The translations under genes were made by a program, and so were the position numbers. A stretch of 56,482 bases of DNA from Ignavibacteria bacterium (GTDB lineage Bacteria > Bacteroidota > Ignavibacteria > Ignavibacteriales > Melioribacteraceae). Of this stretch, positions 1-56,482 are shown one piece after another. The notes beneath the pieces are model-generated. The model had not been told where the DNA came from, did not search any database, and worked only from the letters and a program-made list of their open reading frames with translations. The stretch is taken from the NCBI GenBank assembly GCA_016873835.1, contig VGVY01000006.1, positions 1 to 56,482 on the forward strand, written 5' to 3'. Position 1 is the stretch's first letter. Each line of letters opens with the position of its first letter.

Positions 1-1675
<1,675 letters not shown>

Positions 1676-2512
1676 TTAAGCTGACTTGTTTTCTTTAATA
1701 AATTTCACAATCTGAATGTTTGAAGATTCAGTATGATACGAATCGCTTTCATACCACCATCTGGCTGGTAAATTTATTTTATAGGACGTTAATATTTTAT
1801 CTTTATTGATAATTGTTATTTCGCCTAAATTACTCACCTCAGAATTCGAAAAATGTAAATAACTCGCATATTTATTGAAAAAGTGTAGTTTGTGATGAAT
1901 AGAATCTTGTTCTTTCACAAAAAACAATATTAAAAAAGTGTTGAGTGTTAACTTGAAATCAAGTTTGAAAGAGATATTATTCATATAAAATGAATCGAGC
2001 TCAATTAAATTTTTGATTCCAAGTTTTCTATCACCAAAAACTTGCCAAACACCAGTTAATCCAGGTTTGCATTTAAATTTATTCCTGATATCATTTTCTT
2101 CCGGAAATTTCTTAACCATTATGTTTAATTCATCAACCATTAGCGGACGAGGTCCAATAAAACTCATTTGCCCAAACAAAATATTATATAATTGTGGCAG
2201 TTCATCCAATCCAACTTTTCTAAGCCAAAATGAAATAGGAGAAAATTCAATTTGAATATTCGGTTGTAAAAAATTCTTATTCTTAATTTCTAAATACATT
2301 GGACTGAGCAGAACCGATCTTATAGTACGAAACTTTAATATTTTAAATCTTTGATTAGTTTTTGTTAATCCTCTCTCTTGCAAAAAAATTGGGAATTCTT
2401 TTAACTCAATTAATAGAAGAATAAAAATGAAAATTTGAAGAGGGATAGTTAATACTATTAAGAAAGAAGAAAAAAATAAATCGAGTATTCTTTTAATTAA
2501 GGAACGATACAT
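1676..2512 (-). CDS. bacterial sugar transferase (initiating glycosyl-1-phosphate transferase family)
   Basis: Member of the WcaJ/PglC-like sugar transferase family, which moves a sugar-1-phosphate onto undecaprenyl phosphate at the inner membrane to start polysaccharide or O-antigen synthesis. Visible signatures: KRILDLFFSS opening a membrane helix (about residues 7-35), a Q-E-R..KFRTI block, VGLDELPQLYNILFGQMSFI followed by GPRP, and KPGLTGVWQV. About 75 residues after the conserved core (SIHHKLHFF to the end) are not part of the usual domain. The start MYRSL at 2512 is chosen because it lies just after the mlaE stop at 2523; an upstream in-frame ATG at 2554 would overlap mlaE by 32 bp and add residues not typical of the family. 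The sugar is unknown, and no other polysaccharide genes adjoin it. Confidence 0.85.
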   Translation of the reverse strand: MYRSLIKRILDLFFSSFLIVLTIPLQIFIFILLLIELKEFPIFLQERGLTKTNQRFKILKFRTIRSVLLSPMYLEIKNKNFLQPNIQIEFSPISFWLRKVGLDELPQLYNILFGQMSFIGPRPLMVDELNIMVKKFPEENDIRNKFKCKPGLTGVWQVFGDRKLGIKNLIELDSFYMNNISFKLDFKLTLNTFLILFFVKEQDSIHHKLHFFNKYASYLHFSNSEVSNLGEITIINKDKILTSYKINLPARWWYESDSYHTESSNIQIVKFIKENKSA

Positions 2513-2522
2513 AGTCAATATA

Positions 2523-3305
2523 TTAAAATAGTAATGTCCACAAAATGTAATCAAGAATTAGTATTAATGCAGAACTCAAAACAAAAGATCGAATAGTTGA
2601 AAGTCCCACTCCTTCAGCACCGCCTTCTGTTTTGAAACCAATGTGACAACCAAGCAATGCAGTAACTCCCCCGAAAATCATTCCTTTAATTAAACCAAAG
2701 AATAGGTCGCTCAATTCAAAATATCTTCTTACCGATTCAAAAAAAACACTGTATGAAACACCGAGGAAAAAATTTGAAATAAAGTACGCACCAACAATTG
2801 CAATTGCATTAGCAAATGTTACAAGAATCGGCATCATAATTATTGCAGCAAAAAAACGAGGGGTTGCCAAAAATCTTACCGGACTAATCCCCATTGTATC
2901 AAGAGCATCTATTTGTTCTGTTACTTTCATTGAACCTAATTCAGCGGCAATAGAGGCACCAACTCTTCCAGCAATTACAATTGCAGTAAGTACCGGACCA
3001 AGTTCAGTTATTATCGCTCTGCTTGTTGCAGTACCTAAAAATGAAAGTGGTGCAATTCCTTTTAATTGATAAGCAGCTTGCCATGCAGACACGGCACCAG
3101 TAAAGATTGCTATGATTAGCACTAATGGAATTGAATTCACTCCGATGTGTTCCATTTGATAGAAAAAATTTTTTCGATTCTTTATTAACGAAGGAGAAAA
3201 TTTGATTATAGATGTAAGAAGTTTAAATACTTGACCACTTTCTTGAAAAAAATCTAAAGTCTTCTTCCCAATTTTTTGAATAGACTTAACCATTGTTTCT
3301 GTCAA
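2523..3305 (-). CDS. mlaE: MlaE-family ABC transporter permease
   Basis: Inner-membrane permease of the Mla/Mce phospholipid (or lipid) transport ABC family, which moves lipids between inner and outer membranes. The 260-residue length is typical. The conserved block GRVGASIAAELGSMKVTEQI followed by DALDTMGISP (about residues 113-142) is the family hallmark, surrounded by five or six hydrophobic helices. Its first 20 bp overlap the end of the antiporter gene, and the sugar transferase follows after 10 bp, so the three are probably co-transcribed. The partner ATPase (MlaF) and MCE protein (MlaD) would normally be the next genes; here the sugar transferase follows instead, so they must be elsewhere. 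Confidence 0.93.
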   Translation of the reverse strand: MTETMVKSIQKIGKKTLDFFQESGQVFKLLTSIIKFSPSLIKNRKNFFYQMEHIGVNSIPLVLIIAIFTGAVSAWQAAYQLKGIAPLSFLGTATSRAIITELGPVLTAIVIAGRVGASIAAELGSMKVTEQIDALDTMGISPVRFLATPRFFAAIIMMPILVTFANAIAIVGAYFISNFFLGVSYSVFFESVRRYFELSDLFFGLIKGMIFGGVTALLGCHIGFKTEGGAEGVGLSTIRSFVLSSALILILDYILWTLLF

Positions 3306-5565
3306 ATAAAATTCGATCGGTTTCTAATAAAAATTTTTTTATTTCTTGAATGTTTTTTGTCTGTTTCCAGCCTTTATCAAAATTAGTGTTTTGTACAATT
3401 TGGGCTATAGATGCTAAAACTTTAAGATGCACATTTCTCATATCATCAGATCCAGCTAAAGCAAAAACAGCATAGGCTTTTTCATTTTGCGGCCCAATGA
3501 TTATTCCTTCATCACATTTTACAATTATCATTTTAAATATTCCATCCCCTTCAATAAAGATATGTGGAATAGCTAATCCGGGGATTATCATTGTGCTCCC
3601 AACCTTTTCTCTTTCAATAAATTGTCTTCTGATATCTTCAACTGAAATTCCTAAAGCCAGATTAAATTTTTCAGAAATCAGATTTATAAAACTTCCATAA
3701 TCAAGTTTTTCCTTTGCTAATATAATTTCAGAATCTTTTACAAGCTGCGAAAACTCGTCCTCTTTCACTGATTTAACAACAGTTGGCGAGTAACCAAATA
3801 TGATATCTCCAGTTTCTAAATTATCGTTTTGTGAAAGTAATGTAAATGAATCTTTACGTTTTAAACCAATTGGAACGAACAGAAAATCTTGAATATCCGG
3901 CAAAAGAAGAAATGTTTGAAGGTCAATATTTTTTTCAATTTTAATTTCTTTTTCTGCAAGCATTCCAGTTTGAATTAAATTTTCAAATTCATTTAAATCA
4001 ATGCTCCTTAAAACAAAATTTTCAATTTGAATTTCTTCAAGTAATTTTTGAGATATTTTTTTATCACTGACATTTAAATGTGCATATACATTTGGAATCC
4101 AATAAGCAGTTCGCCCAAATTGAGCTGAAAGTACATTTACTTTAGCATTTGAAGTTAGTGAAATGAGTAATTGTGCATTTTCTGCATCGGCTTTAGAAAG
4201 TATATCTTCATCAAGTGCATTGCCGCAGATAGAATTTAATCCTACTCTTTTTGCTATTTCACAATGCTCTTCGCTTGTATCAATCAAAAATACATTACCA
4301 AATTCTGCAAACTTCTTTGCTAAAATAATTCCGAGTGGACTTGCCCCAACAATTATTGTCCCTTCTCTTTTATCAGAACTAAAAACAAGCTCATTTCTAT
4401 TTTTTAACCAATCAACTGCCCATTTTAAAAAAACCGGAACAGTTGCGGTTGTAAAGAATGCCATAAAAACTAGAATTGAAAAAATCTCCTGGGTAATTAT
4501 TCCAAGCCCTAATCCAATTTGAGCAATTATTATTTCGACTGCACCTCTTCCATTCATCCCACTTCCAATTGTAATTCCTTCTCTCCATCCATTTCCAGTA
4601 GGCAGATAAAAAATTGCAGTACCAATAATTTTAGAAAAAGTTGCAACAACAGTTATTACAATCAAAAAAACTAAATCAGTTTGAAAGACTGATAATGAAA
4701 CATTAAAACCAGCTGTTACAAAAAAGATTGGAGCTAAAAATCCTAATGAAAGGTTATGAACAAGATTTGATACATCGTGCGAAATTTTCTTTTCCATTAC
4801 CCCTTCTCGAAGGAAAAGACCAGCGAAAAATGCACCAAGAATTGAATGAAGACCGGCAAGTTCAGCCATTTCAGCAAATAATAAACCGACCAAAAGAACA
4901 ACTGTGAAATTAGTTGACCTATGTGTAAGACCTATTTTGCTTAATTGCTTACCAATTAGCGGAAGTATTTTTAAACCAATAAAAGAAGCACCGCCAAAAA
5001 AGAGAATCGCTTTACCAAAAACAAAAGTAATTTTCAACAGATCAAATGAATTGGTTTTTACATATGCAATTATTCCGGCGAAAACAACTAAAGCAATTGT
5101 ATCAGTTACAAAAGCACTTACAAGCATAACATGCGCAATTCTTGTTCCTAATAATTTTAGGTCAACTAAAATCCTTGATTTTGTTGCAAGGGCAGTAACT
5201 CCAAGGGCAATTCCAAGAAATAAACTATTTGCTTCTCCACTTCCAAAAGACATCCCTAACCAATAACCAAAACCGAAAGGAATAAAAAAACCGCCGAATG
5301 CAGCAAGTAATCCCTCCTTACTTGCTTTTCGCAAATCTCTCAAATTGATTTCCATTCCGATATAGAGCATTAGAAGAAAAACACCTACTTCAGCTAAAAT
5401 AAGAAGTTCATCTTTAGGTGTAATAAGTCCAAGAATAGGTGGCCCGAATATTATTCCGGCAAGCAATTCTCCTAAAATTGCCGGATATCCTAAACGATTT
5501 ATCAGTGCACCAGATGCCCATGCGATAAGTAAAACTAAGATTAGATTAAGAAAATCGATTTGCAA
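3286..5565 (-). CDS. CPA2-type cation/proton antiporter fused to TrkA-N-like and PTS-EIIA-like domains
   Basis: A 759-residue membrane protein. Residues 1-390 are a Na+(K+)/H+ exchanger of the KefB/NapA class: about 12 helices, an early GYPAILGELLAGIIFGPPIL motif and an ALATKSRILVDLKLL stretch. Residues about 400-500 resemble a TrkA-N/RCK nucleotide-binding domain (TIIVGASPLGIILAKKF, FLIDTSEEH). Residues about 610-755 resemble the fructose/mannitol EIIA domain (PtsN-like), including IPGLAIPHIF with the phosphorylatable histidine at about H668 and a second histidine in HLKVLASIA. The start is TTG with AGAAGGGA about 10 nt upstream. No other PTS genes are nearby, so the EIIA part may regulate the antiporter. 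Ion specificity cannot be read from sequence. Confidence 0.88.
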   Translation of the reverse strand: MQIDFLNLILVLLIAWASGALINRLGYPAILGELLAGIIFGPPILGLITPKDELLILAEVGVFLLMLYIGMEINLRDLRKASKEGLLAAFGGFFIPFGFGYWLGMSFGSGEANSLFLGIALGVTALATKSRILVDLKLLGTRIAHVMLVSAFVTDTIALVVFAGIIAYVKTNSFDLLKITFVFGKAILFFGGASFIGLKILPLIGKQLSKIGLTHRSTNFTVVLLVGLLFAEMAELAGLHSILGAFFAGLFLREGVMEKKISHDVSNLVHNLSLGFLAPIFFVTAGFNVSLSVFQTDLVFLIVITVVATFSKIIGTAIFYLPTGNGWREGITIGSGMNGRGAVEIIIAQIGLGLGIITQEIFSILVFMAFFTTATVPVFLKWAVDWLKNRNELVFSSDKREGTIIVGASPLGIILAKKFAEFGNVFLIDTSEEHCEIAKRVGLNSICGNALDEDILSKADAENAQLLISLTSNAKVNVLSAQFGRTAYWIPNVYAHLNVSDKKISQKLLEEIQIENFVLRSIDLNEFENLIQTGMLAEKEIKIEKNIDLQTFLLLPDIQDFLFVPIGLKRKDSFTLLSQNDNLETGDIIFGYSPTVVKSVKEDEFSQLVKDSEIILAKEKLDYGSFINLISEKFNLALGISVEDIRRQFIEREKVGSTMIIPGLAIPHIFIEGDGIFKMIIVKCDEGIIIGPQNEKAYAVFALAGSDDMRNVHLKVLASIAQIVQNTNFDKGWKQTKNIQEIKKFLLETDRILFDRNNG

Positions 5566-5666
5566 AAAATTTAGTCCCTTCTAAAATGAGCAAATTTGAG
5601 AATTCCAATTCCCTTATAAGAATAATTTTTTTTACCTATAACGCAATTAATAGAATACTTTTGTTA

Positions 5667-5696
5667 TTACCAATTTAATTTTTTTTAAATTATATT
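5667..5696 (+). promoter_or_regulatory. candidate promoter for ilvE
   Basis: TTACCA (5667-5672), 18 bp, then TATATT (5691-5696). The -35 matches 4 of 6 consensus bases and the -10 matches 5 of 6. This would give a leader of roughly 80 nt before the ilvE start. The region is very AT-rich, so chance matches are likely. Confidence 0.35.
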
Positions 5697-5785
5697 AGAA
5701 ATGTAAACACTATTTTCAAAAGTAATTAATTCAAATTCTTTAATACTCACTCAGTTTGTATTATCTTATTATAAGGTGGTGATAT

Positions 5786-6859
5786 ATGAACGACTTAATT
5801 ATTGATATTTTAGAAGAGAAAGAAACAAAAGTAGAATTACCCGAAAATCTTGTCTTTGGAAAAATTTATTCTGATCATGTTTTTGAAATGGATTACGATG
5901 AAAAGAAAGGCGGATGGTATAATGCTGCAATAAAGAAATTTTCTAATATCTCAATGCATCCAGCTTCAATTGCGCTTCATTATGGGCAGTCTATTTTTGA
6001 AGGATTAAAAGCCTACAAACAAGTCAATGGCAGAATTGCATTATTCCGACCAGAAAAAAATGTAGAAAGATTAAATCGATCTGCTAAAAGAATGTGCATG
6101 CCGGAAGTTGATGCTGACTTTGTATTGAGAGGTTTGATTGAATTAGTTAAACTAAACAGAGCATGGATTCCTACAAAACCTGACCATTCACTTTACATTC
6201 GTCCAGTTATGTTTGCAACCGAACCATTGCTTGGAGTACGAGCATCGGAATCTTACAAATTGATTATTATGACAAGCCCAGTTGGTCCGTATTATCCAGA
6301 AGGATTTAAACCAGTTCCAATTTTGGTTACAGACAAATATGTGCGCGCAGTCCGAAAAGGAATGGGCGATGCAAAAACTGCCGGCAATTACGCTGCCGGT
6401 ATGCTTGCTCAAAAAGAAGCGAAGAAAGAAGGATATTCTCAAGTTCTTTGGCTTGATGGAATTGAGCAAAAATTTATCGAAGAAGTTGGTGCAATGAACA
6501 TATGTATTAGGTTTAAAGATGAAGTTGCAACTCCAATGTTAACTGGTTCGATTTTGCCGGGGATTACAAGACTATCGGTAATTCAATTATTAAAAGACTG
6601 GGGTTATAATATTACTGAACGACTTGTTAGTTTGGAAGAAGTTCTTAAAGCTTCTGAAAACGGTACACTCGTTGAAATGTTTGGAACTGGAACTGCGGCA
6701 GTTATTTCTTCAATTAGTAAATTAAAGTATTATGATAAGATTATTCATTTTGATGAAGTGAACGCCGGAGAACTTGCTACAAAATTGTACGATGAACTTA
6801 CTGGTATTCAATTCGGTCGTGTAGAAGATAGACACGGCTGGATTACTTTTGTTGATTAA
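5786..6859 (+). CDS. ilvE: branched-chain amino acid aminotransferase
   Basis: PLP-dependent fold-type IV transaminase for the last step of leucine, isoleucine and valine synthesis, or the first step of their breakdown. The 357-residue length and sequence match the longer BCAT form also found in eukaryotes and many bacteria. Signatures: ALHYGQSIFEGLKAYK (63-78), SLYIRPVMFATEPLLGVRAS, GGMGDAK-like GMGDAKTAGNYAAG with the PLP lysine at about K197, and EEVGAMNICI. A strong Shine-Dalgarno AAGGTGGTGA sits a few bases before the ATG. It is monocistronic, ending in a hairpin convergent with the next gene. Confidence 0.97.
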   Translation: MNDLIIDILEEKETKVELPENLVFGKIYSDHVFEMDYDEKKGGWYNAAIKKFSNISMHPASIALHYGQSIFEGLKAYKQVNGRIALFRPEKNVERLNRSAKRMCMPEVDADFVLRGLIELVKLNRAWIPTKPDHSLYIRPVMFATEPLLGVRASESYKLIIMTSPVGPYYPEGFKPVPILVTDKYVRAVRKGMGDAKTAGNYAAGMLAQKEAKKEGYSQVLWLDGIEQKFIEEVGAMNICIRFKDEVATPMLTGSILPGITRLSVIQLLKDWGYNITERLVSLEEVLKASENGTLVEMFGTGTAAVISSISKLKYYDKIIHFDEVNAGELATKLYDELTGIQFGRVEDRHGWITFVD

Positions 6860-6866
6860 ATTTTTT

Positions 6867-6887
6867 GGAACGGTCATTGACCGTTCC
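6867..6887. terminator. hairpin between convergent ilvE and an OMP-like gene
   Basis: Perfect inverted repeat GGAACGGTCA / TGACCGTTCC (10-bp arms, 1-nt centre) just after the ilvE stop and just before the stop of the convergent gene. The T-run (TTTTTT, 6861-6866) lies 5' of the hairpin, not 3', so it is not a canonical intrinsic terminator on either strand. It may still stop transcription or protect mRNA ends. Confidence 0.6.
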
Positions 6888-6889
6888 AT

Positions 6890-7507
6890 TTAATATCTTA
6901 ACTCAAACCCAAACTTGACTAACCCATTTATTTTTTCTTTTGTAAGTGTTGAAGTTGATTTCATAACATCAAGAGACCAGCTATTTCTCCAATCATCATC
7001 ATTTACCAACCCATAACCAACAAAAAAAGAAATTCTTTTTGATAATTCCAAACCAACAAATATTTCTGGAATTAGATACACTTTACCTTGCGATCCTCTA
7101 GATGACAAATTACTTTTTTCACCAAATCCGAAACTGTAATGAGTATTTATGCCAACCATTGAAAATAAACGCCATACAATATTGGTTCTTAATGCAAGCT
7201 CAAGTTCAATTCCCATCAAATTAAAATCTCCAAAATAAAATCCAGGTTTAATTTCCAATTTGTTGTTATAAAAAATCGGGATATGCCAAGAATGTGACAG
7301 CACTAAACCAAAAGAATATTTCTCTGAATTTTCTTCCTTTTTTAGAATACTACTCATAAAATATTGTTTTTGATTTACATCAATTGCAAACGAATATACT
7401 TGTAATGATAAACTCCTATTGTAATCTTGAGCTGTTATAAAATTTACAGATAATAAAAATGAAAGAATGATATATAATTTCTTCAAATGAAAAGTTTGTT
7501 TTTTCAA
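6890..7507 (-). CDS. exported beta-rich protein, probable small outer-membrane protein, unknown function
   Basis: Not recognised as a named family. The 205-residue product has an N-terminal signal peptide (basic KKQTFHLKK, then a hydrophobic segment ending at NFITAQ, with cleavage likely near residue 26). The rest is alternating, aromatic and glycine-rich, like beta-barrel strands (YSFGLVLSHSW, SFFVGYGLVND), and it ends in ...GFELRY, an aromatic C-terminus typical of BamA substrates. It is convergent with ilvE and divergent from lexA, so it is probably its own transcription unit. Location in the outer membrane is inferred from composition only. Confidence 0.72.
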   Translation of the reverse strand: MKKQTFHLKKLYIILSFLLSVNFITAQDYNRSLSLQVYSFAIDVNQKQYFMSSILKKEENSEKYSFGLVLSHSWHIPIFYNNKLEIKPGFYFGDFNLMGIELELALRTNIVWRLFSMVGINTHYSFGFGEKSNLSSRGSQGKVYLIPEIFVGLELSKRISFFVGYGLVNDDDWRNSWSLDVMKSTSTLTKEKINGLVKFGFELRY

Positions 7508-7550
7508 AGATAATCTAATATTTCATTCAAAAAAATGTTTATTAGCTATC

Positions 7551-7579
7551 TTGACAAGTGAACTTGTGTTCACTATATT
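7551..7579 (+). promoter_or_regulatory. lexA promoter with perfect LexA operator in the spacer
   Basis: Consensus -35 TTGACA (7551-7556), exactly 17 bp, then -10 TATATT (7574-7579). The spacer holds a perfect 18-bp palindrome AGTGAAC-TTGT-GTTCACT (7557-7574), which contains GAAC-N4-GTTC, the SOS box form known from Gram-positive LexA proteins. A repressor bound here would block RNA polymerase, consistent with lexA autoregulation. Confidence 0.85.
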
Positions 7580-7582
7580 AGC

Positions 7583-7600
7583 AGTGAACATAGGAACACT
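7583..7600 (+). promoter_or_regulatory. second, imperfect LexA-like site overlapping the lexA ribosome binding site
   Basis: AGTGAAC-ATAG-GAACACT keeps the left half of the upstream operator exactly and spaces the right half the same way, but the inner bases of the right half are changed. It lies 26 bp (about 2.5 helix turns) from the first site measured left end to left end, and includes the AGGA ribosome binding sequence before the lexA ATG. It may be a weak second operator. Confidence 0.45.
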
Positions 7601-7603
7601 ATA

Positions 7604-8239
7604 ATGAAAACTCAATTAACAGACCGACAGCAAGAAATACTTAACTTCATTCAAGAGTATGTCGATTTTAACGGTTTCCCTCCAACTTACAGAGAGATTG
7701 GGAAAAGATTTAATATCGTTAGCACATTTGGAGTTAAACGTCACATTGATGCTTTAATAAAAAAAGGATACTTAAATAATGAAAGTAATCTAAGCCGCAC
7801 TTTATCTATTATAGATATAAAATCAAGACATGTAACAACTTTAACTAATAATATTATTGAAATTCCAGTGGTCGGTCGTGTTGCCGCTGGTATGCCAATC
7901 TTTGCAGAAGAAAATATTGAAGGTAGTTTAAGTATCGATAAAAATTTTCTTGGCAGTAGAACTGAATGTTTTGGTTTAAAAGTCCGCGGCGATAGTATGA
8001 TTAATGCCGGAATTTTGGAAGGAGATCTTGTAATTATTCAGCCTCAAAAAGAAGCTGCTAATGGTGATATTATAGTCGCTCTTCTTCATGATGAAGCTAC
8101 TATGAAAAAATATCTACTCGAAAATGGCACAATTTATTTAATTCCAGAAAATGAAAATTACAAACCAATTGTTGTAGAGAATAAAGAAGAGTTTACAATT
8201 ATTGGAAAAGTAATTGGTGTGTTCAGAAGTTACAATTAA
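7604..8239 (+). CDS. lexA: LexA repressor, self-cleaving SOS regulator
   Basis: Represses DNA-damage genes and self-cleaves when RecA filaments form. The 211-residue protein has the winged-helix domain (residues 1-70: LTDRQQEILNFIQEYV, GFPPTYREIGKRFNI) and the S24 peptidase domain. The cleavage site A95-G96 is in GRVAAGMP, the serine is S131 in GDSM, and the lysine is about K168 in EATMKKY, so the catalytic dyad is intact. The recognition segment (STFGVKRHIDAL) differs from E. coli LexA, in keeping with the GAAC-N4-GTTC operator in its own promoter. Two small genes follow closely and may belong to the same SOS-controlled transcript. Confidence 0.96.
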   Translation: MKTQLTDRQQEILNFIQEYVDFNGFPPTYREIGKRFNIVSTFGVKRHIDALIKKGYLNNESNLSRTLSIIDIKSRHVTTLTNNIIEIPVVGRVAAGMPIFAEENIEGSLSIDKNFLGSRTECFGLKVRGDSMINAGILEGDLVIIQPQKEAANGDIIVALLHDEATMKKYLLENGTIYLIPENENYKPIVVENKEEFTIIGKVIGVFRSYN

Positions 8240-8249
8240 CGGAGGAAAA

Positions 8250-8498
8250 ATGAAGACTATTCTATTTTCAACAGCAATCTTCAACAGAAATAGAGTAAAA
8301 TTTTTGTATGGATTAAATCAAATTATTTTGGAACCTTATTACGTTGCACGAAATAAAAATGGTAAGAAAGTGATTTATGGCAAAACAAATGGAATAAAAG
8401 AAATAAAAATGTTTGAATATGAAAAAATATCGAACATAAAAATCTTGGGATTTGAAAAATTTTCACCAATAATTCCGATAATACCATTGTGTAATTAA
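8250..8498 (+). CDS. small protein with WYL-like sequence, lexA operon, unknown function
   Basis: An 82-residue protein starting 10 bp after lexA. The ATG at 8250 is chosen because GGAGG (8241-8245) lies in front of it; an earlier in-frame start would overlap lexA. It has no signal peptide. The stretch VKFLYG...IILEPYYVARNKNG...YGK...KMFEYEKISNIKIL (about residues 14-68) has the spacing of a WYL domain (aromatic strand, EP-Y, hydrophobic strand, then F-Y/L-x-x-I), a ligand- or DNA-binding fold often linked to DNA damage and phage defence. No helix-turn-helix precedes it, so it would be a minimal stand-alone domain. Weak assignment from pattern alone. Confidence 0.6.
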   Translation: MKTILFSTAIFNRNRVKFLYGLNQIILEPYYVARNKNGKKVIYGKTNGIKEIKMFEYEKISNIKILGFEKFSPIIPIIPLCN

Positions 8499-8500
8499 AA

Positions 8501-8896
8501 ATGAAAACAGCGAACAAAAAAATAGACCGAGTTGATTCTTTGATTGACCATTTATGGCAGCATGGATATCTTACGCTCAGCAGAAAATATGGGAAATATC
8601 TCCCCGCCCCAACTCCTATTGGTAATTATGAAGTTGATGCAGTTGCTAAATACAAGAAAAAAATTGCCCTTGGCTTAACCCTAACTGCAGAAGATCTGGA
8701 TGATCCAAATCTGATTACAAAATTAATAGCATTATCAAATTCTAAACTGAAACTTTCAGCATCAAAAGTTACTTTGTTTATAGGAGTTCCAAACGAATTA
8801 CTAATTAAAGCCCATCTAATTTTATCATCACTCGATGATGCAATAAGCAGCCAAATTAAAATCGTAACTTTACCTGGAGGGAAAAGTCTATCGTAA
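8501..8896 (+). CDS. small protein with weak nuclease-fold resemblance, lexA operon, unknown function
   Basis: A 131-residue cytoplasmic protein that starts 2 bp after the previous stop, so it is probably translationally coupled; there is no Shine-Dalgarno. An N-terminal helix (RVDSLIDHLWQHGYLTLS) is followed by IGNYEVDAVAKYKKKIALGL (residues 40-59) and a strand KVTLFIGVP. The E44-x-D46 then lysine-rich strand vaguely recalls the core of PD-(D/E)XK nucleases such as Hjc or Mrr, but the expected E-x-K on the following strand is not present (it reads ALGLT), so it would be an inactive or divergent relative. Position after lexA suggests a role in DNA-damage response. Function unknown. Confidence 0.62.
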   Translation: MKTANKKIDRVDSLIDHLWQHGYLTLSRKYGKYLPAPTPIGNYEVDAVAKYKKKIALGLTLTAEDLDDPNLITKLIALSNSKLKLSASKVTLFIGVPNELLIKAHLILSSLDDAISSQIKIVTLPGGKSLS

Positions 8897-8930
8897 TAAT
8901 TGCTACCATTTATTCTTAATTCAAGAAATC

Positions 8931-8959
8931 TTGACATTTATTGGCTATCAAACTATTTT
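8931..8959 (+). promoter_or_regulatory. promoter for the uppS-bamA-lpx envelope operon
   Basis: TTGACA (8931-8936), 17 bp, TATTTT (8954-8959), with the uppS TTG start at 8993. The -35 is a perfect consensus match and the spacing is ideal; the predicted transcript starts near 8966. Confidence 0.72.
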
Positions 8960-8992
8960 TTCAAGCTTAAAAAACGATAGATAATAGAAAAT

Positions 8993-9766
8993 TTGGCATC
9001 AAAATTAACATCGGAAGAAATTAAACTCATCACTGAAGTTAAGTCGAAAGGAAATATCCCTCGTCACATTGCAATTATTATGGATGGCAACGGAAGATGG
9101 GCTAAAAAGAGAAATCTGCCAAGAGTTGCTGGCCATCAAAAAGGAGTAGATTCTGTTCGTGCAGTGGTTGAATCATGTGCTGGACTTGAAGTAGAATTTC
9201 TCACGCTGTATACATTTTCAACAGAAAATTGGAATAGACCAAACGATGAAGTATCTACGTTGATGAGGCTGATTGTTAGAAGTCTTCAGAATGAAACTGA
9301 TGAATTGAATTCAAATAATATTAAGCTAACAACGATTGGTAATTCAAATTCATTGCCTGAAGTTGTTCAGCAAGAGCTATCGCTAGCACTTAAGAAGACA
9401 TCACAAAACACGAAAATGACTTTAAATCTTGCTTTAAGCTACAGCGGAAGATGGGAACTTGTTGAAGCAATAAAGACTATAACATCAAAAATATTATCCG
9501 GTGAGTTGGCAAAGAACGATATTTCGGAAGAACTTGTTAGTCATTTTTTAAAAACTAAAGATATGCCGGATCCGGATTTGTTAATTAGAAGTGGCGGTGA
9601 GTTAAGAGTTAGCAATTTTCTATTATGGCAAATTGCATATTCTGAAATTTTTGTATCAGATGTTCTTTGGCCGGATTTTAGATGCAAAAATTTAATTGAA
9701 GCAGTAAAGGATTATCAAAACAGAGAAAGAAGGTTCGGTTTAGTAAGCGAACAAATCAAAGTCTAA
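8993..9766 (+). CDS. uppS: undecaprenyl diphosphate synthase
   Basis: Cis-prenyltransferase that condenses isopentenyl-PP onto farnesyl-PP to make C55-PP, the carrier lipid precursor for peptidoglycan and O-antigen. The 257-residue protein has the defining HIAIIMDGNGRWAKKR (25-40) with catalytic D31, GHQKG, the FSTENWNRP motif, and the C-terminal DPDLLIRSGGELRVSNF...SEIFV block. The start is a TTG: an in-frame stop lies at 8978 and no ATG occurs before the catalytic motif. First gene of the envelope operon; bamA starts 15 bp after its stop. Confidence 0.97.
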   Translation: MASKLTSEEIKLITEVKSKGNIPRHIAIIMDGNGRWAKKRNLPRVAGHQKGVDSVRAVVESCAGLEVEFLTLYTFSTENWNRPNDEVSTLMRLIVRSLQNETDELNSNNIKLTTIGNSNSLPEVVQQELSLALKKTSQNTKMTLNLALSYSGRWELVEAIKTITSKILSGELAKNDISEELVSHFLKTKDMPDPDLLIRSGGELRVSNFLLWQIAYSEIFVSDVLWPDFRCKNLIEAVKDYQNRERRFGLVSEQIKV

Positions 9767-9781
9767 CAAAAAATAAAACTA

Positions 9782-12271
9782 ATGCTCAAACAAAAAAATT
9801 TTTTCCTATCATGTTTTTTAATTGTTTTAATTTCATCCACTATTATCTATCCACAATTACAAAAAACTACATATAAAATTCTTGGAATAAGTGTATCTGG
9901 CAATGTTGCAGCAGATGCTAATACAATAATTGCAAACACTGGTTTAAAAGTTGGTGACGATGTAGATATTCCTGGAGACCAAACCAATAATGCTATCAAA
10001 AGGCTTTGGAATCTTGGTATTTTTGAGGATGTTCAAATTAACATTGATAAAAAAATTGATAATGGTATTTTCCTTCAATTAGTACTTAAAGAATATCCCA
10101 GATTAGAAGAGTTTGTTTTAATTGGAAATGATGAACAGAGTGATGACGAGATTAACAAGAAAATTTCGATAGTAAAAGGACAAACATTAAAACCGCAAGA
10201 AGTTACACGAATCAAAAACAAGATTAAAGAATTGTACATTGATGATGGTTACCTGAACGCAAAGATAACCGATGAGTATTATTCATTTTTTAAAGCCGAT
10301 ACATCAGAGGATGAAATAACAATAACATGGCGCAACAACAAAGACCTTTCTAAAGAACAGACTACTATTATCGACCTTGATAAAGCTAGTTCAATCAATT
10401 CTATCGATAGAGTTAAAAACAGAACACTTGTGACTTTCACATTTGATGAAGGAAATGAAGTTCAGATTAATGACATTGTCTTTTTTGGTAACAATGCATT
10501 TGATGACGATGATTTAGTTAGTGAATTTGATAAGACTTCCGAGAACAAATGGTGGAAATTTTGGTCTTCGCCAAATTTTAAGCGAACTGATTTTGAAAAA
10601 GATAAAGAATTACTAGTAAAATTTTATAGAAAAAACGGCTACAGAGATTTTGTAATATTGAGCGATTCTATCTTTATTCATAACGATAAAGAAAATTTAG
10701 ATTTATTTGTTACTGTTTATGAAGGCAATCAATACAAAGTACGCAATATTAACTGGGAAGGTAATACAGTTTACCCTGATGAATTATTGACAAGCAGATT
10801 AGATTTTAATAAAGGAGATATTTTTAATTATGAAGAGTTTAATCAGAATATGTACTATAATGAAAGACAATCAGATGTTTCTTCTCTTTATCAAGACAAT
10901 GGTTATTTAGGTTTTAATTTAGAAGCAAAGGAACAGAAAGTAGCCGAAGATTCTGTTGATATAATTATCCGTGTGAATGAAAATAATAGATTTAAAATTG
11001 GTAGTGTAAATATTGACGGAAATCAAAAGACCAAAGACAAGGTTATTCGTCGTGAATTATATACTATTCCAGGAAGTTATTTCAGCCGCGGATTAATTTT
11101 AAGAAGTATTCAACAGCTTGCAAACCTTCAATACTTTAATGTGGAGAATCTTTATAAAACTGGGGTTGATTATAGACCAGCAAACGACAGCATTGTAAAC
11201 ATTATCTACAAAGTTGAAGAAAAATCGAGTGATTATCTGAATGCTTCAATTGGATATAGTGGTGCCTTTGGATTTAGCGGTGCAATTGGATTTACACTTA
11301 CAAACTTTTCTATTTCAGAACCATTTCAAATGGGCGGCGGACAAGTATTAAATTTCAATTGGCAGTTTGGCGTTGGAAATTTTTATCGAACATTTTCTTT
11401 AGGTTTTACAGAACCTTGGTTTATGGATACTCCAACATCCTTAGGATTTGATCTTTTTGATACGCGTCAGCGATATGTTTATGATCTCCGTCAGTCAGGT
11501 ATAACACTAAGAGCTGGCAGAAGACTCACTTGGCCTGATGATTTCTTCTACGTTTCGGGACTCCTTCGTTTTCAGTATAATGATGTTATTGAAGGTTTAG
11601 GAAATTATGCAACTGGCTTAAGTCGTCAATATACTTTGGGAGCAACTATTGCAAGAACTGATATTGATAATCCTATCTTCCCTTCCCGTGGTTCCAAATT
11701 TAGTTTGAACGGTGAGATTTCAGGCGGACCAATATTACCCGGCAATGTAGACTATTTTAAAATTGATTTTAAGTCTGAATGGTATAAACCTCTATTTGGA
11801 TCGAATAGAGTTGTTCTTTATTCAAGTGCAGATTTAGGATATATAAAATTTATGGAACCAAATACTCCTATCAATCCATTCGAATTATATTATATGGGTG
11901 GGAATGGGATGATTATTGCCACTACACCATTAAGAGGTTATGATGATAGAAGTCTAGGACTTCGAGATGTAAATGGAAGAGTTATTGGAAGTAAAGTCCA
12001 GGCAAAATATACTTTCGAATTAAGAGCAGCACTCGCATTAGAACCAATTCCAATTTATTTATTGGCATTTGCAGAGGCTGGTAACGTATATTTCGATATC
12101 AAACAAACAAATTTATTTGATTTAAAGCGTTCAGTTGGTATTGGCGCTAGAATATTAATTAATCCAATTGGATTACTCGGTTTTGATTATGGATATGGTT
12201 TCGATCGTAAATCTGTTGATGGTCAAAATCCTCAGTGGATTTTCCACTTCCAATTTGGAAAAGGTTTTTAA
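9782..12271 (+). CDS. bamA: outer-membrane protein assembly factor BamA
   Basis: Central Omp85 component of the BAM complex that inserts beta-barrel proteins into the outer membrane. The 829-residue protein has a signal peptide (hydrophobic core FFLSCFLIVLISS, ending around YPQ), then five POTRA-like repeats (about residues 30-450), each with an ISVSGN/FFGN/INWEGN/VNIDGN-type strand, and a C-terminal Omp85 barrel (about 470-829) containing TEPWF and PLRGYDDRSLG (Omp85 loop L6 region, normally with VRGY/F). The last residue is phenylalanine, as expected for the barrel. Neighbouring skp-like and lpx genes match the classical bamA locus. Confidence 0.96.
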   Translation: MLKQKNFFLSCFLIVLISSTIIYPQLQKTTYKILGISVSGNVAADANTIIANTGLKVGDDVDIPGDQTNNAIKRLWNLGIFEDVQINIDKKIDNGIFLQLVLKEYPRLEEFVLIGNDEQSDDEINKKISIVKGQTLKPQEVTRIKNKIKELYIDDGYLNAKITDEYYSFFKADTSEDEITITWRNNKDLSKEQTTIIDLDKASSINSIDRVKNRTLVTFTFDEGNEVQINDIVFFGNNAFDDDDLVSEFDKTSENKWWKFWSSPNFKRTDFEKDKELLVKFYRKNGYRDFVILSDSIFIHNDKENLDLFVTVYEGNQYKVRNINWEGNTVYPDELLTSRLDFNKGDIFNYEEFNQNMYYNERQSDVSSLYQDNGYLGFNLEAKEQKVAEDSVDIIIRVNENNRFKIGSVNIDGNQKTKDKVIRRELYTIPGSYFSRGLILRSIQQLANLQYFNVENLYKTGVDYRPANDSIVNIIYKVEEKSSDYLNASIGYSGAFGFSGAIGFTLTNFSISEPFQMGGGQVLNFNWQFGVGNFYRTFSLGFTEPWFMDTPTSLGFDLFDTRQRYVYDLRQSGITLRAGRRLTWPDDFFYVSGLLRFQYNDVIEGLGNYATGLSRQYTLGATIARTDIDNPIFPSRGSKFSLNGEISGGPILPGNVDYFKIDFKSEWYKPLFGSNRVVLYSSADLGYIKFMEPNTPINPFELYYMGGNGMIIATTPLRGYDDRSLGLRDVNGRVIGSKVQAKYTFELRAALALEPIPIYLLAFAEAGNVYFDIKQTNLFDLKRSVGIGARILINPIGLLGFDYGYGFDRKSVDGQNPQWIFHFQFGKGF

Positions 12272-12292
12272 CATTAATAAATAGAGGTAAAA

Positions 12293-12820
12293 GTGAGAAA
12301 AGTAATTTTTCTTTTTTTAATTGTGTTCACTACAATTGGGTTTGCCCAAGTGCAGTCATCTGTTAAAGTTGGTTATGTAGATTCGGAAGTTATTCTAGCT
12401 CAATACTCTGCAGCAATAAAAGCTAAAGGAGAACTTGAGGGTTTGGTTTCTAAATGGCGTAAAGAAGCAGACAGTATTGGCGTAGAATTACAAACCATGT
12501 ATGCTGATTATCAAAAACAGTCTGCTACAATGCCACAAGACAAACAGCGAGAAGCTCAGCAAAAAATTGTTGAAAAAGAACAAGGCCTTCAACGTTTTAG
12601 AGATCAAAAATTTGCTCAGCCAAATGGTGAATATTTTGTTAAACAAGAACAATTAATGGCACCGGTTAAAGAAAAAATCTTTAAAGTAATTGAAGAAATT
12701 GCAAAAGAAGAAAATATGCAATATGTTTTGGATAAAGCTGGTGATGTTGTTGTTCTTTATGCAGATGCAAATTATGATATGACATTCAAAGTATTAGACA
12801 GACTTAAAAGAGGCAAATAA
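12293..12820 (+). CDS. OmpH/Skp-family periplasmic chaperone, first copy
   Basis: Periplasmic holdase that carries unfolded outer-membrane proteins to BamA. The 175-residue protein starts at GTG with a GAGG 6 nt upstream. It has a signal peptide (ends near TTIGFAQ), the conserved KVGYVDSEVIL strand, and then a long charged, glutamine-rich coiled coil (about residues 40-125) ending in a VLDKAGDVVVLYADANYD strand, the standard Skp layout of tentacles on a small body. A paralogue follows 17 bp later. Confidence 0.9.
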   Translation: MRKVIFLFLIVFTTIGFAQVQSSVKVGYVDSEVILAQYSAAIKAKGELEGLVSKWRKEADSIGVELQTMYADYQKQSATMPQDKQREAQQKIVEKEQGLQRFRDQKFAQPNGEYFVKQEQLMAPVKEKIFKVIEEIAKEENMQYVLDKAGDVVVLYADANYDMTFKVLDRLKRGK

Positions 12821-12837
12821 TAACTGACGGAAATTTT

Positions 12838-13347
12838 ATGAAAAAGTTATTCTTCATTATTTCTCTTGTTTTACTATTCAGCATTTCTTATCAAGCTCAG
12901 CCGAAAATAGGCTATGTTGATAGTGACACAATAATGAAACAATTACCCGACGCACAAGATACTCAAAAGAAACTTGATGCAATTATTAAAGAATGGCAAG
13001 AAGAACTCAGCAAAATTGAGCGTGAATGGAAAACTAAATATGATGACTACGAAAAACGCAAATTGATTTTAAGCGAACAAAAACGGGTTGAAATTGAAAA
13101 GGAACTAATTACTCTTGAAGATCAAATTTCAAAATTTAGACAAGAAAAATTTGGTGTTAGAGGTGAATTGTTTCAGAAACAAGAAGAATTAATGAAACCA
13201 TTGCAAAATAGAATTTTTAATGCTATTCAAGATGTAGCGAAGGAAAATGATTTTGATTTTATTTTTGATAGAAGCGGTGATATTATTTTCCTTTTTGCAA
13301 AAGAAGAATATGATGTAACAAGATTAGTTCTTGAAAAACTAAAATGA
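12838..13347 (+). CDS. OmpH/Skp-family periplasmic chaperone, second copy
   Basis: A 169-residue paralogue of the preceding gene: signal peptide ending near SYQAQ, the strand PKIGYVDSDTIM, a highly charged coiled coil with more lysine and glutamate (about residues 40-115), and the closing FIFDRSGDIIFLFAKEEYDVT. The two copies align along their whole length but differ at most positions, so the duplication is old. They could form homo- or hetero-trimers. lpxD starts 6 bp downstream. Confidence 0.9.
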   Translation: MKKLFFIISLVLLFSISYQAQPKIGYVDSDTIMKQLPDAQDTQKKLDAIIKEWQEELSKIEREWKTKYDDYEKRKLILSEQKRVEIEKELITLEDQISKFRQEKFGVRGELFQKQEELMKPLQNRIFNAIQDVAKENDFDFIFDRSGDIIFLFAKEEYDVTRLVLEKLK

Positions 13348-13353
13348 GTTTTT

Positions 13354-14415
13354 ATGAATATTACTTTGAAGGAAGCCGCCGACTTTGTCGGCGGTGTTGT
13401 TATTGGCAATCCTCATCAAACATTTTCTAATGTTGCAAAAATTGAAGATGCCAAAGAAGGTGAGCTAACCTTCCTATATCTTTCTTCTTACGAAAAATAT
13501 TTATCTACAACAAAGGCGTCTGCAGTTTTAATTTCTCCCGAGTTTAATAAATCACGTACTGAACTAAATTACATTGAAGTAAAAAATCCTAATGCAGCAT
13601 TGCAAAAAATAATTATTTCGTTTTTCAATCAGCCACAAAATTTATCTGGAATTGATAAAAGTGCTTCAATTGATAACTCAGCAGTTATTGGCAAAAATGT
13701 AACGATTGGAAAGAATGTTGTTATTTCCTCGGGGTGTGCCATCGGAGATAATACTTTAATTCACCATAACACAGTGATACTAGATAATGTAAAAATTGGG
13801 AGCGGTTCTTTAATCTACACTAATGTTTCAATTCGCGAGAATTGTGTTATTGGAAATAATGTAATTATTCACTCTAATACTGTAATTGGCTCTGATGGTT
13901 TTGGCTATATTCCAAACGAAAAAGGTGAATTTAAAAAAGTGCCGCAGATTGGGAATGTAATTTTAGAAGATGATGTAGAACTTGGTTCGAACGTTTCAGT
14001 TGACAGAGCAGCTTTAGGATCAACTATAATTCGTAAAGGTGTAAAAATTGATAACCTGGTTCAGATTGCTCACAACGTAGACGTTGGAGAAAATACTGTT
14101 ATGTCTGGCCAAACCGGAATTGCTGGAAGCACTAAAGTTGGTAAAAATTGTATGTTCGGTGGTCAATCAGGTGTTACTGGTCACGTGGAAATTGGCGATA
14201 GAGTAATGTTAGGTGCACAAACCGGAGTTACAAAATCTTTAAAGAAACCTGGATCTTATCTTGGTTTTCCGGCAAAAGAAGTAAATACTGCAATGCGTTT
14301 AGAGGCACACATTAGGAATCTTCCCACCTATTCAGAAAAAATTAAAAACTTAGAAGAAAAAATTGCATCTTTGGAAAAGAAAATTTTTGAATTAACCCAA
14401 TCGAAAGGCGATTAA
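13354..14415 (+). CDS. lpxD: UDP-3-O-acylglucosamine N-acyltransferase
   Basis: Third step of lipid A synthesis: N-acylates UDP-3-O-acylglucosamine in the cytoplasm. The 353-residue length is typical. An N-terminal uridine-binding domain (about 1-100) is followed by hexapeptide repeats forming a left-handed beta helix (about 105-310; VIGKNVTIGKNVVISSG, VIGNNVIIHSNTVIGSDGFG), with the catalytic histidine likely in QIAHNVDVG, and a C-terminal helix LEEKIASLEKKIFELTQ for trimer packing. The stop overlaps the lpxC start by one base (TAATG), implying coupled translation. Confidence 0.96.
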   Translation: MNITLKEAADFVGGVVIGNPHQTFSNVAKIEDAKEGELTFLYLSSYEKYLSTTKASAVLISPEFNKSRTELNYIEVKNPNAALQKIIISFFNQPQNLSGIDKSASIDNSAVIGKNVTIGKNVVISSGCAIGDNTLIHHNTVILDNVKIGSGSLIYTNVSIRENCVIGNNVIIHSNTVIGSDGFGYIPNEKGEFKKVPQIGNVILEDDVELGSNVSVDRAALGSTIIRKGVKIDNLVQIAHNVDVGENTVMSGQTGIAGSTKVGKNCMFGGQSGVTGHVEIGDRVMLGAQTGVTKSLKKPGSYLGFPAKEVNTAMRLEAHIRNLPTYSEKIKNLEEKIASLEKKIFELTQSKGD

Positions 14416-15833
14416 TGTTAGAACTTCAAAGAACAATTGCTAAACCAACATCTCTTTCTGGAGTTGGACTTCATACTGGAACATCTTGTACAATGACTTT
14501 TAAACCAGCACCAGAAAATTATGGTGTTAGATTTGTTCGAACTGACCTTGGAGGAAATCCAGAGATTCCAGCGAATGCAGATTTTGTAATAGATACTTCT
14601 CGTGGAACAACATTAGGACTTGGAGATGCGAAAGTTCACACTATAGAACATGTTCTTGCAGCAGTTGTTGGATTACAAATTGATAATTTAATTATAGAAC
14701 TTGATGGAATTGAACCTCCAATTGGCGATGGAAGTTCTATGCCCTATGTTGAAAAACTTACTGAAGCTGGTTTTGTAACACAAGATACTCCTAAAGATTA
14801 TTTAGTAATTGACGAAACTGTAATGTATAGTGATGAAGACAGACAAGTTGATATTGTCGCATTACCTATGAATAGTTATAGAATTACAATTATGGTTGAT
14901 TATCAAAATCCGGCGCTTGGAAGTCAGCATTCTGGATTATTCGATTTAGAAAAAGAATTTGTTAAAGAATTTGCACCGGCTAGAACCTTTTGTTTTCTAA
15001 GCGAAGTTGAAATGCTTTCTGACAAAGGATTGATAAAAGGCGGAAATATTGATAATGCTGTTGTAATTGTAGATCATGATATAAAAGATGATGACCTAAA
15101 GCGATTAAAAGAAAAACTAGAATTAGATGAAGACTTAACGGTAACGCATGAAGGTTTCTTAAGCAACAATAAACTTAGATTTAAAAATGAACCGGTACGT
15201 CATAAACTTTTAGATATGATTGGTGATTTAGCATTAATAGGTGTTCCTATAAAAGCACAGATACTTGCTGCTAGACCTGGTCACAAAGCTAATGTTGAGT
15301 TTGCAAAAAAAATAAGAAGTTTATACCAACAAAAGAAACTTGTAAAAAAATATCAGTTCGTTAAAAAAGAAGGTGTTGTTTTTGATGCTAATGCTATTCA
15401 AAGAATACTTCCCCATCGTTATCCTTTCTTACTTGTTGATAAAATAATTGACCTTGAATTAGACAAACGAGTTGTGGGCGTTAAAAACATAACAATTAAT
15501 GAACCGTTTTTCCCGGGTCACTTTCCGGGTCAACCTATTATGCCGGGAGTGCTGATCGTTGAAGCAATGGCACAAGTTGGCGGCATTTTAGTTTTAAATT
15601 CATTTATTGATCCAGCAAACCACTTAGTTTATTTTATGAGTATTAATAATGCGAAATTTAGAAAACCAGTTGTTCCCGGTGATGAATTAATTCTTGAAGC
15701 AGAAATTATTACAAAGAAAAGTAAATACTTCCAAATAAAAGGTGTAGCGTACGTTAATAATACACCGGTTGCTGAAGCAGAATTTATGGGAGCAATAATT
15801 AATAAAGAAAATAATCCGGAAAACAATAAATAA
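14415..15833 (+). CDS. lpxC-fabZ: bifunctional LpxC deacetylase / FabZ dehydratase
   Basis: One 472-residue protein with two enzymes. Residues 1-310 are LpxC, the zinc-dependent UDP-3-O-acyl-GlcNAc deacetylase and committed step of lipid A synthesis: zinc ligands H79 (HTIEHVLAA), H263 and D267 (RHKLLDMIGD), plus H290. Residues about 325-472 are FabZ, beta-hydroxyacyl-ACP dehydratase: ILPHRYPFLLVD, and FFPGHFPGQPIMPGV with catalytic H369 and E383 (VEAMAQ). Both active sites look intact. The fusion is known from Bacteroidetes and relatives and links lipid A to acyl-chain supply. lpxA begins 4 bp after the stop. Confidence 0.97.
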   Translation: MLELQRTIAKPTSLSGVGLHTGTSCTMTFKPAPENYGVRFVRTDLGGNPEIPANADFVIDTSRGTTLGLGDAKVHTIEHVLAAVVGLQIDNLIIELDGIEPPIGDGSSMPYVEKLTEAGFVTQDTPKDYLVIDETVMYSDEDRQVDIVALPMNSYRITIMVDYQNPALGSQHSGLFDLEKEFVKEFAPARTFCFLSEVEMLSDKGLIKGGNIDNAVVIVDHDIKDDDLKRLKEKLELDEDLTVTHEGFLSNNKLRFKNEPVRHKLLDMIGDLALIGVPIKAQILAARPGHKANVEFAKKIRSLYQQKKLVKKYQFVKKEGVVFDANAIQRILPHRYPFLLVDKIIDLELDKRVVGVKNITINEPFFPGHFPGQPIMPGVLIVEAMAQVGGILVLNSFIDPANHLVYFMSINNAKFRKPVVPGDELILEAEIITKKSKYFQIKGVAYVNNTPVAEAEFMGAIINKENNPENNK

Positions 15834-15837
15834 TCTT

Positions 15838-16614
15838 ATGTCTAAAATCCATCCGACCGCATTAGTCAGCTCCCAAGCAAAAATTGGAAACAATATTGAA
15901 GTTGGTCCTTATGCAATTATTAATGAAGACGTTGAAATTGGTGATGATTGTTTTATTGGACCTCATGCATCGATATACAACGGTGCAAGAATTGGAAATA
16001 GAGTAAAAATATTTCAAAGTGCATCTGTTGCAAACCAACCACAAGATTTGAAGTATGCCAATGAAGAAACTTATTTATATCTCGGTGATGATTCCGTAGT
16101 TAGAGAATTTGCAACACTTCATAAAGGAACTGTCGCAACTGGAAAAACAACAATTGGCTCAAAGTGTTTATTGATGGCATATACACATGTAGCGCACGAC
16201 TGCAATATCGGAAACAACGTTATAATTTCTAATGCAACCCAAATAGCCGGACATGTAACAATTGAAGATACCGTTATTATTGGTGGTTTATCAGCTATTC
16301 ATCAATTTGGAAAGATTGGTCAGCACTCAATGCTTGGCGGCGGTTCTATGGCTAATGCTGATGTCCCTCCTTATTGTTTAACCAGCGGATATCCAGCCAG
16401 ATTTATGGGATTGAATATTGTAGGATTACGTAGAAGAAATTTTACTGATGACGATATCAATTCAATTAAAGATGCCTATAAAATTTTCTATCAAAGTGGC
16501 TTAGTTTTTTCTAAAGCACTGGAAGAATTAAAAGAGAAATATTCAGACCATCAACTTGTAAAGAATATTATTTTATTTATTGAGAAGTCAGACCGCGGTA
16601 TAATTAGAAGATGA
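15838..16614 (+). CDS. lpxA: UDP-N-acetylglucosamine O-acyltransferase
   Basis: First step of lipid A synthesis: transfers a 3-hydroxyacyl group from ACP to UDP-GlcNAc. The 258-residue protein starts MSKIHPTALVSSQAKIG, is made of hexapeptide repeats to about residue 190, has the catalytic histidine in YTHVAHDCNIGNN (about H125), and a C-terminal helical part containing GLNIVGLRRRNF. Its last codon overlaps the next gene (ATGA), so the lipM-like gene is coupled to it. Confidence 0.97.
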   Translation: MSKIHPTALVSSQAKIGNNIEVGPYAIINEDVEIGDDCFIGPHASIYNGARIGNRVKIFQSASVANQPQDLKYANEETYLYLGDDSVVREFATLHKGTVATGKTTIGSKCLLMAYTHVAHDCNIGNNVIISNATQIAGHVTIEDTVIIGGLSAIHQFGKIGQHSMLGGGSMANADVPPYCLTSGYPARFMGLNIVGLRRRNFTDDDINSIKDAYKIFYQSGLVFSKALEELKEKYSDHQLVKNIILFIEKSDRGIIRR

Positions 16615-17351
16615 CTTGGTACTGCTTACAAACCGGTGAAAACTCCGGTAAGTACAACATGGAATTCGATTTCAATTTAGCAAATTCATGCAAACCAAAT
16701 GAATCATTTTTCAGACTTTACAGATGGAAACCTTATTGCATTTCACTTGGTGCAAATCAAAGTTTTGAAAATATTAATATTGCTAAAGCAAACAGAGATA
16801 ACATTGAAGTAGTAAAAAGACCAACCGGCGGAAGAGCTATTCTTCATTCAGAAGAAATTACATACTCAGTTGTTCTGCCGTTAAATAGTTATATTAGCCC
16901 TCGTGAGATTTACCAAAAAATTTCAACTGCCTTAATATTAGGATTGGAGATTTATCATCCAATCTTAGCAAAATCTGAATTAGAGGTAATCCAGCCAAAT
17001 TTTCCAAAACTTTATAAAGAACCTTCCGGATTGATTTGTTTTGGCAGCACTGCAAAAAATGAAGTTAAATTCAGCGGAAAAAAAATTATTGGTAGTGCTC
17101 AAAGAAAACTTAATAAATCAATTCTTCAGCACGGTTCAATCCTATGCGGAGCTTTCCACACAAAACTTTCTGATTACGTTAATTCTGATAATTCAACAAC
17201 CAAAATGCTTGAAAATGAAATTGCAGCCAAGACTATAGAAATTGAAACTATTCTTCAAGAAAAAATTGACTATGATTTTTTGTCTGAATGTTTGATTAAA
17301 GGTTTTGAAATAACTTGGGAAGTCAAATTTGCTAACTTCAATAACCCATAA
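16611..17351 (+). CDS. LipM-like octanoyltransferase of the lipoate ligase family
   Basis: A 246-residue protein of the biotin/lipoate ligase fold, probably octanoyl-ACP:protein octanoyltransferase starting lipoate assembly. Key blocks: RPTGGRAILHSEEITYSVV (70-88), GLICFGST with C143 at the position of the LipM catalytic cysteine, and GKKIIGSAQRKLNKSILQHG (157-174) with the substrate-binding lysine. The cysteine argues for LipM rather than ATP-dependent LplA. The start overlaps the lpxA stop (ATGA). Placing a lipoate gene at the end of a lipid A operon is unusual; the shared theme may be acyl-ACP use. LplA-like ligase activity cannot be excluded. Confidence 0.82.
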   Translation: MTWYCLQTGENSGKYNMEFDFNLANSCKPNESFFRLYRWKPYCISLGANQSFENINIAKANRDNIEVVKRPTGGRAILHSEEITYSVVLPLNSYISPREIYQKISTALILGLEIYHPILAKSELEVIQPNFPKLYKEPSGLICFGSTAKNEVKFSGKKIIGSAQRKLNKSILQHGSILCGAFHTKLSDYVNSDNSTTKMLENEIAAKTIEIETILQEKIDYDFLSECLIKGFEITWEVKFANFNNP

Positions 17352-17441
17352 GTAAAATTATTACCATTTCATTTTATTCCTATTTCTGTAAGTGTTAAAT
17401 TTCCCTTAATAAATTAAGTTTATAATCTAAACTAAAGGAAT

Positions 17442-18512
17442 ATGAGAAATATACTTTTACTCTTAATATTAATATCATTATCTATTTTAAATGGGCAGCA
17501 AGAACAAGAATATTTTCTTAGAGGCTCTAACGTAACTGATATTGCACAACATGGTGATGAAATTTGGATTGCAACAAATGGCAGCGGTATTTTCAAATTT
17601 AGCATTGGAAAAAACAAGTGGGAGCAGTATTCAACTTCAAATGGAAACTTGCAGCACGATTTTTTCTACTGTATTACTGTAAATAATGATTTTGTTTGGG
17701 CTGGTTCAATTGATGGATTATTCACATTAGATAAAAAACGGAATAATTGGTCAAAACGAAAATTTGGTTTAGGTGGGCAATTAAGTAATTGGATTCGTTC
17801 CCTGGCTTATGACAAATGGGAAAATGTAGTTTGGATTGGAAGGTTCCAATATTTAACTAAATATGACATTAATTCAAAAAAATTCAATGATTATGATCTT
17901 ACAATTCGTGGCAATCAAAAAACTAATACAATTAAAACTATCAAAGTTGATGGCGACAGTGTTGTTTGGTTCGGAACTGAAGCTGGACTTCATAAATACA
18001 ATAAGAAAAGAAATTTAAACTATTCAGATGCAATTACTTTTTTTGATAACAGATATAATTATTTCAACGGGGAAGGCGAACAAGTTTCAATTTCTGCACT
18101 GCTAATTGAAAGAAATAATTTATGGATAGGATTAGATGAATTTATTACACCAGAAAGACCTCAATTTAATATTGGAGGATTATTTAAGTATAATAAGAAA
18201 AATGATTGGCTAAGATTTGATGACAGCAAAGGTTTAACCGGTAATGGAATTAATGCACTTGAAATTACTGGTAATTATATTTGGGCTGGATTATATCAAT
18301 TTGGGAAATCAACAAAAGAAGCATATGGCAGAGGTTTAGTATTGATAAACAGAATTAATAATAATGTAATTCCAATAACTGATGAAAGTATTTCAAAAGC
18401 TATCAACACAATTTTTTTCGATGGTACATTTTTATGGATTGGGACAGAAAACGGATTGATAAAATTAAATTTCTTCAACAAACTTGCCCAATGGAATACG
18501 GGAGCTAAATAA
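17442..18512 (+). CDS. exported beta-propeller protein, unknown function
   Basis: A 356-residue secreted protein: signal peptide (MRNILLLLILISLSILNG), then repeats of the two-component-regulator propeller type, each with a strand like EIWIATNGSGIFKF, FVWAGSIDGLFTLD, VVWFGTEAGLHKYN, NLWIGLDEF and FLWIGTENGLIKLN. Six or seven such blades would close a propeller. No transmembrane or kinase domain follows, so it is a stand-alone periplasmic or surface protein. A Shine-Dalgarno AAAGGA and a possible -10 TATAAT (17421-17426) precede it. Its stop overlaps the heptose kinase start (TAATG), so it heads that operon; a link to LPS is suggested by position only. Confidence 0.8.
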   Translation: MRNILLLLILISLSILNGQQEQEYFLRGSNVTDIAQHGDEIWIATNGSGIFKFSIGKNKWEQYSTSNGNLQHDFFYCITVNNDFVWAGSIDGLFTLDKKRNNWSKRKFGLGGQLSNWIRSLAYDKWENVVWIGRFQYLTKYDINSKKFNDYDLTIRGNQKTNTIKTIKVDGDSVVWFGTEAGLHKYNKKRNLNYSDAITFFDNRYNYFNGEGEQVSISALLIERNNLWIGLDEFITPERPQFNIGGLFKYNKKNDWLRFDDSKGLTGNGINALEITGNYIWAGLYQFGKSTKEAYGRGLVLINRINNNVIPITDESISKAINTIFFDGTFLWIGTENGLIKLNFFNKLAQWNTGAK

Positions 18513-19507
18513 TGTTAAACAGTTCACTAAACAAATTAAACAGACTGAAAAAAAATTTTTACAACAAAAAGATCGCTGTTGTTGGGGATATGATGCTCGA
18601 TTGTTATTTTTGGGGAAATGTAACAAGGATCTCTCCCGAAGCACCAGTTCCAATTATCGAGGTTGAAAAAGAATATTCGCGATTTGGCGGCGCAATGAAT
18701 GTTGCATTTAATATTCAAACATTAGGCGGTATTCCCCTACCTATTGGCGTGATTGGTACAGATAATAGTGCAAAAATTCTAAAAGATTTATTAAGAGTTA
18801 ACAAAATTAATTACAAGTCTTTAATCGTTGATAAACTAAGACCTACAACTACTAAAACAAGAGTAATTGCAGATAAACAGCATGTTGTAAGAATCGACAA
18901 AGAAAAAACAAATCCAATAAGTGAATTGATTGAAAAGAAAGTTTTATCAACTCTTAAAGACAATATTAAATCAATTGACGCGATAATTTTTCAAGATTAC
19001 AACAAAGGGATGTTAACTCAAAAGCTTATCGAGAAAGTAATTGAATTAGCAAATGAAGCGAAAAAAATTATAGCGATTGATCCTAAGTTTAATAATTTTT
19101 TTAAATATCAAAATGTTACAGTGTTTAAACCAAACCGTAAAGAAACTGAGGATGCTCTCAGTATTCGTATTAAAACAAAAAATGACATTACAATTGCCGG
19201 TCATAAGTTGTTAAAAGAAATAAATGCAAAATATATACTGTTAACGTTAGGCGAAGAAGGCATTGCTATGTTTGAAAAAAATAAGCCTGAAAAAAGAATT
19301 CCGACAAAAGCCAGAAAAGTTGCCGATGTTTCAGGTGCCGGCGATACTGTCATTTCAACAATCACAATGGCACTTGCTGCTGGTGCTGATATTTATGATG
19401 CTGCCTATTTAGCTAACTTCGCTGGTGGTTTAGTCTGCCAAGAGGTAGGCATTGTACCAATTGAAATTGATAATTTATTTAATATCATTTCGAGCGAGTT
19501 GAAATGA
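18512..19507 (+). CDS. rfaE1: D-glycero-beta-D-manno-heptose-7-phosphate kinase (RfaE1/HldE N-terminal type)
   Basis: PfkB-family sugar kinase for the ADP-heptose branch of LPS core synthesis. The 331-residue protein has the family landmarks GDMMLDCYFWGNVTRISPEA (about 25-44), a GGAMNVAFNIQTLGG substrate region, and the C-terminal ADVSGAGDTVISTI anion hole with the catalytic aspartate. In E. coli this activity is the N-terminal half of HldE; here it is separate from the nucleotidyltransferase, which follows with a 4-base ATGA overlap. Confidence 0.93.
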   Translation: MLNSSLNKLNRLKKNFYNKKIAVVGDMMLDCYFWGNVTRISPEAPVPIIEVEKEYSRFGGAMNVAFNIQTLGGIPLPIGVIGTDNSAKILKDLLRVNKINYKSLIVDKLRPTTTKTRVIADKQHVVRIDKEKTNPISELIEKKVLSTLKDNIKSIDAIIFQDYNKGMLTQKLIEKVIELANEAKKIIAIDPKFNNFFKYQNVTVFKPNRKETEDALSIRIKTKNDITIAGHKLLKEINAKYILLTLGEEGIAMFEKNKPEKRIPTKARKVADVSGAGDTVISTITMALAAGADIYDAAYLANFAGGLVCQEVGIVPIEIDNLFNIISSELK

Positions 19508-19983
19508 ACCCAATTAAAACGATTGATGAAATATTAGAAATTAGAAAAACTCTCAAGTCTGCAAATAAAAAGGTTGTTTTTACAAACGGTTGTTTTGATA
19601 TACTACATGCCGGACATGTTGATTATTTGACAAAGGCAAAACAATTTGGTGATGTATTAATTGTTGCAATAAATTCAGATTCTTCTGTAAAAAAAATTAA
19701 AGATTCAAAACGCCCGATAATTCCTCTTTCGGAAAGAGCTTTTATTATTAGCAATCTCAAAGCTGTTGATTATGTCATATCCTTTGATGAAGAAACACCT
19801 TATGAATGCATAAAAAAAATTGTGCCTGACATTCTTGTAAAAGGAGCTGATTGGCCAATTGCTAAAATAATTGGAAGAGATATTGTTGAAAATGCTGGTG
19901 GGAAAGTGGAAACAATTCAATTCATAAATTTTCAGTCAACTACAAACATCATTGAAACAATTCTTGAAAAGTTTAAAAATTAA
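19504..19983 (+). CDS. rfaE2: D-glycero-beta-D-manno-heptose-1-phosphate adenylyltransferase (RfaE2)
   Basis: Cytidylyltransferase-like enzyme that makes ADP-heptose from the heptose-1-phosphate. The 159-residue protein has VVFTNGCFDILHAGHVDYL (the HxGH nucleotidyl-transfer motif, about residues 23-41) and VDYVISFDEETPYECIKKI, as in the C-terminal half of HldE. It overlaps the kinase gene by ATGA and tamB by TAATG. The phosphatase and epimerase genes (gmhB, hldD) are not in the window. Confidence 0.93.
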   Translation: MNPIKTIDEILEIRKTLKSANKKVVFTNGCFDILHAGHVDYLTKAKQFGDVLIVAINSDSSVKKIKDSKRPIIPLSERAFIISNLKAVDYVISFDEETPYECIKKIVPDILVKGADWPIAKIIGRDIVENAGGKVETIQFINFQSTTNIIETILEKFKN

Positions 19984-22900
19984 TGGACGCTAAATCAGAA
20001 AAAATAAAACCTAAACGTTCAACGTTCAGAAAAATTATTAATGTATTTATAGGAATTTTTTTAGGTATTGTTTTACTAGTTGTTATATTCATTGGATATA
20101 GTCAAACCAAATCCTTTCGAGATAACCTTCGATCATTTGTAATGTCTGAAATTAATAGCTCTATTAATGGAAATTTAACAATTGAAAAAATAGACGGTAC
20201 AATTCTTACTTCAATATTTTTAAGAAATACACTTCTTACAACTTCTGGCGATACTCTGCTTTATGTAAAAAATATAGAATTAAAAACAAGTCCTTTACAA
20301 TTGTTTTTGAGCAAGATCTTTTTTAGAAAAATATTACTCGAAGATGTTAAAATTAAATTACTTCAAAATGAGGATGGAACTTGGAATTATTCCACATTAT
20401 TAAAACCGACTGAGGAGGATACTACTGATTCTGATTTTCCATTTTTGATCCAAGTAAGTGATTTGCAATTTAAAAACATTAATCTTATTAATCAGAGCTA
20501 TCAGTTTATTAATTCTACTAACACTTATTCTACTATAAATTTTGATGATCTTAGAATATTAAATCTCTATTTAACCGGACAAGCCTTTCTAGACATTAAT
20601 AATTCAGATTATCTATTTCTTCTTAATGAACTTTCATGCAAGCCAAATCTAACTCGCTTTACCATGCAGAATATTTCTGGAGATTTTGCAATTACAAATA
20701 AATTTATTGATGTAAAAAATTTTACATTTATTACAGACAGCAGCGATGTTAGGTTTAGTGCTCGACTGGATGAAATTAATTTATTTAGTGACTTCAGTTT
20801 AGAAGATTTCAAAAATTATCCAATTTCATTAGACCTAGATGCTTCATCTTTTAATTTTGATGACCTCTCATCATTTATTGGTAGTACTGAAATTCTAAAA
20901 GGTAATCCAGCTATTGAATTAAAAGCTAATGGAAAATTTGGTTCTTTCAGATTTGATAAACTAGCAATTGACTATAATACTACGCATTTCGAAGCCATTG
21001 GTGAGGTTAAGAACTTGAATATTCCTGAACGGCTGTTCATAAAAACTGTGATTAAAGATTCCGATATAAATTATAAAGATGTAAATAAATTACTCCCGAC
21101 ACTTGAACTTCCCGAATTCGCAAAACTTTCTCTTACTGGAGCTAATCTATTCTTCGAAGGTGAACCTACTAATTTTAAGTCAAAGTTCGAAGGAAATATT
21201 GAAGAAGGATCAATTAAAGTCGAGTGTTCCTTAAATTTTGGTTCAAGTCCAATAGTGTATGATATAAAATTTGAAACTAGTGATCTCGATTTAAAACCAA
21301 TTATCGGCATAACTAGTTCTTTAAACTCGATTGGATTTTTAAAAGGAAACGGAACCTCCCCTATTGAACTAAATTCTGAATTCAATTTCCATTCTACAAA
21401 TTCCATGTTAGATAACAACCAAGTCGAAAATTTTTCAATTGTATCAAAAGCGAAAGAAGGAATAATTAACTTAGACATCGAAGCAAAGAGTGATAAAGCT
21501 ACAGCTATTGTCACTGGTAAAATGATTTATGATAAAGATACAATCCCTACATATAGCATGATTGGTCAGCTCAATCATATTGATTTAGGTAACATATTAA
21601 AAGAAGATTATCATAAAAGTGATTTAAATTTTTATTTCAGTGCTGAAGGCAAGAAAACAAACCTTGATGATATGATAGGAATATTTTCATTTGGTATTGA
21701 TACTTCAATGTATCGAAATACTAGAATTAAAAAATCATCAATTGATATTGAACTAAAGAAGGATATCGGTAAAAGAGAAATAAATATTGTTTCAGATTTT
21801 GTGGACTTCAATATAAACGGTGATTTTTCTCTTAACGATGCAATTGATGTTGTAGTATACGAATCAAGAACTATTGCAAAAATTATCTCAGAAAAACTAA
21901 GTGAATTAAATCCATTGGCAGTATTAGGTGGAAATGCAGAACTATTTACTGGAAATGAATCATTGCCAGAAATTATCAATACTAATTTGAAATTTAATTA
22001 TGATTTCAAATTTAAAGACTTCGCTTTGATTTCTGAACTGATGGGATATGAAAGGTTCGATATAATTGGAGCTGGTGTTGGTTCTATTACAAATAGTCCC
22101 CCTTATTTCTCAATCGATACAAAGCTCGATTTAAATTATTTCATATTCATGCAAGACGGATCAACCATTTATTTATCAGATGTTAATACTGATTTGAAAT
22201 TCACACGCGACAATAATGAAATATCATTTGAAAAATTGCTTGGCAAGGCATCATTAAAAGGAAAAAGATTTTATTCTGCGGGAAATGTCAGAAATATTTT
22301 AGCCGATTTAGTAATTGATAAAGGGATGCTGAACTTTAAAGCTTCAGCTGAAATTGAGGATTTAGTTAAAGCTGATGCAAGTGGCTCAATTTTAATGACT
22401 CCGGTTGAACAGCAAATTAAACTTGATAAGTTATCAATTGAATATGATAATATTGTTTGGTCAAACAAAGATGTAGTCGAATTCTTCTTTAATCCTTATC
22501 GATTCAATATTGCTAATTGTAAATTATACAACGATACTTCTTTTGTTAGTATTAAAGGTATAATTGAAAGCAGCGGTGACCAAAATTTAGTACTTCAGGC
22601 AGCAAATGTTTCAGGAAGGATTTTGGGCAGATACATTTTCGGTATTGATGATTATAGATTCAAAGCTGATGCTGATATCAAAGCTACGATCAGTGGCGGA
22701 TTTGATGATCCTTATATTAATACATCAATAAAATTAAATAACCTCTCCTACGGAAGATTTAAACTTGGATATCTGGATGGATCAATAAAATATTTAAATA
22801 AGAAAGTGACAAGTGACATCGTATTTATTGACTCGACACAAAACATTAGCAGACCATTATTAACTTTAAGTGGAACCATTCCAATCGATTTAAGTTTTGC

Positions 22901-24467
22901 TTCTGTTGAAAATAGATTTTCAGAATCTGAAGAGATGAATTTAAGATTATTCTCAAAAGATTTTAATTTAAGAATACTAACAAATCTTTTACCAACAATT
23001 TCTGATCAAAGAGGAAACCTATTAACTGATTTGCATATTTCCGGGAGACCAGATAACCCTAAGTATTCTGGCTATATGATAATCCGAGATGGATATTTCA
23101 AGTCTAAAAATACAAGCCTTCCATATTCATGCGGACTAAAAGTTAAATTCGAAAATGAAGGAATGTTGATAGATAGTTTAATTATTGCCAATGCTGGAAG
23201 CACCAACTTCCCTGGTAGTTTAAAAGGAAATGGTTCAATTATATTTGATGGATTTACACCAAAGGATATTGAAATTAGATTCAATGGCGATCTTGCTTTA
23301 TTTAGTGACATTTCGAAAACAACAAGTCCGTTTCTTTATGGAGACCTTCAAGTTGGAACAGAAAGAGATTGGCAGCTAACTCTTAGGAATAATAGATTGT
23401 TTTTGAAAGGTGATGTCTTAATAAAAGAATCAAATTTGACTTTAACAACATCTGAACAAACCTCGCTTTCAAATAATAATTATAACATTGTCTTTGTTGT
23501 TGATTCATCAAAAATTGACAAAGAACTTCTTCGCTTTCAGGAAATTATTGCTGCAGAACAAGCAAAAAAAGATCTAGGTCGTTTATCAAATGAGTCCCAG
23601 GTTAATATCGATTATGAGCTTGGTGTTAAAATTGAAAACAGTACACGGATTAATATTATTCTATCGCAAGCTGTTAATCAAAAACTTCTAGTGGAGTTGC
23701 GAGGTGAACTAAATTATGAAAGTATTTCCGGTGATATACGAGCTCAAGGAGCATTTGAATTAATGTCTGGCTCAAAATTAGAATTCTTCAAAACTTTTGA
23801 TGCTGATGGCTCCATCAGATTTGAAAGCGATCTTACAAATCCCTACTTGGATGTAATAGCAACTTATAAAAGCGATTATATCGATCCTCGAAGTATTAGT
23901 GCTGCACCACAAGAAGTCGCAGTTAAGATAAATATCAAAGGTCCATTAAATGAACTTGGTAAAAATTTGGCTACTAATTCTGAAAGCATGGGAATTTATA
24001 TAGGTGCTAGGAATATTCAAAATAATGTTCGAGAAACGAGATATGATTATGCTGATGCTTTTTCTTTCATCCTTATTGGGAAATTTAAAGACGATCTTAC
24101 TGCTCAAGACCGAGCACAAGTAGCCGGCTACTCTACTGCTATTGGGAATACGGCAACTTCATTTTTAGGTTCTATTCTTACAAGTTTTTTGAACTCTGCT
24201 GTAGGCGATTTGGTTAATAATGTTCAGATAAGTCAAACTGGAGATTTTACTAAGTTTTCTCTTTCAGGCAGAATTCAAAATCTTAGATACAGTTTTGGAG
24301 GCACTACAGAAGTGTTTCAAAATTTTGGAAAGGCTAATATTAAAATTGAATATTTATTTAATCCTAAATTTCTAATAAGATTAGAAAGAAAAGATCCAAT
24401 AGCACAGACTTATATACTTGATAATAAAATAAACGAACTTGCATTAAAATACAGAATAGAGTTTTAA
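19983..24467 (+). CDS. tamB: TamB/AsmA-like translocation and assembly protein
   Basis: Giant 1494-residue envelope protein. One N-terminal helix (about residues 20-40, VFIGIFLGIVLLVVIFIGYS) anchors it in the inner membrane, followed by a very long beta-rich repeat region that in this family forms a groove bridging the periplasm for lipids or for outer-membrane protein insertion. The last 400 or so residues carry the TamB domain (DUF490), ending NELALKYRIEF, with an aromatic C-terminus. Both neighbours overlap by one base (TAATG), with rfaE2 upstream and RNase R downstream. Typical family length is 1200-1600. A dedicated TamA gene is not adjacent. Confidence 0.9.
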   Translation: MDAKSEKIKPKRSTFRKIINVFIGIFLGIVLLVVIFIGYSQTKSFRDNLRSFVMSEINSSINGNLTIEKIDGTILTSIFLRNTLLTTSGDTLLYVKNIELKTSPLQLFLSKIFFRKILLEDVKIKLLQNEDGTWNYSTLLKPTEEDTTDSDFPFLIQVSDLQFKNINLINQSYQFINSTNTYSTINFDDLRILNLYLTGQAFLDINNSDYLFLLNELSCKPNLTRFTMQNISGDFAITNKFIDVKNFTFITDSSDVRFSARLDEINLFSDFSLEDFKNYPISLDLDASSFNFDDLSSFIGSTEILKGNPAIELKANGKFGSFRFDKLAIDYNTTHFEAIGEVKNLNIPERLFIKTVIKDSDINYKDVNKLLPTLELPEFAKLSLTGANLFFEGEPTNFKSKFEGNIEEGSIKVECSLNFGSSPIVYDIKFETSDLDLKPIIGITSSLNSIGFLKGNGTSPIELNSEFNFHSTNSMLDNNQVENFSIVSKAKEGIINLDIEAKSDKATAIVTGKMIYDKDTIPTYSMIGQLNHIDLGNILKEDYHKSDLNFYFSAEGKKTNLDDMIGIFSFGIDTSMYRNTRIKKSSIDIELKKDIGKREINIVSDFVDFNINGDFSLNDAIDVVVYESRTIAKIISEKLSELNPLAVLGGNAELFTGNESLPEIINTNLKFNYDFKFKDFALISELMGYERFDIIGAGVGSITNSPPYFSIDTKLDLNYFIFMQDGSTIYLSDVNTDLKFTRDNNEISFEKLLGKASLKGKRFYSAGNVRNILADLVIDKGMLNFKASAEIEDLVKADASGSILMTPVEQQIKLDKLSIEYDNIVWSNKDVVEFFFNPYRFNIANCKLYNDTSFVSIKGIIESSGDQNLVLQAANVSGRILGRYIFGIDDYRFKADADIKATISGGFDDPYINTSIKLNNLSYGRFKLGYLDGSIKYLNKKVTSDIVFIDSTQNISRPLLTLSGTIPIDLSFASVENRFSESEEMNLRLFSKDFNLRILTNLLPTISDQRGNLLTDLHISGRPDNPKYSGYMIIRDGYFKSKNTSLPYSCGLKVKFENEGMLIDSLIIANAGSTNFPGSLKGNGSIIFDGFTPKDIEIRFNGDLALFSDISKTTSPFLYGDLQVGTERDWQLTLRNNRLFLKGDVLIKESNLTLTTSEQTSLSNNNYNIVFVVDSSKIDKELLRFQEIIAAEQAKKDLGRLSNESQVNIDYELGVKIENSTRINIILSQAVNQKLLVELRGELNYESISGDIRAQGAFELMSGSKLEFFKTFDADGSIRFESDLTNPYLDVIATYKSDYIDPRSISAAPQEVAVKINIKGPLNELGKNLATNSESMGIYIGARNIQNNVRETRYDYADAFSFILIGKFKDDLTAQDRAQVAGYSTAIGNTATSFLGSILTSFLNSAVGDLVNNVQISQTGDFTKFSLSGRIQNLRYSFGGTTEVFQNFGKANIKIEYLFNPKFLIRLERKDPIAQTYILDNKINELALKYRIEF

Positions 24468-26566
24468 TGAAAAAGGAAATCAAATCGTTTTTTAAAAATC
24501 ACCCTTCACTAAAAATCAAAACTAAAGAGCTTGCAAAAACATTAAGCATAGTTGATGCATACGTTTATGCTGAACTAAAACATTCTCTTCACTCTCTTGT
24601 TGATGAAGGCTTTCTTGAAAAGCAAGGCAAACGATTTTCCTTATGCAAATTTGGTACTGATAAATTAATCGGTCAGCTTCAGTTAATTGGCGAAGGTGAT
24701 TATGGATTCGTTGTGCTAAAAAATTCTGACGTAAAAACAGACATATTTATTGCTGGTAAAAATCTTAGCACTGCATTTCACGGTGATGAAGTTGAAGTGA
24801 CAATCATTGCAAAAAAATATGGTAAAAATATTGAGGGTCAAGTAATAAATGTTGTTGATAGAGCAAATAAAGATTTTGTTGGGGTATTAAAGAAGAGCGG
24901 ATCATTCTATTTCTTGATACCTGACAACAAAAAAATTCACCGCGATATATATATTTCAAAAAAATTTCTTAATAACGCAAAGATTGGAGATAAAGTAGTA
25001 GTTAGCAATATTCAATGGAAATCACCAGAATTAAATCCAGAAGGAGAAGTCAAAGAAGTTCTTGGAAGAGCTGGAAGTTATGATGCCGAGATAGCATCTA
25101 TTGCATTGGAATTTGGATTATCATACAAATTCCCGAAAGAAGTAATTAAAAGCGCAGAATCATTCAATGAGGAAATTCCAAGTTCAGAAATAAATAATCG
25201 AATTGATCTTAGAGATAAAATCGTTATAACAATTGACCCGGAAGATGCAAAAGATTTTGATGATGCAGTTTCCATTGAAGAACTGGAAAATGGGAACCTA
25301 TCACTTGGAATTCATATTGCCGATGTAAGTCATTATGTGACGGAAAATTCGCCAATTTATAACGAAGCAATAAATCGTAGCACCAGTGTATATCTTGTTG
25401 GTAAAGTAATTCCAATGCTGCCAGAAAAACTCTCAAATATTATTTGTTCATTAGTTCCTGGAAAAGATAGACTTACTTATTCGGTTATTGTGGAAATAAA
25501 TACCGATGCAAAAATAATTAATTATAAAATCGAAAAAAGCATCATTAACAGTAAAAGAAGATTTACATATGATGAAGTTCAAAAAATTATAGAAACTGGT
25601 GAAGGTGAATTCGTTTCAACTATAAAAAAATTATTCGAAACATCACAAAAACTAAGAGCGAAAAGAATAAAAAAAGGAAGTATAAACTTTTTCTCCCCTG
25701 AGGTTGTCTTTAAATTAGATAAAAATGGAAAACCTATTGATATTAAAATTAAACAAATAAGAGAAAGTCATAATCTTATTGAAGAATTGATGTTACTAGC
25801 AAATCAGATTGTAGCTGGTCATATTAAATTGGAGAGTTCTAATAAATCAGCTCCATTTGTTTATAGAGTGCATGATTTACCTGATAAAGAAAAAATAACT
25901 GAGTTTTCAAGATTTGTAAAATCATTAGGATATTCTTTCGATACAAACGCAGCAAATAAACCGCGACAATTCCAACATATATTGGAACAAGTAAAAGGAA
26001 CAGAAGAAGAAGCTGTTATTAATGAAGTTGCAATCAGATCAATGGCAAAAGCAGTTTATTCAACAAATAATATTGGGCATTATGGATTAGCATTCAAAAA
26101 ATATACTCATTTTACTTCACCAATACGTCGGTTCCCGGATTTGGTTGTGCATCAATTGATTTATGATTTTAATAATAAAAGGGAGAAAAATTTATCCATA
26201 GAAGAATTGGAAGAAATTTGCAATCATGCATCTATGCAAGAACGGAATGCTATCAATGCAGAGCGATTATCTGTTAAATTGAAACAAATTGAGTATTTAA
26301 AAGGTAAAGTAGGTAATATTTTTCATGGTATTGTTTCAGGAATTACAAATTTTGGTATATTCATAGAGTTAAGTGAGAACCTTGCTGAAGGGATGATTCG
26401 ATTTAGAGATTTAGAAGATGATTATTATATATTCGATGAAAAAAATTATTCAGTAACTGGAAAAAGAACCGGAAGAAGAATCCGGCTTGGGGATAAAGTA
26501 GAAGTAAAATTAATTTATGTTGATGAAGAAAAGCGTGAGATCGATTTTTTATTATTAGATAATTAA
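24467..26566 (+). CDS. rnr: ribonuclease R (RNB family 3'-5' exoribonuclease)
   Basis: Processive 3'-5' exonuclease that degrades structured RNA and helps rRNA and mRNA quality control. The 699-residue protein has an N-terminal helix-turn-helix-like part (1-65), cold-shock RNA-binding domains (about 70-215), the RNB catalytic domain (about 245-575) with TIDPEDAKDFDDAVS carrying the metal-binding aspartates and HYGLAFKKYTHFTSPIRRFP, and a C-terminal S1 domain (about 615-697, FHGIVSGITNFGIFIEL). The start overlaps the tamB stop (TAATG). No lysine-rich tail as in E. coli RNase R. Confidence 0.95.
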   Translation: MKKEIKSFFKNHPSLKIKTKELAKTLSIVDAYVYAELKHSLHSLVDEGFLEKQGKRFSLCKFGTDKLIGQLQLIGEGDYGFVVLKNSDVKTDIFIAGKNLSTAFHGDEVEVTIIAKKYGKNIEGQVINVVDRANKDFVGVLKKSGSFYFLIPDNKKIHRDIYISKKFLNNAKIGDKVVVSNIQWKSPELNPEGEVKEVLGRAGSYDAEIASIALEFGLSYKFPKEVIKSAESFNEEIPSSEINNRIDLRDKIVITIDPEDAKDFDDAVSIEELENGNLSLGIHIADVSHYVTENSPIYNEAINRSTSVYLVGKVIPMLPEKLSNIICSLVPGKDRLTYSVIVEINTDAKIINYKIEKSIINSKRRFTYDEVQKIIETGEGEFVSTIKKLFETSQKLRAKRIKKGSINFFSPEVVFKLDKNGKPIDIKIKQIRESHNLIEELMLLANQIVAGHIKLESSNKSAPFVYRVHDLPDKEKITEFSRFVKSLGYSFDTNAANKPRQFQHILEQVKGTEEEAVINEVAIRSMAKAVYSTNNIGHYGLAFKKYTHFTSPIRRFPDLVVHQLIYDFNNKREKNLSIEELEEICNHASMQERNAINAERLSVKLKQIEYLKGKVGNIFHGIVSGITNFGIFIELSENLAEGMIRFRDLEDDYYIFDEKNYSVTGKRTGRRIRLGDKVEVKLIYVDEEKREIDFLLLDN

Positions 26567-26587
26567 AAACGATCGAAAGGTTAAATC

Positions 26588-29500
26588 ATGAAACTAAAAT
26601 ATTTAGTAATACTGATATTATTTTTATCAGTAAATATATCTTTCGCACAATTTGGACAGAACAAAGTTCAATACAAGAACAGTCAGTGGTTCTTCATTCA
26701 GACAAAACATTTTGATATTTATTTTTCTAATGGCGGAGAACGAATTGCTGAATTCACTGCTGCTTCTGCAGAAAATGCGTTAGAAAAATTACAGTCCGAC
26801 ATGAATTATAGAATCAATAATAGAATAACATTGATTGTTTATAATTCGCATAATGATTTTCAAGAAACAAATGTAACAGATGAATATACTGGCCAAGGTG
26901 TAGGAGGTTTTACAGAACCTTTTAAAAATCGTGTCGTGTTCCCTTTCGAAGGCTCATATAAAAAATTTGACCATGTAATTTACCATGAGCTTGTGCATGC
27001 TGTAATGCAAGACATGTTTTATGGCGGATCGATCCAGAATATTATTACTAAAGGTATCACTCTTCAATTGCCACACTGGTTTATGGAAGGAAGTGCAGAG
27101 TTTCTTTCGCAAGGGTGGGAAACAAACACTGATATGTTTATACGAAATGCAATAATCAGCGAATCATTACCAAATATAAATCAACTTACTGGTTACTTAG
27201 GTTATAGAGGCGGTCAATCTGTTTTTAAATATATTGCTGATACATATGGTCGGCAAAAGATTGGTGAGTTAATGAACAAAATACAATCACTTGGTTCTTT
27301 CGAAGGAGCATTGAAAGCTTCAATCGGAATTAGTACAGAAGAATTAAGTGAACGTTGGAAGAAAAGTTTAAAAAAAGAATATTGGCCGGATATTGCTGTT
27401 AAAGATGATCCGGATGAATTTTCAAAAAGACTTACCAATAACAAAAAGGATGGCGGATTTTATAATATGAGTCCGGCTTTTTCTCCTCAAGGTGATAAAA
27501 TTGCATTCTTATCGGATAGAGATATTTATCTCGATCTTTATATTATGGATGCAACTGACGGAAAAGTTATTAAAAAAGTTGTTGAAAGCGGCAAAGCTAC
27601 AGACTTTGAAGAACTTAATCTCCTTCATCCATCATTAACTTGGGCTCCCGATAATAAAAGAATTGCTCTCTCTTCAAAAAATAAAGGTTATGATGTAATC
27701 ACTATTATCGACACCGAAACAGAAGAAAGTTTTGATCTGCCTTTTATTTTCCCTGGAATTGAATCTGTTAGCTGGTCCTATAGCGGAGATAAAATTACAT
27801 TCAATGCACATAATTCAATGCAGTCAGATATTTATGTATATGATCTAAAAAGCGAAACTTTAGATAATCTTACTAGTGATATTTTTAGTGATTTCGATCC
27901 ATCATGGTCTCCGGATGGAACAAAAATTTTCTTTTCTTCTGATAGAGGAGAACCCGAATCAAGATATCATATTAATGACCTTATGATTTTCGATCATAAT
28001 TTTAAGCAGCTCGATTTATACGTTATAGATTTTGAATCTAGAGAAATTGAAAGAATTACGAACTGGGAATTCAGTAACGAAAAATCTGTTGTAGTTTCTC
28101 CCGAAGGAAATGAAATATTGTTTGTTTCAGATAAAAATGGAATTAATAATATTTATAAAAAATCGTTGGTTAAAACCGAAAATCTTTCAAAAAATTCTTT
28201 GGCAGATTTACCGGCTTATCCAATTACAAATTCTTTGAGCGAAATAAATCAACTTTCAATTTCTAACGATGGTAAAAAATTAGCTTTTACTTCCTTATAC
28301 AATCTAGGTTATAATATCTTTACCTTGAATAATCCATTTGAAATGAAACTTAATGTAGATTCTCTTCAGCTTACAACTTATATGAAACAGTTAGTCAAAA
28401 ATAAATTCGGCAATCAGGAAATATTTAAAGATGAAAAAAATGTTAATGAACAAGATTCGATAAAAGTTGCCGCGAGTGCTGATTCAGTTAAAAATCAACA
28501 AAAGAGAATTTTTACTGGTCAATATACTTCAGGGAAAGAAGAAGCCGATACTAATAAAACAGATTATAGTAAATATGTTTTTGGTAATGTAAATCAAACA
28601 GTTGATAGCAGCCGTATTATCAACCGTCAATTATTGTTTACAGAAAAACTTGATAACAGCGGAAATTTTCTTGTCAACAAATATAAAATTAGTTTTTCTC
28701 CAGATTTAGTTTATGCTAATGCTGGATATAGCACTTTATATGGCTTACTTGGAACAACAATTCTTTCATTTAGCGATGTTCTTGGAAACCATCGCTTAAT
28801 TGGAATAACTAGTCTTCAAATTGATGTTAAAAATAGTGATTACGGTTTAGCCTATTACTATTTGGAAAATAGACTTGATTTTGGGATTGAAGCATTTCAC
28901 ACAGCTCGATTTTTATATCGCTTTGGTTTATTCGGTTCTGAACTCTACCGTTTCAGAAATTTCGGTGCAGTAGTTTCTGCAAGTTATCCTTTTGATAGAT
29001 TTTACCGAATGGATGCTTCTTTAAGCTTAATGAGCGTAACTTCAGAAAACCTTGATAATATTTTTGTTCCATCAGAAAAAACGACATTTGTTGTTCCATC
29101 AATAAGTTTTGTTCATGATAACGTAATGTGGGGTTATACTTCTCCTATAGAAGGCTCACGGTACAATTTTACAATATTTGGAAATCCAGGCATTTCAAAT
29201 AAAAGACAAAGTTTTTATTCATTAGTTTGGGATTATAGAAAATATTTCCGGTTCTGGTTTGATAACGGTTTTGCATTTAGACTTTCAGGAGGATTTTCTG
29301 GCGGTGGTAACCCTCAAAGATTTTTTATGGGTGGAATTGATAATTGGATAAATAGAAATTTTGCTACTCAGGATATACCAGTTACAAATGCTTCCGATTT
29401 TGCTTTTTTATCACCAGCTATGCCTCTACGCGGTTATGATTATGCTGAAAAAATTGCATCAAGATATTCACTCCTTAATTTAGAATTAAGAATGCCCTTA

Positions 29501-29779
29501 ATTAGATTTTTATTAACTGGTCCGCTTCCAATTTTCTTCCAGAATATTTTAGGTGTAGCTTTTATTGATGCGGGTGCGGCTTGGGATAATTCTGATGCAC
29601 TCAAACTTTTCAAAAAAGATCAGTTTGATAATACAGTTACACAAGATTTATTAATTGGCACTGGAGTTGGTCTGCGATTATACTTCATTTTCCTATGGCG
29701 ATTTGATGTAGCATGGAAGTATAATTTAGATGGGTTTTCAACTCCCCGATACTACATCTCAATAGGCTTAGATTTTTAG
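26588..29779 (+). CDS. metallopeptidase, TolB-like propeller and Omp85-like barrel in one protein
   Basis: A 1063-residue exported protein with three parts. After a signal peptide (ends near SFAQ), residues about 35-260 are a peptidase MA-like gluzincin: YHELVHAVMQD has HExxH (H133, E134, H137), and HWFMEGSAEFLSQG supplies a glutamate as likely third zinc ligand. Residues about 280-620 contain TolB/WD40-type repeats (SPQGDKIAFLSDRD, APDNKRIALSSK, SPDGTKIFFSSDRG). Residues about 690-1063 look like an outer-membrane barrel, with PLRGYDY as in Omp85 loop L6 and a terminal F. Probably outer-membrane anchored with a periplasmic or surface peptidase. Substrate unknown. Confidence 0.82.
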   Translation: MKLKYLVILILFLSVNISFAQFGQNKVQYKNSQWFFIQTKHFDIYFSNGGERIAEFTAASAENALEKLQSDMNYRINNRITLIVYNSHNDFQETNVTDEYTGQGVGGFTEPFKNRVVFPFEGSYKKFDHVIYHELVHAVMQDMFYGGSIQNIITKGITLQLPHWFMEGSAEFLSQGWETNTDMFIRNAIISESLPNINQLTGYLGYRGGQSVFKYIADTYGRQKIGELMNKIQSLGSFEGALKASIGISTEELSERWKKSLKKEYWPDIAVKDDPDEFSKRLTNNKKDGGFYNMSPAFSPQGDKIAFLSDRDIYLDLYIMDATDGKVIKKVVESGKATDFEELNLLHPSLTWAPDNKRIALSSKNKGYDVITIIDTETEESFDLPFIFPGIESVSWSYSGDKITFNAHNSMQSDIYVYDLKSETLDNLTSDIFSDFDPSWSPDGTKIFFSSDRGEPESRYHINDLMIFDHNFKQLDLYVIDFESREIERITNWEFSNEKSVVVSPEGNEILFVSDKNGINNIYKKSLVKTENLSKNSLADLPAYPITNSLSEINQLSISNDGKKLAFTSLYNLGYNIFTLNNPFEMKLNVDSLQLTTYMKQLVKNKFGNQEIFKDEKNVNEQDSIKVAASADSVKNQQKRIFTGQYTSGKEEADTNKTDYSKYVFGNVNQTVDSSRIINRQLLFTEKLDNSGNFLVNKYKISFSPDLVYANAGYSTLYGLLGTTILSFSDVLGNHRLIGITSLQIDVKNSDYGLAYYYLENRLDFGIEAFHTARFLYRFGLFGSELYRFRNFGAVVSASYPFDRFYRMDASLSLMSVTSENLDNIFVPSEKTTFVVPSISFVHDNVMWGYTSPIEGSRYNFTIFGNPGISNKRQSFYSLVWDYRKYFRFWFDNGFAFRLSGGFSGGGNPQRFFMGGIDNWINRNFATQDIPVTNASDFAFLSPAMPLRGYDYAEKIASRYSLLNLELRMPLIRFLLTGPLPIFFQNILGVAFIDAGAAWDNSDALKLFKKDQFDNTVTQDLLIGTGVGLRLYFIFLWRFDVAWKYNLDGFSTPRYYISIGLDF

Positions 29780-29786
29780 CAAGAAG

Positions 29787-29817
29787 CTATCCCAGAAAAA
29801 ATAAAAATCTGGGATAG
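29787..29817. terminator. strong hairpin, probable bidirectional terminator
   Basis: Perfect 10-bp stem CTATCCCAGA / TCTGGGATAG with an 11-nt A-rich loop, 8 bp after the peptidase stop and just before the convergent fmdB-like gene's stop. A T-rich stretch (GTTTCTACTCTTTTTT) follows on the plus strand. Confidence 0.8.
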
Positions 29818-29821
29818 GTTT

Positions 29822-30070
29822 CTACTCTTTTTTGGTTTCTATTTTTTTCTCAGAACTTGATTCTGTACTTGTTTTTGGTTTTGGTGAATTCACTTTATAA
29901 TCTGTATGATAAAATCCGCTCCCTTTGAACAACGGACTTAATCCAGCACCGATTAATCTTTTGATGTGCCCACCACAATTTTCACAAGTTTCAAGCGGTT
30001 CATCAGTCATTTTTTGAAAATACTCAAATGTATTTCCGCATTCAATGCATTTATATTCATAAGTTGGCAT
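29822..30070 (-). CDS. FmdB-family zinc ribbon protein
   Basis: An 82-residue protein starting MPTYEYKCIECGNTFEYFQ, the hallmark of the FmdB/CxxC_CXXC_SSSS regulatory-type zinc ribbon, with C8-x2-C11 and C29-x2-C32 as metal ligands and the typical GSGFY end of the domain (about residues 50-54). The rest is a low-complexity Ser/Thr/Lys/Glu tail. Members are common next to chaperone or RNA genes; the molecular role is not settled. Convergent with the peptidase gene, separated by a hairpin. Confidence 0.9.
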   Translation of the reverse strand: MPTYEYKCIECGNTFEYFQKMTDEPLETCENCGGHIKRLIGAGLSPLFKGSGFYHTDYKVNSPKPKTSTESSSEKKIETKKE

Positions 30071-30189
30071 TCAATTCCCTTTTAACATTCTAAAAAAAAC
30101 GCACAAAAATAATGACATCTTATATTAAATCAAATTCTATTATGTTATTCATTTTTTTTGCATATTTAATCAACAATTTTTGAACAACA

Positions 30190-30849
30190 ATGATTAAAAA
30201 TATTTTTGCATTTATTTTTCTTATAACATTATCAAGCTGCTTGAACTATACTCAGATAACCACTATTAAACTTGATGGCTCAGGCAATATGTTTATTCAT
30301 TATTGGATGCAATGGACTTCCACTAAAGATTCAATAATTGTTGAACAGCTTGGCTTATTTGATAAGGATTCTGTTTATAAAGAATTTACTTCACAATATA
30401 ATAATATTACCAACGTTGAAGTCTACCGCGATTTTAATGACAGCACTATTCATTCTAAAATCGAGTTTCAATTTAGTAGTCTCGATTCTTTAAATAGCAT
30501 TCAAGTTTTCAGAGATTCAAAATTATCGATTAAAGACGGTGAAAAAAACACAAAAATATTTTCTCAGTTTATCAAACCAATTGCAACTGGCTTTGGAATT
30601 GAAAATAGTAAATTCTCGTTAACATATATATATTATCTGCCAGGTGAAATTCTTAACCATAATGCTACTGAAATTGAAAGAAATAAATTAATATGGAAGT
30701 ATAATCTTAGCGAAATTGGCTCGGGCAAGTTTGTTACAGCTACTTATCGCCCATTTAAACTTAAGGAAACACCCGATTGGATTTATATCAGTGCTTTATT
30801 TGTCTTAGTTATTGTTGTTATTTATTTATTTAACAAACGATTAAAGTAA
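30190..30849 (+). CDS. predicted lipoprotein with C-terminal membrane helix, unknown function
   Basis: A 219-residue protein with a lipoprotein signal peptide: basic start, hydrophobic core, and lipobox L-S-S-C with the modified cysteine at C17. The middle (about 20-185) is beta-rich without a recognised family; the end has a transmembrane helix (IYISALFVLVIVVIYLF) followed by NKRLK. Lipid anchor at one end and helix at the other suggest an inner-membrane protein with a periplasmic domain. Separate unit upstream of prs, which has its own promoter. Confidence 0.75.
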   Translation: MIKNIFAFIFLITLSSCLNYTQITTIKLDGSGNMFIHYWMQWTSTKDSIIVEQLGLFDKDSVYKEFTSQYNNITNVEVYRDFNDSTIHSKIEFQFSSLDSLNSIQVFRDSKLSIKDGEKNTKIFSQFIKPIATGFGIENSKFSLTYIYYLPGEILNHNATEIERNKLIWKYNLSEIGSGKFVTATYRPFKLKETPDWIYISALFVLVIVVIYLFNKRLK

Positions 30850-30880
30850 AAATCACAATTGTTGGACAATTACTCGTAAG

Positions 30881-30909
30881 TTGACTAACCACCTCTATTT
30901 ATTTATATT
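30881..30909 (+). promoter_or_regulatory. promoter for the prs operon
   Basis: TTGACT (30881-30886), 17 bp, TATATT (30904-30909). Predicted start near 30916, about 28 nt before the prs TTG codon. Confidence 0.7.
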
Positions 30910-30943
30910 TGGCGACTATTTTTTAGAATAAAGTGACGAAAAA

Positions 30944-31891
30944 TTGGATTCGGAACCTCTAATATTTTCCGGTAGATCAAATCCAGAACTAGCTGACAAA
31001 ATCTGTGAGAATTTGAGTTTAACTCAAGGTGCAATAGATTTAAGAACTTTTAGTGACGGTGAAATTTGGGCGAAATATAAAGATAATATTAGAGGTAGGG
31101 ATGTTTATATTATTCAATCAACACATCCCCCAGCAGAAAATCTGATGGAATTGCTGATCATGCTTGATGCTGCAAAACGCGCATCTGCAAAAAGGGTAAC
31201 AGCTGTAATGCCCTATTTCGGCTATGCACGTCAAGATAGAAAAGATCAGCCAAGAGTTTCAATTTCTGCTAAGCTGACTGCAAATTTAATTACTGTTGCT
31301 GGTGCTGATAGAGTAATAACAATGGATCTACATGCAGCTCAGATTCAAGGTTTTTTTGATATTCCTTTAGATCACTTATATGCTTCGCCAGTTTTTACAG
31401 TCTTATTCAAAAATAAATTTGATGATTTTGTTGTTGTCTCTCCCGATGTCGGAGGCATGAAATTAGCACGCTCTTATGCTAATAGGCTTAATGCCGGATT
31501 AGTGGTAATTGATAAGAGAAGACCTCAGCACAATATAGCCGAAGCAATGAATATTATTGGCGAAGTTAAAAATAAAAATGTTCTTATTGTTGATGATCTG
31601 ATAGATACTGGCGGAACATTTGTTTCTGCAATTAAAGCTCTAAAAGAGCGGGGTGCAAAAAAAATATTCGGTGCAGTTACTCACGCTCTTCTCTCGGATG
31701 ATGCAGTTAAAAGAATTGATGAAAGTGAAATAGATGCATTATATGTAACAGACAGCATCCCATTGAGAGATTTATCAAGTAAAAAAATAATAGTGAGATC
31801 TTCTTCAGAATTATTGTCTGAAGCTATAATTCGATCCTTTCAAAATGAATCAATAAGTTCTTTGTTTGAGATTGATAAAGATAAAATTTAA
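30944..31891 (+). CDS. prs: ribose-phosphate pyrophosphokinase
   Basis: Makes PRPP from ribose 5-phosphate and ATP for nucleotide, histidine and tryptophan synthesis. The 315-residue class I enzyme contains FSDGEIWAKYKDNIRGRDVY, MPYFGYARQDRKDQPRVSIS, the ATP loop, and the PRPP-binding VLIVDDLIDTGGTF. The start is TTG: an in-frame TAA lies 12 nt upstream and no ATG exists before the conserved core. Head of prs-rplY-pth-hppA. Confidence 0.97.
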   Translation: MDSEPLIFSGRSNPELADKICENLSLTQGAIDLRTFSDGEIWAKYKDNIRGRDVYIIQSTHPPAENLMELLIMLDAAKRASAKRVTAVMPYFGYARQDRKDQPRVSISAKLTANLITVAGADRVITMDLHAAQIQGFFDIPLDHLYASPVFTVLFKNKFDDFVVVSPDVGGMKLARSYANRLNAGLVVIDKRRPQHNIAEAMNIIGEVKNKNVLIVDDLIDTGGTFVSAIKALKERGAKKIFGAVTHALLSDDAVKRIDESEIDALYVTDSIPLRDLSSKKIIVRSSSELLSEAIIRSFQNESISSLFEIDKDKI

Positions 31892-31919
31892 TTTGAATTT
31901 ATTTAGGAGTACTTAAGAA

Positions 31920-32564
31920 ATGTCTGAAGTTAATATTAAAGCTGCGAAACGAACTATTTCAACAAAAAGTTCGGTTAATCAATCTAGAAAGAGTGGTTTC
32001 GTGCCTGGAATTTATTATTCAAAAGAAGAAGAACCAATACCAATTACCTTAGCGGAAATGTCATTGAAGTCTTTGGTTTATACCACGGAAACACATTTAG
32101 TAAATCTACAAATAGATGATACTGATGTTAAGAAATCAATTTTGAAAAATGTTCAGTTCGATCCGGTTTCTGATAAAATTGTACATTTTGATTTTCAGGG
32201 TATTTCGCTCGACCAGTTAATTGAAATCGAAGTGCCCGTTACTTTAGAAGGTCAATCTAAAGGTGTTAAGGATGGTGGTTTAGTTCAGCATACTCTTCAT
32301 AAATTACATGTCTCTTGTTTGCCTACAGATATTCCAGAGCATATTACATTAAATATTTCAAATCTTGGAATCGGTGATTCAATACATGTTAAGGATATTG
32401 TGCTTGATAAAGTTAAAGTCCTTAACAATCCTGATGTAATCATTGTTTCTATTGTGATGCCAAGAGCAGTTGCTGAGCCTACTACACCAACTGAAGGTGA
32501 GGTTGCAGAAAAGATGGAACCTGAAGTTATTGGTAAAGGCAAATCGACTGATGATGAGGAATAA
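31920..32564 (+). CDS. rplY: 50S ribosomal protein L25 (Ctc/TL5 type)
   Basis: Binds 5S rRNA in the large subunit. The 214-residue form has the N-terminal 5S-binding domain (about 1-95, with the RKSGFVPGIYY loop) and the extra C-terminal beta-rich domain of the Ctc/TL5 class (about 96-185), then an acidic tail TEGEVAEKMEPEVIGKG. Shine-Dalgarno AGGAG lies 11 nt before the ATG. Its place between prs and pth is conserved in many bacteria. Confidence 0.95.
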   Translation: MSEVNIKAAKRTISTKSSVNQSRKSGFVPGIYYSKEEEPIPITLAEMSLKSLVYTTETHLVNLQIDDTDVKKSILKNVQFDPVSDKIVHFDFQGISLDQLIEIEVPVTLEGQSKGVKDGGLVQHTLHKLHVSCLPTDIPEHITLNISNLGIGDSIHVKDIVLDKVKVLNNPDVIIVSIVMPRAVAEPTTPTEGEVAEKMEPEVIGKGKSTDDEE

Positions 32565-32571
32565 TTGAATC

Positions 32572-33192
32572 TTGTTTTGCATTGTTGGACTCGGCAATCC
32601 TGGTGCTAGATACCAACTTTCAAGGCACAATGTTGGTTTTATTATAATAGACCATTTGGCAGAAAAACATGGTCTTAAATTTCACCCTTCACAAGGTGAC
32701 TATTTTATTTCGGAAGGTTCTTTAAGATCTTCCGATTTTTTTTTAGTAAAACCTACTACGTTTATGAATAACAGCGGACTTGTAATTTCCGATATTGTGA
32801 ATAATCAAAATGTAGAATTAGATAATATTTTAATACTTGTTGATGATATTAATATTGATTTAGGTGAAATTCGAATTCGCAAAAGTGGTTCTGATGGAGG
32901 ACACAACGGATTAAATTCTATCATCTTCCATTTAAATAAAAATAAATTTGCTCGATTAAGATTTGGTGTTGGAAATAAATTTGATAAAGGTTCACAAGCA
33001 GAATTTGTCTTAGATAACTTTAATAGTGTTGAATTAGATTTTATTAAAGATAAAATTGAATTTTCAGTAAAACTGGTTGAAGAATTTATTTTTGGTGGTT
33101 ATAAAGCGATGTCAAATTATTTTAGTAAATCTATTAAAGAAAAGAAAGATAGCATAAGCCAATCTGACCAAAAGATCAGTAAGGAGAATTAA
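32572..33192 (+). CDS. pth: peptidyl-tRNA hydrolase
   Basis: Releases tRNA from peptidyl-tRNA dropped by ribosomes. The 206-residue protein has FCIVGLGNPGARYQLSRHNVGF with the catalytic H19, KPTTFMNNSG, the ILILVDDINIDLGEIRIRKSG loop and GGHNGLNSII. The start is TTG at 32572: an in-frame TGA lies 6 nt upstream, and translation must start before the GLGNPG motif. A charged C-terminal tail of about 20 residues (KEKKDSISQSDQKISKEN) is extra. hppA begins immediately after the stop. Confidence 0.95.
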   Translation: MFCIVGLGNPGARYQLSRHNVGFIIIDHLAEKHGLKFHPSQGDYFISEGSLRSSDFFLVKPTTFMNNSGLVISDIVNNQNVELDNILILVDDINIDLGEIRIRKSGSDGGHNGLNSIIFHLNKNKFARLRFGVGNKFDKGSQAEFVLDNFNSVELDFIKDKIEFSVKLVEEFIFGGYKAMSNYFSKSIKEKKDSISQSDQKISKEN

Positions 33193-35274
33193 ATGATTTG
33201 GGTAATATATATCATTCCAATATTTGGATTAGCGGCACTCATCTATTCATTCGTAAAAAATAGATGGATCTCTTCTCAAGATCCAGGTTCTGAAAGAATG
33301 ATAGAAATTTCAAATTATATTAGAGAAGGTGCGATTGCATTTTTGCAAACTGAATATAAAATACTTACAATATTTGTTATTGCTGTGGCAATACTACTCG
33401 GTTTTGCTAATAATGGCAGAGCTGATTCATCTTGGTTAATCGCATTATCATTTATAGTTGGAGCTTTTTGTTCAGCTCTTGCTGGTTATCTCGGAATGAT
33501 GGCAGCTACTAAATCAAATGTCAGAACAACTAATGCAGCTCGTAAAGGTTTAGGCCCGGCTTTACAAATTGCTTTCTCTGGTGGTTCCATCATGGGTATG
33601 AATGTTGTTGGATTAGGTATTCTAGGTCTTGGCTTATTATTTCTCTTATATTCTAACTTATGGGATGTAACAAATCTCTTTGATCTTGGAAAAATTATAA
33701 ATGTGATTTCTGGTTTTTCACTTGGGGCTTCATCAATTGCATTATTTGCACGAGTCGGTGGAGGAATTTACACAAAAGCTGCTGATGTTGGGGCAGATCT
33801 TGCTGGAAAAGTATATGAAGGAATCCCCGAGGATGATCCTAGAAATCCAGCAGTTATTGCAGATAATGTTGGTGATAATGTTGGTGATGTAGCTGGCATG
33901 GGTGCTGATTTATTTGAATCCTATGTCGGTGCTATTATTGGAACGATGGTTTTAGGTGCCGTATTTGCAAGTCCGGATGTTCCTGAAATTGGATTAGAAG
34001 CAGTATTACTTCCCCTGGTTTTAGCTGGTGTGGGAATTATTTTTTCTATAATTGGTGCTTTTTTCGTAAAAGTGAAAGAAGGCGGTAATCCTCAGCGTGC
34101 ACTTAATACTGGTGAATTCTTAGCTGCTGGTTTAATGTTAATTGCTTCATATTTCATCATAACAAATATACTCCCCACTTCTTGGAATTTTAATGGATTT
34201 AATTACTCAAATATTGGTGTTTTCTATTCAACTTTAATAGGCCTGGCTGCTGGTGTCTTAATAGGTATGATAACAGAATATTATACAAGCACTGATAACA
34301 AACCAGTATTTGAAATTGCCAGCCAGTCTATAACTGGAGTTGCAACAAATATTATTGCTGGTCTTGGTGTAGGTATGATGTCTACTGCATTACCTATAAT
34401 AATTATTGTGATTGGAATTATTGGTGCTTATTACTTCGCAAATTTATATGGAATTGCTATTGCTGCGCTGGGAATGCTTTCAACTACTGGAATTCAATTA
34501 GCTGTTGATGCCTATGGACCTATTTCAGACAATGCTGGTGGTATTGCAGAAATGTCCGAACTTCCTAAAGAAGTAAGACAGAGAACGGATAAACTTGATG
34601 CTGTTGGGAATACAACTGCTGCGATTGGTAAAGGTTTTGCAATTGGTTCAGCTGCATTAACTGCATTAGCTCTCTTTTCAGCTTATATGCATCAAGCTCA
34701 AATTAAAGTCATTGATATTGCACAACCCATTATTATGGGCGGAGTTTTTGTTGGTGCAATGCTTCCCTTTTTATTTTCTGCAATTGCCATGGGAGCTGTT
34801 GGTCGAGCTGCCAAACAAATGATTATTGAAGTTGGAAGACAATTTAGAGAAATTGGCGGGCTGCGTGAAGGTACAGCAAAAGCTGAATATTCTAAATGTG
34901 TTGAAATTTCAACAAGAGCAGCCATAAAAGAAATGATTACTCCGGGTATTATGGCGATAATTATCCCAGTTATTGTTGGGTTTATCAGCAAAGAAATGCT
35001 TGCTGGTTTACTTGGGGGTCTTACAGTAAGTGGAGTGTTATTAGCTATTTTCCAATCTAATTCAGGAGGTGCTTGGGATAATGCTAAAAAACTTATTGAA
35101 GGCGGAATTCAAATTGAAGGTTTTAATTATGTCAAAGGCTCAGATGCACATAAAGCCGCTGTCGTTGGGGATACGGTTGGAGATCCTTTTAAGGATACAT
35201 CAGGACCTTCATTAAATATATTAATTAAATTAATGTCAGTAGTATCATTAGTTATTGCGCCGCTTATTAAATAA
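33193..35274 (+). CDS. hppA: membrane-bound ion-pumping pyrophosphatase, K+-dependent type
   Basis: Couples PPi hydrolysis to H+ and/or Na+ export across the inner membrane. The 693-residue, about 16-helix protein has all PPi-binding segments: [44 protein letters not shown], and [19 protein letters not shown]. The sequence [10 protein letters not shown] has alanine where K+-independent enzymes have lysine, indicating K+ dependence. The glutamate in [11 protein letters not shown] sits at the position typical of Na+-pumping or dual enzymes, so Na+ transport is possible. Shine-Dalgarno AAGGAG precedes the ATG directly after pth. Confidence 0.95.
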
Positions 35275-35306
35275 TCTTATTTTTACACCCTAATTTTATT
35301 TACCCT

Positions 35307-35329
35307 GCTTCCTTTCTGTTTAAGGAGGC
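35307..35329 (+). promoter_or_regulatory. possible rpsF leader hairpin masking a Shine-Dalgarno-like sequence
   Basis: GCTTCCTT (35307-35314) pairs with AAGGAGGC (35322-35329) around a 7-nt loop, with one G-T wobble. It encloses AAGGAGG, a perfect Shine-Dalgarno. A second Shine-Dalgarno GGGAGGTGA (35341-35349) lies 6-9 nt before the rpsF ATG. Ribosomal protein leaders controlling rpsF-ssb-rpsR exist in other bacteria, but I cannot match this one to the known S6:S18 motif. Confidence 0.4.
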
Positions 35330-35355
35330 CAAAGTCCAGAGGGAGGTGACTTTTA

Positions 35356-35739
35356 ATGCAAACCAAAACTTACGAGAGTGTTGTAATAATAAATGCAGCA
35401 CTTGAAGATGTACAAATCGAAACTACTGCCGCTAGAATTCTTGAAACAATTACTACACACGGTGGAGAAATTATCGAAGCTGATAAATGGGGTAGAAAAC
35501 GTTTAGCTTATCCGATAAAGAAATCTAAAAGTGGTTATTATTTAGTTCTCCGATTCATTGCTCCATCTAGTTTAATTGCAACGTTGGAACGCAATTATAG
35601 ATTGGATGAAAACGTGATCCGTTATTTAACAATATCCTTAGATAAATTTGCACTTGAAGCTATTGCAAAACAAAAGGAATCTGTTAAAAAAGAAGTAACC
35701 ACTGTTGAGGAAAGTGTAACTAACGAAAGTAAAGTATAA
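35356..35739 (+). CDS. rpsF: 30S ribosomal protein S6
   Basis: Small-subunit protein that binds 16S rRNA as a heterodimer with S18. The 127-residue protein begins with the family strand KTYESVVIINAALED, has GGEIIEADKWGRKRLAYPIKKSKSGYY (about 35-61), and ends in an acidic tail of about 25 residues. The strong Shine-Dalgarno GGGAGGTGA fixes the start. First gene of the rpsF-ssb-rpsR-rplI operon. Confidence 0.97.
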   Translation: MQTKTYESVVIINAALEDVQIETTAARILETITTHGGEIIEADKWGRKRLAYPIKKSKSGYYLVLRFIAPSSLIATLERNYRLDENVIRYLTISLDKFALEAIAKQKESVKKEVTTVEESVTNESKV

Positions 35740-35758
35740 CATTTCATTGGAGGTAACG

Positions 35759-36235
35759 ATGGCTGATTTAAAGATGCCAGAAATTAACAGCGTTATAGTA
35801 GCCGGCAACTTAACTAAGGATCCAGTATTCAGACAAACATCAAATAATACTCCCGTAGTTAATTTCCACATTGCTGCTAACAGAAGATACAAAGACAGCA
35901 GTAATCAATGGCAAGAAGATGTTTGTTATGTTGGAATTGTTGCATGGAATAAATTAGCAGATAGTTGTAGAGATCGTCTTAAAAAAGGAAGTGCTGTCTT
36001 AATCGATGGCGAACTTCAAAGTAGAACATTTAAAACTGATGACAACAAGAATAGAACAGTTGTTGAAATAAAAGCAAAAAGAATTCAATTCTTAAACAAA
36101 TTCAGCAAAGGCACTGATAATGGCACTACTGATTTTGATGCAGTTGAAGACGATGCTGACTTTGAAGATAATTCATTTGATAAATTTTTAACTGATGAAG
36201 AATCAGATTTAATGAAAAATGGTGATCAAAAATGA
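35759..36235 (+). CDS. ssb: single-stranded DNA-binding protein
   Basis: OB-fold protein coating ssDNA in replication, repair and recombination. The ATG at 35759 is chosen since GGAGG (35749-35753) precedes it; a TTG 12 nt upstream would swallow that site. The 158-residue protein has [34 protein letters not shown], and a [16 protein letters not shown] strand; the C-terminal part is acidic ([17 protein letters not shown]), though it lacks the exact DDDIPF tip seen in E. coli. Its stop overlaps rpsR (ATGA). Confidence 0.95.
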
Positions 36236-36453
36236 GGAAAGAAGTAAAAGTAAAAAAAGTAAAACGTGTTATTGATAGCTACATTGACTATAAAGATTCT
36301 AAACAATTGCAGAGATTTTTAACTGACCAAGGCAAGATTATTCCTAGAAGAATAACTGGGCTAACTGCAAAACAACATAGAGAATTAGTTACAGCTATAA
36401 AAAGAGCACGTCATTTAGCAATTCTTCCATTTATTTCAGAAGCAGTAAAGTAA
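36232..36453 (+). CDS. rpsR: 30S ribosomal protein S18
   Basis: A 73-residue basic protein partnering S6 on 16S rRNA. Recognised by [20 protein letters not shown] and [30 protein letters not shown]. The zinc-type cysteine motif is absent, as is common. Starts within the ssb stop (ATGA). Confidence 0.97.
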
Positions 36454-36465
36454 GGGAGTGATGAA

Positions 36466-36909
36466 ATGAAAGTAATTCTGAGAAAAAATTTTGATCAGCT
36501 TGGAAAAGTTGGTGAAATTGTTAATGTGAAAGATGGTTTTGCACTGAACTACTTAATTCCTAGACAAATTGCATATCAAGCAACTGAAGGAAATATCAGT
36601 GCATTGAACGAAGAAAAGAAACAGATTCAAAAGAAAGAAGCTAAAGAATTAGAATCAGCACAAGCACTAGCTACAGAATTAGAAAAAGTATCAATCACAA
36701 TTCCAGTAACGGTTGGTGAAGAAGATAAAATTTTCGGCACCGTTACAAATCAAATGATTGCTGATGCTTTGAAAGATAAAGGATTCGAATTAGATAAACG
36801 TAAGATTGAAATTACTGAACCAATTAAATCGTTAGGCATTTACAGCATTTCAGTTAAACTACATCCAAATGTTTCTGCAATTGTAAAAACTTGGGTGGTG
36901 AGAGAGTAG
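36466..36909 (+). CDS. rplI: 50S ribosomal protein L9
   Basis: Large-subunit protein near the L1 stalk. The 147-residue protein has MKVILRKNFDQLGKVGEIVNVKDGFALNYLIP (N-terminal 23S-binding domain), a long connecting helix (about 41-75) and the C-terminal domain EEDKIFGTVTNQMIADAL. AAGGGAGTGA provides the ribosome binding site. Last gene of the rpsF operon, followed by a small hairpin. Confidence 0.97.
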   Translation: MKVILRKNFDQLGKVGEIVNVKDGFALNYLIPRQIAYQATEGNISALNEEKKQIQKKEAKELESAQALATELEKVSITIPVTVGEEDKIFGTVTNQMIADALKDKGFELDKRKIEITEPIKSLGIYSISVKLHPNVSAIVKTWVVRE

Positions 36910-36913
36910 TTTT

Positions 36914-36930
36914 TGTCGGTTTTCCCGACA
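36914..36930. terminator. short hairpin after rplI
   Basis: TGTCGG-TTTTC-CCGACA, a 6-bp stem, 4 nt after the rplI stop. Again the T-run (TTTTT) is before the hairpin and none follows, so termination would be atypical or partial; secD starts at 36977. Confidence 0.45.
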
Positions 36931-36976
36931 CCTAATTAAAATGCAATTATTTCATTAACTAAACTTTAGATTTGGA

Positions 36977-38881
36977 ATGAAAGAATTAAGACTTAGAATA
37001 ATATTGATTATTGGGGCTATTGCCCTTAGCTTGTATTTACTTTTCCCAACATATCAAGATTATCAAAACAATCAAGATGTTTCGAGTAAGCTTGGTATTT
37101 TAAGTGATAGTATTAAAAAAGTTAATTCAACTATTACAAATATTGAATTAAAAGAATTTATTCAAAACAAAAAAGATAGTATTCTTGCCAGCAATCCAGA
37201 ATACAGAACCGCTAGAGAAAAAAGAATAAAACTTGGTCTTGATTTGCAAGGCGGTATGTATTTAGTAATGGAAGTAAATACTGCTAAATTACTTGAACGT
37301 TTGGCCAAAGACACTGATGAACAGTTTAATCAATTGTTAAAATCTGCAGAGTCAGAATCCAAATTATCGGATGAAAATGTTGTTTCCATTCTTTCAAGAT
37401 TGATGAAAGAAAAAGAAATACGAATGAGTCGTTATTTTGGTTCGATTAGAGAAGATGATGCCGATATTGAAAGCAGATTACTTCAACAAGAAAGCGATGC
37501 AGTTTCGCGCGCTATTGAAGTTATTAATAACCGTGTTGATCAATATGGTGTTTCTGAACCTAGTATTCAAAAGCAAGGTTCAAGAAGAATAATTATTGAA
37601 TTACCCGGAATTGCAAGAGAAGAAGAAGCTAAAAGATTATTACAAGGAAGGGCTTTATTAGAGTTCAAGCTTGTTAAAGAATCTGACTTTGCGATTCCGA
37701 TTATGAATAGAGTTGATGAAATTCTTGCCGGAAATATCAACAAAGATTCTATAGCTGCTATCGATTCATCCTCTCAAACTTTAAGAGATACAACTAAAAA
37801 TATTTCTGAAGAACAGTTTGCAAAAGAGCATCCATTCTTTTCTATCGCAAGAATGATTGATCCTCAAGGTCGTATTCCTGATGCATTTGTAAAAGAATCT
37901 GATCGCGCTATGTTAAATGTTTATTTGAGCAGACCAGATGTCAAAAAAGTAATTCCTGATAATATTGAATTTGTTTACGATGCTAAGCCAGAAATTGATG
38001 AGAATGGAATTAAATATTTTCGATTATATATGGTATCAAAACAAGCTGAGCTAACTGGTGGTGTAATAACTGACGCATTAGCAAACATTGATCCATCAAC
38101 ATCTGCACCAATAGTTTCGATGCAAATGAATTCTGAAGGTGCTAGGGAATGGGCGCGAATAACCGGTGCTAACATTGGTAAAAGGTGTGCGATTGTTTTG
38201 GATGGTGTTATCTATTCAGCTCCAACAATTCAAAGTAAAATACCAACTGGCAGTTCACAAATAAGTGGAATACCAAATCTAGATGAAGCGAAATTATTAG
38301 AGATCGTTCTCAAAGCTGGTGCATTACCAGCACCGATAGATATCATCGAAGAGCGAACAGTTGGTCCATCTTTAGGGCAAGATTCTATTTCGCAAGGTTT
38401 TAATTCAGCATGGATCGGGTATCTATTTGTTGCGCTGTTTATGGCATTTTATTATCGCAAAGCTGGTACCGTTGCAGATCTGGGAATTATTACTACTGTG
38501 TTATTTATTATGGGCGTTTTAGCCGGGTTTCAAGCAACTCTAACGTTACCAGGTATTGCCGGTATTGTGTTAACCATTGGTATGGCTGTTGATGCAAATG
38601 TGCTTATATATGAACGTATTAGAGAAGAATTATCAACTGGAAAAACAGTGAAAGCTTCTGTGGAAAGCGGATATAGACATTCACTATCTGCCATAGTCGA
38701 TTCTAATATCACTACATTCTTCACTGGAATTATTCTATATCAATTTGGAAGCGGACCAGTTCAAGGTTTTGCATTAACACTTATGATTGGAATTGCTGCA
38801 AGTTTATTTAGTGCATTGGTAATTGTAAAAGTTATGTTTGAATTTATGGTAGCCAAAGGTTACAAAATTAATGTTGGTTAA
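36977..38881 (+). CDS. secD: protein translocase subunit SecD
   Basis: Inner-membrane RND-like subunit that uses the proton-motive force to pull exported proteins through SecYEG. The 634-residue protein has an N-terminal helix, the large periplasmic P1 region beginning at KLGLDLQGGMYLVMEVN-like IKLGLDLQGGMYLVMEV (about 84-100), the RVDQYGVSEPSIQKQGSRRI block, and five C-terminal helices (about 470-630) with GIVLTIGMAVDANVLIYERI, which contains the functionally important aspartate. secF follows 19 bp later as a separate protein. Confidence 0.95.
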   Translation: MKELRLRIILIIGAIALSLYLLFPTYQDYQNNQDVSSKLGILSDSIKKVNSTITNIELKEFIQNKKDSILASNPEYRTAREKRIKLGLDLQGGMYLVMEVNTAKLLERLAKDTDEQFNQLLKSAESESKLSDENVVSILSRLMKEKEIRMSRYFGSIREDDADIESRLLQQESDAVSRAIEVINNRVDQYGVSEPSIQKQGSRRIIIELPGIAREEEAKRLLQGRALLEFKLVKESDFAIPIMNRVDEILAGNINKDSIAAIDSSSQTLRDTTKNISEEQFAKEHPFFSIARMIDPQGRIPDAFVKESDRAMLNVYLSRPDVKKVIPDNIEFVYDAKPEIDENGIKYFRLYMVSKQAELTGGVITDALANIDPSTSAPIVSMQMNSEGAREWARITGANIGKRCAIVLDGVIYSAPTIQSKIPTGSSQISGIPNLDEAKLLEIVLKAGALPAPIDIIEERTVGPSLGQDSISQGFNSAWIGYLFVALFMAFYYRKAGTVADLGIITTVLFIMGVLAGFQATLTLPGIAGIVLTIGMAVDANVLIYERIREELSTGKTVKASVESGYRHSLSAIVDSNITTFFTGIILYQFGSGPVQGFALTLMIGIAASLFSALVIVKVMFEFMVAKGYKINVG

Positions 38882-38900
38882 TTAAGGAGATAAAGTCATA

Positions 38901-40040
38901 ATGCGAGTTTTTGAAAACTTAAATATTGATTTCTTGGGAAAGCGGAATATTTTTTATTTGATTTCTTCTATAATAATTTTGCTTGGAGTTTTAAGTATTG
39001 TTTTCCGAGGATTAGAATATGGAATAGATTTTAAGGGTGGCAGTGAAATAGCAATTCAATTTGAAGACCCAATTGATATTGCAAATGTTAGAACGCAAGT
39101 TGATAAAATTGGTTTAGGGAATGTAGAAGTAAAAACTTTTGGCGGTTCAACCGGAATACTTTTAAGAACTGAATTGCAAGAAATTCCAAAATCAGTTTTA
39201 CCAGTTGTGCGGACAAAAATAGAAACAATTATCGGCAATATTTATCCTGGAATTCAAAAGCAGATTATCGATACAGCGGCTACATCTATTACATATTTTT
39301 TCCCTGATCCTCAAACAGCAGAAGCTATAAGTAATAAATTATATGAAGTTGGTTTTCAAACTGCAAAAGTTTCGGAAGAACCTACAAATACTGGTATTGT
39401 AATTCGTCTTGGAATAGCTGATTGGATTAAAGAGAATCTGACGGAAAAGTTTGCCGGCAACCCTTTTACAGTTTTGAAAGAAGAAAAAGTTGGTCCTAAA
39501 ATTGGTCAAGAACTTAAAACAGATGCTGTTGTAGCTATTATTCTTTCATTGATTGTAATACTAATATATCTTGGATTTAGATTTAAGTTCACATTTGCAG
39601 TTGGTGCTGTTGCTGCATTATTCCACGACGTTTTAATTACACTAGGAGTTTTTTCTGTTTTATATGGAGTGATTCCAGGATTAAATTTAGAAATCACCGT
39701 GAGCATTGTAGCAGCATTTCTTACATTAGTTGGTTATTCCATTAACGATACAGTAGTTGTATTTGATAGAGTAAGAGAAGATTTGAAAATTCATAAAACC
39801 CTTGAGCTTGAACAAAACATGAACAATGCAATTAATAAAACTATGAGCAGAACCATAATTACCGGAGTAACTACTTTAATTACAGTACTTGTAATTATGT
39901 TAGTTGGCGGTGAAGTTCTTAAAGGATTTGCATTTGCACTGTTCCTTGGAATACTAACCGGTACCTATTCTTCTATTTTCGTAGCAAGCGCTTTTGTTCT
40001 TGAGGTTGCAAAAAGAACAAAACAAAAAGTACAGTTTTAA
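38901..40040 (+). CDS. secF: protein translocase subunit SecF
   Basis: Partner of SecD. The 379-residue protein has six helices, the periplasmic GLEYGIDFKGGSEIAIQFE motif, and the conserved VGYSINDTVVVFDRVREDL (about 277-295) with its aspartate, followed by NKTMSRTIITGVTTLITVL. GGAGA precedes the ATG. A strong terminator follows. Confidence 0.96.
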   Translation: MRVFENLNIDFLGKRNIFYLISSIIILLGVLSIVFRGLEYGIDFKGGSEIAIQFEDPIDIANVRTQVDKIGLGNVEVKTFGGSTGILLRTELQEIPKSVLPVVRTKIETIIGNIYPGIQKQIIDTAATSITYFFPDPQTAEAISNKLYEVGFQTAKVSEEPTNTGIVIRLGIADWIKENLTEKFAGNPFTVLKEEKVGPKIGQELKTDAVVAIILSLIVILIYLGFRFKFTFAVGAVAALFHDVLITLGVFSVLYGVIPGLNLEITVSIVAAFLTLVGYSINDTVVVFDRVREDLKIHKTLELEQNMNNAINKTMSRTIITGVTTLITVLVIMLVGGEVLKGFAFALFLGILTGTYSSIFVASAFVLEVAKRTKQKVQF

Positions 40041-40046
40041 TCTCAT

Positions 40047-40074
40047 AAAAAAACCGGCTCAAGCCGGTTTTTTT
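40047..40074. terminator. bidirectional rho-independent terminator between secF and the PP2C operon
   Basis: A7-CCGGC-TCAA-GCCGG-T7: a GC stem with A-run and T-run on opposite sides, able to terminate on both strands. It separates the convergent secDF and signalling operons. Confidence 0.93.
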
Positions 40075-40084
40075 ATTATACACA

Positions 40085-42652
40085 TTATAATATTTTTAGC
40101 AAGACAAAAGTAATATCATCATACTGATCGATTTCACCTCTAAAAGAGTTTAAGCTGCTCATCATTTGATTTCCTATCAATTGAGTTTTCTCAATTTGAT
40201 GTTCGGACAAAAACAATTTTAGTTTTCCAATTCCAAATAACTCTTCTTGCTCATTCATTAATTCTGTTACACCATCTGAAAAAAAGAAATAAAGGTCGCC
40301 CTTTTTAATTTTAATTATAATTTCTTCAAGGGACGATTCAAATATGTCACCTTTATCGAGTCCAATTCCTACTCCTGAAGGCTGATAAAGTTCATAAAGG
40401 CTATTATTGAATTTCAATAATGGTGTATGACCGGCTCTGCAATAAATTAATTCCCTTTTTTCTAAATCTATTAATGCTAATGAAATTGTAATAAACCAAT
40501 TTTTTTCTATTTCATCATACATTTTTGCATTTATTTCACTTAATATTTCTTTCGGAGAGACACGGTCTCTACAGTACAATTTCATCATTGTTTGAAGTTT
40601 GGACATATATAGCGAAGCACTCAAACCTTTTCCGGAAACATCTCCAATTACAATAAACAATTTTTTTTCAGATAATTTAATCAAATCAAAATAGTCGCCA
40701 CCAACTTGCATAGCTGGAATCATTTGACCGAATAGCTCAATTCCATTTAATTGTGGAAATTTTTTTGGAATTAAACCTTCTTGGATAATCCTTGCATTTT
40801 CCAAATCACGTTCAATTTTCTGCTTATCAGCTTCGCTTTCATAAAGTCTTGCATTTTCTAATGATAATGCTGTTTGACTTGCAGCTGAAATTAATAAATC
40901 AAGATCTTTTCCAGAAAATTGTGATCCAGAAAATTTTAAACCAAATAATAACAAACCAATTACTTTTGATTTTATAATCATTGGAACAACGGTATATATT
41001 TCTTCCTCCAATAGTACTGCAAATTTGCTTTCAACATTACTCTTAAAATCTTGTTGTTCTAATAATGGTCTTTTACCAAGCATTATCTGGTTTCGGAAAT
41101 AATTTTGGATTTCACCAGATTCATCAAAGATTTTTAAATTTGTGTTATAAAAACCTTCTTGCCTAACAATACGAAAATGATTTCCATGATGATTATGAAA
41201 TAACATTAAACCAAATTTTTTCAATTTTAGAGACTTTATATACAATTGCTGAGTTGAATCCATAATGTTTTCAATCCCAACAATACTAGCCACTTCATTA
41301 CTAAACTTCAATAGACTTTTTTGAAGTAAAAATTGCTCGGGGTAAAATTTTTGTGTTAAAAGATCTTGGAATTTGTCTTTAGTAGACTGGAAAACAACTG
41401 CAAAAACAACAAAAATTAATCCAGCAATTATACCTTGATATTCATCACTCAAAACTGAACCAATACTTTGACCAATTACATAGATTAATAAAAAATATAA
41501 ACCGGCTAATGTTGCTGTAGCTGTTCCGTATACTATTGCATTTTTTATGACAATACTAACATCCATTAAGGAATATCTAAAAATTGAATATCCAAACGCG
41601 ATAGGTAAAAGTGCTATAAGAATAATTGGAGTGAAGAAAGTTGGATTGTTAAATATTAATCCAACAACAGCACTTGCAATAAAATTAGTATATATAATAG
41701 CAGCTATTCCAATAAAATAAGCAATAAGTATTATAAAAATTGGTAACCGTTCTTTTTTAGATTTTAATCGTGTATAGTTAATCCATAATAAAACAAATCC
41801 GAAAATAAAGGCAGCCAAAATCATAATGCCACCAATCTGGTTCAGAAGAATATATACACTCAAGTTTCCATTTATATACCAAAAAATTATTTTTATTATT
41901 AAACCAAGTGTAAATATTAATGCAGCAATAATATATAAAGTCTTAGGGAACCATTTCTTTGATACGTAAATGAATTCTTTTGGAAAAATCGAAAAAAAAT
42001 GGATAAGCATAAAAGTTATTAAAGTAAATCCAAGAACTGCAATATTATCAACCAACAAATAGAGGAAAGGAATTTTAAATATCGGACTATCAACAACATT
42101 ACCCCGATAAAGCATGCTAGTTGAACTTAATAAAACGAACATCAAACCAATTTTAAAAAATAATCTTTGAATTCTTCCTTCAGGCTTTGCCATAAATACA
42201 ATAAATCCAACAACAAGCCAAAAAGTTGCTAATAGATTTATTGCGAGTCCGCTAAAATTAATCAGCTTTTTAACTAATACGGGGGCTTCAAATATTACTT
42301 CACCTCTGCGAACAGTATAAGTTGCATAATCTCCTTTTTGAACTTTATCCAATATTTGAGTTGCAATGAAAGTGTTTCTCGTTCTTCTTCCATCAATAGC
42401 AATTAATTCATCTCCATCTCTAATACCGGCATTCCAAGTTACACCTTCAACTTTTACTTGTTCTATTAAAATAAAAGTGCTGTCTTTTGTTAAATATTTT
42501 TTCTGTGTCCACAAACATTCATCATTTGATTGGGCAGTTATATTAAATATAAAAACATAATTTATTGCACTTATAAATAAAAAGAGTGCAGTTATTGCTA
42601 CAGCTACTTTCATTTTGTTTTTAGTAAGAAATATTTTTAAACCATTAAACAT
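40085..42652 (-). CDS. PDZ / polytopic membrane / GAF-like / PP2C (SpoIIE-RsbU) phosphatase
   Basis: An 855-residue membrane-bound serine phosphatase expected to dephosphorylate a STAS anti-anti-sigma protein. Order: transmembrane helix (about 15-36), PDZ-like extracytoplasmic domain (about 45-130, GIRDGDELIAIDG), about eight helices (135-420) including FGYSIFRYSLMDVSIVIKNA, a GAF-like region (about 440-600), a signalling coil, and the PP2C/SpoIIE domain (about 620-855) with metal aspartates in GGDYFDLIKL, IGDVSGKGLSAS, FFFSDGVTELMN and DDITFVLL. The PDZ-plus-helices front end resembles the B. subtilis ComP sensor. Start overlaps the previous gene's stop (TAATG). Last gene of the operon. Confidence 0.88.
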   Translation of the reverse strand: MFNGLKIFLTKNKMKVAVAITALFLFISAINYVFIFNITAQSNDECLWTQKKYLTKDSTFILIEQVKVEGVTWNAGIRDGDELIAIDGRRTRNTFIATQILDKVQKGDYATYTVRRGEVIFEAPVLVKKLINFSGLAINLLATFWLVVGFIVFMAKPEGRIQRLFFKIGLMFVLLSSTSMLYRGNVVDSPIFKIPFLYLLVDNIAVLGFTLITFMLIHFFSIFPKEFIYVSKKWFPKTLYIIAALIFTLGLIIKIIFWYINGNLSVYILLNQIGGIMILAAFIFGFVLLWINYTRLKSKKERLPIFIILIAYFIGIAAIIYTNFIASAVVGLIFNNPTFFTPIILIALLPIAFGYSIFRYSLMDVSIVIKNAIVYGTATATLAGLYFLLIYVIGQSIGSVLSDEYQGIIAGLIFVVFAVVFQSTKDKFQDLLTQKFYPEQFLLQKSLLKFSNEVASIVGIENIMDSTQQLYIKSLKLKKFGLMLFHNHHGNHFRIVRQEGFYNTNLKIFDESGEIQNYFRNQIMLGKRPLLEQQDFKSNVESKFAVLLEEEIYTVVPMIIKSKVIGLLLFGLKFSGSQFSGKDLDLLISAASQTALSLENARLYESEADKQKIERDLENARIIQEGLIPKKFPQLNGIELFGQMIPAMQVGGDYFDLIKLSEKKLFIVIGDVSGKGLSASLYMSKLQTMMKLYCRDRVSPKEILSEINAKMYDEIEKNWFITISLALIDLEKRELIYCRAGHTPLLKFNNSLYELYQPSGVGIGLDKGDIFESSLEEIIIKIKKGDLYFFFSDGVTELMNEQEELFGIGKLKLFLSEHQIEKTQLIGNQMMSSLNSFRGEIDQYDDITFVLLKIL

Positions 42653-44331
42653 TATTTAACCTTTAATACAAGACAAGTTATATCATCACTTTGTTCAGTA
42701 CCCGATGCAAATTTTTCTACACTTTTTTTAATTTCATCAAGTATTTTGCTAGAAGCTTCATTACATAAATTTTGAGATAATTTTTCTAACCTTTCATCGG
42801 TAAATTCTTCACCTTTATCATTCATAGCCTCGGTAATTCCATCAGTAAAAAGCACAATTACATCACCTTTTTCCATTACTATTGTATCAGACGCATAAGG
42901 TATAGTTGTAGGTAATACTCCTAAGATTATTCCTCCCTTTTTCAATTTATTTAATTTGCACTTTTTAAAAAACAGTGGCGGATTATGTCCGGCATTTACA
43001 TATGTGAATTCACAAGTTACCCTATTAAAAATTCCCCAAAAAAAGGTAATAAAACTGCCCATACTTGTATTTTCCGAAACTAAATCATTTATCAAATTTG
43101 TAGCATCACTTAAAGGAAGATTTTGTTTTATTATTGATTTTAAAAATGCTTGAAGATTTGCCATTAATAATGCTGCTGGTACACCTTTTCCCGAAACGTC
43201 AGCAACCGCAACTAAAATTTCATTATCGTTAACTTTTACAATATCGTAATAATCACCGCCAACCATTTTAGCTGAAGAATTATATGCTGAAATCTCTAGA
43301 TTTGTAAAACTTGGAATCACTTTAGGAAGTAAATTATTTTGAATGTTGCGAGCAGTTTCAAGATCTTTCTCAAGTCGTTGTTTGATTAATGTCTCTTTGA
43401 AAAGTCGTGAATTCTCAATCGAAATTATCGCAAGACTACCCACCGAAGAAACAAATTCTATGTCGGATTTGGAATAAGGCAGTTCATTTTTCCTTTTACC
43501 AAGAATAATTAAACCTCTTGTATTTCCTTTTACTTGCATCGGAACAATTAAATCTACCCCCAGATCAGCAAATGGTTTTAACTCTCCTTTCAATTCGTTT
43601 CTACCAATAGGTGTATAAAAAGAACTCGCATTACATTCCTTCAAACTATTTTTTAAGAATGTTTCATCAAAACGATTTTCTAACAATGAAAAACTATTAT
43701 CATTACAAATCACAATTGCATATCTTGAAACGAGCATCTGGCCAATCAGAGAGTATACAAGTAGCTTACTAATAGATTCTTCTTGTAATACACCACTAAA
43801 TTCTTTACTTAAATCGAACAATGAACTAAGCTGGCTGACTTTTGCATCCAGATTTCGATTAACAGTTTTCAGCTTATCAACGATTTGTGAATTTTCTATT
43901 GCAGTTGCACCAACATTTAAAATTGTTTTTAAAAACTCTAAATCCTCAGTTTCATATGGTTTCTTTGTAAGCCTTTGCCCAAGAATTAATATACCTTTTA
44001 AGCCGTCTGACGAGATAATTTCTTGGCAAATTGGGAAATCATTCTCTACTAAAAAATTTGATAAATGATTATTACCAATAAATTCAGAGCGGAATATAAG
44101 CGGAAATTTTTCAAGCGTATTTTTTGAAATCCCTTTTGAAGATGATACTTCTAAAATATTATCTTCATTAAATAACGAAATGATGCCTTTAGATGAATGA
44201 AACTTACCAAAGCAAGTAAGCAAAATATTACTTAAAGCAAAATTCAGATCAAGACTAGAGTTAACCAGATTGCTGAAATCAACAAGTGCGGCAAAATTTC
44301 TTAATGTTGAATTGTGATCTTGTGTTTGCAT
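42652..44331 (-). CDS. GAF-GAF-PP2C (RsbU-type) serine phosphatase, cytoplasmic
   Basis: A 559-residue soluble protein. Two GAF-like sensor domains (about residues 10-150 and 170-315) are joined by a coil (KLKTVNRNLDAKVSQLSSL), then a linker ending KQRLEKDLETARNIQNNLLP leads into a SpoIIE/PP2C domain (about 340-559). Catalytic metal ligands are visible in GGDYYDIVKV, VADVSGKGVPAALLM, VLFTDGITEAMN and DDITCLVLK. No membrane helix, so the ligand is likely intracellular. It begins 2 bp after the RsbW-like gene and overlaps the next gene. Probable target: the STAS protein at 44768-45127. Confidence 0.9.
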   Translation of the reverse strand: MQTQDHNSTLRNFAALVDFSNLVNSSLDLNFALSNILLTCFGKFHSSKGIISLFNEDNILEVSSSKGISKNTLEKFPLIFRSEFIGNNHLSNFLVENDFPICQEIISSDGLKGILILGQRLTKKPYETEDLEFLKTILNVGATAIENSQIVDKLKTVNRNLDAKVSQLSSLFDLSKEFSGVLQEESISKLLVYSLIGQMLVSRYAIVICNDNSFSLLENRFDETFLKNSLKECNASSFYTPIGRNELKGELKPFADLGVDLIVPMQVKGNTRGLIILGKRKNELPYSKSDIEFVSSVGSLAIISIENSRLFKETLIKQRLEKDLETARNIQNNLLPKVIPSFTNLEISAYNSSAKMVGGDYYDIVKVNDNEILVAVADVSGKGVPAALLMANLQAFLKSIIKQNLPLSDATNLINDLVSENTSMGSFITFFWGIFNRVTCEFTYVNAGHNPPLFFKKCKLNKLKKGGIILGVLPTTIPYASDTIVMEKGDVIVLFTDGITEAMNDKGEEFTDERLEKLSQNLCNEASSKILDEIKKSVEKFASGTEQSDDITCLVLKVK

Positions 44332-44333
44332 CC

Positions 44334-44771
44334 CTACCGGGTTAAATATTTAACTAGTACGACCTCGTTTTTATTGCCGGATTTAGTAGAGTACTCTACC
44401 TCATCCATCAATTTTTTTATCAAATAAATTCCCAAACCACCAACTTTCTTTTGTTTATAATATTCAACAATATCTGGCTCAGGAACATTATTGGGATCGA
44501 AGTGAAGACCATCGTCAGTAATTGAGACTAAAAATTTTGTATTATCGAATTTAATATTACAACAGATTTTTCCTTCTGGAGAAAATTTATAGGCGTGTTT
44601 AATAATATTTGTACAAGCTTCGTCAACAGCGAGAACTATCTTGCCGGCAGTTTCTTCAGAACAACCGCAGTCATCCGCAGCTTGCTTTATGAAGTCCCTA
44701 ATCTGAGCTAGATTGTCCGTACTGCTTTTAACAATTAGCTCTTTTTCAAATTTTCGATTTGGATAATTCAA
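44334..44771 (-). CDS. RsbW/SpoIIAB-like serine kinase (HATPase fold), anti-sigma-type regulator
   Basis: A 145-residue GHKL ATPase of the RsbW family, which phosphorylates STAS partners and can sequester sigma or other targets. N box IVLAVDEACTNIIKHAYKF (about 46-64), G1 box SITDDGLHFDP and G2 region KVGGLGIYLIKKLMDEVEY are present, so ATP binding should be intact. The start overlaps the STAS gene by ATGA, ensuring equal synthesis of the two partners. Which effector it controls is not evident; the usual sigma-B-type partner is absent from the window. Confidence 0.92.
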   Translation of the reverse strand: MNYPNRKFEKELIVKSSTDNLAQIRDFIKQAADDCGCSEETAGKIVLAVDEACTNIIKHAYKFSPEGKICCNIKFDNTKFLVSITDDGLHFDPNNVPEPDIVEYYKQKKVGGLGIYLIKKLMDEVEYSTKSGNKNEVVLVKYLTR

Positions 44772-45127
44772 GGTTTACCTTGCTCATTAAACTTGGTTAT
44801 GGCATCATTTTCTTCTTTGTAAAATTCATAGAGTATAGGGAAACCAAGCAGATCGAAAATGTTATAGACACTCTCTTTCATATTCGAGAATTTAATATCG
44901 CCCTGATTTTCCCTCATCGTTTCAACATATGCCATAAACACACCTAAACCAGCGCTGCTGATATACTTTAAATTGTCAAAGTTAACAACTACTTTGAAAT
45001 TTTTTTCATCAATCAGTTTATTGAAAACACTTTCGAGTTCAGGTGCGGTGTGGGCATCGAGATACCCTTTAACATCAATTACACTTACAGAGCCAATTCC
45101 CCGCAAGTTGACATTGAAATCCGCCAT
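44768..45127 (-). CDS. STAS-domain anti-anti-sigma factor, operon copy
   Basis: A 119-residue single STAS domain (SpoIIAA/RsbV family). The phosphorylation loop reads DNLKYISSAGLGVFM, with the candidate serine S58 (S57 adjacent) matching the SpoIIAA site. The central strand SVSVIDVKGYLDAHTAPELE is typical. The unphosphorylated form would bind the neighbouring RsbW-like kinase. Encoded between a phosphatase and the kinase, with ATGA overlap with the kinase. Confidence 0.92.
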   Translation of the reverse strand: MADFNVNLRGIGSVSVIDVKGYLDAHTAPELESVFNKLIDEKNFKVVVNFDNLKYISSAGLGVFMAYVETMRENQGDIKFSNMKESVYNIFDLLGFPILYEFYKEENDAITKFNEQGKP

Positions 45128-45147
45128 TAAATATCTCCATTTATTAT

Positions 45148-47199
45148 TTAATTATTTTTATTCCATTTTAGTAAAACTAATGTTATATCATCATGTTGAG
45201 AATGATCTTTAGAAAATAAACTTAATTCTTTCATCAATTCATTTGAAATATGATTTAGACTTTCTTCACCATTTTTCAGAATAATTTTTTCGAACCTATC
45301 GTAACCAAAATCTTCATCGGATGAATTTTTTGCTTCGGGAATTCCATCTGAGTAGATCGCAATAATGTCATTATTTTTCAATTCAATTTGCATTTCTTTT
45401 AATGTATTTGCAAATCCTTGTGAATAATCCAATCCAACTCCTATTCCAGAGGGCTGTAACCGAGAAACATTTCCTTTAGAAACGTGAAGAAGAGGTGTGT
45501 GCCCAGCTCTTGCAAAATTAAAATAACCATTTGAACAATCTATTACACCATATACTATTGTGACGAAACTTTTTTTATCTAAACTTTCTTTTAATATATC
45601 ATTTACCTTAATCAATAAGTCTCGAGGATTAATTATTATCCGAGAAAGTGATTCGAAAATTCCCTTGACTTCTGCCATAATAAAAGAAGCAGAAATGCCC
45701 TTGCCAGATACATCTGCAACAACAAAACCAAGTTTATTATTTTCCAATCTGAAAAAGTCGTAGTAATCACCGCCAACTTCAAATGCTGGTACAAACAATG
45801 CAGATATTTGAATAGTATCAAATTCCGGTAACTTACTCGGTAAAATTTTTCGCTGAATATCTCTCGCAACATCCAGCTCTTTTTCTAGCCTTTCTTTTTC
45901 GATTGATTCTGCAATTAATTTTGCATTCTCCAAAGCAACAGCCGCATAGTCTGCAAAAGCTTGAAGTGATTTTTTATCATCTTCATCAAAATAAATATCA
46001 TGTTGCCTCGCAGTAAATAAATACCCATTAATAAGTCCATGCACTTTAAGTGGAGCTATTGCAACTGAGCGGAAATTATTCATCTCCTTCTTTATTACTA
46101 AACTCACTGAATCATAATAAATTGTCTGGACTTTTTCATTTTCTCTATATTCATTAGAAAGGATTATTTTAGACAGCTTTTCAGCGGCAACGTATCCAAT
46201 GTTATTAACTGAATTTAATTCATACTGGTTCTCTTTAAGTGTTACAAGCCAAGCTGAATTCGAATTACAAACTTTTGTAGTAATAGAAGTAATACTGTCG
46301 GCTAATTCTTTAAAATCAAAAACTTGCGTTATAAGTTTAGTTATATCCATCAATGATGTTACTTCTTCGGCTTTTCTATCAAAAGCTTCTGCTGTTGGAA
46401 GATGAAAAAGTGTTGTAAAGAAAACCACTGCAAAATAAATTGTTCCGTAAATCATAATTAACTTAAACAATACATCCAATCCCGGAGAAAATGACAAAAT
46501 AATTTGATGAATAATGTTTGTTTCGCCATAAAGACCAACGTTGAAACCAAACAAAATTGAAAGAATAACGGAAATTAATAATAAGTATACTTTTTGACGT
46601 TTTATCAGAAAAGCAATCCATGCAACTCGTATAGAATTGAAGCAGATTAAAATTATACTAACAACAAAAAAAGCATCTCTAGGGTAATCATAATTTGCAT
46701 CTATTTTTAACAAAAGATTTGAAAAAAATGTTAGTGAAATAAATATGAGCATTGTATTAAAATAAGTAGATGGATTTTTTTTCTGGCGCAGAAAAAATAA
46801 TTCTCGAAAAACTGATATGACATAAACTAATGTTGCAACAAAAACAAATACAACTAATAAAGTAATAAGAGAATTAAAAAGATTAGAACTTTCGGTAGAT
46901 GAATTTACTTCTCCAAAAATAGAATCAGATACAGCTATTATAAAAAATATTAATGCCCCAAGGATTCCGGAATTCAAAATCATGGAAAGCGGAGAATCAG
47001 ATTTGGTACTAAGAAATGGATGCATATAGTAATAAGCAAAAAGAATAGATAGGAACAAAAGAATTTCATTCATGAATGAAAGTATAAAAGTATCATGATC
47101 AGGAAATATAATGTTAAATAGAAAAAGCACAATTAAGGCTAGAATGGAGTTCTCTAATCTACGTGCACGAGTTATTTGAATAGTACTATTTAATTCCAT
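45148..47199 (-). CDS. polytopic membrane, GAF and PP2C (RsbU-type) serine phosphatase
   Basis: A 683-residue membrane phosphatase. Residues about 15-275 form eight or so hydrophobic helices with short loops and no PDZ domain, followed by a GAF-like domain (about 280-435), a coil RLEKELDVARDIQRKILPSK, and the SpoIIE/PP2C domain (about 465-683) with GGDYYDFFRL, VADVSGKGISASFIM, IAIYSDGIPEAKN and DDITLVLLKWN. The metal-binding aspartates are intact. It follows the unknown membrane protein by 11 bp and precedes the STAS gene by 20 bp. The membrane part probably senses an envelope or lipid signal. Confidence 0.88.
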   Translation of the reverse strand: MELNSTIQITRARRLENSILALIVLFLFNIIFPDHDTFILSFMNEILLFLSILFAYYYMHPFLSTKSDSPLSMILNSGILGALIFFIIAVSDSIFGEVNSSTESSNLFNSLITLLVVFVFVATLVYVISVFRELFFLRQKKNPSTYFNTMLIFISLTFFSNLLLKIDANYDYPRDAFFVVSIILICFNSIRVAWIAFLIKRQKVYLLLISVILSILFGFNVGLYGETNIIHQIILSFSPGLDVLFKLIMIYGTIYFAVVFFTTLFHLPTAEAFDRKAEEVTSLMDITKLITQVFDFKELADSITSITTKVCNSNSAWLVTLKENQYELNSVNNIGYVAAEKLSKIILSNEYRENEKVQTIYYDSVSLVIKKEMNNFRSVAIAPLKVHGLINGYLFTARQHDIYFDEDDKKSLQAFADYAAVALENAKLIAESIEKERLEKELDVARDIQRKILPSKLPEFDTIQISALFVPAFEVGGDYYDFFRLENNKLGFVVADVSGKGISASFIMAEVKGIFESLSRIIINPRDLLIKVNDILKESLDKKSFVTIVYGVIDCSNGYFNFARAGHTPLLHVSKGNVSRLQPSGIGVGLDYSQGFANTLKEMQIELKNNDIIAIYSDGIPEAKNSSDEDFGYDRFEKIILKNGEESLNHISNELMKELSLFSKDHSQHDDITLVLLKWNKNN

Positions 47200-47210
47200 T
47201 GTGCTTAGAA

Positions 47211-48473
47211 TTATTTTCTTGCTTTGGATTTATTCCTGACTTCTTTTAATTTTTCTATTTTATTTAGATATTCCTTGAAAGCTTTATTCTGAATACTGAG
47301 TGAATCCTCAAAAGCAAACTTGAATGCTTTGCCTAATGAATCCATTTTAACTCCAAATTCTTCCCATTTTTTCAAATCAAATTTTGTCAGTAATTCTTCA
47401 GTGTATTTTGCAACATCCGATGGATTATTAAAATTAATTACATTAGAAATTTCCTTTGGCTTAATTGGTGGTTCAACAGAAACCATATTTTTTTTCTTTT
47501 CACTTAATTCGAATTTTATATTTCTTAGTTTTTCGGCAACCTTATCCAAATTTACTTTAATACTATCTTCTAAACCAAAAGCCGACACAATTGAAGGGAT
47601 GGGAACAACAACTTTCACTAAGTTAGTATCAAGATGAATAGAGTATTTAAATGGCAGAGTGTGAGAAATTTTTGATTTTGTTTTTGTTATTTCTAGTTTA
47701 TCGTCTACATTAACTTTTATTTCGTTTAAATTCTTTAGATAATCTTTCTCTTCACTTTTAGTATAATGGCTAAAACTTATCGGGCGTTGAAAAACTGTAT
47801 CGGGTGTAATAAAAATATAATCTTCTTTAGGTAGAGTTTTTAAATTAGTAGAGTACTTATGAATTTTATTTAAATCAAAATCAATTAGGTTCTTCAAAGC
47901 ATGGCTGCTTGTTTTCTTACCTATATTTTCTGCAAATAAAATTATTTCAGTCAATAATGATTTTTGAAGAGAAGATAGTTTTGGATTAACTGCAATTGTG
48001 TTTTTATCATTTACTAATACTGAAGAATAAATTTCGTTTTTGTAGGAATTTAAAATAGAATCAACTTTTTGATTCTCTTTTTCAGTAAGATTTAGATAAT
48101 TCTTAAACTGTTCATAACTGCTTTTGTTTTCATGTATATACTTTGGTTGGATTTCATATATCAAATCACCAGAAGTATTATCAGAAACAACAAGAACTTT
48201 TTGTTTTTGCTTATCGACTGGGATTTCTTGATAAACTGCAAAATTGAAGACGTCATCTGTTGTAATTTCTGTTGAGGATAGCAGTGGTCTTAAATTTGAT
48301 GTATAAAGAGAGATTAGACTGTTTTTGCCGGTCTCAAATAATCTACTTATTTCACTTTTATTATATCGAAAAATTAACATTAGAAGGATAGATAAAACTG
48401 CTAAAGAAATGAACAGAGTGTTTTTTTTGATATAAATAAACAATTTGGATTTTATTTGCGTCTCATCGCTCAT
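47211..48473 (-). CDS. single-pass membrane protein next to the ECF sigma factor, candidate anti-sigma factor
   Basis: A 420-residue protein of no recognised family. A short basic cytoplasmic N-terminus (about 16 residues) is followed by one helix (about 18-38, LFISLAVLSILLMLIFRY) and a large lysine- and glutamate-rich region, partly coiled coil, probably extracytoplasmic. The last 60 or so residues are strongly charged (KEYLNKIEKLKEVRNKSKARK). Its start overlaps the sigma gene stop (TAATG), the classical arrangement for an ECF sigma and its anti-sigma. However, the cytoplasmic part is only about 17 residues, short for a zinc-type anti-sigma domain, so a novel mechanism or an unrelated role is possible. 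Confidence 0.72.
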   Translation of the reverse strand: MSDETQIKSKLFIYIKKNTLFISLAVLSILLMLIFRYNKSEISRLFETGKNSLISLYTSNLRPLLSSTEITTDDVFNFAVYQEIPVDKQKQKVLVVSDNTSGDLIYEIQPKYIHENKSSYEQFKNYLNLTEKENQKVDSILNSYKNEIYSSVLVNDKNTIAVNPKLSSLQKSLLTEIILFAENIGKKTSSHALKNLIDFDLNKIHKYSTNLKTLPKEDYIFITPDTVFQRPISFSHYTKSEEKDYLKNLNEIKVNVDDKLEITKTKSKISHTLPFKYSIHLDTNLVKVVVPIPSIVSAFGLEDSIKVNLDKVAEKLRNIKFELSEKKKNMVSVEPPIKPKEISNVINFNNPSDVAKYTEELLTKFDLKKWEEFGVKMDSLGKAFKFAFEDSLSIQNKAFKEYLNKIEKLKEVRNKSKARK

Positions 48474-49072
48474 TATGCATTCAATTCTTTTTGATATGGT
48501 TCTAAAATTATTTTCAGACTTTCACGAGCTCTAAAAATACGCGACTTGATTGTTCCAACTTCAGTATTGAGGGCATCAGCAATTTCTTTATAACTTAATC
48601 CCTCTATATCTCTCATCACAAGTGGCTCCTTCAATTTATCAGGAAGTTTTGATATTGCATTTTGTACTAAATTTGGTATATCAATATTTTCTGAAAATGG
48701 TTTACCAGCATATTCCCGATCAGTATCACCAAGAGGAACAAAAATACTTCTTACCCTTTTCTTTCTTAAATAATCTCTGCATTTATTGACTGTAATTCTG
48801 TAAAGCCATGTTGTAAACTTCGATTCGAATCGGAATTCTTTTAGCTTATGGTAAACACTGATGAATACATCTTGCGATATATCATCAACAAACTCAGCAT
48901 CACCAAGTGTAACATAAACTAGATTCCTCACCTTTTCTTTATGCTTAATTACAAGTGTTCTAAAAGTTGTTTCTTCTCCCTTAATAAAATTTCTAATTAA
49001 GATAAAATCTTCATCCTTCTCATTATCTAGACCAGATGGATTTTGTATTCCTAATTCTTTTGAAGAATTCAT
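48473..49072 (-). CDS. ECF-type RNA polymerase sigma factor (RpoE-like)
   Basis: A 199-residue group 4 sigma factor. Region 2 spans about 38-105 (TLVIKHKEKVRNLVYVTLGD, DDISQDVFISVYHKL, FRFESKFTTWLYRITVNKCRD), and region 4 about 135-190 (AISKLPDKLKEPLVMRDIEG, LSYKEIADALNTEVGTIKSR). Both contact polymerase and promoter. The first 25 residues are an extra acidic leader. A GGAAC-N16-CGTC promoter directly upstream suggests autoregulation. The following gene may encode its anti-sigma factor, and the rest of the operon encodes partner-switching proteins. Confidence 0.95.
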   Translation of the reverse strand: MNSSKELGIQNPSGLDNEKDEDFILIRNFIKGEETTFRTLVIKHKEKVRNLVYVTLGDAEFVDDISQDVFISVYHKLKEFRFESKFTTWLYRITVNKCRDYLRKKRVRSIFVPLGDTDREYAGKPFSENIDIPNLVQNAISKLPDKLKEPLVMRDIEGLSYKEIADALNTEVGTIKSRIFRARESLKIILEPYQKELNA

Positions 49073-49077
49073 AATTT

Positions 49078-49104
49078 TAGACGACTTTTTGTTCCTTATG
49101 TTCC
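49078..49104 (-). promoter_or_regulatory. candidate ECF-sigma promoter for the signalling operon
   Basis: On the minus strand GGAAC (49104..49100), 16 bp, CGTCTA (49083..49078), the form of many ECF -35/-10 pairs. Only five bases separate the -10 from the sigma gene ATG at 49072, so a transcript from here would be leaderless or nearly so. Confidence 0.6.
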
Positions 49105-49286
49105 CAAATAACGGCTAGTACTTAATTTTGAAAATTAATTAAGCTTTATTTTTACTCAAGTATTCAATAACTTGTCTATCAATATAAAGATTTGTCACTT
49201 ATTATTTTCAAATGTTAATAAATAACCAGCAATAAATTATAAAAAATTTAGTTTGTAATTATTTAAATAAATATAAAGGAGAATTT

Positions 49287-49625
49287 ATGAAGGTCAAAAC
49301 ATCTGAACAATACGGAGCTGTAATTGTTGAACTAAAAGGAAATGTGATGGGCGGACCTGAAGCTCAGGAATTCGGCACATTACTTCATAATTTATTAAAT
49401 GAAGGCAAAAAAAATGTTGTTGTAGATCTTGCTGGTTGCAAATTTATGAACAGCTCTGGACTCGGAATGCTAATTAGTGGTTATACTACTATTAAAAATG
49501 GCGGAGGTTCATTAGTATTAGCAAACGCTACAGAAAAAATTGAAAGTTTATTAATCATAACAAAATTGATTACAATTTTTGAACACTTCAATTCAGTTGA
49601 TGAAGCAGTAAAAAGTTTCAAATAA
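49287..49625 (+). CDS. STAS-domain anti-anti-sigma factor, divergent copy
   Basis: A 112-residue STAS protein with the SpoIIAA-like loop GCKFMNSSGLGMLISGY (candidate phosphoserine S57) and start MKVKTSEQYGAVIVELKG. It is divergently transcribed from the sigma/partner-switching operon across a 214-bp gap and has a good ribosome binding site (AAAGGAGA). It could be an additional substrate for the RsbW-like kinase and the three PP2C phosphatases. A hairpin directly follows; purA starts 60 bp downstream. Confidence 0.92.
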   Translation: MKVKTSEQYGAVIVELKGNVMGGPEAQEFGTLLHNLLNEGKKNVVVDLAGCKFMNSSGLGMLISGYTTIKNGGGSLVLANATEKIESLLIITKLITIFEHFNSVDEAVKSFK

Positions 49626-49634
49626 TCTTTTTTA

Positions 49635-49654
49635 AGCTCCGCTTCTGCGGAGCT
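49635..49654. terminator. hairpin after the divergent STAS gene
   Basis: AGCTCCGC-TTCT-GCGGAGCT, perfect 8-bp stem, 9 nt after the stop codon. A TTTTTT tract precedes it and none follows, like the hairpins after ilvE and rplI. Confidence 0.6.
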
Positions 49655-49669
49655 ATATCCTACCAATAA

Positions 49670-50956
<1,287 letters not shown>

Positions 50957-50967
50957 TATTTGCAATT

Positions 50968-52179
50968 ATGAAAATTTCGACTATAACTTCAGCATTAAAT
51001 TTGAAATTGATATTAATTATCATTGGAAGTGCTATAGCGCTTGGAACTCTATTCTATACTCAAAGTATTGTCTCTAAACTACAAGAAAGAGAAAAAGAAA
51101 TTGTTCAGCTTTATGCCAGCAGTTTAGAATTCGTTGCAAGTTCAGAAAACATAACAAATGATTTCACTTTTATATTCCAGAACATTATCCAAAGAATCGA
51201 TTTCCCATTAATATTAACTGATGCACAAAACAAATTAACTTCCATCGTTCCAGGAAAAGGATTTAAAAATATTGATATTGGCACTGAAAAAGATCCAAAA
51301 AAAATTGAATTGATGTTAAACGAAAAATTAACCGAGCTTTCTGAACAGCATGAGCCAATAGTCGTAAAATCACCCGATGGTATAGTAATTCAAAAAATAT
51401 TTTATGGAGATTCTGATATAATCTATCAATTAAGGTTTTATCCATATCTTCAAATTATTTTCGCAATAGTGTTTATAATAATTGCATACTTGAGCTTTAA
51501 TTATATACGGAAAAACGAGCAAAGTAATATTTGGGTTGGTATGTCAAAGGAGACTGCTCATCAGCTTGGAACCCCTATATCGAGTTTGATGGGCTGGGCT
51601 GAAATGCTTAAAATGAATTTTAAGAATCCGGATAAGGTAATCAATACTGCTGATGAAATAACAAATGATTTAATTCGTTTAAATAAAATTACGACTAGAT
51701 TTTCAAAAATTGGTTCAAAGCCAGAACTTATAGATGAATCACCTTATAACGTTATTAATAGGGTTATTAATTATTTTGAAAGAAGATTGCCGCAACTAGG
51801 TAAAAATGTTGCTTTGACAATTGAAGGAGATGAATCATCTAAAGCTAAATTAAATGTTGAATTGTTTGAATGGGTAATTGAAAACCTTATAAAGAATTCT
51901 CTTGATGCAATTGAACATAAGCAAGGTAAAATTAAATTTTTGATTTCAAGAACTAATAATAACATTGAAATAGAAATTACTGACAATGGTAAAGGGATAG
52001 ACTACAAAAATTGGAAAGATATTTTTAGACCAGGATTTTCAACAAAACGCAGAGGCTGGGGATTAGGATTAAGTCTTTCTAAAAGAATTATCGCAGATTA
52101 TCATCAAGGTAAAATATTTGTTAATAATTCAGTTATTGATGAAGGAACTACAATAAAAGTTGTTCTTAAAGCCGTTTAA
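50968..52179 (+). CDS. orphan membrane histidine kinase
   Basis: A 403-residue sensor kinase. Helix 1 (about 13-30), an extracytoplasmic domain (about 31-155), helix 2 (about 160-180), a dimerisation/phospho-acceptor segment GMSKETAHQLGTPISSLMGW (H198), and an HATPase domain (about 285-403) with N box WVIENLIKNSLDAIEHKQGK, DNGKGID and GWGLGLSLSKRIIADYHQG. No HAMP domain. No response regulator is nearby, so its partner is elsewhere. It starts 11 bp after purA and is probably co-transcribed with it. Confidence 0.93.
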   Translation: MKISTITSALNLKLILIIIGSAIALGTLFYTQSIVSKLQEREKEIVQLYASSLEFVASSENITNDFTFIFQNIIQRIDFPLILTDAQNKLTSIVPGKGFKNIDIGTEKDPKKIELMLNEKLTELSEQHEPIVVKSPDGIVIQKIFYGDSDIIYQLRFYPYLQIIFAIVFIIIAYLSFNYIRKNEQSNIWVGMSKETAHQLGTPISSLMGWAEMLKMNFKNPDKVINTADEITNDLIRLNKITTRFSKIGSKPELIDESPYNVINRVINYFERRLPQLGKNVALTIEGDESSKAKLNVELFEWVIENLIKNSLDAIEHKQGKIKFLISRTNNNIEIEITDNGKGIDYKNWKDIFRPGFSTKRRGWGLGLSLSKRIIADYHQGKIFVNNSVIDEGTTIKVVLKAV

Positions 52180-52296
52180 CTTTACCAGAACTAATCGTAA
52201 GAAAAACGTCATTTTTTTACAATTCTCTTTTTCTTCGAATGTTTTATAAATCTAAATTTGCATAAATTTGCATACTTTATTTTTAACAGAGTTAAT

Positions 52297-52785
52297 ATGA
52301 CAGACAGAATAAAGCGACCATCTTGGGATGATTACTTTCTTAAAGTTGCTATGTTGGTATCTGAAAGAGCAACATGTCCAAGAATGCACTGCGGATGTGT
52401 ACTTGTAAAGAACAAGCAAATTTTGTCAACTGGTTATAATGGATCAATTCCGGGCGATGCACATTGCGAAGATGAAGGATGTATGATTGTTGATAATCAT
52501 TGTATTCGAACTATACATGCAGAAATGAATGCAATATTACAATGTTCTTCTCATGGAATAAGTACATCAGGAGCTATTGCTTATATAACAAACATGCCTT
52601 GCACTAATTGTGCAAAAGCATTGATAACAGCTGGGATTAAAGAGGTTGTGATTTTTTCTGATTATCATGATACACTTGCAGAAGAATTTTTTTCAAAAGC
52701 TAAAGTGACCATAAAAAGACTTGCAATGCCAAAAAGTGAAATTGATTATGATTTCAATAGCTTTACTTCAATTAAAAAATCTTGA
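52297..52785 (+). CDS. deoxycytidylate (dCMP) deaminase, ComEB-type
   Basis: Zinc enzyme that deaminates dCMP to dUMP, feeding thymidylate synthesis. The ATG at 52297 (MTDRIKRPSWDDYFLKVA) is chosen; an upstream in-frame TTG at 52258 would add 13 non-conserved residues. The 162-residue protein has the zinc/catalytic signature TIHAEMNAIL (H and catalytic E) and MPCTNCAKALI, with additional cysteines in MHCGC and HCEDEGC as in the ComEB/dCMP class. Monocistronic, preceding ppk1. Confidence 0.93.
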   Translation: MTDRIKRPSWDDYFLKVAMLVSERATCPRMHCGCVLVKNKQILSTGYNGSIPGDAHCEDEGCMIVDNHCIRTIHAEMNAILQCSSHGISTSGAIAYITNMPCTNCAKALITAGIKEVVIFSDYHDTLAEEFFSKAKVTIKRLAMPKSEIDYDFNSFTSIKKS

Positions 52786-52840
52786 TGCAAGGAATCTTTA
52801 ATATATTTAAAGGAAATGTGTAGACCCATTAAATTGAATT

Positions 52841-54967
52841 ATGCAATTAACAAATGAATATCTTAAGAAATATTTAAAACCAGATAATTTTTTTAATAGA
52901 GATCTGAGCTGGTTGGAATTCAATAGACGTGTTCTCGAAGAAGCACTTGATCCTGATTTGCCTTTACTAGATAAAATTAAATTCATTTCGATTTTCTTTT
53001 CTAATCTAGATGAATTTTACATGATTCGAGTTTCAGGCTTAAAAGAACAGATTAGAGCCAATATTTTTGATGCTTCGATAGACGGACTTACACCTTACGA
53101 ACAAATTAAATTGATCGAGAAAAAACTTCAGCCAATGCTAAAACAGATTTATGATTATTGGAATGATGTAATTGTAAGTGAATTGAAAGCTAATAAAATA
53201 TTCATTTGTGAGCTTTCTCAACTTACAAAAGATGAAAGAGATGGGCTGAATAAATATTTTTTAAAAGAAATTTACCCGGTTCTCACTCCGCTTGCCTTTG
53301 ATCCAGGAAGACCATTTCCATATATCTCAAATCTCAGTTTAAGTTTCGCAATTCTAGTAAAGAAACCAAGCGGTGAAAAACATTTTGCACGTGTAAAGGT
53401 TCCGAGTATCTTGCCTAGACTATTAAAAATTGATCAAATAGCGAAAACTAAAAATGGTGGGCAAAATGGAATTTCTAAATTTATTTGGATTGGTGATTTA
53501 ATAAGATCCAATTTAAATATTTTGTTTCCAGGTGTGGAAGTAATTGAGGCATACCGATTTAGAATTACACGTGATACTGATTTAGAAATTCAGGAAGATG
53601 AAGCTGACGACCTTCTTCAGTTAATCGAAGAAAATATAAAACAAAGAAAATTCGGATCTGTTGTTCGTTTGGAAGTTGAAAAACAAATGCCGGACTATAT
53701 GATTGATACATTAATTGAAAACCTTGAGATAACACGCGATGATCTTCATGTAATTGATGGAATTTTAGGATTAAGTGATGTTATGACTTTATATGATCTT
53801 CCATTACCGCTTTTAAAAGAAAAACCATTCCATGCAGTTATTCCACAAGAATTTGAAGAGGAAGAAAATATTTTTTCTCTTATAAAGAGAAAAGATATAT
53901 TACTGCACCATCCTTATGATTCCTTTATTCCAGTAATAGATTTTATTAAAGAAGCATCTAGAGATCCGGAAGTTCTTGCGATAAAACAAACATTGTATAG
54001 AGTTGGGCTTAATTCTCCCATCGTTAAATATTTAATAGAAGCTGCTGAAAGAAAAAAACAAGTGGCTGTACTTGTTGAATTAAAAGCCCGCTTCGATGAA
54101 GAGAATAATATTTATTGGGCAAGAGAACTTGAGAAAGCCGGAGTTCATGTTGTTTATGGACTTGTTGGATTAAAAACTCATGCTAAGATGACCTTGGTTG
54201 TTAGAAAAGAATTAGATGGGGTTAAAAGATATGTTCATTTAAGTACCGGTAATTACAATCCAACTACTGCGAGATTATATACTGATATTGGGTTATTTAC
54301 AGCCAACGATGATGTTTGTGCTGATGTAACAGAAATTTTTAATTATTTAACTGGTTACTCAGAGCAAAAAAGTTATAGACAACTTTGTGTTGCACCTATT
54401 AACAAACGCCAGAGATTTCTAGATTTAATTGAGCGAGAAATTAAAAATGTTAAAACTGGAAATTGCGGATATATCATATTCAAACTCAATTCGTTAGTTG
54501 ATCCATTATTAATTGCAGCTTTATATGAAGCATCAAACCGAGGTGTAAAAATTGATCTTATTGTCCGCGGAATATGTTGTCTAATTCCGCAAGTACCAGG
54601 TCTTAGTGAAAACATCAAAGTTATTAGTATAGTTGGAAGATTCTTAGAACACAGTAGAATATACTATTTCGAAAATAATGGCATACCAGAAATTTTCTTA
54701 AGTAGTGCTGATATAATGCAAAGGAATCTTGACCGAAGAGTGGAAACTTCATTCCCGATTTTAGATGAAACACACAAAAAATTTATAAAAGAAAAGATAT
54801 TAGATACTTGCTTATTGGATAATGTTAAATCGAGAATGTTATTACCTAACGGAAATTTTGTGAATAACTCTCCCACTTTTAACCAGCCTAAAATGAATCA
54901 TCAAGAATTTTTAATGGCTAATGCTACACAACCAATTATTAAAATAAAACCACGCGAAAAAGTATAA
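52841..54967 (+). CDS. ppk1: polyphosphate kinase 1
   Basis: Reversibly polymerises ATP gamma-phosphate into inorganic polyphosphate. The 708-residue protein has the N domain (NRDLSWLEFNRRVLEEALD), the head domain, and two phospholipase D-like catalytic domains. GLKTHAKMTLVVRKE carries the autophosphorylated histidine and YVHLSTGNYNPTTARLYTDI the second catalytic histidine; PHPYDSF-like HHPYDSFIPVIDFI precedes them. No ppx gene adjoins it. With hppA it gives the cell two phosphate-energy enzymes in this window. Confidence 0.97.
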   Translation: MQLTNEYLKKYLKPDNFFNRDLSWLEFNRRVLEEALDPDLPLLDKIKFISIFFSNLDEFYMIRVSGLKEQIRANIFDASIDGLTPYEQIKLIEKKLQPMLKQIYDYWNDVIVSELKANKIFICELSQLTKDERDGLNKYFLKEIYPVLTPLAFDPGRPFPYISNLSLSFAILVKKPSGEKHFARVKVPSILPRLLKIDQIAKTKNGGQNGISKFIWIGDLIRSNLNILFPGVEVIEAYRFRITRDTDLEIQEDEADDLLQLIEENIKQRKFGSVVRLEVEKQMPDYMIDTLIENLEITRDDLHVIDGILGLSDVMTLYDLPLPLLKEKPFHAVIPQEFEEEENIFSLIKRKDILLHHPYDSFIPVIDFIKEASRDPEVLAIKQTLYRVGLNSPIVKYLIEAAERKKQVAVLVELKARFDEENNIYWARELEKAGVHVVYGLVGLKTHAKMTLVVRKELDGVKRYVHLSTGNYNPTTARLYTDIGLFTANDDVCADVTEIFNYLTGYSEQKSYRQLCVAPINKRQRFLDLIEREIKNVKTGNCGYIIFKLNSLVDPLLIAALYEASNRGVKIDLIVRGICCLIPQVPGLSENIKVISIVGRFLEHSRIYYFENNGIPEIFLSSADIMQRNLDRRVETSFPILDETHKKFIKEKILDTCLLDNVKSRMLLPNGNFVNNSPTFNQPKMNHQEFLMANATQPIIKIKPREKV

Positions 54968-54970
54968 TAC

Positions 54971-55762
54971 TTATTTAGGAATTCTAAAGGAGATTCCTAA
55001 ACCACCAAATAAATCCTTTTCACTTTTAAACAATAAAGTCCCTAAAGAAAAATCAATTTGTAAGTTAGAAAGATGCAAATATGTAATTCCGGCATCAAAG
55101 TTATGTACTGGTAAAAAAGTCTTATGAAAGCTTCCGTACATTTCTACAAAAAAACCAATTTTTGATGTTAATGATGTTCCAAAAGCCATCGAATAATAAT
55201 ATTCAGTTACATTAATACTGCTATTATTAACTAAACCCAAATTTATTCCAAGAGAAAATTTTTCACTAATTTCTTGTGACAGAGCTAATTTTAAAACTGG
55301 TTCTATTCTATCTGGTTTTAGATTTTGATGACCAAAGGGAAGCATTAAATGAAGTATGACGCTTACGTCTGAAAGTATTTTTTCATTTTTTCGTAAATGA
55401 TATTTGGAACCCACAAAAAATCCTTGCAAGCCATTTGTTAATCTTGATAAGCCTGAACTTGTAGATTTACCATTAAAATATTCCCCACCAAATCTAAATT
55501 CGAGTTCATTTGTGATGCCGTATCTAATTAATGTGGATGCAAGAATTAAATTTTCGTTTTCAAATTCAATTTGATCTTCGCTGAATTTTTGTATCTGATA
55601 AATAAAACCAGTCTCAATTTGAAATGTATTGTATGGCACAATAACTGCCGATTCAGTTTGATCTGGTCTATCCGTTACAAGTGGAACATGTTCAATTTGA
55701 CCTAACACTGTTGTTGTGTAAAAGATCAAAAAATATATTGTTCTAATAATTATTTTCATCAT
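54971..55762 (-). CDS. outer-membrane channel-like protein of the MetA-pathway/phenol-degradation transporter type
   Basis: A 263-residue exported protein. Signal peptide (IIIRTIYFLIFYTTTVLG), then VTDRPDQTESAVIVPYNTFQIETGFIY, the typical opening of the phenol_MetA_deg outer-membrane family, followed by alternating strands of a small barrel, ending GGLGISFRIPK. Two in-frame ATGs begin the gene (55762 and 55759). It starts 3 bp after the feoB stop, so it may be co-transcribed with the iron transporter and help outer-membrane passage. That role is inferred from position only. Confidence 0.78.
   Translation of the reverse strand: MMKIIIRTIYFLIFYTTTVLGQIEHVPLVTDRPDQTESAVIVPYNTFQIETGFIYQIQKFSEDQIEFENENLILASTLIRYGITNELEFRFGGEYFNGKSTSSGLSRLTNGLQGFFVGSKYHLRKNEKILSDVSVILHLMLPFGHQNLKPDRIEPVLKLALSQEISEKFSLGINLGLVNNSSINVTEYYYSMAFGTSLTSKIGFFVEMYGSFHKTFLPVHNFDAGITYLHLSNLQIDFSLGTLLFKSEKDLFGGLGISFRIPK
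54974..55001. terminator. hairpin between convergent ppk1 and an OMP-like gene
   Basis: TTTAGGAAT / ATTCCTAAA, 9-bp stem with a 10-nt loop, right after the ppk1 stop and lying inside the last codons of the convergent gene. It could serve both genes; there is no strong T-run. Confidence 0.5.
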
Positions 55763-55765
55763 AGA

Positions 55766-56482
55766 TTAAAAAAGTCCCCAAATTTGAGCAGCAATTAAAC
55801 AAATCAATAAACCCATAATTATAGGTAAAATGGTTGAGACAATAGTCCATTTAATGCTTCCAGTTTCTTTGTAAATAGTATAAATAGTTGTTGAGCAAGG
55901 ATTATGCAAAAGACTAAACAACATTAGATTTATTCCCGTAAGTGTTGTCCATCCTCCAGCTTGTAATACTTGCGCGATATCTGAAACATTATCAAGCTCG
56001 AACATAACTCCAGCCCCACTACCTATCCCCATTAGTTGAGCTGAGAGTACTGTTAACATTAAAATTGTTGGAATGACAATTTCATTCGCTGGAATAGCAA
56101 TTATGTATGCTAAAATAATTACACCATTCAAACCAAAAAACAAAGCATATGGATTTATCCAATCAATAAAATATTGCCCAATGCTTATTTCAGAAATTTG
56201 AACATTAGCCACAAGCCAAATTAAAATACCAGCTGGCAAAGCAAATACTACTGCTCTCCAAAGAACAAATAGTGTTCTATCAATTAATGAAGTATACAAA
56301 GTTTGTAAAATTCTTGGAGGTCTATATGGCGGTAATTCTAAACTAAATGTGGAGGCTTCACCTTTTAAAATAGTTTTTGTAAGTCCCCAGGATACTACAA
56401 GACTAAATAAAATGCCTAACAATGCAATTGAAACAACAGCACCGGCAGAAGCTAATCCACTAAATTCTGAGGGGAATATATT
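55766..56482 (-). CDS. feoB: ferrous iron transporter FeoB, C-terminal part (5' end outside window)
   Basis: The reading frame is open to the window edge, giving 238 residues from NIFPSEFSG to the stop; the G-protein domain and first membrane core lie outside. What remains matches the second half of the FeoB membrane domain: SLELPPYRPPRILQTL (conserved ELPPYRxP), helices at VVFALPAGILIWLVAN and ALFFGLNGVIILAYIIAIP, then SLLHNPCSTTIYTIYKETGS (conserved PC...ETGS-KW) and a last helix. FeoB imports Fe2+ across the inner membrane, driven by GTP hydrolysis. No FeoA is seen on this side of the gene. Confidence 0.9.
   Translation of the reverse strand, partial: NIFPSEFSGLASAGAVVSIALLGILFSLVVSWGLTKTILKGEASTFSLELPPYRPPRILQTLYTSLIDRTLFVLWRAVVFALPAGILIWLVANVQISEISIGQYFIDWINPYALFFGLNGVIILAYIIAIPANEIVIPTILMLTVLSAQLMGIGSGAGVMFELDNVSDIAQVLQAGGWTTLTGINLMLFSLLHNPCSTTIYTIYKETGSIKWTIVSTILPIIMGLLICLIAAQIWGLF

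What the first reader, a model, noticed from the sequence alone, without database searches (positions are those of the whole stretch)
7551..7600. Gram-positive-style SOS box placed exactly in the spacer of the lexA promoter
A perfect 18-bp palindrome with GAAC-N4-GTTC fills the 17-bp spacer between a consensus -35 TTGACA and -10 TATATT, and an imperfect copy overlaps the ribosome binding site. The GAAC-N4-GTTC motif is known for Bacillus-type LexA, not the CTGT-N8-ACAG of E. coli. This lets the SOS regulon of this lineage be predicted.
Basis: partly seen in the sequence, partly recalled or inferred. Interest (0 to 1): 0.6.

Follow-up and report, generated by a model that had tools for sequence, protein, structure and literature searches.

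The report
Twin LexA operators of Ignavibacteria
The palindrome is a real DNA-damage switch in front of the lexA gene, conserved across the whole Ignavibacteria lineage in its own form rather than the Bacillus form, and it also controls the two halves of a split error-prone DNA polymerase but not recA.

Summary
Confirmed and extended. Window 7551-7600 holds -35 TTGACA, operator 1 AGTGAAC-TTGT-GTTCACT in the 17-bp spacer, -10 TATATT, and operator 2 AGTGAACATAGGAACACT over the ribosome-binding site of a genuine LexA (7604-8239). The 7-bp arms are perfect; the 4-bp centre is not palindromic.

The same twin-operator promoter stands before lexA throughout Ignavibacteria. The conserved core is AGTGNNC-N4-GNNCACT. 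The exact Bacillus core GAAC-N4-GTTC occurs in only 4 of 65 first sites and 0 of 65 second sites, so 'Gram-positive-style' is only partly right.

In 79 relatives, 80 strict matches occur against 3 in the control; nearly all lie at lexA, at Y-family polymerase genes, or before the C-terminal half of a split DnaE2. The own genome has one further good promoter site, between dinB-dnaE2N and dnaE2C. recA has none. One relative with an altered LexA recognition helix carries the same altered operator at lexA and dnaE2C, strong evidence that LexA is the binder.

lexA heads a class-wide operon with a stand-alone WYL-domain protein and a nuclease-fold-like protein. Many relatives carry a second LexA with its own operator. 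No Ignavibacteria LexA motif was found in the papers searched. Binding itself is untested.

The parts
7551..7556 (+). -35 element TTGACA of the lexA promoter
   Evidence: sequence; same -35/17-bp/-10 register in 47 of 65 relatives
7557..7574 (.). LexA operator 1, AGTGAAC-TTGT-GTTCACT, fills the promoter spacer
   Evidence: conserved in 65 lexA promoters and in named Ignavibacteria
7574..7579 (+). -10 element TATATT
7583..7600 (.). LexA operator 2, AGTGAACATAGGAACACT, 26 bp downstream of operator 1 start to start
   Evidence: 26-bp offset in 57 of 65 promoters
7592..7596 (+). Shine-Dalgarno-like AGGAA inside operator 2
   Evidence: sequence; family form AAAGGAG in the same place in many relatives
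7604..8239 (+). lexA (type A), 211 aa: LexA HTH plus S24 peptidase; cleavage site A95-G96, S131, K168; recognition helix STFGVKRH
8250..8498 (+). second gene of the lexA operon: stand-alone WYL domain, 82 aa
   Evidence: downstream of lexA in 79 of 81 loci; WYL Pfam hit in 12 of 34 members; model matches DriD, PafBC, BrxR, CapW, Z 9.4-12.6
8501..8896 (+). third gene of the lexA operon: PD-(D/E)xK-fold-like protein, 131 aa, D46 invariant but ExK motif not kept
   Evidence: 76 of 81 loci; model and matches, (best Z about 8, a moderate match)

Best explanation
The two palindromes are operators of the LexA encoded just downstream. Inferred mechanism: LexA dimers on operator 1 (between -35 and -10) and operator 2 (start site and ribosome-binding site) block RNA polymerase and so repress the lexA-wyl-nuclease-fold operon; RecA filaments on damaged DNA trigger LexA self-cleavage and release it. 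The same LexA holds one further promoter in this genome, the divergent control region between dinB-dnaE2N and dnaE2C (G000:C2:67991-68008), so the damage response switches on an error-prone polymerase made in two pieces. The recognised sequence is a lineage form, AGTGNNC-N4-GNNCACT with best half-site AGTGAAC. Shown by sequence: site anatomy, conservation, genome-wide specificity, co-occurrence with this LexA, and co-change of helix and operators in one relative. Inferred: binding, repression, cleavage.
For: Site anatomy and uniqueness in the genome. Twin operators in 65 Melioribacteraceae promoters and in Ignavibacteriaceae. Pattern AGTGAAC-N4-GNNCACT in 79 genomes: 80 matches against 3 in the reversed control; 77 at lexA, Y-family polymerase genes or dnaE2C, 3 elsewhere, which equals the control; none in G064, G067 and G074-G078, where only UmuD-like S24 proteins or nothing matched the LexA model. 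All 33 dnaE2C genes checked have a site 20-85 bp upstream. A matrix built from lexA sites alone scores 16-27 at about a dozen dinB/umuC promoters against at most 8.2 upstream of 50 recA genes. G045 has helix SSVNGAKTH in place of STFGVKRH, with GCTGTACAAAATTACAGT at lexA and ACTGTACAAATGTACAGT at dnaE2C. LexA hallmarks met.
Against: No binding or expression data. The own-genome cassette site is among the weakest of its set (16.5) and departs from the consensus at one of the ten fixed positions. The helix/operator co-change rests on one genome; another relative (L270, helix STNGVAGH) keeps the ordinary operator. Operator 2 also overlaps the ribosome-binding site, so part of its conservation may serve translation.
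Confidence: 0.92

Rival explanations
1. The sites belong to the Bacillus-type GAAC-N4-GTTC system as such, through shared descent or transfer, and the regulon is the Gram-positive one with recA and uvr genes.
For: Operator 1 of the window has the exact core; spacing of the arms is the same; best half-site AGTGAAC contains GAAC.
Against: Exact core in 4 of 65 first sites and 0 of 65 second sites; the flanks are AGT/ACT; LexA-A groups with Calditrichota, apart from the Bacillota sequences sampled; helix differs; recA lacks a site.
Confidence: 0.06
2. A different regulator (for example the WYL protein of the same operon, or another S24 repressor) binds the palindromes, and LexA does not.
For: The WYL protein is co-transcribed and WYL domains serve in other damage regulators (PMC11804915, PMC12340889 abstracts).
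Against: The WYL protein has no HTH (model). Sites are absent from genomes without LexA-A. Operators at lexA and dnaE2C changed together in the genome whose LexA helix changed.
Confidence: 0.04
3. The palindromes are incidental promoter sequence or chance.
For: The bare core with mismatches is at chance level in the window and GTGAAC-N4-GTTCAC with 2 mismatches is at control level genome-wide (39 against 45).
Against: Conserved class-wide at fixed spacing; 80 against 3 in the control.
Confidence: 0.01

Closest known systems
Bacillota LexA (DinR) box, CGAAC-N4-GTTCG (from own knowledge; GAAC motif in C. difficile, PMC4234289, seen only as a search hit)
   Same: Two inverted arms containing GAAC/GTTC, 4-bp centre, operators in the lexA promoter, error-prone polymerase in the regulon.
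   Different: Outer AGT/ACT in place of C/G is the most conserved part; inner two bases variable; recA not in the regulon; different recognition helix.
Balneolaeota LexA regulon (PMC7739468)
   Same: Canonical LexA in a nearby phylum; several targets are translesion polymerases.
   Different: Motif there is the direct repeat TTACACATATTTTWTACATA and recA is a target.
Non-canonical LexA of Bacteroidetes (PMC8565304)
   Same: S24 repressors controlling dinB and DNA polymerase III alpha-type genes, often more than one site per promoter.
   Different: CI-like DNA-binding domain; [quoted passage not shown] Here the LexA is canonical.
lexA2-imuA-imuB-dnaE2 mutagenesis cassettes and DnaE2B-PolY modules (PMC12926913, PMC3901139)
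   Same: A second LexA in an operon with a Y-family polymerase and DnaE2-type polymerase; DnaE2B linked to active PolY.
   Different: DnaE2 is encoded in two genes here, often under different operators; no ImuA seen; partners include ogt, UPF0047 and DUF72 genes.
WYL damage regulators DriD and PafBC (PMC12340889, PMC11804915)
   Same: The second gene of the lexA operon has the WYL fold.
   Different: It is a WYL domain alone, without an HTH, and sits in the lexA operon.

Membership tests
Canonical LexA repressor (TIGR00498) | LexA HTH domain plus S24 peptidase over curated cut-off | tested here: met
   217.6 bits against 110.95; PF01726 and PF00717
Canonical LexA repressor (TIGR00498) | Ala-Gly cleavage site and Ser/Lys dyad | tested here: met
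   A95-G96, S131, K168 invariant in 19 homologues and aligned to solved LexA
Canonical LexA repressor (TIGR00498) | RecA-stimulated self-cleavage | not testable with these tools
   needs protein
Canonical LexA repressor (TIGR00498) | operator in its own promoter | tested here: met
Bacillus-type LexA box GAAC-N4-GTTC | exact core in the window | tested here: met
   operator 1 only, 7560-7571; operator 2 lacks it
Bacillus-type LexA box GAAC-N4-GTTC | core conserved in the lineage | tested here: not met
   4 of 65 first sites, 0 of 65 second sites
Bacillus-type LexA box GAAC-N4-GTTC | flanking C...G | tested here: not met
   T...A in the window; AGT...ACT in the family
Bacillus-type LexA box GAAC-N4-GTTC | recA in the regulon | tested here: not met
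E. coli-type box CTGT-N8-ACAG | CTGT and ACAG arms | tested here: not met
   absent at 7551-7600
WYL domain family (window 8250-8498) | WYL fold | tested here: met
   pLDDT 87.5; the 14 best entries are all WYL regulators, Z 9.4-12.6, next entries 8.3; Pfam WYL in 12 of 34 members, best E 0.00043, though not in the window's own copy
WYL domain family (window 8250-8498) | N-terminal HTH of WYL transcription factors | tested here: not met
   82 aa, WYL only
PD-(D/E)xK nucleases (window 8501-8896) | fold | tested here: inconclusive
   restriction enzymes, EndoMS and XisH among the matches, best Z about 8, no Foldseek E-value under 0.02
PD-(D/E)xK nucleases (window 8501-8896) | catalytic D and (D/E)xK | tested here: not met
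   D46 invariant but GxT stands where ExK is expected (by eye)

The most novel reading that the evidence does not exclude
Ignavibacteria run a two-key mutagenesis switch. The error-prone polymerase DnaE2 is encoded as two separate proteins: the catalytic N-half and the fingers/clamp-binding C-half. In species with two LexA repressors the C-half is under LexA-A and the N-half sits in the LexA-B operon, so that a working polymerase forms only when both repressors are cleaved. LexA-A also controls a free WYL domain that may report single-stranded DNA back into the response. The window species keeps the simpler state: one LexA, one shared divergent operator for both halves.
Probability: 0.3. Interest if true: 0.82.

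Novelty: new variant of a known kind. Interest (0 to 1): 0.6.

Why it matters
It supplies an operator, a small testable regulon and a second, orthogonal LexA operator for a class with no LexA motif in the papers searched. It adds a lineage in which LexA drives translesion synthesis but not recA, and points to two unstudied damage-operon proteins and a split error-prone polymerase.

Tried and rejected
GTGAAC-N4-GTTCAC with 2 mismatches genome-wide: 39 hits against 45 in the control, not usable. Other one-mismatch sites in the own genome: most lie inside genes, one in a tRNA-like stretch, one in what looks like 23S rRNA (by eye), none in promoters except the cassette. recA: operon cinA-ligT-recA, no site in the 3.5 kb read or upstream of 50 recA genes. 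Site near a PagL gene in G060 taken as chance. B-operator search upstream of dinB and recA: none. A general rule linking helix residue R46 to the operator: contradicted by L270. A split intein in DnaE2: the N-half runs only about 20 residues past the homology, too short for one.

Full report
What is there. The reported promoter is exactly as described at 7551-7600, with one correction: the 18-bp palindrome has perfect 7-bp arms around a non-palindromic TTGT. The downstream gene is a canonical LexA with all cleavage residues. In the 2.745-Mb genome the sequence GTGAAC-N4-GTTCAC has no other copy with one mismatch or fewer, and the broader AGTGNNC-N4-GNNCACT occurs exactly twice, both in this promoter.

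Lineage. Named relatives are Melioribacteraceae, Ignavibacteriaceae and other Ignavibacteria. In 65 LexA promoters of the family the layout is TTGACA, operator 1, TATATT, about 8 bp from operator 1, operator 2, a few bases, ATG; the two operators start 26 bp apart in 57 of 65. The same layout stands in Ignavibacteriaceae. Each operator has one strong half AGTGAAC and one looser half such as AGTGCTC or AGTGTAC. The outer AGTG/CACT and the C and G next to the centre are kept; the inner two bases vary. Operator 2 carries the ribosome-binding site (AGGAA here, AAAGGAG in many relatives), which explains its asymmetry.

Regulon. A matrix built only from lexA sites finds strong sites upstream of dinB, umuC-like or umuDC genes in more than a dozen relatives and none upstream of 50 recA genes. 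A strict search of 79 genomes gives 80 matches against 3 in the reversed control; those away from lexA were read one by one, and all but three are at Y-family polymerase genes or directly before one gene, the C-terminal half of a split DnaE2. All 33 such genes examined have the operator. In the window's own genome the site AGTAAACATCTGGACACT lies between dinB-dnaE2N and the divergent dnaE2C.

Split DnaE2. The N-half (L202:7226-8920) has PHP and polymerase catalytic domains and keeps the aspartates in PDVDLDF and KID; the C-half (L202:4301-5983) has fingers, helix-hairpin-helix and a weak OB domain. They match the two sides of one polymerase with the break near residue 580-590 of E. coli DnaE. 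A separate full-length DnaE of about 1150 residues is present. The split is the same in many genera, so it is not an assembly error. Calling it DnaE2 rests on the missing C-terminal domain, the best partial match to the error-prone polymerase model and the second-copy status; no tree of DnaE was built.

Who binds. Genomes lacking LexA-A lack the sites, except G061, a fragmented assembly in which lexA was not found but dnaE2C has a site. G045, whose helix reads SSVNGAKTH, has operators with CTG/CAG in place of GTG/CAC at both lexA and dnaE2C. One other relative with a changed helix keeps the ordinary operator, so no residue-by-residue code is claimed.

Second LexA. About half of the genomes have a distant paralogue, LexA-B, with helix NRSTVQQH and its own operator ACCATAC-N4-GTATGGT, present about once per genome that has LexA-B, at its promoter, and absent from the window genome. 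LexA-B often heads an operon with ogt, UPF0047, DUF72 and, in G011, G045 and G010, dnaE2N or dinB-dnaE2N, while dnaE2C carries the LexA-A operator. The idea of a two-repressor switch follows from this layout and is not tested.

lexA operon. Two small genes follow lexA almost without gaps in 79 and 76 of 81 loci. The first is a stand-alone WYL domain by fold. The second resembles PD-(D/E)xK nucleases moderately, with the ExK motif lost.

Known or new. No paper found describes an Ignavibacteria LexA motif; the library holds only open-licence papers. The nearest studied phyla use other motifs. The mechanism is ordinary SOS control; the operator form, regulon and operon content are a lineage variant.

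Noticed in passing
window 8250-8498 (+): Stand-alone WYL domain protein co-transcribed with lexA across Ignavibacteria (79 of 81 loci); WYL domains bind single-stranded DNA in other damage regulators.
   Followed up: partly
window 8501-8896 (+): Conserved third gene of the lexA operon with a nuclease-like fold whose usual catalytic ExK is not kept.
   Followed up: partly
L202:4301-5983 (-) and L202:7226-8920 (+), own genome contig C2: DnaE2-type polymerase encoded as two separate halves, conserved across genera; every C-half gene checked is preceded by a LexA-A operator.
   Followed up: partly
L208, L209, L214: In relatives with two LexA proteins the two polymerase halves lie under different LexA operators.
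   Followed up: partly
L082-L106: Second LexA (type B) with helix NRSTVQQH and operator ACCATAC-N4-GTATGGT, about one site per genome.
   Followed up: partly
L202:2764-3423 (-) and 3437-4321 (+): SRAP (SOS response associated peptidase) and DUF72 genes beside the cassette in the own genome; DUF72 also travels with the LexA-B operon.
   Followed up: no
G000:C26:8000-11500 (L152): recA sits in a cinA-ligT-recA operon without a LexA site.
   Followed up: yes
window 6890-7507 (-): 205-aa ORF divergent from lexA with no Pfam or NCBIfam match.
   Followed up: no
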